From the IMG/VR virus record IMGVR_UViG_3300048997_000494, positions 1 through 39,423 of that record: 39,423 nt of DNA; one strand, written 5' to 3'. The notes beneath the pieces were generated by a model. The model saw only the letters and a list, made by a program, of their open reading frames with translations, did not search any database and was not told where the DNA came from. Positions 1 to 39,423 of this stretch are shown piece after piece. Source of the DNA: a virus. Position numbers and translations under genes: made by a program. Every line of letters begins with the position of its first letter. The stretch's first letter is position 1.

Positions 1-193
1 CTACCACTCTAACGGCTCGCCTGGTGGGGCGGACAGATTCTTGTGACGAGCTCGACCGCTTGCGGCTTCCTGTTTTCCAGTTGCGAGAGCGGCAGCGAGG
101 GCATTGTTTCGGATCGCCCTCATAGCCTTCCTTGCGGAACCATTTCTTTCCGCAGTCTCTACAGTGGAGCAGATTGTCGTCGGTCTCAACCAT
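1..193 (-). CDS. Partial zinc-ribbon protein, runs off the left edge
   Basis: An open minus-strand frame starts at an ATG (191-193) and is still open at the window edge, giving at least 64 residues. The N-terminal part reads MVETDDNLLHCRDCGKKW, and CPRC follows about 20 residues after CRDC, so two CxxC pairs form a plausible zinc ribbon. A basic, serine-rich stretch follows. Small zinc ribbons of this type are common in phage and bacterial genomes and can bind nucleic acid or protein; the function is unknown here. The gene is transcribed away from the integrase, with a ~245-bp divergent gap between them. A different frame that stops at position 1 lacks these cysteine pairs and looks like a shadow. 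No strong Shine-Dalgarno sequence is visible. Confidence 0.5.
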   Translation of the reverse strand, partial: MVETDDNLLHCRDCGKKWFRKEGYEGDPKQCPRCRSRNWKTGSRKRSSSSQESVRPTRRAVRVV

Positions 194-269
194 CACAGCC
201 GCAAGTGTGCAGATTCTGAACCGCAATGTCAAGGGAAAAGATTAACCGCCGAGGTTCCCCCCCTTTGGG

Positions 270-286
270 TGTCCGGATTTTGTAAC
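270..286. repeat. 17-bp repeat TGTCCGGATTTTGTAAC, copy 1
   Basis: This 17-mer occurs identically at 5904-5920. Both copies lie in divergent intergenic gaps: here between the partial zinc-ribbon gene (minus) and the integrase (plus), there between the lysis cassette (minus) and the acyltransferase (plus). It is AT-richer than its surroundings. A shared operator or promoter part is the likeliest reading (inference). The rest of 194-438 holds no convincing gene and should contain the integrase promoter, but I could not assign -35/-10 boxes. Confidence 0.45.
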
Positions 287-438
287 TGGCAAGCCGATCC
301 TGAGAAAAGTCCACGATCGTAAGAAAAATCTTTCATCTTGCGCCGAAAGCCGCGTCAGGCGCATAGTTCAGCCTGCTCGCAAGGATTTCCAGCTCTCCCC
401 TTCTGTTCGCTTTTTGTAACGATCCCAGGGAGAAATCC

Positions 439-1506
439 ATGCGCGACCCTTCGGTGATACAACCTTTCCCTTCCCCGATCCACACCAGAGGCCACATCGC
501 ATGCCCGGCATGTGAAGCGGCCCGAGCCCTGATGATTGATCCTTCCCGGTTGGCTGCTCTCAATTTTCGAGAGGCGGCGAGAATCTGGTTCGACACTCAC
601 GTGCCCCACATCGGCGCGGGAACGAAGCGTCATTACACGAACTGCATCAATCGGCTCACAACTTTTTTCGGCGAGCTCATGCTAGGCGAGATCCACGTCG
701 GCCACTTCGAGCAGTATCAGAAATTGCGCAGCGCCGGCGAATGTGGATTCCATCGCGCGGGACCGTCGCTGGTGAATCACGAGCTCAATACGCTCTCGCA
801 AATTCTCACGCGCGCAAATTTGTGGGCGCCGATCGCGCCGCACTACAAGCCGCTGAGACTGCCGCGGCCGAGCGTAGGATGCGCTCTGGTTTCCGAAGAT
901 GAAGAGCGATTGTTCCGCGTGGCAGCTTCCAATCCCCGCTGGAAAGTTGCCTATTGTTGCGCGATCCTGACCGCGAACACAACGGCCGGCCCGAATGAGA
1001 TCCGGCATCTGCGCCGCATGGATATTGATCTGGATCCGCCGGTGATCCACATCACGGAAGGCGTAAAGAACGAATACCGACGGCGCGCGATCCCGCTGAA
1101 TTCTCCCGCGGCATGGGCAATGCGCGAGCTTATCAAACGAGCAAGGGACCTCGGCGCCGTCGATCCGGATCACTACATTCTTCCGCATCGAGCGGCAAAC
1201 GGAACCAACGGCTTTGATCCCAGGCGACCGATCTCGAGCTGGCGAGGATCGTGGGACAAATTGAGGAAGGCGGCCGGCTTACCGAATCTTCGCATGTATG
1301 ACTTACGGCATCACGCGATCACGCGACTACTCGAAGATGAAGACGTGAGTGAACGCACGGTGATCGAGCTCGCCGGCCACGTCTCCCGCGCGATGCTCGA
1401 GCGCTATTCGCACATTCGCATGCGGACGAAAAAGGAAGCGGTCGATGCCCTGGCTAAGAAGAGCGTACAAGGGACTCGCGCTGCGCTGATCCTGGTGAAG
1501 CGCTAA
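439..1506 (+). CDS. int: Tyrosine recombinase / phage integrase
   Basis: A 355-residue site-specific recombinase that would integrate or excise the element by strand exchange through a 3'-phosphotyrosine. The C-terminal catalytic domain (about 150-340) shows Arg189 in GPNEIRHLR, Lys210 in the beta-hairpin, Arg290 in YDLRHH, His314 in LAGHVS and the nucleophile Tyr323 in ERYSHIR. The first His of the usual HxxR box is Tyr287, a known variation. A SAM-like core-binding domain precedes it (about 40-140). The N terminus carries a CPAC pair (Cys22, Cys25), unusual for the family and possibly metal-binding. The start is supported by GGGAGA six nt upstream. It is one of few plus-strand genes and marks the end of the phage map. 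Its 3' end overlaps a small minus-strand ORF. Confidence 0.93.
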   Translation: MRDPSVIQPFPSPIHTRGHIACPACEAARALMIDPSRLAALNFREAARIWFDTHVPHIGAGTKRHYTNCINRLTTFFGELMLGEIHVGHFEQYQKLRSAGECGFHRAGPSLVNHELNTLSQILTRANLWAPIAPHYKPLRLPRPSVGCALVSEDEERLFRVAASNPRWKVAYCCAILTANTTAGPNEIRHLRRMDIDLDPPVIHITEGVKNEYRRRAIPLNSPAAWAMRELIKRARDLGAVDPDHYILPHRAANGTNGFDPRRPISSWRGSWDKLRKAAGLPNLRMYDLRHHAITRLLEDEDVSERTVIELAGHVSRAMLERYSHIRMRTKKEAVDALAKKSVQGTRAALILVKR

Positions 1507-1624
1507 TTTGCTCGTCGAGCAATTCGGAAAGTCGCACGATTAGAGCAGAGAACTTTCCCGGATCCTGTTCCGTCTGTATCTGCATACAGAGGCGTTCCAT
1601 TTCTGCGCGCCGTTCGTCGTTCAT
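1454..1624 (-). CDS. Small acidic helical protein (EQDP type)
   Basis: A 56-residue ORF from ATG at 1622-1624 to TAG at 1454. It begins MNDERRAEMERLCMQIQTEQ, followed by DPGKFSALIVRLSELLDEQ. The pattern (short helix, EQDP, then a leucine-rich helix ending in LLDE) resembles small proteins that I recall as numerous in Acidobacteriota genomes; this is memory, not a search. The function is unknown. The last 53 nt overlap the integrase 3' end in antisense, and no good ribosome site is seen, so it may be a chance ORF. Confidence 0.42.
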   Translation of the reverse strand: MNDERRAEMERLCMQIQTEQDPGKFSALIVRLSELLDEQISASPGSAQRESLVRSS

Positions 1625-1705
1625 GATCGCTTAGGGGAAAAAGCGAAAACTGAACCCCACAATAACATGAAAGTTACGCCATTGTTGAGCGCTAAAGCCG
1701 GATTA

Positions 1706-1728
1706 GGCCCGGTGTCACAAGCCGGGCC
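1706..1728. terminator. Hairpin between convergent genes, possible bidirectional terminator
   Basis: GGCCCGG (1706-1712) pairs perfectly with CCGGGCC (1722-1728) across a 9-nt loop. It sits between the plus-strand integrase and the minus-strand genes that end at 1825, where a bidirectional terminator is expected. Neither side carries a clear U-tract, so intrinsic termination is only suggested. The remaining bases of 1625-1824 show no convincing gene. Confidence 0.35.
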
Positions 1729-1824
1729 CGCCTCGGTTTAGGCTGCCATTGGTAGGTCAGCATTTGATTGTTTTGCTCACTTCTAATCGCGGGCCGACAA
1801 TCGCCAATGACCAACAGACGACAC

Positions 1825-2058
1825 TCAAACCTCTGCGGGAAACGGAATTTCCCGTAGCAACGAATCGAAATAGGCGGCGCATTCGGCGCCGTAGCTGGGC
1901 TCTTCACACCCTTGCTTCTTCTCTTCTAGAAACTGCACGACTTCCTGCCAACCTTGTCGGAATTTCTCTGGCTCTTCAGTATAGCGGCGCATCCACTCAT
2001 TGAACGCCGCTGCCATCCGCGATCTCACGAGCTCCGGTGTCGTCATTGTTTTTTCCAT
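1825..2058 (-). CDS. Hypothetical small protein
   Basis: A 77-residue protein starting MEKTMTTPELVRSRM. GGAGG seven nt upstream fixes the start at 2058. It is predicted helical and acidic, with a tryptophan-rich middle (EWMRRYTEEPEKFRQGWQEV) and two cysteines near residues 51-60. No family is recognised. Its first 62 nt overlap the 3' end of the serine recombinase gene in another frame, so the two are probably co-transcribed and translationally linked. The EEPEKF...GWQEV pattern suggests a conserved small helical protein rather than a random frame. Confidence 0.65.
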   Translation of the reverse strand: MEKTMTTPELVRSRMAAAFNEWMRRYTEEPEKFRQGWQEVVQFLEEKKQGCEEPSYGAECAAYFDSLLREIPFPAEV

Positions 2059-2638
2059 GTTTTATCCTCCATAGTGTTGAACGTGATGGACCGCGCTCCG
2101 CTATCTTCGGACCAGGCCTTTTCGCGCCGGCCTTCTTCATCCCGTTGCGGATCCGCTCGGCAATCAGGTTGCGTTCAAATTCCGCAATCGCCGCGAGAAT
2201 GGTGAAGAGCAGTCGGCCCATCGGTGATGACGTATCCATCGACTCCGTCAGAGAGACGAACTCGAGGCGCTTGGCTTCAAACAGATCGAGCACCCGCAAC
2301 ATATGTTTCGTCGATCGGAAGAATCGATCGAACTTCCAGACGACGATGCCATCGAACTTTTTAGGGATACCCGCGCGAGGATCTATCGCATCTACCGCGG
2401 CCATCAGTTCATCGAAAGCCGGCCGCGATTCCGATGCGCCGCTCCAACCCTGATCGATGTATTCGTGCGAGATCGTCCAGCCCCGCATGCGGCACATCTG
2501 GCGAAGAGGTTGGAGTTGGGCCTCGGGATCCTGGCCTTTGAACTCATGGCCAGTGGAGGCGTCATGCGACCCGGGCGCCTTCCCGCAGGTTCGGCAGATG
2601 TCCTTCGAGACGCGCGCGTAAAGTGCGACCTGGTTCAT
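1997..2638 (-). CDS. Serine recombinase (resolvase/invertase) with a Cys/His insertion
   Basis: A 213-residue recombinase when started at the ATG of MNQVALYARVS (GGGA just upstream); a longer ORF reaches 2761 but adds non-family sequence. Ser11 in YARVS is the expected nucleophile. The catalytic domain continues with VVWKFDRFFRS, the SPMGRLLFTILAAIAEFERN segment typical of resolvases, and a helix E (NLIAERIRNGMKKAG). A short C-terminal helix-turn-helix (SRSTLWRIKHG) follows. Odd: about 20 residues with Cys15, Cys18, His25 and His31 are inserted between the Ser11 loop and the usual DPEAQLQPLR helix, which could bind zinc. The enzyme could invert or resolve DNA, for example a fibre locus or multimers; no matching inverted crossover sites were seen. 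Confidence 0.88.
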   Translation of the reverse strand: MNQVALYARVSKDICRTCGKAPGSHDASTGHEFKGQDPEAQLQPLRQMCRMRGWTISHEYIDQGWSGASESRPAFDELMAAVDAIDPRAGIPKKFDGIVVWKFDRFFRSTKHMLRVLDLFEAKRLEFVSLTESMDTSSPMGRLLFTILAAIAEFERNLIAERIRNGMKKAGAKRPGPKIAERGPSRSTLWRIKHGKNNDDTGAREIADGSGVQ

Positions 2639-2685
2639 TTCCCTGTTTACTAGGTGGTAATAATTCGGCTCAAAAAGGCCGTTTT

Positions 2686-2871
2686 TCAATTCAGGTGAAT
2701 TGAAACACCCCTGAGCCGCCCGTAGGTGCTGAAAAACACCCGCCAGATCAGCGGAAGCCATCCGCTTGCAGCTGCTGTGAAGATGATCCCGTTGACCGAG
2801 TAGTGATTCCGAGGATCGTTTCCAAGAAAGCGGAACCGCGGTAGATACACAACACCTTTTTCCATACTCAC
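2686..2871 (-). CDS. Hypothetical protein, GTGA-coupled
   Basis: A 61-residue ORF whose GTG start (2869-2871) overlaps the TGA of the upstream gene as GTGA, with AAGG a few nt upstream; an ATG at 2863-2865 is an alternative. The middle is hydrophobic (IIFTAAASGWLPLIWRVFF), possibly one membrane segment. No family is recognised. The coupling and spacing support it being real. It lies between a small KOW-like protein gene and the serine recombinase. Confidence 0.5.
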   Translation of the reverse strand: MSMEKGVVYLPRFRFLGNDPRNHYSVNGIIFTAAASGWLPLIWRVFFSTYGRLRGVSIHLN

Positions 2872-3131
2872 ACGCTTGCCTTCACGAGCTCCAGCTCAAA
2901 ACGGCCGATACCATGCGAACGAAAGACCTTGTCGGTGTTGGCGTAGAGATCCTTCAGAACAGCCTTGTCGCCAGCGGCATTGATCACGATCTCATCGCCA
3001 GGCTTGAGGCCGGCAGTCCGCATCTCGGCGAGCAAGCGATCGGACTTGGCGTAATTGTTCCGGCCGAGCTCACGCGCTTTGAAAAGGTGTTTTGCCTTTG
3101 TGGCCAGGCGTTGTTTTTGCTTCTTCGTCAT
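2868..3131 (-). CDS. Hypothetical basic protein
   Basis: 87 residues from the ATG of MTKKQKQRLATKAKHLFKAR (GGA close upstream); the ORF is open to 3170 but the added residues look non-coding. The N terminus is strongly basic. The C-terminal half (LKPGDEIVINAAGDKAVLKDLY) looks like a small beta barrel and could bind nucleic acid. A copy of the 17-bp element ends 36 nt before the start, so the gene probably belongs to the same regulon as the capsid, tape measure and lysis genes. Its 3' end is coupled to the next gene by GTGA. Confidence 0.65.
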   Translation of the reverse strand: MTKKQKQRLATKAKHLFKARELGRNNYAKSDRLLAEMRTAGLKPGDEIVINAAGDKAVLKDLYANTDKVFRSHGIGRFELELVKASV

Positions 3132-3167
3132 TTCCACGCAAGTGTGCGCGAGCGACGAGCCCAGAGG

Positions 3168-3184
3168 CAATTAGAGATTCACTT
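3168..3184 (-). promoter_or_regulatory. 17-bp intergenic element, copy A
   Basis: Plus-strand sequence CAATTAGAGATTCACTT; read in the gene direction, AAGTGAATCTCTAATTG. It is 36 nt upstream of the ATG at 3131 and contains the TGA stop of the gene ending at 3179. Two positions differ from the 5871 and 19202 copies. Promoter, operator or leader element (inference from conserved distance and orientation). Confidence 0.6.
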
Positions 3185-3457
3185 CACAGACGGGATCTTG
3201 GCATCAGCAAGCAGCCGATCGATGCGCGAGCAGAGTTCATCGAAGGCGCCAGGCTTCGCCAGGGTCAGAGCGATGCGCTCGACAAAGGTGTCGATATCTT
3301 CCTCGGTGTAGTGAGCGATGAGAGTCTTGCGGGTTGCAGCGATCTTCAGTTCTGCGGCCTCGAGCTCGCGATCAAACGAATCGAAGGCCCTGGCCATCTT
3401 GGCCGGCATCGGCCCGCGATGCACCGTCTTCGCGAATTGTGCACGAGCAGCAGTCAT
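3179..3457 (-). CDS. Hypothetical helical protein
   Basis: 92 residues, mostly charged helix: MTAARAQFAKTVHRGP, then DRELEAAELKIAATRKTL and an acidic TEEDIDTFVERI segment. No family or motif is recognised. No clear ribosome site precedes the ATG (3455-3457). The TGA lies inside element copy A. The 3458-3588 gap upstream contains CTAGCTAG and a GC-rich run but no gene I can support. Confidence 0.5.
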   Translation of the reverse strand: MTAARAQFAKTVHRGPMPAKMARAFDSFDRELEAAELKIAATRKTLIAHYTEEDIDTFVERIALTLAKPGAFDELCSRIDRLLADAKIPSVK

Positions 3458-3588
3458 AGCAGTTTCGCATTACAGTCTCAAATCTATGTGGAATCCCTAC
3501 TCGCTAGCTAGTGATTAGTACGCGGTCGCGAAACGAAGGTAATACACAACAAACAGTAGAAATGCGGGCGCCCCCCGATGCCGGCGTT

Positions 3589-3604
3589 TAGCCGCTAGCG
3601 GCTA
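3589..3604. repeat. 16-bp perfect palindrome TAGCCGCTAGCGGCTA
   Basis: A perfect dyad (TAGCCGCT/AGCGGCTA), two bases beyond the stop codon of the 3606-3977 gene. A second copy lies just upstream of that gene's start (3988-4002); with flanking Ts the two share a 17-bp direct repeat (3587-3603 and 3986-4002). There is no U-tract, so an ordinary terminator is unlikely. A dimeric-protein binding site or a cassette boundary is possible. Confidence 0.55.
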
Positions 3605-3605
3605 A

Positions 3606-3977
3606 TCAGCCAGCGGCCGGGAGCTGTGGCACTTCGGACTTCGATCCCGGCATGAGCCGCAACTTGGCCGCGGGATTTCGTAGTTGCATCATCGTGGCTA
3701 GTGCGATGGTATTGCTCTCATCATTGATCAGGAGTCCGCGGAAAATTTCCCACGCAGCGACGTAGAGGTATCCCTTTTCGACTGGCGGAATTCCTGTGGC
3801 CAGCGAATTCATGCACGGAACGCAAAAAGGGAAGCGCTTGGCGGGCGACTTCAATCGCGGACGCATGCCCACACTCGACGCGAACATAAAAAGCGCGACG
3901 GCCGGATCCCCGGTGATATTGATTCCGCCGGGAGCTTTCAGTGGCGTACGGCACATAAGGCAAGGTTGGGTTTCCAT
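3606..3977 (-). CDS. Hypothetical zinc-ribbon-like protein flanked by palindromes
   Basis: A 123-residue protein beginning METQPCLMCRTPLKAPGG. A CLMC pair (Cys6, Cys9) and a CVPC pair (about residues 52-55) suggest a zinc ribbon. The middle is hydrophobic (PAVALFMFASSVGM) and the end is basic. No family is recognised. Unusually, the same palindrome flanks both ends: one copy is 10 nt before the start codon, where a ribosome site would normally be, and one is directly after the stop. A hairpin there could hide the ribosome site, or a repressor could bind it. The gene could be a small mobile or independently regulated cassette. Confidence 0.6.
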   Translation of the reverse strand: METQPCLMCRTPLKAPGGINITGDPAVALFMFASSVGMRPRLKSPAKRFPFCVPCMNSLATGIPPVEKGYLYVAAWEIFRGLLINDESNTIALATMMQLRNPAAKLRLMPGSKSEVPQLPAAG

Positions 3978-3987
3978 GTGGGCATTT

Positions 3988-4002
3988 TAGCCGCTAGCGG
4001 CT
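3988..4002. promoter_or_regulatory. Palindrome copy 2, upstream of the 3606-3977 gene
   Basis: TAGCCGCTAGCGGCT repeats the palindrome at 3589-3604 and ends 10 nt before the ATG of the gene it precedes. In RNA it would fold into a hairpin just upstream of the start codon. Operator or translational control element (inference). Confidence 0.45.
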
Positions 4003-4035
4003 GGGCTAGGAACCTCGGGAGTAAACACGGATACC

Positions 4036-4206
4036 CTACATCTGCTTCTTTTTCGGCGGGGAGGGAGAGGTGGTCACATCGAATCTGTAATCTATGCCCG
4101 CTCTACGAAACACATCGATCAGCCGGTCGACAAATTGCTTGTCGTGCGTCGAGACCAGCGCGACATGCCGCCCCCTCGCAGTCACGTCGATGAGGTAGGT
4201 TTCCAT
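4036..4206 (-). CDS. Hypothetical small protein
   Basis: A 56-residue ORF, METYLIDVTARGRHVALVST onward, ending in a proline/lysine tail (SPSPPKKKQM). It looks like one beta-alpha-beta unit: YLIDVTARGRHVALVS, then KQFVDRLIDVFRRAGIDYRFDV. No family is recognised. It starts 9 nt after the stop of the holin-like gene and probably ends the lysis transcript. The coherent alternation of hydrophobic residues argues for a real gene. Confidence 0.55.
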   Translation of the reverse strand: METYLIDVTARGRHVALVSTHDKQFVDRLIDVFRRAGIDYRFDVTTSPSPPKKKQM

Positions 4207-4215
4207 AAGAACAAT

Positions 4216-4527
4216 TTATTTTGTTTCAGGCGCGGGCGCGGTGACGGCCGAATCTGATCTAGCCAGAGTGATATCTCCGTATTTTGTGACCCCGTAGAAG
4301 ACTGTCATGAGAACAACCTGTGCGCCCATCGTGCTGGCATCAGGGAATAAACTCAACAGCCCGGCGCCGGCCGCGAGGTGGCGATTAAACTTCCAGGCGA
4401 AGACCAGGTAAGACGTGTCCCACCCGAGCACAAACATCGTGATCAGCAGCGCCGTGAATCTGCCAAAGCTGACTGCGCCCTTGGGATCGAGTAGCGAGAG
4501 AACAAAGTTCTGCAGTTTGGTGATCAT
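4216..4527 (-). CDS. Putative holin
   Basis: A 103-residue membrane protein with two hydrophobic stretches, about residues 24-46 (FTALLITMFVLGW...YLVFAW) and 66-86 (TMGAQVVLMTVFYGVTKY), and a polar C-terminal tail (SDSAVTAPAPETK). Size and topology fit phage holins, which open the inner membrane at the end of the lytic cycle. Its ATG overlaps the TGA of the spanin-like gene as ATGA, and it is followed by a small ORF. Context (transmembrane and wall-related genes downstream of the tail genes) supports lysis; sequence alone does not prove it. Confidence 0.65.
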   Translation of the reverse strand: MITKLQNFVLSLLDPKGAVSFGRFTALLITMFVLGWDTSYLVFAWKFNRHLAAGAGLLSLFPDASTMGAQVVLMTVFYGVTKYGDITLARSDSAVTAPAPETK

Positions 4528-5081
4528 AACGCCCCTTTGATTGCAATGTGCAGGACCTCGGCCGCGGCGCCCCCGATCAGCGCCGTCTTCAGCGTCGAGA
4601 TGACGCGCTTCCAGAACCGCGGTTTCTTTTTCAGCGCGGCAATCTCTTCGTCTTTCTGCGCGGCGATCGCGACTTCGGCTTTGTAATCTGCCTGGCAGGC
4701 CGCGAGCTCGACCGCATCTTCCTTACAGTGTGCGAGCTCCTGAAAGAGTGGGACGGCATCCACGATCACCGTGCCGCCAGTCGGACCGATCCTCGTATTC
4801 AGCGGAATTTTAGACAGGGAAGGGATGGCGGCGATCGCTTGCTGTGGCGTCTTGGTCTGTTGCTGCAGGATTTGCAGACTGGAGATCTGCTTCGCGGCCG
4901 CGGCGTCGTTCGTGGCAATCTGCTTCTGCAGGTCCTCGACTTGCTGCTCGCTCTTTTTGATCTGCTGTTCAGCGAGCAGGCGCGCATCGTGCTCCTGCAG
5001 CCAGGCGCGGCCGAGAAGAATCGCGATCGCAATCACGACGATGTAAAAAACGTGCGTGCCGAGATATTGTTTGAGGTTCAT
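4524..5081 (-). CDS. Membrane-anchored coiled-coil protein, spanin-like
   Basis: 185 residues. One N-terminal membrane segment (about 10-27, HVFYIVVIAIAILLGRAW) is followed by a long charged coiled coil (about 30-65), a central region, a second coiled segment (about 140-152) and a hydrophobic C-terminal end (ALIGGAAAEVLHIAI). An N-terminal anchor with periplasmic coiled coil is the layout of inner-membrane spanins such as Rz, though this protein is longer. It is joined to both neighbours by ATGA overlaps. No embedded outer-membrane lipoprotein partner was found. Confidence 0.5.
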   Translation of the reverse strand: MNLKQYLGTHVFYIVVIAIAILLGRAWLQEHDARLLAEQQIKKSEQQVEDLQKQIATNDAAAAKQISSLQILQQQTKTPQQAIAAIPSLSKIPLNTRIGPTGGTVIVDAVPLFQELAHCKEDAVELAACQADYKAEVAIAAQKDEEIAALKKKPRFWKRVISTLKTALIGGAAAEVLHIAIKGAL

Positions 5082-5521
5082 GGCTGGCTCTCGGCCGGCG
5101 CGGGTTCGGTTTGCGCGATGTCGTGATATTCCACGGTAATCTCTTCGCCGCGCGCCTCAGCGGCTGTGCAGAGTTCCATCAGCTTGTCGAATGCGGTATG
5201 GCTATCCGAGATCCAGTCCGGCGCTGGTCCATGGCTGGTTCCGACACACGTGCAGCCGAGTGAATCCTCCGGCTTGTTGCCTTTGTGCCAGCGGATATTC
5301 GTGCGGCCTGGCACGTCGAGCAACTCAGGTGTGATGTAGCCGAAATGTGGGCTCAGTGTGAGGCGGACTTTATAGACTCCGCAGGGAATGCAGGGATGGC
5401 CCGGATGCACGGGATGAAAGCGACCGGGCTCCAGGTCGAAGCAGAACTGCTGGCCCTCAATGGTAACGCGGCCAATGATTGAGCGATCCGTTTCGAGAAA
5501 ACGATAAGTGTCGATTTTCAT
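5078..5521 (-). CDS. DUF5675-like protein in the lysis cassette
   Basis: A 147-residue protein. The segment NIRWHKGNKPEDSLGC (residues 75-90) with His79 and Cys90, after LEPGRFHPVHPGHPCIPCGVY, matches what I recall of DUF5675 proteins, whose H...S-x-GC pattern is reminiscent of L,D-transpeptidase folds. Its place between membrane genes suggests peptidoglycan cleavage or modification, and no other endolysin is visible in the cassette. That role is inference; the domain has no established reaction that I know of. The ATG overlaps the preceding TGA (ATGA at 5518-5521). Confidence 0.65.
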   Translation of the reverse strand: MKIDTYRFLETDRSIIGRVTIEGQQFCFDLEPGRFHPVHPGHPCIPCGVYKVRLTLSPHFGYITPELLDVPGRTNIRWHKGNKPEDSLGCTCVGTSHGPAPDWISDSHTAFDKLMELCTAAEARGEEITVEYHDIAQTEPAPAESQP

Positions 5522-5838
5522 CGGCGGATCCAGTAGAAGAGCAACTCGGCGAGCTCTTTCACGCCGGCCCCGGCGGCGCCCGCGGCCGCGGCGTATGCGA
5601 TCGCGGCGATAGTGCGGCCGAAGGTCAGCCTCATCTTCAATTTATCGATGACCTGGTCTCGCGTTTTTACCGACGTGTGAAGCTTGTCGATCTGGCGATC
5701 GCGATCGGCGACAGTGCGCTCAAAGAGTCGGAGCTTCGTCCAATTCAGGTTTAACTGTTCTAGAAGAGCCGCCGGCGAGGCGTCTTTGTAGCTCGCCGCC
5801 TGCGCGTCTGGTCGAATGCGATCGGAATTCTGAGGCAC
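5518..5838 (-). CDS. Coiled-coil protein with C-terminal hydrophobic segment
   Basis: 106 residues from a GTG start (5836-5838) with GAAGG upstream. About 28-70 is a charged coiled coil (LFERTVADRDRQIDKL...RDQVIDKLKMRL). Residues 76-103 are Ala/Gly-rich and hydrophobic, probably membrane-inserted or helical-hairpin. It is the first gene of the lysis-like operon, and a 17-bp element ends 32 nt before its start. Could be a holin or antiholin partner; no family is recognised. Confidence 0.6.
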   Translation of the reverse strand: MPQNSDRIRPDAQAASYKDASPAALLEQLNLNWTKLRLFERTVADRDRQIDKLHTSVKTRDQVIDKLKMRLTFGRTIAAIAYAAAAGAAGAGVKELAELLFYWIRR

Positions 5839-5870
5839 ACCTTCAGAGTGGAGGCGCCTGAATTCCGCGG

Positions 5871-5887
5871 CAATTGGAGATTAACTT
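5871..5887 (-). promoter_or_regulatory. 17-bp intergenic element, copy B
   Basis: CAATTGGAGATTAACTT on plus, identical to the 19202 copy. The coding-strand form AAGTTAATCTCCAATTG ends 32 nt before the GTG of the first lysis-cassette gene. It is placed to drive or control lysis genes. Confidence 0.65.
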
Positions 5888-5903
5888 TAGAAACCTCTTG
5901 CGC

Positions 5904-5920
5904 TGTCCGGATTTTGTAAC
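5904..5920. repeat. 17-bp repeat TGTCCGGATTTTGTAAC, copy 2
   Basis: Identical to 270-286. It lies 16 nt from element copy B in the divergent gap between the lysis operon and the acyltransferase gene. The rest of 5921-6075 shows no gene and should hold the acyltransferase promoter; a GGAGG at about 6047 is too far from the ATG at 6076 to serve as its ribosome site. Confidence 0.45.
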
Positions 5921-6075
5921 ATTCCTTGAAGCGGCCATTGACAATTGTCGCGTCCGTTGTAGCATGTTCTCCGCGCGGGGCTCGGCACGCTAGTTTCCTG
6001 CTGTTTCCCTTCCCCCATTCGGAGCCCCGCGCGACCGGATTCAATTTGGAGGTTTCCATCAACTCGCTCGATTAA

Positions 6076-7188
6076 ATGAGCACTCGCAACCAATCTCTCG
6101 ACGTGCTGCGCGGGTTCGCCATCCTGCTCGTGATGGGACGGCACTTCGACTACTGTCTGACCTGGCGCATGATCGGCTGGTCTGGCGTCGATCTGTTCTT
6201 CGTGCTCAGTGGTTATCTAATTTCCGGCCTGCTCTTTCGCGACTTCAGCGAGTTCGGAAGGATTCGCGTCACGCGCTTCCTGATCCGCCGTGGCTTTAAG
6301 ATATGGCCACCGCTCTACGTCTTTCTTCTCGTGGTTTCTTTGCTGCTGCGATGGGCCGGAGGATCCCCGAAAGATGTTTGGCTGAGCGCGGCATTCGTCC
6401 GGAATTACTTCATGGCGCCCGACGGTTCTTTCCTTTTTGGGCATACCTGGTCGCTGTGCGTGGAGGAGCACTTTTATTTTCTGCTGCCCTTTGTGCTCTT
6501 ACTGCTCACGCGAAGACGCGAAGGATTGCAGGCCATTCCGTACATCTCAGGTGCGCTGATTGTTGCGTGCCTGGCCTTGCGAATCTTGTTGCATCCGGTT
6601 CAGACCTACGCGACCCACTTCCGGTTGGACGGCCTGTTCGCAGGAGTGTGCTTGCGCTATGTGCATGACTTCCGCGCCGAATGGTTTCGCAAAGTCTCGG
6701 GACATTGGGCGATTCCCGCCGCCACAGTACTGCTCGCGCCCGTCTTCTTATTTGAGGCAGATTCTAGAGCGATGCAGACGTGGGGACTCACTGCGATGCT
6801 CGCGGGATTCGCTTTGCTCGTGGCCTGGTCCGTCGATCGCAAACCGTATGCCTGGTTGCGGCCGCTCGCCGCGATCGGAGTATTTTCCTATTCCATCTAT
6901 CTCTGGCAGCAACCGATCTCGCTCGTGATCCGCAATGCTTGGGGTGATTCAGCTTTTACTTTTTCCTTCTATGTTGTCGTCGCGATCGCGTTCGGAGTCC
7001 TGATGGCGAAGCTCATAGAATTTCCCGCGCTGCGCTTGCGCGACACTCTCATCGGAGAATCTACAAATGAACCGCACGAAGCTAATCAATTACGGGTTAT
7101 TAATCCTACTGGTCGCGTTGGCGGCGCTGTTTGGGCTAGGCCGGAAGACCGCGCGGATTCTCGACATGCCAGCCGAGCAGCATCATAG
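6076..7188 (+). CDS. Membrane acyltransferase, family 3 (OafA-like)
   Basis: A 370-residue polytopic protein with the acyltransferase-3 signatures: SLDVLRGFAILLVMGRHFD with conserved His23, WSGVDLFFVLSGYLISG (35-51) and TWSLCVEEHFYF (124-135). About ten hydrophobic segments follow. Family members O-acetylate or acylate cell-surface polysaccharides from the cytoplasmic membrane. On the opposite strand inside a phage late region it looks like a lysogenic-conversion gene that would alter the host O-antigen or exopolysaccharide and block superinfection (inference). An in-frame TAA lies directly before the ATG, fixing the start. The last ~45 residues follow the final membrane helix, look disordered, and overlap a second ORF. 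Confidence 0.9.
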   Translation: MSTRNQSLDVLRGFAILLVMGRHFDYCLTWRMIGWSGVDLFFVLSGYLISGLLFRDFSEFGRIRVTRFLIRRGFKIWPPLYVFLLVVSLLLRWAGGSPKDVWLSAAFVRNYFMAPDGSFLFGHTWSLCVEEHFYFLLPFVLLLLTRRREGLQAIPYISGALIVACLALRILLHPVQTYATHFRLDGLFAGVCLRYVHDFRAEWFRKVSGHWAIPAATVLLAPVFLFEADSRAMQTWGLTAMLAGFALLVAWSVDRKPYAWLRPLAAIGVFSYSIYLWQQPISLVIRNAWGDSAFTFSFYVVVAIAFGVLMAKLIEFPALRLRDTLIGESTNEPHEANQLRVINPTGRVGGAVWARPEDRADSRHASRAAS

Positions 7189-7201
7189 CCAGCCGGAGTA
7201 A
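7067..7201 (+). CDS. Small single-span membrane protein overlapping the acyltransferase 3' end
   Basis: A 44-residue ORF in another frame of the acyltransferase tail. It has an excellent ribosome site (CGGAGAA nine nt before ATG 7067-7069). The protein starts MNRTKLINYG and continues with a clear membrane helix (LLILLVALAALFGLG), then a basic segment and a histidine-containing end (MPAEQHHSQPE). The orientation (basic residues on both sides) is not decisive. It would be translated with the acyltransferase and could be its small partner. Confidence rests on the ribosome site and the helix. Confidence 0.5.
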   Translation: MNRTKLINYGLLILLVALAALFGLGRKTARILDMPAEQHHSQPE

Positions 7202-7236
7202 TGAGCCATGCCCACTTTTTTCTGCGACGATGGGAA

Positions 7237-8823
7237 TTAGAAGGGCCCCTTTCCTCGACGCGTGCCGCCGCTATTTGCGACCACTCCGGAAGTGCCAGGA
7301 CGAAGCCCGAGCGTCCACTGATACCAGCGTCCATCGGTGTTGCTAGTTTGCGCGAACGTGGGCGTATAACTTCCAACCGTCGACTCGGTCGCGTCTTCCC
7401 CAAACATCGCTCCAACGTGCGAGTCGGCGGTGAATCCGGTTCCCGCTGACCATCCTGTCCCGCTCGACCAGCCTTCGATGAAGCCCCAGACGAAACTGTC
7501 GGGAGCAAGCGTCGAGATCGCCGACCCGGTAATCGTCGCGGTGCCAGTGACGACACCCGTCGAGCTCGCGACCGCGTCGTAATACATCTGACAAGCGGAA
7601 AGCCGGACTCCGACCTGCGCGACTCCAGGACCCGTAATAACGACTGATCCGCTAGAACTCGCGGTGGCGCCCCACACGGCGAGACCGCCGACGCCGGTGC
7701 CCGCGCTCCCGCTATGGATATAGCGAACCCCTAAAAAGCTGTAGGTATTCAAGCCGTCGCTTGGTGTCCAGATCGGTGCGCCGTTCGCGATATCGGCGCC
7801 GATCAGCAGACAATCGCCCACGCTCGCCGATCCCAGATTGACGGGATTGACCGATGCGAACGCCAGGACAGAGGGCGTGGTCACGCTGCTATTGACGACC
7901 AGCGGGGCCGTGTTGAGGGTGGCCGTGTGGGTACCATCGGTGCAACTGATCGAAGGCGTCGTCGTGCCCGTGGTAGGCGTTCCCGTGATCTTGCCCGTCG
8001 AGGAATTGATCGACAGGCCGCTGGGCAGACCGGACGCGGAAAACGTATAGGCGCCCGCGCCCCCCGCGCACTGCGCCGTGGCGTCATAGGGTTTGGTCAG
8101 CGCGCCGGAGGGTAACGACGTCGTCACCATGGCGATCGCGGCCGTCTTGAAAAGCGCGAAGACCCATGAGGCGTTGCTATCGGCGCCGCTATCGATCTCG
8201 AATTTGCAGGTGTTTCCGCTTCCGTTGGTGCCGAGATATTTGAACCCGAATCCGCGCGCGTCCGATCCGTTCGCGAATCCGATGTGATTCCAGCCATCGG
8301 CCGCGCTCGGTATGTCGTCGCCGCCGTTGTGAAAATTGTCGAAATAGCAGACCGCGAGATCGACATTCTGGGACGACGTCAGAGCGGTGGTTGTCTCGGG
8401 ATTGGTGCCGTTGGTCGCGCCTCCGGTCGAAGCATCATTCGGACAGACGTATCCGAGAGGGTTCGGAAAATCGACCAGGAATCCCCCCGTAAAACTGGGC
8501 GTGCCGTTGAGCGTCGCGCTCTCGGTGCCGGCCGAGGTCGTGACCTTGCACCACAGATAGACCTTCATCGAGTTTCCGGTGAAGCTCGCCTCTTGCGTCG
8601 TCGTGCCGGAGAGCAGCGTCGTCGGAATGCCGTAAGTATTATTGAAATTGTCGGCCCCGACGAACTCGATATCGCCGATCGGGACCGCATCGTGCAAGGT
8701 GCAGGTTCCGCTCGAATTGAGAACGCACATCTGGCGAAACGTCGGAAGCTGGCCGAGTTGGTTCTGGGCGCTCGCGCATCCCGCCGCGAGCAGGATTCCG
8801 AGAACTACTGCGATTCGTCGCAT
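7237..8823 (-). CDS. Fibre-like protein with signal peptide and He_PIG Ig domain
   Basis: 528 residues. Residues 1-20 (MRRIAVVLGILLAAGCASAQ) form an apparent secretion signal with an ASAQ cleavage site; LLAAGC also resembles a lipobox, but with Ala at the -3 position. A beta-rich domain (about 30-230) is followed by an He_PIG-type putative Ig domain (about 234-311, with GLPSGLSINSSTGKITGTPT) and a second beta-rich domain (315-515). The end is Gly/Arg-rich. He_PIG domains are common in secreted adhesins. Position directly after the tail-tip and first fibre genes suggests a host-binding fibre or tip protein. The ATG overlaps the previous gene by 19 nt. Confidence 0.75.
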   Translation of the reverse strand: MRRIAVVLGILLAAGCASAQNQLGQLPTFRQMCVLNSSGTCTLHDAVPIGDIEFVGADNFNNTYGIPTTLLSGTTTQEASFTGNSMKVYLWCKVTTSAGTESATLNGTPSFTGGFLVDFPNPLGYVCPNDASTGGATNGTNPETTTALTSSQNVDLAVCYFDNFHNGGDDIPSAADGWNHIGFANGSDARGFGFKYLGTNGSGNTCKFEIDSGADSNASWVFALFKTAAIAMVTTSLPSGALTKPYDATAQCAGGAGAYTFSASGLPSGLSINSSTGKITGTPTTGTTTPSISCTDGTHTATLNTAPLVVNSSVTTPSVLAFASVNPVNLGSASVGDCLLIGADIANGAPIWTPSDGLNTYSFLGVRYIHSGSAGTGVGGLAVWGATASSSGSVVITGPGVAQVGVRLSACQMYYDAVASSTGVVTGTATITGSAISTLAPDSFVWGFIEGWSSGTGWSAGTGFTADSHVGAMFGEDATESTVGSYTPTFAQTSNTDGRWYQWTLGLRPGTSGVVANSGGTRRGKGPF

Positions 8824-10025
8824 GTGAGCACCCCGTTGACATAGCTAGCCGTCGATACGGCCGTGACATTCATCGCCATGTGATCATTCACCGAAACCGT
8901 TGTCGTCGTGAAGTCGCTCGTCGTGCTCGAATCGACCGCAGTTCCTGTAGAGATCCCAACGCCGCTCGTCGAGATCGAATTGCCTGATGTCGGCGCCGCG
9001 GTCCCGCTCGCAATTTTCCAGAACTTCACCGTGATAGTCCCACTCGGCTGCAGAGTCAGGTGATAGCCGCTGATCGTGCAAGCAAAAGGTACGGTGACAT
9101 AATCCGTCGTCGTGCTGGCGACCGTGAGCACGGATCCCGCCGGATCGCCGATAGTGAACGGTATGCCGCGCGGAATGGTCACACTGGTACAAGTCTGCGT
9201 CGATCCGGCAAAGTGGCAATAGCCAAGTCCTGGCGAGGAAGCCTTGACTACGTTCGCTGTAGGTATGCCAGAATCATGCGCGACCAATTTGCTGCTAACT
9301 ACCGATGCGTCGATCAGATCGCCCGTGGCTGGGATGGAAGCAGTTGGGACCAGCAGCAGAAGCGAATCGGCTCCGCTGTTGGCGTGATAGTTCGAATTGG
9401 TCGAATCGTAGTCGACGACACCCGCGGCAGAAGCAGTATTTGTCGTGTGCGAAGGAACCTTGAGCGCCGCGGTTCCTGTGGCTGCACTCAAATCGAAAAT
9501 AGAGGAAGCGCCGCCGGCGATCGTGTGACTCGCAAAGGTGAAATCGCTCAAATCTCCTAGCGACGTGGTGCCGCTCCAGTAGGCTAGATCGCCATTGACG
9601 CCGGCGCCGGTTAGCGTTCCTGAACCCGTGCCTGGCGCCAGGAACCCGGTTCGCACGTCATCTATCACCGTGATTGCCCCGCCGCTGGCTGTCACCTTGG
9701 CGATCCAGATCGTGCTCGAATTGAAGCCCGAAGTGTTGGAAGTTGGCGCGCACGAGCTAGCGGGATCGAGATAGACATAATTCGTTGTCGAATTCGTCAT
9801 GGTGAGCGTGCCGCCCACATACTCGATCAGGATCCCCAAGCAGTTCGCCGTCCCTTTTCCCAGGTTGAGCGTGAGGCCGGATCCCGTCGTAGGCGCATAG
9901 CCAGGCGCAACGCCATTTGTATATTTGGCATTAGCCGAGAAGAACGGCGCCGTCTGTGATTGTGGTTGTTGAGCGATCGCGAAGCTCGCGACCATCAAGA
10001 GAAACAGAAGCGTTAGTTTTTTCAT
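8805..10025 (-). CDS. Fibre-like protein with N-terminal signal peptide
   Basis: 406 residues. MKKLTLLFLLMVASFAIAQ is a textbook Sec signal (basic start, hydrophobic core, AIA/Q cleavage). The rest is rich in Thr, Ser and Gly and predicted beta: a region like the usual fibre linkers (IWIAKVTASGGAITVIDDVR, about 126-146) is followed by GAGVNGDLAYWSGTTSLGDL, and a C-terminal receptor-binding-like part. The first line recalls tail-fibre genes, but the signal peptide does not: tail fibres are assembled in the cytoplasm. Its ATG overlaps the tail-tip stop codon (ATGA, 10022-10025). Confidence 0.75.
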   Translation of the reverse strand: MKKLTLLFLLMVASFAIAQQPQSQTAPFFSANAKYTNGVAPGYAPTTGSGLTLNLGKGTANCLGILIEYVGGTLTMTNSTTNYVYLDPASSCAPTSNTSGFNSSTIWIAKVTASGGAITVIDDVRTGFLAPGTGSGTLTGAGVNGDLAYWSGTTSLGDLSDFTFASHTIAGGASSIFDLSAATGTAALKVPSHTTNTASAAGVVDYDSTNSNYHANSGADSLLLLVPTASIPATGDLIDASVVSSKLVAHDSGIPTANVVKASSPGLGYCHFAGSTQTCTSVTIPRGIPFTIGDPAGSVLTVASTTTDYVTVPFACTISGYHLTLQPSGTITVKFWKIASGTAAPTSGNSISTSGVGISTGTAVDSSTTSDFTTTTVSVNDHMAMNVTAVSTASYVNGVLTCDESQ

Positions 10026-13000
10026 GCAAAGACCTCGACAGATCCAGTAATTCCCCCATCAGAAGCGACCAGGTAAACGAAAGTTGCGTCGTAGCGCGCG
10101 GCCCGAAACCAGATCTCAGCATCGGAAGACATGCGAATAAAAGCGGCCGTCGGTACGACTCCCAAACCATGCGGAACCGCGAAATTCCCGCCGAACGCCG
10201 GCGCCAGGCCTATCAGGACATGCGCGATCGCGGTCGACGATGTCGAAGGCTGCCACAGTTCGGCGTAGCCAGTGAGCCCCGAATCTGAGGCCGCCAAGTG
10301 GAGATTCGTCGAGTCGGCGAAAGGCGTTTGTGCAAAGATCTCGCCACTCGAAGTCATCTGGATTAGCAAGACGGCCGGCGCCGCGCCGAGGCCGTGAGCG
10401 ACGGCGAAATTGCCTGGCGCGCTCGGAGCCAGAGCGACCTCAGCGCCAGGAGAGACGGAGTACAGCAATAGCTTCGCGGTGAGGCCGGCGTCGGAAGCCG
10501 TAAGGTAAACATTGACCGCGTCATAGCGCGCCGGCTGAAACCAGATTTTTCCGGCCGAGGTCATCTGGATCAGCGCCAGCTTTGGCGTCGCTGCCATGCC
10601 GTGCGCGACTGAGAAATTCCCCGCGCTGGTCGCCGGAATGTCGATCGTGAGATCTGGCCGGCCGCCCAGGATTGCTGAATTGCACGCCACCGGGATCGTG
10701 TACGGATAATCTGTCACGTCGGCAAGGCTTTCCATCTGATTGCCGAATTGATTGAAGCTCGTAAATTTGAAGTGAATCGTCTTGCCGATCCAGGCCGGAT
10801 CCACTAAGAGCCGTACAGTCGGACCGGCGAAGGATAAGAACTTCGAGTTGCTTGGATGATCAGTGATCGGCGTCGAATAGACGCCGCGCCGGATCTTGTT
10901 CCCACCCGTCGCCTTCAGCGTGTAGTGATTCGCAGATATCAGCTGAGCGATCGCGTAGCTGATCAACTCGTAAGGAACACAAAGCGAGCCGCCCTCGACA
11001 TAGCACAAGCTCGCGAAAGCATCTTCATAGGTGACCGAATACGAATCGAGCTTCCCAAAGCTCTCGGAGAGATCCACCGGGAGATCGTGCGTCGTGTCAG
11101 GATCCGCAGCGACAGGAAAATCGCCGCCGGTGAGGCCCATGATCGATTCGCCCACCTGCATCCCGACTTCCGAATAACTTGTGCCGTCGAGCGAGGCCCA
11201 AACGATCGCACCGCCCCAATCTTGACTGGCACCTGAAAGGCCGATCCGGATATAGGTTCCGCTGTCGCCTGCTTTGTTGAGCTGAGGGACCTCGACGAAG
11301 ATAGCCGGCGCATTTACGGATCCAGGCGCCTTCTGAGTATCGACTCGCGAGCCCAGCTGAGAGGCTGAGGCAATCTGCTGAGGTTCGTTTAGACCATAGA
11401 AAAAGTCGACACCTTTGAAGGTGACAATCTTTTTATCGTCTTCGTTCGCTTCTGTGATCCGGACCGGCGTTTTCTTCAGGCCGACTCGCGCGTCGGTGAG
11501 CGTTGCCAGGTCCATCGCTTCTGCCAAGCCAAACCGAATGCCGCTCGCCTTCCATTCGTATTCGTTCGACTCAATTGAGTTTTTCTTGACCAGGACGTTT
11601 CCAACTTTGTCCGCAACATCGGCCTCAAAGATGACTTTGTAAGTCTTAGGCTGCGCGCGTTGCGACATGTGCGAATGAATGCCGCCCTGATCAACGCCCG
11701 TGGTCTGTCCGTCGGCATAATCGTTGGTTCGATCGGTGTAAGCGACCGGCTGAAGGTTGTACTGATCAGCCGCACGCTTTCGTCGCACAATCACAGGTTG
11801 CTTTTTGTCGGCGTAATCGCGCTCGGCAAAGTCATAGATCGGACCGGCCGCGCTCGGCGCCGTATAGATCACGCCGTTCCCGATAGCCGAGACCTCGCAG
11901 TAGGGAATAACCTTGATTTGGAAGCCGCTGGCGACAACGGCCGAATTTGCGACCTCGAGGATCTCATTAACCCAATCGGCCGCGGATCTCTGCTCGAGCA
12001 TCGGGACCGTAATGTAAATCCCGTACGCCTCGCAAAAAGCTCGCAGATAGTCGAGCGGCGCCATAATCGGAACTCCGTCATCCAGACCGAGCGCGGAGAG
12101 CGTAAGTGAAAGCATTTGTAGCGTGGTGATCGTTGTCTCTCCCGAGAAGTCGGGATTGTCATAGACGCCAGAGAGCGCAATCGTATAGATCGCATCGGCG
12201 GGATTCGCATCGCCATCAGCCGTAAGTGAGTGATAGCCGGTCGCCTCGTATCCGAGCTGCGGATAGCTGGCGCCGGTTCCGAGATCCAGGCGTTCGGAAC
12301 CGACGCCCGAGCAATCGTCATAGATAACTTGCTCATCCATGTGATTGACATATTCCGAGCCGGATCCGAGCTGGCGCTCGAATTCCATCCCGAAAGGGAT
12401 CGCGCTCAAGGGATTTCCGTCCCAAGATGAAGTCGGGATCCGGAAAGCAACACGCACGACGAGCTTCTTCCCATTCAGCGAGGAGTCGACCGCGATCGAG
12501 AGACCGCTTGCCGTGTACTGCCAAGGCGACCGGCTCGTGATTCCATAGACTGGCTCGAAGACCTCCGGAGGATCCCAAAACGTGTTGGCGAGCCAGCGCC
12601 TTTGTGTACCGGTAATAGTGCGCGTACCGGCCGGATCCCCGTAATCGTTGAAAGTCTCCGAAACATCGATCTCGGCGGCGACGCCCAGAACGGCGAAAAA
12701 ATTCGCATCGTCGACTGAGCCGGTCGAATAGGCATAGCTGATCACAACGGTCTGACCAATGTCGCCGGAATTGAAAGAAAAGACGCCGGCCGCAACCTGG
12801 TACTCACCAAGGCCTGGCGGATTCGACCCCGAGAATTCGAGGGCTTGCGCGCCTTTATATTTAACCGGCGGATTCCCTATCGCCAGCACAAAGGTCGCAG
12901 CATGATCGACAGTGACGGTCCCGCCGCCGCCGATCGTGTGCGTTTCGACTGCGATCGCCGTTTGCGGAATGTGACCGCTTAGATTCACGGATCCGCCCGC

Positions 13001-13147
13001 AACGACGAGCTCGAGATCCGCGCGGCCGAGTGCGTAATGGTCTTTATTGTTCCAGGTATCGAGAAGATGAAGGAGCGGCGCCGTCGCGAGAAGCCAGTCG
13101 CACGCCGTCGTATACGATTTGATCTTTACGTTCTTCTTCCCGCCCAT
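10022..13147 (-). CDS. Tail-tip (J / GTA gp13-like) protein, main part
   Basis: A 1041-residue central tail-tip protein, expected to form the baseplate hub and carry the host-recognition region. It starts MGGKKNVKIKSYTTACDWLL, which corresponds to the segment that follows a Gly/Lys-rich loop in family members; the preceding conserved N terminus is encoded by the adjacent upstream ORF in the same frame, separated by a TAA. Phage-tail domain features include ADWVNEILEVANSAVVASG and the FKGVDFFYGLNEPQQIA region. The C terminus (about 841-1041) has three tandem ~57-residue repeats, each with GNFxVxHGLGxxP, then I-x-M-[TS]-S and ASDxGLTG. No ribosome site precedes the ATG. Confidence 0.85.
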   Translation of the reverse strand: MGGKKNVKIKSYTTACDWLLATAPLLHLLDTWNNKDHYALGRADLELVVAGGSVNLSGHIPQTAIAVETHTIGGGGTVTVDHAATFVLAIGNPPVKYKGAQALEFSGSNPPGLGEYQVAAGVFSFNSGDIGQTVVISYAYSTGSVDDANFFAVLGVAAEIDVSETFNDYGDPAGTRTITGTQRRWLANTFWDPPEVFEPVYGITSRSPWQYTASGLSIAVDSSLNGKKLVVRVAFRIPTSSWDGNPLSAIPFGMEFERQLGSGSEYVNHMDEQVIYDDCSGVGSERLDLGTGASYPQLGYEATGYHSLTADGDANPADAIYTIALSGVYDNPDFSGETTITTLQMLSLTLSALGLDDGVPIMAPLDYLRAFCEAYGIYITVPMLEQRSAADWVNEILEVANSAVVASGFQIKVIPYCEVSAIGNGVIYTAPSAAGPIYDFAERDYADKKQPVIVRRKRAADQYNLQPVAYTDRTNDYADGQTTGVDQGGIHSHMSQRAQPKTYKVIFEADVADKVGNVLVKKNSIESNEYEWKASGIRFGLAEAMDLATLTDARVGLKKTPVRITEANEDDKKIVTFKGVDFFYGLNEPQQIASASQLGSRVDTQKAPGSVNAPAIFVEVPQLNKAGDSGTYIRIGLSGASQDWGGAIVWASLDGTSYSEVGMQVGESIMGLTGGDFPVAADPDTTHDLPVDLSESFGKLDSYSVTYEDAFASLCYVEGGSLCVPYELISYAIAQLISANHYTLKATGGNKIRRGVYSTPITDHPSNSKFLSFAGPTVRLLVDPAWIGKTIHFKFTSFNQFGNQMESLADVTDYPYTIPVACNSAILGGRPDLTIDIPATSAGNFSVAHGMAATPKLALIQMTSAGKIWFQPARYDAVNVYLTASDAGLTAKLLLYSVSPGAEVALAPSAPGNFAVAHGLGAAPAVLLIQMTSSGEIFAQTPFADSTNLHLAASDSGLTGYAELWQPSTSSTAIAHVLIGLAPAFGGNFAVPHGLGVVPTAAFIRMSSDAEIWFRAARYDATFVYLVASDGGITGSVEVFA

Positions 13148-13150
13148 GGT

Positions 13151-13354
13151 TTACGGTGCCGTCTGCGCGATGCTTTGCGCGTTCTTTCCTTTTTTCCCCT
13201 GGTCGCTCATGTAATAGCTGAAATCGTTTTGCCAGATCAGGCGACCTTGGAGCCGCGCGCGACCGATCAGGAAAGGGATCGCGGCGCCATACACCGCAGT
13301 ATTGAGTCGAACGCCGGCAACGATCGGCGCGGAATTCGCGTTCGTCTTAAACAT
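13151..13354 (-). pseudogene. Tail-tip protein N-terminal fragment, ended by an in-frame TAA
   Basis: A 67-residue ORF with GVRLNTAVYGAAIPFLIGRA and LQGRLIWQNDF, the usual N-terminal start of GTA/J-type tail-tip proteins (phrases like VYGxPIPxxxGxxRxxGxLIWxxDF). It ends SIAQTAP, TAA, then ACC and the ATG of the 1041-residue ORF, all in one frame. The natural protein is therefore probably 13354-10022 interrupted by one stop codon. Either this is a nonsense mutation, or the two parts are made separately by termination-reinitiation, or TAA is read through. It overlaps the NlpC/P60 gene end by 8 nt. Confidence 0.75.
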
Positions 13355-13853
13355 GCTTCCCCCATGGCGAGAAGAATTGCAGGGAACCGGCCGCGAAGGA
13401 GTGATGCGTCGTCGCGTTGATTTCGTTCACGCAAGGCGGAAAGGCGTGTATCACTTTCGGCCATGCAGAGATTATGCCGCCATGAATGTCTATCGTGTTG
13501 CGCCTGGTCACGGTCTCTGGCGGCCGCAAGAGCACAACATTTCCAGGCGCTCGAATCTCAGTCGGCGCACAAAAGTGCTCGACCATCTCGCGCGCGTGGC
13601 GAAGAATACGAAGTTTGTAGTGATCCTCGCGCGCATGCAAGAACCAGTCACGCGGGTAGAATTCCTGCTCGTCTTCTGCGGTAAAGAGCCCGACCTTCTG
13701 AAAGACCTCGAGTAGAAGCGTGTAACAGTCCGCGCCGGCGCCCTTTACGCGTCCCATGTGATGGTAGGGCGTTCGAATCCAGCTCCGCGCCTCTTCGACG
13801 ACTCTTGCTCTCTGTTCGGTCTCTACACTGCTTGCTCTGGCAATGGCACCCAT
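13347..13853 (-). CDS. Tail-tip NlpC/P60 peptidase
   Basis: 168 residues. ARSWIRTPYHHMGRVKGAGADCYTLLLEVF is the N-terminal part of an NlpC/P60 domain (given here only by its pattern), with the catalytic Cys43 in GADCYTLL; His124 in IDIHGGIISA and His136 in KVIHAF fit the second half of the catalytic set. Homologous tail proteins (lambda gpK type) sit at the tail tip and cut peptide bonds of peptidoglycan during DNA entry. It lies between the DUF2163 hub and the tail-tip protein, the usual order in GTA-like tails. The ORF overlaps its upstream neighbour by 31 nt. Confidence 0.85.
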   Translation of the reverse strand: MGAIARASSVETEQRARVVEEARSWIRTPYHHMGRVKGAGADCYTLLLEVFQKVGLFTAEDEQEFYPRDWFLHAREDHYKLRILRHAREMVEHFCAPTEIRAPGNVVLLRPPETVTRRNTIDIHGGIISAWPKVIHAFPPCVNEINATTHHSFAAGSLQFFSPWGKHV

Positions 13854-15406
13854 GGAAATCCTTTCAGCTCGACGAGACTCGAGCCACTCACGTTTTGATC
13901 TTTCGGAACTGGCACAAAGGCGATGAATTTCGCGGCGTAGACGTGCGGATCGATGTAGAGCGGCCGGAATAGATAGAACACATTAAAGCCGCTGATGACT
14001 TCGTAGTGTCGGACTTGCGCGATCAGGTTTTCAAAAGGCGAGGCCTGAAACCAGAGATAGCCCATGTCGAAAGTGCCTGGCGCATAGACCTCGTCGGCGG
14101 TTGGCTGAGTCTGCCGCGCGACAATCTTGGTCACCGTCCCGCCTTCGCTGGCTTCGCAAACCATGACCGCCCAATGAGTCGGCGACGGATCGAGATCCGG
14201 CGGAAGGCCTGGCCCGACTTGCATGCTGCGATTATTTGCCTCAATCAGTTGCTGCGGGATCTGGCGATTGAAGAGATCCGTCACAGAATTAACGGTGATT
14301 TTTGCGGTGAGGCGATCAACCTCGACCTCGGCAATCCGGCCGCGGAACATCGAGACCGCACCGATCGAATCGCAGTCACCAAATGTTGGCATGATCGCGC
14401 GGCGCCACTTCACCCAATAGCCTTCGAGAAGTCCGTACTGAAAGCCCTGCAGAATCGTGAGAATGGTCGCAGCGGTATTCGGATCAGTGACCAGCGCCTC
14501 ATCGCCGCGGAGCGTCCACGTGAGCTTCAGCGAATCGACGTCGAGACCAATCTTTGATTTGAAGCCGTCATTTTTTATGGTGGTCGGCGCATATTTCAAG
14601 CTGGCGTAGGTGAGCGGAGAATTCGAGTCGGTGAAGAAGAATTTTCTTGGCGACGGCGGAGGTTCGGGCCCTCCCGTCGAGTACTCAAAATCAAGACCGA
14701 CGTTGTGTGCAATTATTCCTCCTCCCGCGGGGCTATCAAAGTCGCCCCAGTCAGTCGAACTCGCGCATCCCATGCCAAAATAAACCTGATTGAAGTCGAG
14801 ATCCGCGATCGCGACGTGCGACGTAATGAAATTCGTAATGTCCAGCCTCACTTGCCAGTGACCGACTTCGTTCGGATGGCCTGGCATGATGCCGCCCCAA
14901 TCCGCGCCGGCGTTAGGAGAAACCTGAAAATGGCAGAGCGGGACGTTTCCCTCACTTATGACATCAAGGGTCGCGACCGCGAAAATGCGCGCGATGTCTG
15001 AGCGCGGTCGCGCTAGAGGGTTATCGCTTCCTGGCACTCCGTACAATCCGATCGGCGCCGTCAGGAAAACATCAGGGACAAAGAAGCCGGACAAGCTCCG
15101 TGAAATGCCCTTCCCCGAACTGATCACATTCGTGCCGTCCCCAAGAACGACTGCGCTGCCCTCGCCAAACAGTACGGTGATGTTTTCTACGCCATTCCAC
15201 ACTTCCCCGAAGTCCTCGGTAATAGAAGGCGTCGTCGGCTGTGTGCAGGGAGACATGGGCAATCCACCCCTCGCTGCAACCGGAAAGCCGATCGCTGCCT
15301 GTTGAAATTCGTAGAGCTCCTGCGACAGGAGCGAGTCATGCGCGAGCAGATACGCTTTCGCGGCCGCGGTACCGTCGCTTCCGTCGCCTTTTATTACCTG
15401 ACGCAT
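13823..15406 (-). CDS. Tail hub protein, DUF2163/BR0599 type with inserted domain
   Basis: 527 residues. A short N-terminal helix (LLAHDSLLSQELYEFQ) and the C-terminal half (from about 255; KFFFTDSNSPLTYASLKYAP, then GLDVDSLKLTWTLRGDEAL, GYWVKWRRAIMPTFGDCD, FRGRIAEVEVDRLTAKITV) match DUF2163 and phage BR0599 proteins of GTA-like tails (gp13 region). The roughly 190 residues between (about 65-250, GVENITVLFGEG..., VGHWQVRLDITNFITSH, a Trp-Gly-Asp-Phe segment) are not part of that fold and look like a beta-sandwich insertion, possibly carbohydrate-binding. The BR0599-like end is followed by the tip peptidase gene. Confidence 0.8.
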   Translation of the reverse strand: MRQVIKGDGSDGTAAAKAYLLAHDSLLSQELYEFQQAAIGFPVAARGGLPMSPCTQPTTPSITEDFGEVWNGVENITVLFGEGSAVVLGDGTNVISSGKGISRSLSGFFVPDVFLTAPIGLYGVPGSDNPLARPRSDIARIFAVATLDVISEGNVPLCHFQVSPNAGADWGGIMPGHPNEVGHWQVRLDITNFITSHVAIADLDFNQVYFGMGCASSTDWGDFDSPAGGGIIAHNVGLDFEYSTGGPEPPPSPRKFFFTDSNSPLTYASLKYAPTTIKNDGFKSKIGLDVDSLKLTWTLRGDEALVTDPNTAATILTILQGFQYGLLEGYWVKWRRAIMPTFGDCDSIGAVSMFRGRIAEVEVDRLTAKITVNSVTDLFNRQIPQQLIEANNRSMQVGPGLPPDLDPSPTHWAVMVCEASEGGTVTKIVARQTQPTADEVYAPGTFDMGYLWFQASPFENLIAQVRHYEVISGFNVFYLFRPLYIDPHVYAAKFIAFVPVPKDQNVSGSSLVELKGFPWVPLPEQAV

Positions 15407-15426
15407 CGCCGGTTAACTTTTCCTCT

Positions 15427-16113
15427 TTACACTGCGTTTCGTCGACGCACACTTCGAAGCTCGACCTTCTGGTGAAGCCAGAGCGAGGCCGCAAATTTCT
15501 CAAAGTCGCTGTCGTCTTTTTTGAACTTACAAAGAAAATAGAAGCCGAAGGTCGCTGTCACCGCGCCGGCGCCGGGATCCGTAATCCAAGTGATGTACTG
15601 ACCATCCCAACTCACGCCGGCCGCCGAGAATCCGACCAGCGTCGGATCCCACGTGTAATCGATACCTTCCGTCATTGCGGAACCATCGACAGAAATCACC
15701 AGATCACCGTCGACGGCAAGAATCGACTCGTCGAAACCGCCGAGGTTGCGCGTGATCTGTGAATATTTCGTCCCGCCAACCGTCGTCACGGAAAGCGCTC
15801 CGTCGGTGACCTGGTTATCGTCGGGATCTTTAAAAAGGAAAGGCTGCCAGGCGCCGGCATTCTGGAGAAAGAACCCGATAAGCGCCTGGTACTGGTGATA
15901 AGGCAGAGCGGTGAGCGTTCCCCAGGTCTCGCTGTCATCGTCGTAAAGCCACTCGTAAATGAGATCGAATTCCCAAAGCGGATTCTGAAACTGGCGCAAG
16001 CGAACTTCGTCCCCACTCGGCGATGGATCCTCCCCGCCAAGCGTCGACATGATCGGCCGCTTGACCAGGTTGTAAGCCAGCCCCGGTAATTCGGGATAGA
16101 TCAGATCAGCCAT
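15427..16113 (-). CDS. Distal tail protein, DUF2460 type
   Basis: 228 residues. The pattern YPELPGLAYNLVKRPI, later LWEFDLIYEWL, FFLQNAGAWQPFLFKDPDDN, a middle beta domain and a C-terminal LCKFKKDDSDFE is typical of DUF2460 proteins (GTA gp12), which form the distal-tail ring that joins tail tube and hub. It is shortly upstream of the DUF2163 and NlpC/P60 genes, the conserved order. The 82-bp gap (16114-16195) before the tape measure stop has no ORF. Confidence 0.8.
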   Translation of the reverse strand: MADLIYPELPGLAYNLVKRPIMSTLGGEDPSPSGDEVRLRQFQNPLWEFDLIYEWLYDDDSETWGTLTALPYHQYQALIGFFLQNAGAWQPFLFKDPDDNQVTDGALSVTTVGGTKYSQITRNLGGFDESILAVDGDLVISVDGSAMTEGIDYTWDPTLVGFSAAGVSWDGQYITWITDPGAGAVTATFGFYFLCKFKKDDSDFEKFAASLWLHQKVELRSVRRRNAV

Positions 16114-16195
16114 GAAATTCGCTCACTTCTCGCGCATTAGAAGCCCTACAGCGAACGATCTCGACCTCGGAGGACCTCTGGCCCATCCGAAACCG

Positions 16196-19168
16196 TTAAA
16201 AACTCAAATTCCGCATCTTGGCCTTCAGACTGTCGGCGATATAGTCCATGTGATCGTCGATGTGATCGCGGAAGTCTTTGCTGTCGATCGATGAGGACTG
16301 GATCGTAGTGTGCTGATTAACCGTGGTCGTACCGCGGCCTCCACTCGAGGATCCCAAGCCTTTGACGGCGCCGCCAGCCGCATAACGAGCAAAACCAGCC
16401 GAGGAATAAGGCGCAGGATGACGGATCGGGGGAAGCGAAGCGCCTTTCAGGGCGCCGCTATTGATCATGTCCAGCGTTTCGACACCTACCGAGCTCACGC
16501 CTTCCTTGGTGATGACGTGTTCCCCGGCCGTAAGCCATGCGGGAACTACATCAGTTCCGCTCGGACCGGAAACTGTGCCGCCCCCGAAGAAGCTCTTGCC
16601 CACCAGGCCCCCAGCTCGGAAGCCCGCCGCGCCAGCCGCACCGCCGCCGGCCGCTTGAGCTTGGAAAGCTTGTACTTGCGCGTTAGTAACCGCGGCCAGA
16701 GCTGGCGCCGCGGCGAGATTGGCGGGAAATGGAATTCCCTCGATCGCTTGCACGAAAACATCAGCTGAGGCCTGTGCGGCGTCGGCCTGGATTGCTGCCG
16801 ACGCTTGGCTGACCTTCTTCGCTGTCTGACTGCTGCCGTCATCACCGAGGCCGAAAAGCTTCATTGCTTTCGCGACCGCCGCCATGATGATGTGCTGCTC
16901 GATCCATTTCGCCGCGATCTGCTCGATCGACTGCAGCGCGGTCAGTACGATCGAATTCCAGACTTTTTTCGCGGCCTGCCCAAATCTCTCTTGTCCCTGG
17001 ATCCAGCCGTTAAAGCCAGTGGTTACGATGTGGCTTGTCTGAGCCACCGCATTCTGAAGTTCCGTCTTCCACTGCGATGTAAGCTTGGCCATGGCGAGGC
17101 GCAGCTTTTCTATCTTTGCGGCCTCATCGTCTGCTTCCTTGGTGAGCTGCTTCTGTAAATCGCTTCCGCGTTGGGCGAGCTGTGCTTGCTGCCTCAACTT
17201 GTCGAGCTTCTGCTCGAGCAAGGGAATTTCGTTCTGGTAAAGAGTGATGAGCTCGCGATTTGCCTGCAGCTCTGTAATCCCGCCGGCAAATGGACCATTC
17301 CCGGCCTTGGCCTCGATCGATGCTTTTTTGGCTTCAAAGCCAGAGATCTCGCCGGAGAAATCCTGTTTCGCATTCTCACCGCCAGCTTTGATCGATCGTG
17401 CGCCGCCGAACTGGGCCAGAAATCGATTGATCTCGGCCTCGGTTTGGCCCAGCTGCTGTAATTCCCTGCGGAGCTGCAGATCCTCAATCTGATTCGCCAG
17501 CTGTACCGCTTTCGCGCGATTGCCTTCAAGATCCGCGAGCTTCTTTTGCGCCTCGAGCTCTTTCAGAAGGTGATCTTGCTTCGCAGTGAAACGATCGTTC
17601 TCACTTTTGTCGATTGCAGTGTCACGCTTGACGAGTTCGTCAGCCGCTTGAGCATCGACGTGCGCGATCTGGCGCTTCAGGTCCAGGATCTCGCGCTGTT
17701 TTCCTATTTCTTGTTGCGGCGTGATCGCCTTCTCAGCCTCAGTCTTCGCGAGTAAAGCCTGCAGTGACTTCTTTTCAGATCCGAACGCCTTCAGCTCTTC
17801 AATAAATTCCGCCTGGATCGCGGCGCGCCGACGATTGAAATATTCCTCGAGAGTGAGCAGGCCTTGGTCGTATTCCCTTTTGTCCTGCTCGGCCTTCTGC
17901 CTGGTGAGATCTCGATAGAGGGTGAGCTCGTCTTGCGCCTTCTGTTTTAGAGCGGCCTCTTCAGCTCGATCGAGGCCCTTCTCAAGATTCGCGCCGGTGG
18001 TATCGCCGGGAGTAGTGTCACCCGCCTTCGGAAGTTTCCGCGGCTTCGGATTGAAAAGGTTCTCGCGCGCATCGGCCGCGGCCTGGCGCTCGGATTCTCT
18101 CAGCGCATGGATACGGCCAACGGCATCGCTGTATTCATTCACAGCATCGCGCGTACCTTGTCGAAGAGTCGCGATCGCACCGGTAAAATCGCCGGTCGCC
18201 GCTTGCTTGAATGAAATCCAGATCTTTTCAGAGCCGGTGCTCAGCTCTTCCCAAACGAAAGAGAAGATCTCGACGACCTGCTGAGCCGTCGTCGAAGCAT
18301 CGAGCCCGATCAGGATGAAGAAATAGGCAATATCTTTTAGAACTTTGCCGGCTTCTTCGCCCAGCAGCTTGAACCCATTCACGGCACCACTTCCGACCGA
18401 ATGCGTCAACGCATCGGCTGTATCGGCAAGCGCGGGAATAAAGCCGGCCTCGAATTGTGCCGTCACACCTTCAGCGAGACCCTTGACATCTTCCAGCGCG
18501 GCCTTTGCGCGCAGCGCCCCTTCGACCATGTCTTGCGTAAAGATCAGACCAAGGCGTTCGGCCTGGTCGGCGACTTCTTTGAACCCTTCTTTCCCGAGCT
18601 GATTCAATACCGGAATCATCTCAGCGCCGCCTTTGCTGAAAAGGGCTTGAGCCGCGGCCGCTTTCTGATCGCCAGTCGCCAGGCCCGCAAAAGCGTCGGT
18701 AACCTTACGCAACTTTTCATCGGCGTTCAGACCGGCAAAGTCTTTCGCCGTAAGATTTATAGCTTTGAAGCCAGCCGCGGCCTGAGCTTTCCCCTGCTCA
18801 AGCTGCACGAAAGAGCGCGCGAGCTTGATCACTCCTTTATCGACTTGCTCGTGGGTTACTCCGACATCTTTCGCGGCCTTGTAATAGACCGAGAGCGTCT
18901 GAGTCGAAACGCCGGTGATTTGCGAGAGTTTTCCGAGGGAAACCGCGGTATTGAAGACATCGCGCGCGAATTCTGCGATTTTCAGCGCGCCGGCGAGCTC
19001 GATCAGGCCCCGCCAGGCGCGAGCCATGGTCTCGGCGCTGGTCGCCGTTCTTTCCTGCTGGGATTGGAGGTTGCGGAGCTCGCCGCGAAGCGCCTGGATA
19101 GTGGATAAGAGCGCCTGATCGCCCTCGACGCCGTACTGAAAACCAACTTCCGGCTTATCCCCTGGCAT
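16196..19168 (-). CDS. Tape measure protein
   Basis: 990 residues. Early region (about 1-330): helical with the LGKLSQITGVSTQTLSVYYK motif typical of TMP N-terminal domains, hydrophobic segments (ILIGLDASTTAQQVVEIFSF) near 290-315. Long alpha-helical coiled coil (about 400-720) with Lys/Glu-rich heptads. A Gly/Ala-rich stretch with VPAWLTAGEHVITKEGV near 895 follows, then a basic tail. TMPs set tail length and are ejected with the DNA. Its length fits a tail of roughly 150 nm (inference from ~1.5 A per residue). Two copies of the 17-bp element lie 33 and 63 nt upstream. Confidence 0.93.
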   Translation of the reverse strand: MPGDKPEVGFQYGVEGDQALLSTIQALRGELRNLQSQQERTATSAETMARAWRGLIELAGALKIAEFARDVFNTAVSLGKLSQITGVSTQTLSVYYKAAKDVGVTHEQVDKGVIKLARSFVQLEQGKAQAAAGFKAINLTAKDFAGLNADEKLRKVTDAFAGLATGDQKAAAAQALFSKGGAEMIPVLNQLGKEGFKEVADQAERLGLIFTQDMVEGALRAKAALEDVKGLAEGVTAQFEAGFIPALADTADALTHSVGSGAVNGFKLLGEEAGKVLKDIAYFFILIGLDASTTAQQVVEIFSFVWEELSTGSEKIWISFKQAATGDFTGAIATLRQGTRDAVNEYSDAVGRIHALRESERQAAADARENLFNPKPRKLPKAGDTTPGDTTGANLEKGLDRAEEAALKQKAQDELTLYRDLTRQKAEQDKREYDQGLLTLEEYFNRRRAAIQAEFIEELKAFGSEKKSLQALLAKTEAEKAITPQQEIGKQREILDLKRQIAHVDAQAADELVKRDTAIDKSENDRFTAKQDHLLKELEAQKKLADLEGNRAKAVQLANQIEDLQLRRELQQLGQTEAEINRFLAQFGGARSIKAGGENAKQDFSGEISGFEAKKASIEAKAGNGPFAGGITELQANRELITLYQNEIPLLEQKLDKLRQQAQLAQRGSDLQKQLTKEADDEAAKIEKLRLAMAKLTSQWKTELQNAVAQTSHIVTTGFNGWIQGQERFGQAAKKVWNSIVLTALQSIEQIAAKWIEQHIIMAAVAKAMKLFGLGDDGSSQTAKKVSQASAAIQADAAQASADVFVQAIEGIPFPANLAAAPALAAVTNAQVQAFQAQAAGGGAAGAAGFRAGGLVGKSFFGGGTVSGPSGTDVVPAWLTAGEHVITKEGVSSVGVETLDMINSGALKGASLPPIRHPAPYSSAGFARYAAGGAVKGLGSSSGGRGTTTVNQHTTIQSSSIDSKDFRDHIDDHMDYIADSLKAKMRNLSF

Positions 19169-19201
19169 GGTTCAAAGCATGCCAACGACCGCCGCGGTCT
19201 T

Positions 19202-19248
19202 CAATTGGAGATTAACTTAGGAAAATGACCGCAATTGGAGATTCACTT
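19202..19248 (-). promoter_or_regulatory. 17-bp element, tandem copies C and C'
   Basis: Copy C (19202-19218) is CAATTGGAGATTAACTT; copy C' (19232-19248) has C in place of A at position 13 of the repeat (ATTCACTT). The start points are exactly 30 bp apart, about three helical turns. Copy C ends 33 nt before the tape measure ATG; C' ends just after the stop of the GT reading frame. Two same-face sites suggest cooperative protein binding. Confidence 0.65.
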
Positions 19249-19255
19249 CAGATCT

Positions 19256-19935
19256 TCAGCCGCGCAAGATCTTCGGCAGTCTGGGCGGCGCAGCCGGCTT
19301 ATCCTGATGCGGCGCCAGCAAGGCCCACACCTCGAGATCGAACTCGTAACGATCTTGTGCCTGGCGCTTGAGAATCGCCAGGTAAGCAGACAGGAGATCT
19401 CGGAGCGGCCATATAAACCGCCCACGCGCGCGATCGGGATCCCAATCCGCGACAACCCGCACAATCAAGCCCCATTCCCCGAGATCCTCAGCGCCGCGCT
19501 CGAGCCAGCGCCCCCCTTTTATTTCGGGAGAGAAGATTTCTGGAAAGTCTTTGCGTATGCTGTCGCGAATTGAAAAAAACCGACGACAAACCCCACAATG
19601 GCGGTCCGCATTTCCCTTTTGCTGTCGATGTCGGTGATCTGAGAGAAGAGTTCGGCATTGCGAGCCGCATCCTCAAAGGTCCATTTCTTTCCGACTTCGG
19701 TGAGCACGCCGGCGAGGACTTGCGGCCCACGACCGGAAATCATAATTTGCGTGAGCAGCGCCTCGGCCGTGTGATCGGCATTTTTGGGATCCGCGGAAAG
19801 CACCAGCTCGAGCGCGCCGGCCTTCCTGAGCTGTCCGACCAGGTAATCGTCTTGCGCAGCACTCAATTCCTGGGTTACGCCATGGAATTCACGGCCGCCA
19901 ATCCTGATCAGTTGCTCTTTCGTTTCTGTTGGCAT
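19256..19935 (-). CDS. Tail assembly chaperone GT, -1 frameshift product
   Basis: Predicted 226-residue fusion. The G frame contains GGT-TTT-TTT at codons 119-121, giving a heptamer of seven T (T_TTT_TTT, 19579-19573). Slipping -1 leads directly into an open frame that runs from SIRDSIRKDFPEIFSP through VADWDPDRARGRF and YLAILKRQAQDRYEFDLEVW to a TGA at 19256. In lambda-like phages the GT fusion made by a rare -1 slip binds the tape measure protein while G alone recruits tail tube. The T part has no good independent start (only a TTG), which supports frameshifting. Confidence 0.72.
19519..19935 (-). CDS. Tail assembly chaperone, G-type
   Basis: 138 residues made without frameshift. MPTETKEQLIRIGGREFHGV, then a helical body (TEALLTQIMISG, AARNAELFSQITDIDS) and hydrophobic AIVGFVVGFFQFATAY. 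Located between tail tube and tape measure, as expected of gpG homologues that keep tape measure soluble during tail assembly. The last 17 residues are replaced in the -1 product. The 3' half carries the slippery run of Ts. Confidence 0.72.
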   Translation of the reverse strand: MPTETKEQLIRIGGREFHGVTQELSAAQDDYLVGQLRKAGALELVLSADPKNADHTAEALLTQIMISGRGPQVLAGVLTEVGKKWTFEDAARNAELFSQITDIDSKREMRTAIVGFVVGFFQFATAYAKTFQKSSLPK

Positions 19936-19959
19936 GACACAACACTCCTTCAGAAGAAA

Positions 19960-20409
19960 TTACTTCGCGCGTTTCGGGAGAATCACATCCGATCGAGCCT
20001 GGCGAGGCTCATCGACAACGTCGTAAGCGTATTGCATACGAGCTGAGGCCTCAACCTCGGAAGCGATGGCGGGCCCGAGCCGCGAGATGAACTTGCTTTT
20101 CCAGTCGGGAAACCGATTAGATGAGACCTTCAGGATCGCGAATTGCGAGGCCTCTGGAGACTCAAACGAAAAGGAAATGCCGGCGCGCCGCTGGATCTCG
20201 GCCGCCAGGCGCTCGGGATTCAGATCCTTTGCGTCGTCAAAGGATACGCCCATAACATCGAAGAGCTGAGAGAGCGCGGCTTCGCGCGCCTTTTCGGCGC
20301 GATCGAGCGCGCAAGACAATCGTCGATAGTTTGCGCAAGCCGCCTTCGCCTTGAGGACGTCGGCCGCACTGAGCTGCGGAATAGTCGGGAGGATCCTGCG
20401 AGTCGCCAT
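19960..20409 (-). CDS. Hypothetical tail-region protein
   Basis: 149 residues when started at MATRRILPTIPQL (ATG 20407-20409, TGGA upstream); the ORF extends to 20481 but the extra residues look non-coding. N-terminal half is a helical pair (LKAKAACANYRRLSCALDRAEKAREAAL); C-terminal half has FESPEASQFAILKVSSNRF. No family is recognised. Position between tail tube and chaperone genes suggests a tail assembly role. Confidence 0.6.
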   Translation of the reverse strand: MATRRILPTIPQLSAADVLKAKAACANYRRLSCALDRAEKAREAALSQLFDVMGVSFDDAKDLNPERLAAEIQRRAGISFSFESPEASQFAILKVSSNRFPDWKSKFISRLGPAIASEVEASARMQYAYDVVDEPRQARSDVILPKRAK

Positions 20410-20486
20410 TGCTTCCAGAGAATACCCGAGCCCGAGCGGAAAGCTAGTTATCTTCCCGCTCGGCCTCGCGCGTAACGCCAAGTGAG

Positions 20487-20873
20487 CTAATTGCTCATCA
20501 AAAAGCGTGCCTTCAGGGTTGTCGCTTTCGTCCCGTCGGCATTCGAGATCTTCAGCTCATCAAAGTTGTCGGTGAACGGGTTGTCGAACGTCGAATTCGT
20601 GTCCCAGACCATCTGTTTGCCCGCAGGCAAGTTAATGGTCTGTTTCAGAACTCCGGCCGCATATGTCTTGATCGTCAGCGCGAGCACCGAATACAAAACG
20701 CACATGACGAGATTCGCGACCGTCACCGCGCATGCTTCCACCTGGTCTGCCGTCGCTGCGGGAATGGATGCGTCAACAATCGACGCCGCATTTCCGATGA
20801 AATTATCGGTGGTGTTAGCGATCGTGCCTTCCGGCGTCTTGGTTTGGACCCCAACCGAATATGTGAGTGACAT
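20487..20873 (-). CDS. Hypothetical tail-region protein
   Basis: 128 residues, predicted beta-rich; MSLTYSVGVQTKTPEGT onward with a hydrophobic VANLVMCVLYSVLALTIKTY segment in the middle and FDNPFTDNFDELKISN near the end. An AGGAGAG site precedes the ATG. It lies directly after the tail-tube gene. Its beta pattern and end are reminiscent of small tail or decoration proteins, but I cannot name a family. Confidence 0.65.
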   Translation of the reverse strand: MSLTYSVGVQTKTPEGTIANTTDNFIGNAASIVDASIPAATADQVEACAVTVANLVMCVLYSVLALTIKTYAAGVLKQTINLPAGKQMVWDTNSTFDNPFTDNFDELKISNADGTKATTLKARFLMSN

Positions 20874-20956
20874 TTGTGTTTCTCTCCTTCAGCGAGCCGT
20901 CATCGCGGCTCCGAAAATGTATTCCAAAAGCTTTCGATCAAAAATCGCGCCGCGTA

Positions 20957-21757
20957 CTAAGTGGTGACGACGCCGGTGAAAGTCTGAGTGAAATAGGGCG
21001 AATCAGGATGATTCTCGCTGTCGTCGAGCACCATGACCTCGAGCTCCCAGTTTCCGTAATCGTCCTTGATCAGCTCAAACTTGCCGTTTGGCGTCAGATT
21101 GCAGCGCCACCATTCAACCGCGATCTTCTGCCCATCCGTCGGATCCGGCACAAAGCGCAGCTTGCCCTTCACGAAAGGCTTAGTCGCGCCGGCGACCTGG
21201 TCGTAGCTGGTAGCGATCGGCGTGTAATCGATTGTGACTGCCGTCGCATCATCTACTCCCGAGTCAAGCGGGAAATAGATAATTCCTTCAATGGGATCCA
21301 TGATCACGTAATCAGTGCCCTCGGTCAGCTGACCGCTCTGATTCACGACAACCGTGGCAGGATCGATATTTCGTATCAAGGTCGCAAAGTAGCGGCCTTT
21401 CTTCACAGCAGTTGCACTGGCTAGCGTCTCGCCCGTGATGGCATCTGCAGCGACCGTAAGTGTGCTCTTGGTTCCGAGCATCGCGATTTCCATGTGATCG
21501 GAGGAAAAATCTGTCCCGGTGAGCTTCAGCGAGAGCACTCGCTTCTTCACAGCCGTGGCGATCAGCGTCGGCGTCCGATTGATGTGCTGGAAGAGCTCAG
21601 CCTTGTCGTCTTTGATCTCTTGCTCCGCCGTGGTCACGTTGCCAAAATGCCGGTAACCGGTGGCCAAGCCGTTGGCGTCAAATACGTCGAGCAGCAGCGA
21701 GCCTTTTCCCAGATAAGGCAGATGCGGAATCGGGTAATGAATTGTTGGGCTTCCCAT
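20957..21757 (-). CDS. Major tail tube protein (putative)
   Basis: 266 residues starting MGSPTIHYPIPHLPYLGKG. It contains GYRHFGNVTTAEQEIKDDKAE (20 residues or so with conserved structure of tail-tube families), LSLKLTGTDFSSDHMEIAML, a domain with two beta repeats (TVVVNQSGQLTEGTDYVIMD) and a C-terminal KIAVEWWRCNLTPNGKF. GGAAGGAC gives a strong ribosome site. Position between tail terminator and chaperone genes is that of the tail tube protein. No sheath gene is present, so a siphovirus-type non-contractile tail is likely. Confidence 0.7.
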   Translation of the reverse strand: MGSPTIHYPIPHLPYLGKGSLLLDVFDANGLATGYRHFGNVTTAEQEIKDDKAELFQHINRTPTLIATAVKKRVLSLKLTGTDFSSDHMEIAMLGTKSTLTVAADAITGETLASATAVKKGRYFATLIRNIDPATVVVNQSGQLTEGTDYVIMDPIEGIIYFPLDSGVDDATAVTIDYTPIATSYDQVAGATKPFVKGKLRFVPDPTDGQKIAVEWWRCNLTPNGKFELIKDDYGNWELEVMVLDDSENHPDSPYFTQTFTGVVTT

Positions 21758-21778
21758 TTTCTTTGTCCTTCCGTTTCT

Positions 21779-22255
21779 CTAAGTCGCCGAACTCGGATCA
21801 ACTCGGCTCGTTCTGAAATGAATCGTCAGGTGCAACGCGGCGCCGGCATAAATCCGATCCGCCTCTTTCGACGTCCACTTCATCGGACCCTCGGTTATTC
21901 CCATCGCGAGTCCGTCAAACCTTTCGTTTTTCATCAACTGCTGTATCACCCATAGATACAGCGAATCGATCACCTGATCTGGCGCCTGGCCACTTTCAGG
22001 AACCGCGCGCATCTCCGCTACCAGGTCCAGATGCCGCTCCGCAAGCGGTGCCTGATACTTTTGCTTGGCCAGCGTCGAAGGCTCTTCGTCTTCGAAATAA
22101 ATCAGTACCGCCGGCAACTTGTCCTGCTCAATCGGCCGCGTACGCTCGCGATGCACCGTCAAACCATTAGGCGCCACCACGTCACCGGCCGGCGTCGTCC
22201 CCGAATCCAGCAGTGCAAGCACCTTCTCGGCGATCTGCTCGCGTCTACTGCTCAT
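21779..22255 (-). CDS. Tail terminator-like protein (gpU-like)
   Basis: 158 residues: RREQIAEKVLALLDSG, then LPAVLIYFEDEEP, ERHLDLVAEMRA and IDSLYLWVIQQLM, and the end YAGAALHLTIHFRT. This alpha-beta arrangement with a final strand pair is that of small tail-terminator/completion proteins (lambda gpU family, ~130-160 residues). It sits before the tail tube gene, in the usual order, 3 nt from the preceding stop. Assignment rests on size, order and strand pattern. Confidence 0.6.
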   Translation of the reverse strand: MSSRREQIAEKVLALLDSGTTPAGDVVAPNGLTVHRERTRPIEQDKLPAVLIYFEDEEPSTLAKQKYQAPLAERHLDLVAEMRAVPESGQAPDQVIDSLYLWVIQQLMKNERFDGLAMGITEGPMKWTSKEADRIYAGAALHLTIHFRTSRVDPSSAT

Positions 22256-22258
22256 CGG

Positions 22259-22819
22259 TTAAACCGTCGACTTTGCCGCATTGATCGACGGGCGCATATA
22301 CCACTTCCCGCCGAGCGCTTCCAATTCCGCCATGTCTCCGATCGCGCCACCGAGCGTAATCGTATTGTTCGCACCGCCAGCAATCCCACCGGTCACCGTG
22401 ATGACATGGGCATGCGCCGTCGACGCCATAATGGTGAGGCGCTTTCCGTCGTCAGTCACATTTGTGGGATCCGCGAGCGTCATCGCCAGAGCGCCAGCAC
22501 TGCCAAGCCGCACCAGGCCCTGCTTTTCTGCGATCGCACCGCTAACCGCCTTGGCGGCCGGCACAGTCTCCTGCAAATCGCCAGTAACCGGGCCAACGAA
22601 ACCACCCGTATTGCTGAGCTTGAAACCCCCGGTAATCGCTTGATCGCCGGCAGGCGCCTTCGAGACCTTGGTGTCCGCATAAGTCTTGGTAGCCTTCTGC
22701 GAGGCCACATTGGTATCAAGATTCGCGGCTAAGGTGCCATCGGTGTCGAGATCCGCGGCTTCCAGATCGACAATCTGAGCTGCAGCCACGTTGATTCCGG
22801 TCGTTGCATTCGTCGTCAT
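22259..22819 (-). CDS. Putative head decoration or head-fibre protein
   Basis: 186 residues. The C-terminal half (DGKRLTIMASTAHAHVITVTG, GGANNTITLGGAIGDMAELEALGGKW) matches the AHxVTVTGG...GGAxGD...GKWY pattern that I associate with capsid decoration or fibre proteins encoded near capsid genes. The N-terminal part has GFKLSNTGGF and a helical AAKAVSGAIAEKQG. GAAAGGTG lies before the ATG. It is set between a connector gene and the tail terminator. Function is inferred from context. Confidence 0.55.
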   Translation of the reverse strand: MTTNATTGINVAAAQIVDLEAADLDTDGTLAANLDTNVASQKATKTYADTKVSKAPAGDQAITGGFKLSNTGGFVGPVTGDLQETVPAAKAVSGAIAEKQGLVRLGSAGALAMTLADPTNVTDDGKRLTIMASTAHAHVITVTGGIAGGANNTITLGGAIGDMAELEALGGKWYMRPSINAAKSTV

Positions 22820-22822
22820 TGT

Positions 22823-23173
22823 TTACACCTTTCTCAAATAAATCGCCGTCAGATCCAAAGCCATGTGCAGATGCGAAAGCGAATAGCTGATCTCGTAATC
22901 CTGGCCGTCCACCGTAATCGGCTGATCGCTCGATAGATCAGCATCTGCAAACGTGCTGGTCAAAACCGTTAAAATCAGCTGCCGGCCGATCACCCCGCCG
23001 CGCTTCTGCGTTCCCGCGCCAAGGCTGCTCTGAAAACCCGTTTCACCCTCGATTACCTGATCGTCATAATCCAGGAGACCGAAATCGTTCACTGGCCCGC
23101 AGCTTACCGCCACGCCAACATCGCTCAACATCAGCTCAAATTCGGCCTCGGTACTCGCGCTGGTCAGAGCCAT
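22823..23173 (-). CDS. Small head-tail connector protein (putative)
   Basis: 116 residues: acidic N-terminal part (EAEFELMLSDVGVAVSCGP), DYDDQVIEGETGFQSSLG, then a beta-rich end (ITVDGQDYEISYSLSHLHMA). Size and position between capsid and tail genes agree with head-completion/stopper proteins of lambda gpFII type. No diagnostic motif is seen, so the name is provisional. Confidence 0.55.
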   Translation of the reverse strand: MALTSASTEAEFELMLSDVGVAVSCGPVNDFGLLDYDDQVIEGETGFQSSLGAGTQKRGGVIGRQLILTVLTSTFADADLSSDQPITVDGQDYEISYSLSHLHMALDLTAIYLRKV

Positions 23174-23179
23174 TGCGCC

Positions 23180-23467
23180 TTACCCTCGCTTCGAAGGCTT
23201 GGGATCGCGCACAGTGGGCTTTTCGATGGTCACCGTCGAGTAGCCGTCTTTTTCTTCCGCCGGCGTTTCATCGTGCTCGAGCGGATCGCCGTCTTCGGTC
23301 TCTTCAGCCATTCCGAAAGAGACGAGCTCGGTCGCAAAATGCCGCGGGACCTCGAAAATCTCGCCCTTTTTCCCGCGCTGCTCTGGTCCCAGCACAACGC
23401 CCTTCAGCAGCTTTATCTTCGCGGTGCGAACTGGCTGCGCGTCCGGCACTATTCTTTTTGCTCTCAT
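23180..23467 (-). CDS. Hypothetical small head-region protein
   Basis: 95 residues: basic start MRAKRIVPDAQPVRTAKIKL, VVLGPEQRGKKGEIFEVPRH and LVSFGMAEETEDGD, then an acidic disordered middle and a basic end (KPSKRG). A short beta-barrel-like half followed by charged tail is common among small proteins next to capsid genes. Downstream of the capsid gene, 6 nt before the next gene. Confidence 0.6.
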   Translation of the reverse strand: MRAKRIVPDAQPVRTAKIKLLKGVVLGPEQRGKKGEIFEVPRHFATELVSFGMAEETEDGDPLEHDETPAEEKDGYSTVTIEKPTVRDPKPSKRG

Positions 23468-23552
23468 CGTCTTCCCCGCCCTTCTGATCTGTTTGGCCGG
23501 CGCCGCGTTCCTCGGCGAGTCCCGCGGCGCCGGCTTCTCTGGAGTATCCCTT

Positions 23553-25730
23553 TTACGACTTCAGGCAATCGACCGCAGTGAGAAAACCAGCCGGATAGCG
23601 GTTGCCCCAATCGGTGAGCACGAAAGTCGTCAATTCGATCAATCCCTGTTTCTTGAGTCTGTAAGGATCGACGACGAGCTCGAATCCGGATCCCCACAAG
23701 CCATTGATCAGAGAGCCGAAGACACCGAGGATCAGCGCATGCGCGATACCCACGCTGGTGCCAATCGTCAGATTCTTGGGGACCTGGTTCGACACGCGCG
23801 ACATCAAGCCATCGATCTCGTTCTGGTCAGTCCAGATGGGATCGCCAGTGACGTTCACGACAGTACCGCCAGCCGGCGCGTACAGCAGTCGTGGCGTGCG
23901 CTTGAAGAGACCTTTGATCCCCGGAGTGGTCAGCCAGGCAAAATCACCGATCTGATCCGCGTTCACGTCCTCGAGCGACTCTTCCATCAGAGTGACGTCG
24001 TCCCACGTGGGTTTCGCGCCGTTTCCAGCGTCACCTTCCAGCGTGTAGGATCCGACGCCGGCAGTGTGCAGAATCCCTTTGGGATCGTTGGCCGAGCCTG
24101 TACCACTGATGCCGGCAAGATCGATCGCCAAAGCGACATCGCGCGCCAGGTCAGACCGCACTAGGTTGTCGACGTCGACGACGGATTGCGCCATCAGCTG
24201 GCGAGAATAGGACGCAGAGGACTGATAAGTCTTGGGCGTGATAGTCACCTGGCTCAAGGTCAAATTGCTGTCGGCAACATCAGCGCCGGGATTCTCTGCC
24301 ACCCAGCTCCCCGAGGCCTTACCGGTCTGCTTGGGAAATCCGACATTTCCCTGCAGCCCGCTCAGCGTCTGGGCCCCGAGCTCCTTCAGCCTCATCTTGT
24401 TGTAAAGAAATTCAATGAAGGCGCCGGGCTCGGTGAATACGGTTTCCGCGCCTTTGGTCGCAGTGGCGGCCGTGAGAGTCGTAGCCGCGCGCTTTGCCAA
24501 GCCAAGAGCCTCGGCCCCGCGAGCTGCCTTCTGAGCATCAACTTTTAACCTAAACGGAACAAACATTCCGCCGTGGCGTTTGCCTTCCCAGGTCTTCGCG
24601 ATCGTGTCCGAAACTTCCGTCTCAAAGCACGTATCGTTCCGACCGCTGTCGATGTTGCGGAGCTGCGTCATGATCCCGCGGCAGATGTTGTATTCCTTCT
24701 GCTCTTTGTCGGTGAGCTCCAGCATCTCGCCACTGCGCTCAGCAGCAGGCGTTGCAACCGGGTTAGCACCGCGAGCTGCAACATCAGCCAAAATCACACG
24801 CGCGGCCTGATCCAGAGTGAAATTATCGCCGCCCTTTTCTAAAATCTCGGCACCCCGTTTGTTGTCGATGCCGTGCGAGTTGCAAAGAAGGAGAAACTCC
24901 CTCATATCTTTCGGGTTCATGGTCCTTACCTCTATCTGCGGTGGCGGCGCCACTGCTGGGTTAGCTGCTGATCGAACTGAAATCGGGTATTCGCGCTCGC
25001 TAGCGGATCGGCCGGGCCCGACCGAATAATCGGCCGGCACCGCAACGGAGGAGCCTTCCATCGGCGCCCATCGCGTAACGCGGTAGGTACGGTTGTCTTC
25101 GTCAGTCTTGCTCTCGAGGATCATGTCGATCACGCGATAGCCAATGCTGGTGAAAGGCCGGATCCCGTCTTCAACATCGCGCTTGATGTCCTGCGCGCGC
25201 TGAGATCTCGAAAAGCGCACATTGCCTTTTGTCTTTTTTCCGTCCAGGCGAAAATTCTCAATAATGGCAACCTGGTCGCCGGTGTCGTGGTCCACGAGAT
25301 AGCTCAAACCATTGGCCGCGCGGCTCAGATCGACCGCAGCCGAAGAGTGATCAAGGATCTCGTCACCAAACCAGCGCGGAACCGGCGTCTCCGAGGAAAA
25401 TGACATCTCGAAAACATCGCCGTCGCGCTCATCAATCTCATCAGCTTCATTGGGATCACCGGGATCCGGCTCGGCTTCAGCCACGGCACGCCAGGCGACG
25501 AGCTCAGGTGAAGGCGTCTCAATCGCGACATTCAATCGTTTGGCATCAGCCACGAGACGACGCCAGGTGCGGTTTGCATCCGGAAGCTTAATATTGAATT
25601 TCGCGAGCGCTTCGCGTAGAGCAGCCTCAGTAATCGGAGTCTTCGACTTACGCACTGCCTTCAGCTCGACCGGCATAAACCGAGTCAGCATGGGCAACGC
25701 CGCTGGCGTCTCTAAATTCTTCTTCGGCAT
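23553..25730 (-). CDS. Prohead protease fused to HK97-type major capsid protein
   Basis: 725 residues from the ATG of MPKKNLETPAALP; a TTG at 25749-25751 would add 7. Region about 105-220 is a U35/HK97-type prohead serine protease: FEMSFSSETPVPRWFGDEIL, His148 in LVDHD and Ser195 in FTSIGYRV, with FSRSQRAQDIKRDVEDG. A linker (about 225-330) with AAERSGEML can serve as scaffold. The HK97 capsid fold follows (ETVFTEPGAFIEFLYNKM, GFPKQTGKASGSWVAENPG, LSQVTITPKTYQSSASYSRQL, SGTGSANDPKGIL). Protease, scaffold and capsid in one chain is a known variant. Element copy E lies 39 nt upstream of the ATG. Confidence 0.92.
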   Translation of the reverse strand: MPKKNLETPAALPMLTRFMPVELKAVRKSKTPITEAALREALAKFNIKLPDANRTWRRLVADAKRLNVAIETPSPELVAWRAVAEAEPDPGDPNEADEIDERDGDVFEMSFSSETPVPRWFGDEILDHSSAAVDLSRAANGLSYLVDHDTGDQVAIIENFRLDGKKTKGNVRFSRSQRAQDIKRDVEDGIRPFTSIGYRVIDMILESKTDEDNRTYRVTRWAPMEGSSVAVPADYSVGPGRSASEREYPISVRSAANPAVAPPPQIEVRTMNPKDMREFLLLCNSHGIDNKRGAEILEKGGDNFTLDQAARVILADVAARGANPVATPAAERSGEMLELTDKEQKEYNICRGIMTQLRNIDSGRNDTCFETEVSDTIAKTWEGKRHGGMFVPFRLKVDAQKAARGAEALGLAKRAATTLTAATATKGAETVFTEPGAFIEFLYNKMRLKELGAQTLSGLQGNVGFPKQTGKASGSWVAENPGADVADSNLTLSQVTITPKTYQSSASYSRQLMAQSVVDVDNLVRSDLARDVALAIDLAGISGTGSANDPKGILHTAGVGSYTLEGDAGNGAKPTWDDVTLMEESLEDVNADQIGDFAWLTTPGIKGLFKRTPRLLYAPAGGTVVNVTGDPIWTDQNEIDGLMSRVSNQVPKNLTIGTSVGIAHALILGVFGSLINGLWGSGFELVVDPYRLKKQGLIELTTFVLTDWGNRYPAGFLTAVDCLKS

Positions 25731-25769
25731 AACGAATGTACTCAGCTTCAAGTGCTACGAAAAAAGCGA

Positions 25770-25786
25770 CAACTAGAGAATTACTT
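25770..25786 (-). promoter_or_regulatory. 17-bp element, divergent copy E
   Basis: Plus-strand CAACTAGAGAATTACTT; differs from copy B at four positions. It lies between the portal stop (25792) and the protease-capsid ATG, ending 39 nt before it. Weakest of the copies but in the expected place and orientation. Confidence 0.45.
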
Positions 25787-25791
25787 CACAA

Positions 25792-27333
25792 TCAAACGAT
25801 CTCGAGCTTGCGGCCCTTACCAGGCTGATCTTCCTCGTCCTGTCCCGGATTGGTGTCATCGCCCGCAGCCGGATTGTTCTCCGTCGACGGCCGCGCCGGC
25901 AGTTTCGTGTTGAGCTCGATCCCGAATTGCGCCGCGGTCTTGTCTTCCTCGGCCAGCTGCTCGAATACATCTTCGTAATTACCCCCGCGATCGGAAATCA
26001 CACCGTCGCGCGTCTGCAGCTGTGCCGCGATGCCCAAAATCGCCGCCTGCGTTTCTTTATAGGGATCCACCCACTGCCAGCCGCGCGGGATCCACTTCCC
26101 AACGAGATAGCGCTCCGGATTCATCGAATCGAGTTTCAACGCACCCGTAAGAAGCGACATCGCAAGCCAATCTTTGAAAATCGGCCCCATAAACGACTCC
26201 GCAACGTGCTTCTGAATCACTTTCCAACGATCACGCTCGATCAGCAGACCCGATCGCAGCGAGGAATAGTTCACGCCAGTGAGATCATTCGCCAGAGCGT
26301 TATAGCTCGCACCAAGGCCTGACGAAATCCATCGCAAATTCGTCTTAATGAAGGCCTCGAAGGCATTCGAAGGATGATCGGGCTTGAATTCTTTCAGCGT
26401 GTAACCTGGCGGCAGCGCCTCGAAAGTGCCAGGCTCAGCTTCCATCCGCAGAGGATGGTCCGGATCCGGCTGCTCGTAATTTCCAGAATCCGCGCACTCG
26501 AGCACGGCCATTTTGGCGGCGCCGATCCGCGCGGCGACGAGCTCAGCCTCGACATAGCCATCCAAGATCTTCAGGGCCATCATTACCGCGTGAAACCAGG
26601 TAATCCCACGCGTCTGATTCATGCGATAGGGATCGAAAAGATGGAGCATCTGATCGGCATCGATCCGATCGCGCAACAGCGAGCCACCAAAATCACTGGG
26701 ATGGCCGGGATTCACCCAATAGGCAAGCGGCTTTCCCCACTTGTTAACCTCAACTCCGAGCCGGATCTCAGCCTCTTTATTGCCTGGCGGCCGCGAGAAC
26801 AGATGATCGACCTGGTCAGCGTCGATCGTTTGCAGGGCAAAACCCCATTTGTTATCAAATCCCTTGACCCGACGCACAAAGGCCTCGCCATCCATCGCCT
26901 CAGTACGCAAGCTCAAATCCTGCAAAGCCCGGAAAGAGAGCTTCCCGTCGACGGTGCAATTACCCTGCTGGCACCATTCGTCCCAAGCCGTCTCAATTTT
27001 CTTATTGGTAGCGCGATCGATCTCGCCTTTTGAATCTCTCACCAGCGATTGATAGCGGATCCCGGCCGGCCCGATCACATTCGCGCTCAGCATATTCAGA
27101 TAGTGCCGGCCGATCGGATTGTTCCGGGCAACCTCGCGAGCTCGCGCGCGCAGTAACCTAAGATTCCCTCGGCATTCCTGATCCGGAGACAAGATCGGCG
27201 CAATCCAATCCAGCGTAAGACGGGATCCCGTGGCGCCCGCAAAGACTGTGCTGCGCGCGTGTGGCGCCTTACGCTCGAGCCCGACCAGGCCGAGTGCGCG
27301 GTCAAATACGCGGCTGACAACGTTCTTCTTCAT
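25792..27333 (-). CDS. Portal protein, lambda gpB family
   Basis: 513 residues. RLTLDWIAPILSPDQEC, LLRARAREVARNNPIGRHYL, QRRSLVRD-like region GPAGIRYQSLVRDS, the RVKGFDNKWGFALQTIDADQ strand and the WVNPGHPSDFGGS, MLHLFDPYRMNQTRGITWFH, VEAELVAARIGAAKMAVLE segments are typical of lambda-type portals. Twelve copies form the ring through which DNA passes. The ATG overlaps the preceding TGA (ATGA, 27330-27333). It ends with a Pro/Asp-rich, then basic tail (GKGRKLEIV). Confidence 0.93.
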   Translation of the reverse strand: MKKNVVSRVFDRALGLVGLERKAPHARSTVFAGATGSRLTLDWIAPILSPDQECRGNLRLLRARAREVARNNPIGRHYLNMLSANVIGPAGIRYQSLVRDSKGEIDRATNKKIETAWDEWCQQGNCTVDGKLSFRALQDLSLRTEAMDGEAFVRRVKGFDNKWGFALQTIDADQVDHLFSRPPGNKEAEIRLGVEVNKWGKPLAYWVNPGHPSDFGGSLLRDRIDADQMLHLFDPYRMNQTRGITWFHAVMMALKILDGYVEAELVAARIGAAKMAVLECADSGNYEQPDPDHPLRMEAEPGTFEALPPGYTLKEFKPDHPSNAFEAFIKTNLRWISSGLGASYNALANDLTGVNYSSLRSGLLIERDRWKVIQKHVAESFMGPIFKDWLAMSLLTGALKLDSMNPERYLVGKWIPRGWQWVDPYKETQAAILGIAAQLQTRDGVISDRGGNYEDVFEQLAEEDKTAAQFGIELNTKLPARPSTENNPAAGDDTNPGQDEEDQPGKGRKLEIV

Positions 27334-27959
27334 TGCCCTGCACCTGGCAAGCCCGTAACATCAGTCCACGTGGGCGGAAAATCCTGATCGCCGGTTTCGT
27401 CCAGGAAATCGATCTGCACCTTAGCGCCAACTTTGCCCGGGTTCTTCGCGCGCCAGACCATCGAGGCGTAACGGCCGCGCAACTTCTGCAGCGTCTCCAT
27501 CGGGATTTTCTTGACACTGCGGCCGCCACCCAGCGTCGAGGCCTGCACGGAATATTCCTCGACGTCGGCATCGAGGCGCTTGGCGATCTCAGCCTCGATC
27601 TTGACCAGCATCTGTTCAGCAAAGGAAAGAGTCGCGCCGGCTGGCGCCGTAGCGATATCGAATTCAACTTCGATGACGCCATGATTAACGGTATAAACTT
27701 CCGTGCCGTCTTCGCTCAGGACTCGCTCAGCAAAACGGTACACACCTGCACCAATCGCAGTCTGAGCCGGAGTGAAATTGACCAGGAAGCCGTCGCCGTC
27801 GACAATTCCATCGCCACATAACGTGTCGGTTGCCCCATTCAAGAAAATTTTGTAGCGCCAGCCGTCGGCCGGCGGATAATCGCTGAAGGCGCGTCGAAAT
27901 TTAAGCGTCTCGCCGGCGGTGAAGGTTGCCGGCAGCTGATCAGGAATAGGCGGCGCCAT
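27330..27959 (-). CDS. Head-tail joining protein, gpW-like C-terminal part
   Basis: 209 residues. N-terminal beta-rich domain (TFTAGETLKFRRAFSDYP, WRYKIFLNGA, GVYRFAERVLSEDG) precedes a C-terminal region (AEQMLVKIEAEIAKRLDADV, then YSVQASTLGGGRSVKKIPME, LQKLRGRYASMV) that resembles gpW and related small connectors placed between terminase and portal in lambda. Fusion with an Ig-like domain is unusual. Element copy D ends 34 nt upstream of the ATG. Confidence 0.65.
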   Translation of the reverse strand: MAPPIPDQLPATFTAGETLKFRRAFSDYPPADGWRYKIFLNGATDTLCGDGIVDGDGFLVNFTPAQTAIGAGVYRFAERVLSEDGTEVYTVNHGVIEVEFDIATAPAGATLSFAEQMLVKIEAEIAKRLDADVEEYSVQASTLGGGRSVKKIPMETLQKLRGRYASMVWRAKNPGKVGAKVQIDFLDETGDQDFPPTWTDVTGLPGAGQ

Positions 27960-27993
27960 GCAATCAAGGTTCGCCGCGATGCGCTATAGCCCG

Positions 27994-28010
27994 CAATTGG
28001 AGAATAACTT
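27994..28010 (-). promoter_or_regulatory. 17-bp element, copy D
   Basis: Plus-strand CAATTGGAGAATAACTT, 34 nt upstream of the gpW-like gene start. One or two positions differ from copy B (A for T at position 11). It would give the portal and gpW genes a transcript apart from terminase. Confidence 0.6.
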
Positions 28011-28291
28011 CATGGAAGCGATAAGCCCGGTACTGCCCTCGAGCCGCTGGTTGCGAAGTAACGTACGCTAAAGATCAGGCGGAATATTCACCGCTTCCGG
28101 GTGTTTCGCACGGACAAAGCTCCGTCATCAGCCGCTGGAAGCTCACGGAAAAAGAGCGAAGTCACATCGCCCGCGGTGGCCGATCTCTTCATCTGCATGA
28201 TGAATTTCGGCGGACCGCTCTTACCCGTGTTGCCGATCGCGGCCCATCCCGACGAAGCCCTGGAGATCATGCTTGCGGCCGAGGCTGCGCT
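28011..28291. other. Gap between terminase and head genes, no firm gene
   Basis: Two opposed candidates overlap: a minus-strand 60-residue ORF (28088-28270, MISRASSGWAAIGNTG onward) and a plus-strand 64-residue ORF (28101-28295, GTG start, ending LEIMLAAEAAL). Neither has a ribosome site, and they are antisense to each other, so at most one is real. The plus-strand C-terminal half has even GC3 and a helical pattern. I call neither. Confidence 0.3.
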
Positions 28292-30211
28292 CTAATCCCG
28301 CCAGCGATTCACCCAACTGCTACGATCCCGGCCTGGCGCCGGCGTCTGGGCTTCTTTCGACTTCATTTCATTCGGATCCAGCTTCTCAGCTGCCTTTTCA
28401 GCCAGCTCACCTAACCGTCTCACAGTCATATTCCCGAGAGAATAAAGAGCTGCCAGCGCATAGACCTCACAATCCAGCGCTTCGTTGCGGGCCCGCGTCT
28501 TGATGTATTCGCGTACAACTCCACGGCCGCGGCGATATCGAGTGACTCGCTTCTCGCTGGTCAACTGCTCGAGATATTCTTCTTCGCACCAATCTGGAAG
28601 ATGAATGTAGCCCGCGCCTGGCGCCGGAATCTGCAGGCGTGAAAAGATACGGTCCTTTGCGGTGTCCGCTCCGATCGTATACAACCTGGCCCGATAGGAA
28701 TTGTTTTGCGTGAACTTGGCCAGGATCTCTTTTCCGCCTTCACTCGAGCCTTTACAGGCAAACACCCGCCGCGCAGCTCGAGCTTTCACGAATTTGTAGA
28801 CCTCATCGGTGTGATGACCGCCGGAATCAATGAAAGTGGCCAGGATCGGCATCATGCGGCCGCTCTCGTGCTTAAATTCTGTGCGCAGAAACGTGTCCAA
28901 CTGATCCCAGACCGTTTGCTGGCCAGGATCCCCGAAGAATTCATCAACCGCAATCAGCCAGGACTCTTCCCCGGCGCCCCATCCCTTGACCACAACGACG
29001 AGGCGATCGTCCTGTACGTCGGCAGCAGAGGTCAGGAGACCAACACCATTCGGGACTTCCGGCCTCTGTTCAGCATCAGCCGCGCCATATTTCTCGCAGC
29101 GCCGGCGAAGATCATGCGACTCGAGCGAAAATCCTTGTTCTTCCCACACTTCACCAAGTCTCAGATTGATGAAGGCCTTAAGCTTCTCGGGATTCTTCTG
29201 AGCTTTGACCCACTCGTCGGCCAGGTCCCCCCAATTGTCGCGCCAGGGAGAATAGAGCGCATTCAAAGCGAAGCCCACCACGGCCCGGCCGGGAAAAGTG
29301 GCTACCCAGTGGCCTGCATCGAGCATTTGCTGCTTATAGCGCTCGGGAATGATCTTCTGGCACTGTTCACACTGATATCCAACACTCGAGGCAATCACCT
29401 GGCCGCCGGCATCGAGCTTATAGACCAGGCGAAAGGCTTTGGTCTCGCGATCGCGCCACAGCAAGGCCTGCATTCGAGCGCAAAAGGGACAGGGAACATG
29501 GAAAAACCGCTGATCGCTCTCCTCAAAGCGTTTCTCGATCCGGCTCAGCCCTTTCGGCTTCGCCGGCGTGGATCCCTCATAGATCTTGAAATCGGTGAAT
29601 TGATCGGTACGCCGCTTAGCAATCTCACAAGGATCGCCTTCCCCGTCGACATCCAGCGGAAAACCCTCGGTTTCATCGAGCAAAACAATGGGCACGGGAT
29701 CCGATCGCAAGCCAGTCCCTGAATTCGCGCCGGTCAGTTTCAGAAATCCGCCGAGGAATTCTTTCAGCTGCAGAGTGTTTCCCGCGCGGCGCGACGTCGC
29801 CGGCCTGATCTTCTCTCTCACCGCCGGCGTGCTCTCGATCATAGGAGTAATGCGCTTCTTCCCGAAATCTTTTGCATTATCGATCGTGGGTTGCACCAGC
29901 ATGATCGGCCGCGGATCGATGTCGATGAAGTAACCGATGATATTTATCAAGACGGCGTCGCTATAGCCAATCTGGGTCGACTTTTTTACAACGACTTCAT
30001 GCACGTTGGGATCGCACACGACATCCATCATTTCAATCTGGAATTTTTCAGGCCGAAACGGTCCAGGCCTGGCCGTCGTGCCTTTCGGTAGTATCCGATT
30101 CCGGCGAGCCCACTCTGAGACAAGGATATCGAGAGGCGGCGCGAAGCCGGCATAAACACGCTGAATTACAGCTTTGAATTCCGCGGCTGCACTCTCGTGA
30201 GTCGCTAGCAT
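28292..30211 (-). CDS. Large terminase subunit, GpA family
   Basis: 639 residues: packaging ATPase and nuclease, which cuts concatemers and drives DNA into proheads. N-terminal ATPase: Walker-A-like KKSTQIGYSDAVL (about 76-88; the unusual GpA version without GxxxxGKT), Walker B IVLLDETEGFP (175-184). Two CxxC pairs (CPFC at 241-244 and CEQC about 40 residues later) form a zinc site typical of GpA. C-terminal nuclease region with FIDSGGHHTDEVYKF. Start ATG overlaps the small subunit by 7 nt. GpA terminases usually cut at a cos site, which suggests one near the small-subunit gene. Confidence 0.93.
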   Translation of the reverse strand: MLATHESAAAEFKAVIQRVYAGFAPPLDILVSEWARRNRILPKGTTARPGPFRPEKFQIEMMDVVCDPNVHEVVVKKSTQIGYSDAVLINIIGYFIDIDPRPIMLVQPTIDNAKDFGKKRITPMIESTPAVREKIRPATSRRAGNTLQLKEFLGGFLKLTGANSGTGLRSDPVPIVLLDETEGFPLDVDGEGDPCEIAKRRTDQFTDFKIYEGSTPAKPKGLSRIEKRFEESDQRFFHVPCPFCARMQALLWRDRETKAFRLVYKLDAGGQVIASSVGYQCEQCQKIIPERYKQQMLDAGHWVATFPGRAVVGFALNALYSPWRDNWGDLADEWVKAQKNPEKLKAFINLRLGEVWEEQGFSLESHDLRRRCEKYGAADAEQRPEVPNGVGLLTSAADVQDDRLVVVVKGWGAGEESWLIAVDEFFGDPGQQTVWDQLDTFLRTEFKHESGRMMPILATFIDSGGHHTDEVYKFVKARAARRVFACKGSSEGGKEILAKFTQNNSYRARLYTIGADTAKDRIFSRLQIPAPGAGYIHLPDWCEEEYLEQLTSEKRVTRYRRGRGVVREYIKTRARNEALDCEVYALAALYSLGNMTVRRLGELAEKAAEKLDPNEMKSKEAQTPAPGRDRSSWVNRWRD

Positions 30212-30738
30212 GTGGCCGCCGGCGTCGCCGCCGGCGTCCCGGCCAGGTGAGCAAGAGCTTCTTTCAGCGCCTTCTCGATCTTGGCTTGCACCATGACGCG
30301 CGATTGCTCGCTTAAGAGCTCAGGCGCAAGGCGAGCCGGCACGGTCAGGATCCGCGCCTTCGTCGTTGCGACGAGATCCGTCATTTCCTTTTGGACGTCG
30401 GCGATCGAGACCAGCTCACGGCGCCTGGCAGCGAGATCGAGCTCTTGCTGATCGGCGCGCGCGGACAAGAGACGCAATTCTTCTTTGTAGCGTTTCGCCG
30501 TTTCCCCTTCTTCATCGGTCTCGCCGGCGAGCTGGCGCTCGAGCTTGGCGATATACCAGTCGAGGACCTGGTCGACATCGTACTTTCCACGCGTAACCCG
30601 CGGAAGGCCTTCGCCGGCGAGCTGCTGGATCCGCCGCGGCGTGAGCTTCAAGCGCTCGGCGATCAGCGAGATCCCGACCAGCCGCGGCTTCACCGGTTTC
30701 GGCGCCGGCGAGCGTTTTTTCTTCGACTTCTTCTTCAT
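30205..30738 (-). CDS. Small terminase subunit, Nu1-type
   Basis: 177 residues. A basic N terminus (KKKSKKKRSPAPKPVK) is followed by a winged-helix HTH like Nu1 (LVGISLIAERLKLTPRRIQQL, EGLPRVTRGKYDVDQVLDWY), then a coiled coil (EELRLLSARADQQELDLAARR) and a LVATTKARILTVPARLAPEL oligomerisation segment. The small subunit binds packaging DNA and gives it to GpA. It precedes the large subunit with overlap. Confidence 0.85.
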   Translation of the reverse strand: MKKKSKKKRSPAPKPVKPRLVGISLIAERLKLTPRRIQQLAGEGLPRVTRGKYDVDQVLDWYIAKLERQLAGETDEEGETAKRYKEELRLLSARADQQELDLAARRRELVSIADVQKEMTDLVATTKARILTVPARLAPELLSEQSRVMVQAKIEKALKEALAHLAGTPAATPAATC

Positions 30739-30774
30739 GGCTCAAAACGAAAACGAAATGACCTCGAAAAATTT

Positions 30775-30909
30775 TTACACTGGTGTCTCCCCGGGCTCGC
30801 CGTCACCCGCGGCCGGCCGGCCCGGGGGAAGGACCCAAACCAAGGGTGCCATCGAAAATAAACTTGACTCCGTCCGGAGTAATTCTTTTTGTTTTCCATT
30901 CGACTTCAT
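30775..30909 (-). CDS. Tiny coupled ORF before terminase, uncertain
   Basis: A 44-residue ORF whose ATG overlaps the TGA of the upstream gene (ATGA, 30906-30909). It reads MKSNGKQKELLRTESSLFS, then APLVWVLPPGRP and GEPGETPV. An internal ACTCCG/CGGAGT hairpin and a GC-rich run lie inside. The ATGA overlap is shared by many true genes here, but the composition is odd. The same stretch might instead be the cos or packaging-initiation region expected next to a Nu1-type gene. Confidence 0.33.
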   Translation of the reverse strand: MKSNGKQKELLRTESSLFSMAPLVWVLPPGRPAAGDGEPGETPV

Positions 30910-31610
30910 CGTCGTGCGCGACCAGCAAGTTCTTTAACAAACTCTTCGCGCCAAACAACTGAGAACCGATCGAGCACGAACGAGCGAGCTGTCTGAACGA
31001 AATGCATTTGCGCTCGCAGCGGCACTGCTCGCTTGAAACTGTAGATCAGAGTTGCGTCGCGCTCAGGTCCTGCAGCTTGTCCTGGTTTCGCGCGCGCTCG
31101 CCGTTTTCTGGATGAGTTGCGCTGAAAGATTCCAACGCCAGGAATGACAAAGGTTCGTTGATCTCCTTTGTATTGAATCTTGCCCAGCTCCGTGACGTGA
31201 CGCTGCATGTTTAGCTTCTGATAGAAAAGTGATGAGTTGCGAAGATTGGCAGCGAACGAAGGCCGAGCAGCTGCGCCGGTCAACGCGACCGCCAGCTCTG
31301 TTCCAGTGTCGGGCAATTTCTCTCCACCTTCTTCAAACATCGTCAACAGCAGCTCTCCACCTTGCACATTCTTATTGATCGACACTTCGACCCAAAGAGA
31401 TTCAGGACGAGAATATTTTGTGATCTGAACTCGGTTCAGAATGAATTCTTTTCTAATCTGAAACTCTGACCTCAGCGCCTGTTGCTCTACGTTCACAAGC
31501 TCTCTCGCAGTACGCGTGAGCGCGTTGTTTGTGGCGTAAGGGAGTTTTTTGAGGATCAGATCGGTTAAGACCAACGCACCTGAGATATCGATCTTAGTTT
31601 TGATGAGCAT
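30906..31610 (-). CDS. Phage structural protein, tail-completion-like (uncertain)
   Basis: 234 residues from ATG 31608-31610 (an earlier in-frame start adds 3). LILKKLPYATNNALTRTARE, FQIRKEFILNRVQITKYSRP and the end LDRFSVVWREEFVKELAG resemble phage proteins described as minor tail or head-tail completion (gp10/Z-like), which have a LPxAxxxALTRTA start. Basic middle (SSRKRRARAKPG). It is odd to find it before the terminase genes instead of among connector genes. Overlaps the HTH gene by 17 nt. Confidence 0.5.
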   Translation of the reverse strand: MLIKTKIDISGALVLTDLILKKLPYATNNALTRTARELVNVEQQALRSEFQIRKEFILNRVQITKYSRPESLWVEVSINKNVQGGELLLTMFEEGGEKLPDTGTELAVALTGAAARPSFAANLRNSSLFYQKLNMQRHVTELGKIQYKGDQRTFVIPGVGIFQRNSSRKRRARAKPGQAAGPERDATLIYSFKRAVPLRAQMHFVQTARSFVLDRFSVVWREEFVKELAGRARR

Positions 31611-32025
31611 CAGACACAACCTCGCCGCTCGATATCGCTTGAGCTCTAAGCCGATGATGGTAGATGTCCTCGAGTCGAAGACGGCCCACAGGTCGCAAGA
31701 GCAGGATTATCGTCATGGCCTTCTCAGGCCGCGGACTAGTCGAGCCTCGAATCCATTGGTAAATTGCCGTTTGTTCTACTTCTAGATCACGAGCCAGCTT
31801 TGCCACCCCGTACACATGAACAAGTCGCGCGAAACGCGTGTCCCATCCGTACGGGCGGCCGCGCTTTGTCCGCGCACTCGTAGTTTCTTGCTGTTGATTT
31901 GCTGAAATCCATTCGTAAATGGCGTCGGGCTCGACGCCGAGATCTCGAGCAACTTTTGCTATCCCGTACATTCTAACGAGATCCGCGAAACTCGACTCCC
32001 ACCTAGCGGATCGATTAGCCGACAT
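31594..32025 (-). CDS. DNA-binding protein with duplicated helix-turn-helix
   Basis: 143 residues. Two near-identical units, residues 9-41 (FADLVRMYGIAKVARDLGVE, then DAIYEWI) and 61-94 (FARLVHVYGVAKLARDLEVE, then TAIYQWIRG), are 52 residues apart with a basic linker (SARTKRGRPYG). Each is a Cro/XRE-like HTH (AKLARDL as first helix, AIYQWI as recognition). The second continues PRPEKAMTIILLLRPVGRLR and LEDIYHHR, the usual end of such domains. A two-domain chain could bind a tandem site as a monomer. It could regulate late genes, perhaps the 17-bp element; that link is only a guess. Confidence 0.7.
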   Translation of the reverse strand: MSANRSARWESSFADLVRMYGIAKVARDLGVEPDAIYEWISANQQQETTSARTKRGRPYGWDTRFARLVHVYGVAKLARDLEVEQTAIYQWIRGSTSPRPEKAMTIILLLRPVGRLRLEDIYHHRLRAQAISSGEVVSDAHQN

Positions 32026-32235
32026 GAGGCACCAGCTGCATTTGTAGAAAAGTTCGGCTGCCAGATCTAATGAGCTCTGGATTCATGGTTTTGTATTTTC
32101 GAAAGAAGGGAGTAGAGATACCCCCCGGTTATTCGACCTGAAAAGTCTAGGATGACGGGGGGACCGGGCGCATGTTACTGAAGTGTAAGATCCGCGCTCA
32201 CGATCACTGAAGTACGTGTGCTCGTGGCGCGCGCA
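32026..32235. other. 210-bp gap with long-loop inverted repeat
   Basis: No gene is supportable. CCCCCCG (32121-32127) pairs with CGGGGGG (32156-32162) over a 28-nt loop. A short direct repeat ACTGAAGT occurs twice near 32177-32215. This gap precedes the HTH gene and is a likely place for its promoter or for termination of the upstream operon. I see no standard promoter boxes. Confidence 0.35.
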
Positions 32236-32463
32236 CTACGCTGCATTCAATTCGAGCGTTACCTTCCGAACCTTCACGAGTTTGTATTCGCCGACATAAA
32301 CGGTCTCGCCCTTTTCCGCCAGAGTCTCCACGTCTTCGGCGGCTTCCAGCCATGGGTCGGTTTCGTTCCACTCGTATTTCGCGTGCAACGTTTTCGGCAG
32401 ATTGCGCCCGCGTTGCGAGATAATTCGCTGGGACTTCGTGCCTTTGATGTCTCGTGCCTTCAT
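32236..32463 (-). CDS. Hypothetical small protein
   Basis: 75 residues from MKARDIKGTKSQRIISQRGR; the start ATG overlaps the previous TGA (ATGA, 32460-32463). Continues TLHAKYEWNETDPWLEAAED and ends with GEYKLVKVRKVTLEL. Small beta-rich protein with an acidic middle; no family recognised. Last gene of this operon before the 210-bp gap. Confidence 0.65.
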   Translation of the reverse strand: MKARDIKGTKSQRIISQRGRNLPKTLHAKYEWNETDPWLEAAEDVETLAEKGETVYVGEYKLVKVRKVTLELNAA

Positions 32464-32768
32464 GCTGTCTCCTTGTTCAGCCATTCCTTTGGAATGGGCT
32501 TGTGGGTGCGCTCCTCGACCAGAGTCACGTCTGATCGCGAAGCGAATGCTTTCAATTGATCCAGAGCCTCATCCTCGCTTCCTGCCGAGATCGTTTCGAC
32601 CGAACGCCGTTGACCCTGCGGACCGAGGCGCGTGACGAAGATATAAAATTCGACTGGCTTCCCCTCCGGCGGTGCGTCCCCCTTGAGATTCGACAGATAG
32701 ATCTGGTCCAAGAAGTAAGCGACCCCATCTGTCGGCGGAAGAATGAAAGACTTCTGTTTACGCGGCAT
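32460..32768 (-). CDS. Hypothetical small protein
   Basis: 102 residues with the strongest ribosome site seen here (AAAGGAGG eight nt upstream of ATG 32766-32768). MPRKQKSFILPPTDGVAYF, then PVEFYIFVTRLGPQGQRRS and SEDEALDQLKAFASRSDV; alpha-beta pattern with a conserved-looking LDQLKAF helix. No family recognised. ATGA-coupled to the next gene. Confidence 0.7.
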   Translation of the reverse strand: MPRKQKSFILPPTDGVAYFLDQIYLSNLKGDAPPEGKPVEFYIFVTRLGPQGQRRSVETISAGSEDEALDQLKAFASRSDVTLVEERTHKPIPKEWLNKETA

Positions 32769-32813
32769 CGTAGCGCCTCCTTTCCCCCCCCGCCTTTTAA
32801 TCGAGAAATGAAA

Positions 32814-33203
32814 TTAGGCAGGTACCTTCTCTTCGCAGCGGCAAAAGTTGCCCTCGCCGAGATACTGACCGCAATCGGTCCGACTCTTGTGCTCATGCCG
32901 GCAGCTCGGACACGTGAGATCGAGATCGCGCGCCATAACACGACCGGTCGAACGCAAAGGTCCGTCGGCTGTATTTACGACTGGAACGTCATTGTGAATC
33001 GCAATCACCGCTTCCAGTTCGCGAAGCCAGGCCGTAAAATCCATACTATTTCGCAACCATTTGCCGTCGGCAAGTTGAGCAAAGTCGGCCTCGTCTGCCA
33101 GGAGATTCGTCAAAAGCCGCGCGATGAGCATAGCAGAGCGCGGATCAGGAGATTTCTCGGCAACTTGCTCGCGAAACTTTCGAATCGTGTCCGCTGCTTT
33201 CAT
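32814..33203 (-). CDS. Hypothetical protein with C-terminal zinc ribbon
   Basis: 129 residues from MKAADTIRKFREQVAEKSP; ATG overlaps the upstream TGA (ATGA at 33200-33203). Helical body (SAMLIARLLTNLLADEADF, FTAWLRELEAVIAIHN) and a C-terminal CPSCRHEHKSRTDC...FCRCEE zinc-binding site. Located downstream of SSB, so may act with replication; function unknown. Confidence 0.7.
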   Translation of the reverse strand: MKAADTIRKFREQVAEKSPDPRSAMLIARLLTNLLADEADFAQLADGKWLRNSMDFTAWLRELEAVIAIHNDVPVVNTADGPLRSTGRVMARDLDLTCPSCRHEHKSRTDCGQYLGEGNFCRCEEKVPA

Positions 33204-33475
33204 GCGGCCTCCGTGAAGAGCTCGCCTTGTGGCGAAGGATGGCGCTTTTTCCATAGGTCGTACTGCAATTGATGCTCGGGACAAAGATGCTTCCCCGGCC
33301 CTACTTCCTTCGTATGCGCCGCACAAATCGGAGCATCACAGGTCCCCGACCTTTTATTCGGCATTTTCCAGTCACAGAGAGCAACGGCCTGTCGACCGCA
33401 TCCGCAAAACTTAACCCCGCGAAGCCCACAAATCACCGCCGTACTACCCCCCGGCAATTTCACGGTCTCGCACAT
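33200..33475 (-). CDS. Small cysteine-rich protein (putative zinc-binding)
   Basis: 91 residues. A CGCG pair (FCGCGRQ) with CDWK, CDAPICAAH and CPEHQ give six or more Cys and two His in zinc-site spacing. GGGGAG seven nt before the ATG. Ends with PSPQGELFTEAA. Typical of small phage zinc proteins; probably structural or nucleic-acid-binding. The 64 nt to the SSB stop contain no ORF. Confidence 0.7.
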   Translation of the reverse strand: MCETVKLPGGSTAVICGLRGVKFCGCGRQAVALCDWKMPNKRSGTCDAPICAAHTKEVGPGKHLCPEHQLQYDLWKKRHPSPQGELFTEAA

Positions 33476-33538
33476 TTCGATCTCCCCCTCAAATTCGCCA
33501 GGAGCGCGAGTTGCCCCTCGCGCCCCCCGGCTTTGGAT

Positions 33539-33979
33539 TTAGAACGGAATATCTTCATCCGTGATTGGTCCCGCGGCTGCGCCCACTAATTCACGCTCAG
33601 GCTCAGCCGGCGCCGAGCCGCGCGAATGTCCACCGGAATCCGCGCCACCCAACAGAATCAGATCTGTAGCGATCACTTCAGTCATGTACTTTTTCTGGCC
33701 AGTGGTCTTGTCATCCCACGAGCGAGTTTGCAAACGGCCCTCGATATAGACTTTGCCGCCTTTCTTGAGATACTCGCCCGCGATTTCAGCAAGGCGCTGC
33801 CACAGCACTACGTTGTGCCACTCCGCTCGATCCTGCCATTCACCGGCTTTATCTTTGAAACGTTCGTTGGTGGCAATGGTCAACTTAGCCACAGGTGTGC
33901 CCTGTGGCGTGTACTTAACCTCCGGATCTTTTCCGAGATTTCCAATCAGCACAACCCGATTTAAACTTTTTCCTGCCAT
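33539..33979 (-). CDS. ssb: Single-stranded DNA-binding protein
   Basis: 146 residues from MAGKSLNRVVLIGNLGKDPE; AAGGAG eight nt upstream fixes the start at 33979 (the open frame extends to 34228 but adds non-SSB sequence). OB fold: VKYTPQGTPVAKLTIATNER, WHNVVLWQRLAEIAGEYLKK, GKVYIEGRLQTRSW. A Gly/Ser/Pro linker ends in the DEDIPF tip that recruits replication proteins. It protects ssDNA during rolling-circle replication if Rep is active. Only 40 nt separates it from Rep, with a small GCGGC/GCCGC hairpin (33998-34012) just before its ribosome site. Confidence 0.95.
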   Translation of the reverse strand: MAGKSLNRVVLIGNLGKDPEVKYTPQGTPVAKLTIATNERFKDKAGEWQDRAEWHNVVLWQRLAEIAGEYLKKGGKVYIEGRLQTRSWDDKTTGQKKYMTEVIATDLILLGGADSGGHSRGSAPAEPERELVGAAAGPITDEDIPF

Positions 33980-34019
33980 TTTGGTCTTGCTCCTTATGCG
34001 GCTAGTTGCCGCAAACTTG

Positions 34020-35171
34020 TTAAGCCCACTCGCTAGAACTGTCTGGCGCAGCGCCCCACGACGCCCACAAGTTCTGACGAGCAATTCGTTCGTGATGCGC
34101 CGCAAGTTCGTTGCGCAGTTGCGCACGATCTGGGCGAACGGACTCACGACGCGCATACTTGTGAAGGAAAAATAGCCCGGTGAAGCTGACCGCTTCCGCC
34201 TCATCAGACACAACATGCGAGCGCGCACGTGGAACCACGCTGCGAAACACGCCTTTCAAATCGAGAGAGAGCTGCTCGGTCCAACGATTGACTCGCCCCA
34301 AAGCGACAATCTCACTCGAGTCACAATCCGGACAGTGCGCCTGCACCGAATTCGGATGAGCTTCATCAGCTACAGACAGGCCGTAAAAGCTGCCATAGGT
34401 CCGCACGAACCGTTTCTTGTGAGTCGAGAGCAGCAATTCCTCAAGCGCATCAACGTTTCCGATCAGGTCCGCAACCTTCGTCACGTACTTAATCAACTCC
34501 TGCACCGTGCCCTCATCCGCCGCACGAATAAAACTAGTGCGCCCGCGATGACACGTCGCTTCACTCCAAGCCACGCGCAACTCCTCGAAAGGGAAATACT
34601 CACCTTCCATCAGCACATTCAGGTGGGGATGCCAGGTATGTTGTTTCTTGTTGTAAGTGACCTCGAGCGCCACGATGCAGCCCCTAACTTTCCGTTTCCA
34701 CCGCACCGAGCGACGCAAGCGATTCCACGCTTCCCAAAGCGACTTTATTCCCGCAGCCACATCCGTAGAATTGCGCTCAGCCAACACCGCATAGCGCAGC
34801 GAGGTTTTCTCCCTACCCAATAAAAACTTGCTCATACGCGAGCCCAGAACCTTCGCACGCCTATGACTACAATGCGGGCAGACCCGGAGAGAGCACGAAT
34901 TCTCCGCTTCCACCCAATCGTGATTATTTCGGCAGCGCCAGTGCCGAAACTCCCGGTGACACCCTTCACACAATGCAGCCTTTCGTCGGATCACGTGGTT
35001 TTTTGCGCGTGCCAGCGTTTTCACTAGCGCCGCCTGCACTTCGTATCGATCCAGAAAGCGGAATTCCTTCCCGATGAAGGCTTGCTTCGGATCAGAATCC
35101 CAACCTTCCGAATCAACTACTTGCCTGCGTTTGAGTCCTTTTCGATCTGTCGAGTTATTCACTGGTATCAA
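34020..35171 (-). CDS. rep: Rolling-circle replication initiator, HUH endonuclease (Rep_1-like)
   Basis: 383 residues from a TTG (35169-35171), or from GTG at 35162; the start is uncertain. HPHLN (His181, His183) after a hydrophobic strand (GCIVALEVTYN) is the HUH metal-binding box. Tyr229 with Lys232 in LIKYVTKV is the single-tyrosine YxxK motif III. An upstream Cys cluster (CEGC 68-71, C80, C93, CPHC 98-101) and a later CPDC (280-283) look zinc-binding, as in bacterial plasmid Rep_1/pC194-pUB110 proteins. Such proteins nick the plus strand at the double-strand origin and stay bound through tyrosine. A plasmid-type Rep in a terminase-bearing tailed phage is not common. The TTG itself sits in CTTGATA, the core of pC194-type nick sites. 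Confidence 0.88.
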   Translation of the reverse strand: MIPVNNSTDRKGLKRRQVVDSEGWDSDPKQAFIGKEFRFLDRYEVQAALVKTLARAKNHVIRRKAALCEGCHREFRHWRCRNNHDWVEAENSCSLRVCPHCSHRRAKVLGSRMSKFLLGREKTSLRYAVLAERNSTDVAAGIKSLWEAWNRLRRSVRWKRKVRGCIVALEVTYNKKQHTWHPHLNVLMEGEYFPFEELRVAWSEATCHRGRTSFIRAADEGTVQELIKYVTKVADLIGNVDALEELLLSTHKKRFVRTYGSFYGLSVADEAHPNSVQAHCPDCDSSEIVALGRVNRWTEQLSLDLKGVFRSVVPRARSHVVSDEAEAVSFTGLFFLHKYARRESVRPDRAQLRNELAAHHERIARQNLWASWGAAPDSSSEWA

Positions 35172-35380
35172 GTAAAGACTTCAAAACCCTTCCCGCCTGC
35201 AGCATCGATTTGCTATCGGCTTTTCCCAGGTTTTTTTCTCCAGCTCTGGCACGTTCGGACACACTTAGAACGTCGGCTTCACGGAGCACACACACTCCGC
35301 CACCGGCGCTTTAGAATCAGTGGATCGCGCTTAACGCGCGATCCACAATCGGACCAGGTTTTTTGCTTCCAGCTCTGGCA
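35166..35380. other. Candidate double-strand origin region next to rep
   Basis: CTTGATA (minus strand, 35166-35172) overlaps the rep start. Upstream in the gap and gene end are two imperfect direct repeats (35226-35251 and 35354-35380; both CCAGGTTTTTT...CCAGCTCTGGCA), an 11-bp perfect hairpin (GTGGATCGCGC/GCGCGATCCAC at 35320-35330 and 35336-35346) and a weak CGGAG/CTCCG hairpin near 35283-35299. Hairpins, repeats and a nick-like motif beside rep are the usual parts of a rolling-circle origin. No gene is seen in 35172-35316. Confidence 0.5.
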
Positions 35381-35667
35381 GACTCTTCTTGCCCGTCCTC
35401 GTGCTCGGTCGATTGCTCGGGAACAGGATTGAGTGCCGAGAGGCGTGCCGTCGCTGTCGCGAATCCAAAAACCTGGTAGAAATCGGATCCGCTATGTTGG
35501 TTGCGTCCCTCGACACTCAATTCCGTTCCCGTGTACATCCGAAAGCGTCGCCACAGTTCGACCTGGTCCATACCTGCGACGTGGTAGTCGGCCAGCTGCG
35601 GCGTGATCAGATGGATCTCCGTCATCAACTGGCTAACCGTGCGCCGAAGATTTCGAATCGTGATCAT
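35317..35667 (-). CDS. Hypothetical protein, ATGA-coupled
   Basis: 116 residues from MITIRNLRRTVSQLMTEIHL; start chosen because ATG overlaps the upstream TGA (ATGA at 35664-35667). Continues YHVAGMDQVELWRRFRMYTG and FYQVFGFATATARLSAL, then an acidic/basic disordered tail. Its last codons encode the 11-bp hairpin and one of the direct repeats. No family recognised. Confidence 0.65.
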   Translation of the reverse strand: MITIRNLRRTVSQLMTEIHLITPQLADYHVAGMDQVELWRRFRMYTGTELSVEGRNQHSGSDFYQVFGFATATARLSALNPVPEQSTEHEDGQEESARAGSKKPGPIVDRALSAIH

Positions 35668-36065
35668 GCGGAGCTGCCCGACTTCTCCCCCGCGTTGCGG
35701 GAGTTCAGACCTTGCAATTGAGGATTTCTCCGCAACTGGCCGCACCAACATTTGTGATAGGTGTGAACGCCCTGACGGACACATGAATGATTTTGTTGGC
35801 CGAATTGATTAGCGCGAGGATGAGCGAGCTCCCCACGATTTTCCCAAATAAATCCGCACATGCCTTCGAGTGGCTGACTAGGGCAGGAGGACGCATAATC
35901 GGGGCCGAGGCGCTTCTTGAACTCCAAAATTTCATCGACAACGTGAAACTGGTTTTCTGGAAAATCGCCACATGCCGCCATATCGAGAAAGTCATTGAGG
36001 CGCTCGTAATCTTCCCGGCTCATGGTCAAGACCACCTGGCCGTTTTCTTCGCGGTAGTAGCTCAT
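35664..36065 (-). CDS. Hypothetical protein
   Basis: 133 residues beginning MSYYREENGQVVLTMSRED, an N-terminal region like small phage proteins with a DYERLNDFLDMAACGDF helix. The later part has CVRQGVHTYHKCWCGQLRR, possibly metal-binding. ATG overlaps the ATPase TGA (ATGA). No family recognised. Confidence 0.65.
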   Translation of the reverse strand: MSYYREENGQVVLTMSREDYERLNDFLDMAACGDFPENQFHVVDEILEFKKRLGPDYASSCPSQPLEGMCGFIWENRGELAHPRANQFGQQNHSCVRQGVHTYHKCWCGQLRRNPQLQGLNSRNAGEKSGSSA

Positions 36066-37624
36066 GCGATCGCACTCACTTCCTTCACATTCACCTTCAT
36101 GCCAGGCACCGCCTGATAACTTCCCTGCCCAACGATGCGGATGAATCCGTATTCAGCGAGCTTCGCCATCTCGAGATTCTTCGGTTGAGGCCGTCCCAGT
36201 TGAGAGGCCCATCCGCGCGCGCGAAATTCATCGTTAATGTGCTCCGTCTTTTTCGGAGAATCAAAGAAGCCTTCAGAAAGTAGAAGCGCGAGCCGACCGA
36301 TTAGATCCTCGTCGTTTGTTTCGAGAACATAGCGGCGCTTTGTGACGTCGATCACTGGCTTTCTCACGTCGATCGACATCGCGACCTCGTCATTGTTGCC
36401 GCCGACAAACTCATTCGCCGGCGGCGTAACGCGGGGAGCGTCAGTGAGAACAGCGCCGCGGGCGTTCCGTTCAAGCTTCTCGATTCGAGCCTTGAGTTCC
36501 TCGATAGTTTGCTGCGCTTCTTCGTACGCCGACTTATAGTCCACGTTCTCATCCTCCTGGTGCCGGCTTTTCACCGGCTGATATTTTGCGATCGCGTTTT
36601 TTACCATCAGATCGCCAGCTTGCGCCGGCAGAGCCATTGCGATCTTGAATCCAACGTCTCGAGGCATCCAGCTCGGCAAGACATACACTCGCGTGAGCAC
36701 ATCCTCGTAGCACACAAAGAATTGACCGCGGCGAAGCTGCATTACATCTTCCGGCTGTGGTTTCAGCTTCTTTGGGACTGCCATCTGTGAGAGCGTGTGC
36801 TCGACTTCGTTCACTTCACGCTGCACGCCGAGGATCCAGACGCCGACTTGCTTCAAGATTCGCTTGTCGACGCCGGTGATGTCCTGCGAGTCGAGCCACA
36901 TGAAATTGTGCGCGGCCGCGCCTTTGCGGATGAGCGATTCGCCAGCCATCTTTACCGGCGTGTTGCGAGATTGCGGTAAAAACTCCCAGGCCTCGGGAAT
37001 AACGGTGATGACCTCGCGCCGGCGATAAACTTCCTCCATGGCAGAGGCGATCGCGAGCGACTGCATTTCAGTCGAGTATTCGCTCAAGTCCATCACATTC
37101 AGGCCAGGCTCGAGAGTGAGCGTCGATCCGTGCGTAGCCATGTCGAGCTTTAGTCGCCTCAGCTCTGGCATCAGCAGCTTGAAATATTCCGAGAGCTGCA
37201 GATACATACCAGCGGCATACCCAGACGCCGGATGCCCTCGACGGCCTTTGCCGGCTAATGCGACGTCGACATTCTTCGCCACTTCTTCTAGCGATTTGGC
37301 GCCCTGGCACACGCGAATGATCCACTCGCGCTGATACTTCATGCGCTCACGCATCATGGCTTCAAGAATCGATTCGACGAATTGCCAGTCAGCGCGATCG
37401 CGGAAGTAAGGCGGAATGCGACGCGAGTCCACGAATGCACTCTCAGCTCGCTTGGTGAGAAACGCGAGGGCCGGCCGGGGAGGCTCGCCAGAACGCGAGA
37501 GCAGACCCTCGAGCGTCGTCGTCTTCCCGCTGGCTTGCGTTTGCCCACAGACGACGGTATGCGCGAACGGAATTCGGACCTCTTTGCCGGTCGAGACTTC
37601 GTAGCCGAGCAGGATGTCGCTCAT
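36062..37624 (-). CDS. HerA/VirD4-like P-loop ATPase
   Basis: 520 residues. Walker A GQTQASGKTTTLEG (27-40, Lys34) follows IPFAHTVVC, as in HerA/FtsK/VirD4-type pumping ATPases. Walker B is odd: VITVIPEAWEF (205-214), with Pro210 in place of the usual Asp before Glu211. A WLDSQDITGVDKRIL segment (243-256) fits the family's sensor region, and an acidic coiled coil lies near 355-390. A winged-helix-like C terminus is possible (LSEGFFDSPKKTEHINDEF...MAKLAEYGFIRIV). May move DNA or remodel replication complexes. It is ATGA-coupled on both sides. Confidence 0.8.
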   Translation of the reverse strand: MSDILLGYEVSTGKEVRIPFAHTVVCGQTQASGKTTTLEGLLSRSGEPPRPALAFLTKRAESAFVDSRRIPPYFRDRADWQFVESILEAMMRERMKYQREWIIRVCQGAKSLEEVAKNVDVALAGKGRRGHPASGYAAGMYLQLSEYFKLLMPELRRLKLDMATHGSTLTLEPGLNVMDLSEYSTEMQSLAIASAMEEVYRRREVITVIPEAWEFLPQSRNTPVKMAGESLIRKGAAAHNFMWLDSQDITGVDKRILKQVGVWILGVQREVNEVEHTLSQMAVPKKLKPQPEDVMQLRRGQFFVCYEDVLTRVYVLPSWMPRDVGFKIAMALPAQAGDLMVKNAIAKYQPVKSRHQEDENVDYKSAYEEAQQTIEELKARIEKLERNARGAVLTDAPRVTPPANEFVGGNNDEVAMSIDVRKPVIDVTKRRYVLETNDEDLIGRLALLLSEGFFDSPKKTEHINDEFRARGWASQLGRPQPKNLEMAKLAEYGFIRIVGQGSYQAVPGMKVNVKEVSAIA

Positions 37625-37998
37625 GCGGCCATCCTCCAGTGAATGATGTGCCCCTTAAACGGCAGCCTTCCGGCCCAAAAGTCGAGCATCTCCTCGAAGT
37701 CTGAGAATCCATCTCGAAGAGCGAGCGCCTCACGTTCCGACTCGCCGAGTTCAACGCCGTCAATAGCGACGCATGGATCGCAATTGCACTCGTGACCACA
37801 AGCGTCGATCTCGATCACTTCGACCTTCACGCACTCGGCGCGCATGAGCAGCTTTGCGCCTTTGTGGCGAAGCCCGGTATACAGATGCAGCGTGCTACCA
37901 GGCTTATCTGGATTTGCGCGGATCGCGCGGATCGTGTGTGTCTTCTCTCCCGAGAGGACCTTCGGAACGAACCGCGATTGAAAGTTATAGAGCCCCAT
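37621..37998 (-). CDS. ASCH-like protein
   Basis: 125 residues. MGLYNFQSRFVPKVLSGEKT, then HTIRAIRANPDKPG, LHLYTGLRHKGAKLL and C-terminal FSDFEEMLDFWAGRLPFKGH fit the short ASCH fold (YqfB-like), which has a conserved SGxKxxTIR start. ASCH proteins are RNA- or base-binding; the biochemical role is not known here. A CGHECNCDPC cluster in the middle is an unusual addition. ATGA-coupled to the ATPase. Confidence 0.65.
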   Translation of the reverse strand: MGLYNFQSRFVPKVLSGEKTHTIRAIRANPDKPGSTLHLYTGLRHKGAKLLMRAECVKVEVIEIDACGHECNCDPCVAIDGVELGESEREALALRDGFSDFEEMLDFWAGRLPFKGHIIHWRMAA

Positions 37999-38343
37999 TT
38001 AGCGATCCCCCGCGGCTGCAGTTTTGTGTTCGACGAGGCCCACGGTAGGTTTCACCAGCCAATGCTGAAAGATGAGGTATTGCGGACCAGCGTCGTTAAA
38101 CGGCGGCTTATAGTCGATGACCTTTGTGAGAACTTTTCCGTTGTCGCCCTGCGGAAGATCGATCAAATCGAAGGCAGCGCGATCATCTATCCCGACGTAG
38201 ATCGTGTTTCCAGGGAATTTGGCAGATGTATGTACACCCACCCATCCGGAGGAATGGGCACTCTTACCCGTGTCCCCAGCCTGACCGGCTTCAGGTTTCG
38301 GTACAAGCGGTATGGCTTTTAATAAATCTTTGCCGTCGATCAT
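37999..38343 (-). CDS. Hypothetical protein with repeated C-terminal tail
   Basis: 114 residues: MIDGKDLLKAIPLVPKP, WVGVHTSAKFPGNTIYVGID, LPQGDNGKVLTKVIDYKPPF and QYLIFQHWLVKPTVGL. Ends LVEHKTAAAGDR, closely matching the end of the gene at 38708-38920 (LVDRKAAAAGDRS). TAA directly abuts the ASCH ATG. No family recognised. Confidence 0.65.
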   Translation of the reverse strand: MIDGKDLLKAIPLVPKPEAGQAGDTGKSAHSSGWVGVHTSAKFPGNTIYVGIDDRAAFDLIDLPQGDNGKVLTKVIDYKPPFNDAGPQYLIFQHWLVKPTVGLVEHKTAAAGDR

Positions 38344-38711
38344 CAGAATTTGCCCTCGATCCCCTTGGCTTTGCGAATGGCGACCTCAGCATCAGCAATT
38401 TCCATGGCCTGCCGATCGTCATGAGTGGAAAAGAGCGGTTCCATCGGCCAGAATGCGCGAAGATAAGCGAGCAGAGATTCCAGCGATTCAAGTAAGGCTG
38501 GTGCAGCTTCTATGAGATGTGCGTTCGCGCGATGCTCTTCATGGTGCTCGCTCTCGTCGCATTTCACTTCTGCGATCCAGTTAACGCCGCTAAGGGGATA
38601 ACGCCGGTTCCACTTCGGCGGGACTTCGCCGGTGAAAACGACGAACGGAGCATTCGCGTATCCGGAATGCTCACATTTCCAAGGACCAGGGGTGTGCTTC
38701 GTTTCGCTCAT
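38343..38711 (-). CDS. Small phage protein, HTPGPW type
   Basis: 122 residues from MSETKHTPGPWKCEHSGY; the ORF extends to 38846 but the usual start of this common phage family is here, and ATGA overlap (38708-38711) and GGGGGAT confirm it. HRANAHLIEAAPALLESLES is the other conserved segment. Found in many temperate phage early operons; function not established. ATGA-coupled downstream (38343). Confidence 0.8.
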   Translation of the reverse strand: MSETKHTPGPWKCEHSGYANAPFVVFTGEVPPKWNRRYPLSGVNWIAEVKCDESEHHEEHRANAHLIEAAPALLESLESLLAYLRAFWPMEPLFSTHDDRQAMEIADAEVAIRKAKGIEGKF

Positions 38712-38920
38712 GACCGATCCCCCGCAGCTGCAGCTTTGCGATCGACCAGGACCGGAGATTGCGGGCGTCGACACTCGCATCGCGTAACACAGCGATCGGA
38801 TCGGGAAGCAACCAGCCGCCAGCCGGTTCCATCGCACAGGATGCAAAGGGAGCGCTGACCTGGCACGTCGGCGAAGTCGCGCAAAGGTCCAAATCGGAGA
38901 ACCGCTTGCGTGGCTTTCAT
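38708..38920 (-). CDS. Small zinc-finger-like protein
   Basis: 70 residues with CILCDGTGWRL and CVTRCECRR: four Cys in a CxxCxGxGW...CxxxCxC pattern, recalling the zinc modules of phage replication loaders and DnaJ-type ribbons. ATG overlaps the upstream TGA and its own TGA overlaps the next ATG. Ends LVDRKAAAAGDRS, shared with the gene at 37999-38343. Function unknown. Confidence 0.65.
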   Translation of the reverse strand: MKATQAVLRFGPLRDFADVPGQRSLCILCDGTGWRLVASRSDRCVTRCECRRPQSPVLVDRKAAAAGDRS

Positions 38921-38988
38921 GCTCGCACCATGAAGAGCGCCGCCAGGACCAGGACCAAGGAAACCAGGTCGAAAAGGTCCGTGATCAT
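38917..38988 (-). CDS. Tiny membrane peptide, uncertain
   Basis: 23 residues: MITDLFDLVSLVLVLAALFM onward, essentially one membrane helix. Its TGA overlaps the next ATG (ATGA, 38917-38920). A longer frame starts at 39117 but its N-terminal part is not convincing. There is no good ribosome site. The gap 38989-39153 otherwise holds no firm gene. Confidence 0.35.
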   Translation of the reverse strand: MITDLFDLVSLVLVLAALFMVRA

Positions 38989-39033
38989 GCTCGGGGGAAT
39001 ACGGCTAGAGAGGTTTAGAGTCTTGACACGTAG

Positions 39034-39059
39034 GGACTGGCGTGTTTTTGCGCTAGTCC
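39034..39059. other. Hairpin upstream of the early operon
   Basis: GGACTGGCG (39034-39042) pairs with CGCTAGTCC (39051-39059) through an 8-nt U-rich loop (one G-U wobble in plus-strand RNA). It lies in the gap between the last two genes at the right. A TTGACA occurs at 39023-39028 on plus without a matching -10. Attenuator or chance structure. Confidence 0.3.
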
Positions 39060-39153
39060 AAGCGCCGGAGTTGGGGTATGCTGCAGCTGTCGAAGTCATA
39101 GTTCGACATCGCTTCAAAGCGGCGCGGGAGTTGCAGCCTGCGCCGTTTGCTTT

Positions 39154-39423
39154 TTAGGCGAAGCGATTTCTCCTTCCCTGGAATTGACCGCGCCAATACG
39201 GCGAGGTTTCTCGCGCCGCCGGTTTGCGCGGCACGAAGAAGTCGAGATCCGGACACTGACGATCGCGGAGAGCACACGCCGAGCTCAGTTCACGGAAAAA
39301 TACCAAGAGCACGAGGAGGATGCCGGCGAGACACGCGCCGACGATGAAGACTGCCGCGAGAAGGGAAAAGATTTGCGGGGAATGATCCGCGAAGATTGGA
39401 AGACCGGCCGCGGCGTTCGACAT
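39154..39423 (-). CDS. Small membrane protein, at the right edge
   Basis: 89 residues from ATG at 39421-39423. Residues about 18-43 are a membrane helix (IFSLLAAVFIVGACLAGILL and onward to VFF); the rest is polar with CALRDRQC and a basic C-terminal end. The ribosome site is outside the window, and the ORF may begin further right. First visible gene of the early operon; function unknown. Confidence 0.55.
   Translation of the reverse strand: MSNAAAGLPIFADHSPQIFSLLAAVFIVGACLAGILLVLLVFFRELSSACALRDRQCPDLDFFVPRKPAARETSPYWRGQFQGRRNRFA

Follow-up and report, generated by a model that had tools for sequence, protein, structure and literature searches.

A plasmid-type rolling-circle initiator and its probable origin in a cassette exchanged among tailed phages

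The tailed phage described here carries a rolling-circle initiator of the Rep_1 type, and at least ten further phage contigs, whose packaging genes differ, carry one too; most probably this protein (Rep) starts replication of the phage genome, and a conserved block at the start of its gene is the origin. The DNA analysed, called the window below, is the whole 39,423 bases of IMG/VR virus record IMGVR_UViG_3300048997_000494. Computation supplies homology to Rep_1, conservation of catalytic residues and of the origin block, mobility of the cassette in which these lie, and swaps within it of both the initiator and the ssDNA-binding gene. We put at about four in five the probability that Rep is the phage's own initiator, acting in the manner of pC194 and pUB110, with nicking, SSB coating, release through Glu225 and carriage on a mobile cassette all included.

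The steps that we infer, among them nicking by Rep, the exact position of the nick and the action of Glu225, would run as follows. Rep would introduce a nick at CTTG^ATA (35169/35168) in its own coding strand, within an origin of ~34 bp that overlaps the start of rep, with Tyr229 keeping Rep attached to the 5' end; from the free 3' end, host polymerase would extend the leading strand on the circular phage genome; the neighbouring SSB (in relatives, an OB-fold protein) would coat the displaced strand; once the nick site is regenerated, Glu225 would hydrolyse it and so release a unit-length circle; and conversion of this circle to double-stranded form would precede packaging. The origin travels with rep and the ssDNA-binding gene as a cassette between unrelated tailed phages.

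The tailed-phage context is sound. On the minus strand the window encodes a GpA-type large terminase (28292..30211; PF05876 3e-69, PF20454 1e-91), as a preliminary description of this DNA had it, a lambda-type portal protein (25792..27333; PF05136 1e-95) and an HK97-type major capsid protein with an N-terminal extension (23553..25751; PF05065 5e-26); on the plus strand lies a tyrosine integrase (439..1506; PF00589 3e-14). The minus-strand ORF at 35171..34020 is intact over 383 codons, and stops interrupt the plus-strand reading of 34020-35171. The preliminary description began the gene with the TTG at 35171; as that position is an in-frame TAG in 3 of 11 relatives and TTC in one, the start is moved to the invariant GTG at 35162, and the 5' half of the origin block is therefore non-coding. 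So defined, rep (34020..35162, minus strand) encodes 380 aa; the residue numbers used here (E170, H181/H183/N185, E225, Y229, K232) are those of the 383-aa reading.

Assignment of rep to the rolling-circle initiators draws on its Pfam match, its register with pC194 and residues invariant in homologues. The profile comparison recommended earlier places it in Rep_1 (PF01446) at 63.9 bits, E 2e-17, above the gathering cut-off of 33.2. The PHROGs library gave no match at E 0.01, and neither Rep nor a Rep profile drew anything meaningful from the PDB by sequence. Structure prediction, the other check suggested at the outset, was run with 10 sequences and gave a poor AlphaFold model (pLDDT 47) with no usable fold match: the best Foldseek hits, at E 9e-3, were to unrelated folds, and the model was set aside.

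Finer assignment comes from pC194 RepA, whose sequence was taken from its plasmid record, numbered and set in ungapped register with the window Rep (LEITYNKKRDDYNPHFHVLI / LEVTYNKKQHTWHPHLNVLM). Window Y229 falls on pC194 Y214; E225, four residues before the tyrosine (ELIKY229), on E210; and E170 (in LEVTYN) on the metal-binding Glu E142. All three pC194 residues are reported essential, and E210 is the one proposed to terminate replication after one round (PMC5703833). The metal site departs from this pattern: pC194 H155-F-H157 aligns with window H183-L-N185, that is, H-U-N and not the canonical HUH, and Rep is therefore filed as a Rep_1 variant, not a plain member. The earlier reading of HPHLN with Tyr229 and Lys232 as the Rep_1 layout thus stands for the family, the tyrosine and the lysine, and fails for HPHLN as an ordinary HUH motif.

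The variant site is uniform. HPHLN, Y229 and K232 are invariant in seven of seven homologues, HPHLN and ExxKYxxK are kept in all 11 phage copies, and, as to loss of the metal or tyrosine residues, the tyrosine is retained and Asn185 stands in for the second metal His in every one of the 11. This replacement could signify a degenerate or domesticated Rep that has lost nuclease activity and serves, for example, as a regulator. We consider that very improbable: across phage Reps at 42-71% identity there is no variation in the tyrosine, the Glu before it, the Lys or the other His, and HUQ Reps coordinate Mn via Gln at the position of N185 (PMC9973303), which makes an active H-U-N site plausible by analogy. 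In addition, the first His of HPHLN (H181) sits two residues ahead of the canonical HUH pair and is a ready substitute ligand, since in the closest plasmid and inovirus Reps the string is HPHLH or HPHFH; pUB110 Rep reads NQHMH at the HUH position.

Among known systems, the plasmid Reps of pC194 and pUB110 share with the window the Rep_1 profile, the Tyr with Glu at Y-4, the Glu of LE[IV]TYN, an N-terminal Cys cluster and, on the rep strand, an origin that has CTTGATA between comparable flanks. They differ from it in a canonical HUH ending in His where the window has HPHLN, and in an origin that lies upstream of rep rather than across its start; the window Rep, moreover, resides in ~40-kb tailed phages and is only 23-30% identical to plasmid Reps. 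Rep_1-type Reps of inoviruses (e.g. MT135285) are likewise HUH-Tyr initiators (26-29% identity), with CTTGATA upstream of rep; these, however, belong to small filamentous phage genomes (4.5-8 kb) and have the canonical HPHFH. P2 gpA is the HUH-type rolling-circle initiator of a tailed temperate phage and has two tyrosines. The window Rep has a single Tyr with Glu, and PF05840 (P2/phiX174 gpA) is absent from its Pfam matches up to E 10, which bears out the separation from gpA drawn at the start.

The probable double-strand origin (TCTTTACTTGATACCAGTGAATAACTCGACAGAT; 35145..35178, minus strand) is proposed on conservation and on its likeness to those of pUB110 and pC194. CTTGATA, the conserved nick of Rep_1 replicons (PMC10378824), lies at 35172-35166 on the minus strand, which is the rep strand, so that the predicted origin overlaps the rep start codon; the nick is predicted at CTTG^ATA between 35169 and 35168, and the predicted cleavage target of Rep is TTTACTTGATACC. 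The origins of pC194 (TTCTTTCTTATCTTGATAATAAGG) and pUB110 (TTCTTTCTTATCTTGATACATATAGAAATAACG), taken from their own records, resemble the window block on the rep strand and have the pyrimidine-rich upstream flank in common with it. The DNA that relatives conserve across the rep start reads TCTTTACT[T/A]GATACCAGTG[A/C]ATAAnTCGACAGAT, with exceptions in L034 (small changes) and L040 (CTTGATA to GTTCATA).

Conservation at this site extends to the DNA itself. Just 5 of 73 invariant amino-acid columns keep a single codon across 11 sequences, and three of these are rep codons 1, 5 and 6, inside the origin block. An 18-mer from the block has nine matches in IMG/VR viral contigs, all nine at rep starts, and three of the reps so located had escaped the initial protein scan; the 18-mer is unique within the window, and the block is single-copy per genome (10 records). 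Six matches of the origin motif in genome_contigs had no Rep by tblastn and were taken as chance. The heptamer alone occurs four times in the window against 2.8 expected, which is not significant; the origin argument therefore rests on conservation and position. A hairpin or cruciform at the predicted nick is no better than in shuffled sequence in the window (z 0.13 and -0.69); in relatives it is weak in L003 (z -1.79) and missing from L006. GC skew, which tracks the orientation of the genes, was not used to place an origin.

A conserved block that straddles a start codon might instead be a promoter, an operator or a translation-initiation element. The distribution of variation lends this something: among 11 copies the heptamer is CTTGATA in seven, CTAGATA in three and GTTCATA in one (L040), so that the nick core is less conserved than ATACCAGTG, downstream of it, which is invariant. 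Nevertheless, the exact Rep_1 nick heptamer in seven copies, the pyrimidine-rich flank, the single copy and the extension of the block into coding sequence fit such an element poorly, and we regard it as unlikely to be the whole explanation. The two roles may both hold, since in pUB110 the Rep complex at the origin region also silences rep (PMC5703833).

Downstream of rep the window encodes a canonical SSB (33539..33979, minus strand; 146 aa, ending DEDIPF; PF00436 E 1e-39), again as first described. Its standing as the defining companion of Rep did not survive comparison: PF00436 is found in one of nine records, and SSB was dropped as a universal member of the cassette. All relatives with sequence at this place have a ~117-aa protein behind rep, and in the window that gene gives way to SSB, the intergenic sequence before it being shared. 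Pfam offers no convincing match for the ~117-aa family. The protein is modelled (pLDDT 79) with an OB-like b-b-b-a-b-b topology; Foldseek matches are weak (best E 5e-3) and VIA Z is about 6-7, within the background range, with ssDNA-binding OB proteins (Teb1, LEF-3, PrgE and PRD1 SSB P12) among the weak structural matches, LEF-3 and P12 among those by VIA. As the scores lie in the background range, they serve only to support the argument from position; from the two together the protein is a predicted OB-fold ssDNA-binding protein.

In each of the 13 module copies examined, rep is separated from the ssDNA-binding gene by a stretch with a hairpin, GCGGC-N5-GCCGC, followed by the ribosome-binding site of the downstream gene (in the window GCGGC-AACTA-GCCGC, 33998..34012, minus strand). 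The loop is variable, and the element is tandemly duplicated in G002, G003 and G005. It may act in translation control or as a single-strand origin.

Strong indirect evidence for the function of the initiator slot comes from G012 (L065:3434-4600). Here the cassette retains the upstream ORF, the hairpin and the OB gene of the Rep_1 cassettes; in place of Rep_1 it has a Rep_trans protein (PF02486), at 30.3 bits barely above the cut-off of 29.6. Rep_trans proteins (pT181, CTXphi) are rolling-circle initiators, like the window Rep, with a fold and family unrelated to it (PMC13107129). That an unrelated protein of the same function takes the place of Rep in G012 indicates that this position in the cassette belongs to a rolling-circle initiator. 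Together with the nick-like origin, the swap leaves well supported, on stronger evidence than was first offered, what was first proposed, a Rep_1-type initiator in a tailed phage with a GpA terminase, and hence rolling-circle replication.

The cassette (origin, rep and ssDNA-binding gene) is exchanged among phages of four terminase lineages: GpA (the window, G002, G003 and G008), PF03354 (G004 and G009), Terminase_6 (G005) and a phrog_2-type, P22-like enzyme (seven relatives: G001, G006, G007 and G010-G013). The window and G001 share 71% Rep identity, though their terminases differ, whereas between the window and G002 the Reps are 57% and the terminases 81% identical; kinship of Rep thus does not track kinship of packaging, and the cassette moves. 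Separately from the cassette, a serine resolvase/invertase (1997-2761, minus strand) has 81-84% homologues in G002, G004 and G008, across terminase lineages.

A DnaB_C helicase was sought in nine records and seen in none, and no other replication initiator fit for the lytic cycle was recognised. As an alternative, Rep might be a plasmid-maintenance system used in lysogeny, as in a phage-plasmid, rather than the lytic initiator. The Pfam relatives of Rep are plasmid Reps, and four relatives assemble as circular contigs: G002, G004, G005 and G006 have a 127-base end repeat, in G006 deduced from a 36-base overlap (40,000 of 40,091 bases read). The window has no terminal repeats, and replicating or terminally redundant phage DNA would also be expected to give circular contigs. 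The integrase family is found in the window and in five of eight other records searched; the scan of window proteins recognised no partition gene, many ORFs being unannotated; and an alternative initiator for the lytic cycle is the element that this explanation lacks. Plasmid-like maintenance, which the preliminary description had entertained, accordingly found no evidence in its favour, and we judge it improbable.

The form of the product is less settled. In place of unit-length circles, Rep may yield long concatemers, joined head to tail, through sigma replication that does not terminate at unit length; terminase would then cut them. Headful packaging normally requires concatemers, and the seven relatives with P22-like terminases would need them; Erf-like annealing proteins and exonucleases are present among the pooled proteins of four relatives. 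Such recombination can, however, build concatemers without an initiator, and the proteins detected could supply them in those relatives; P2, for its part, can package monomer circles; and Glu225 at Y-4, the pC194 termination residue, is invariant in all 11 copies. By analogy with pC194, Glu225 favours unit-length termination, and concatemer formation by Rep is a possibility that we rate below it.

The relatives came from a protein scan of viral contigs (six Reps at 48-71% identity) and an alignment-based scan that added L040; a protein search of genome_contigs found no Rep relatives. Against 50,697 deposited phage records, tblastn with the window Rep matched three inoviruses only, and two other Rep_1 queries matched mainly inoviruses and other small ssDNA phages, together with streptococcal satellite phages, one 182-kb Listeria phage record and, partially, Staphylococcus records. 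At tblastn sensitivity, none of the three queries turned up, among these records, a ~40-kb tailed phage with a close homologue that is intact, and the limited, open-access literature searched held no description of Rep_1 in tailed phages. Among tailed phages, rolling-circle replication is familiar chiefly from P2-like gpA systems.

Taken jointly, the observations incline us, with some reserve, to see an undescribed mobile rolling-circle cassette of tailed phages: its origin overlaps the initiator start; its initiator is an H-U-N Rep_1 or a Rep_trans; its ssDNA-binding slot holds a new OB-fold family or a bacterial-type SSB; a conserved hairpin joins the two; and it has been exchanged across at least four terminase lineages, replacing theta replication in all. 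If this is right, a pC194-type initiator with its own origin, spread across four packaging lineages, would mean that plasmid-type replicons power ordinary tailed phages, and how unit-length rolling-circle products feed different terminases becomes a testable question. The ssDNA-binding-gene swap gives a function prediction for the uncharacterised ~117-aa family, and in the phage Reps nature has set up a test of a metal site with Asn in place of His.

Other genes accompany the cassette to differing degrees, all on the minus strand. A small ORF upstream of rep (35317..35784) is conserved with it by tblastn in seven of nine relatives and in G012; a 91-aa Cys-rich protein (33200..33475), with no Pfam match, is 44-56% identical in seven of nine relatives; and a weakly conserved Cys-containing ORF of uncertain start lies at 32814..33326. 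The HerA-like ATPase of the preliminary description is a 520-aa P-loop ATPase (36062..37624), weakly assigned (HerA/AAA_10-like; AAA_10 E 5e-4, below cut-off) and better called accessory than a cassette companion: its homologues occur only in G009 (66%) and G010 (68%), G002 and G005 have unrelated DUF87/HerA-type ATPases upstream of rep, and a HerA-type ATPase was rejected as a universal member. A possible ASCH-domain protein (37621-37998, minus strand) falls just under the Pfam cut-off. On the opposite strand, a window protein, probably at 6076-7188 (plus strand), matches O-acetyltransferase/O-antigen acetylase PHROGs and is a possible lysogenic-conversion gene.
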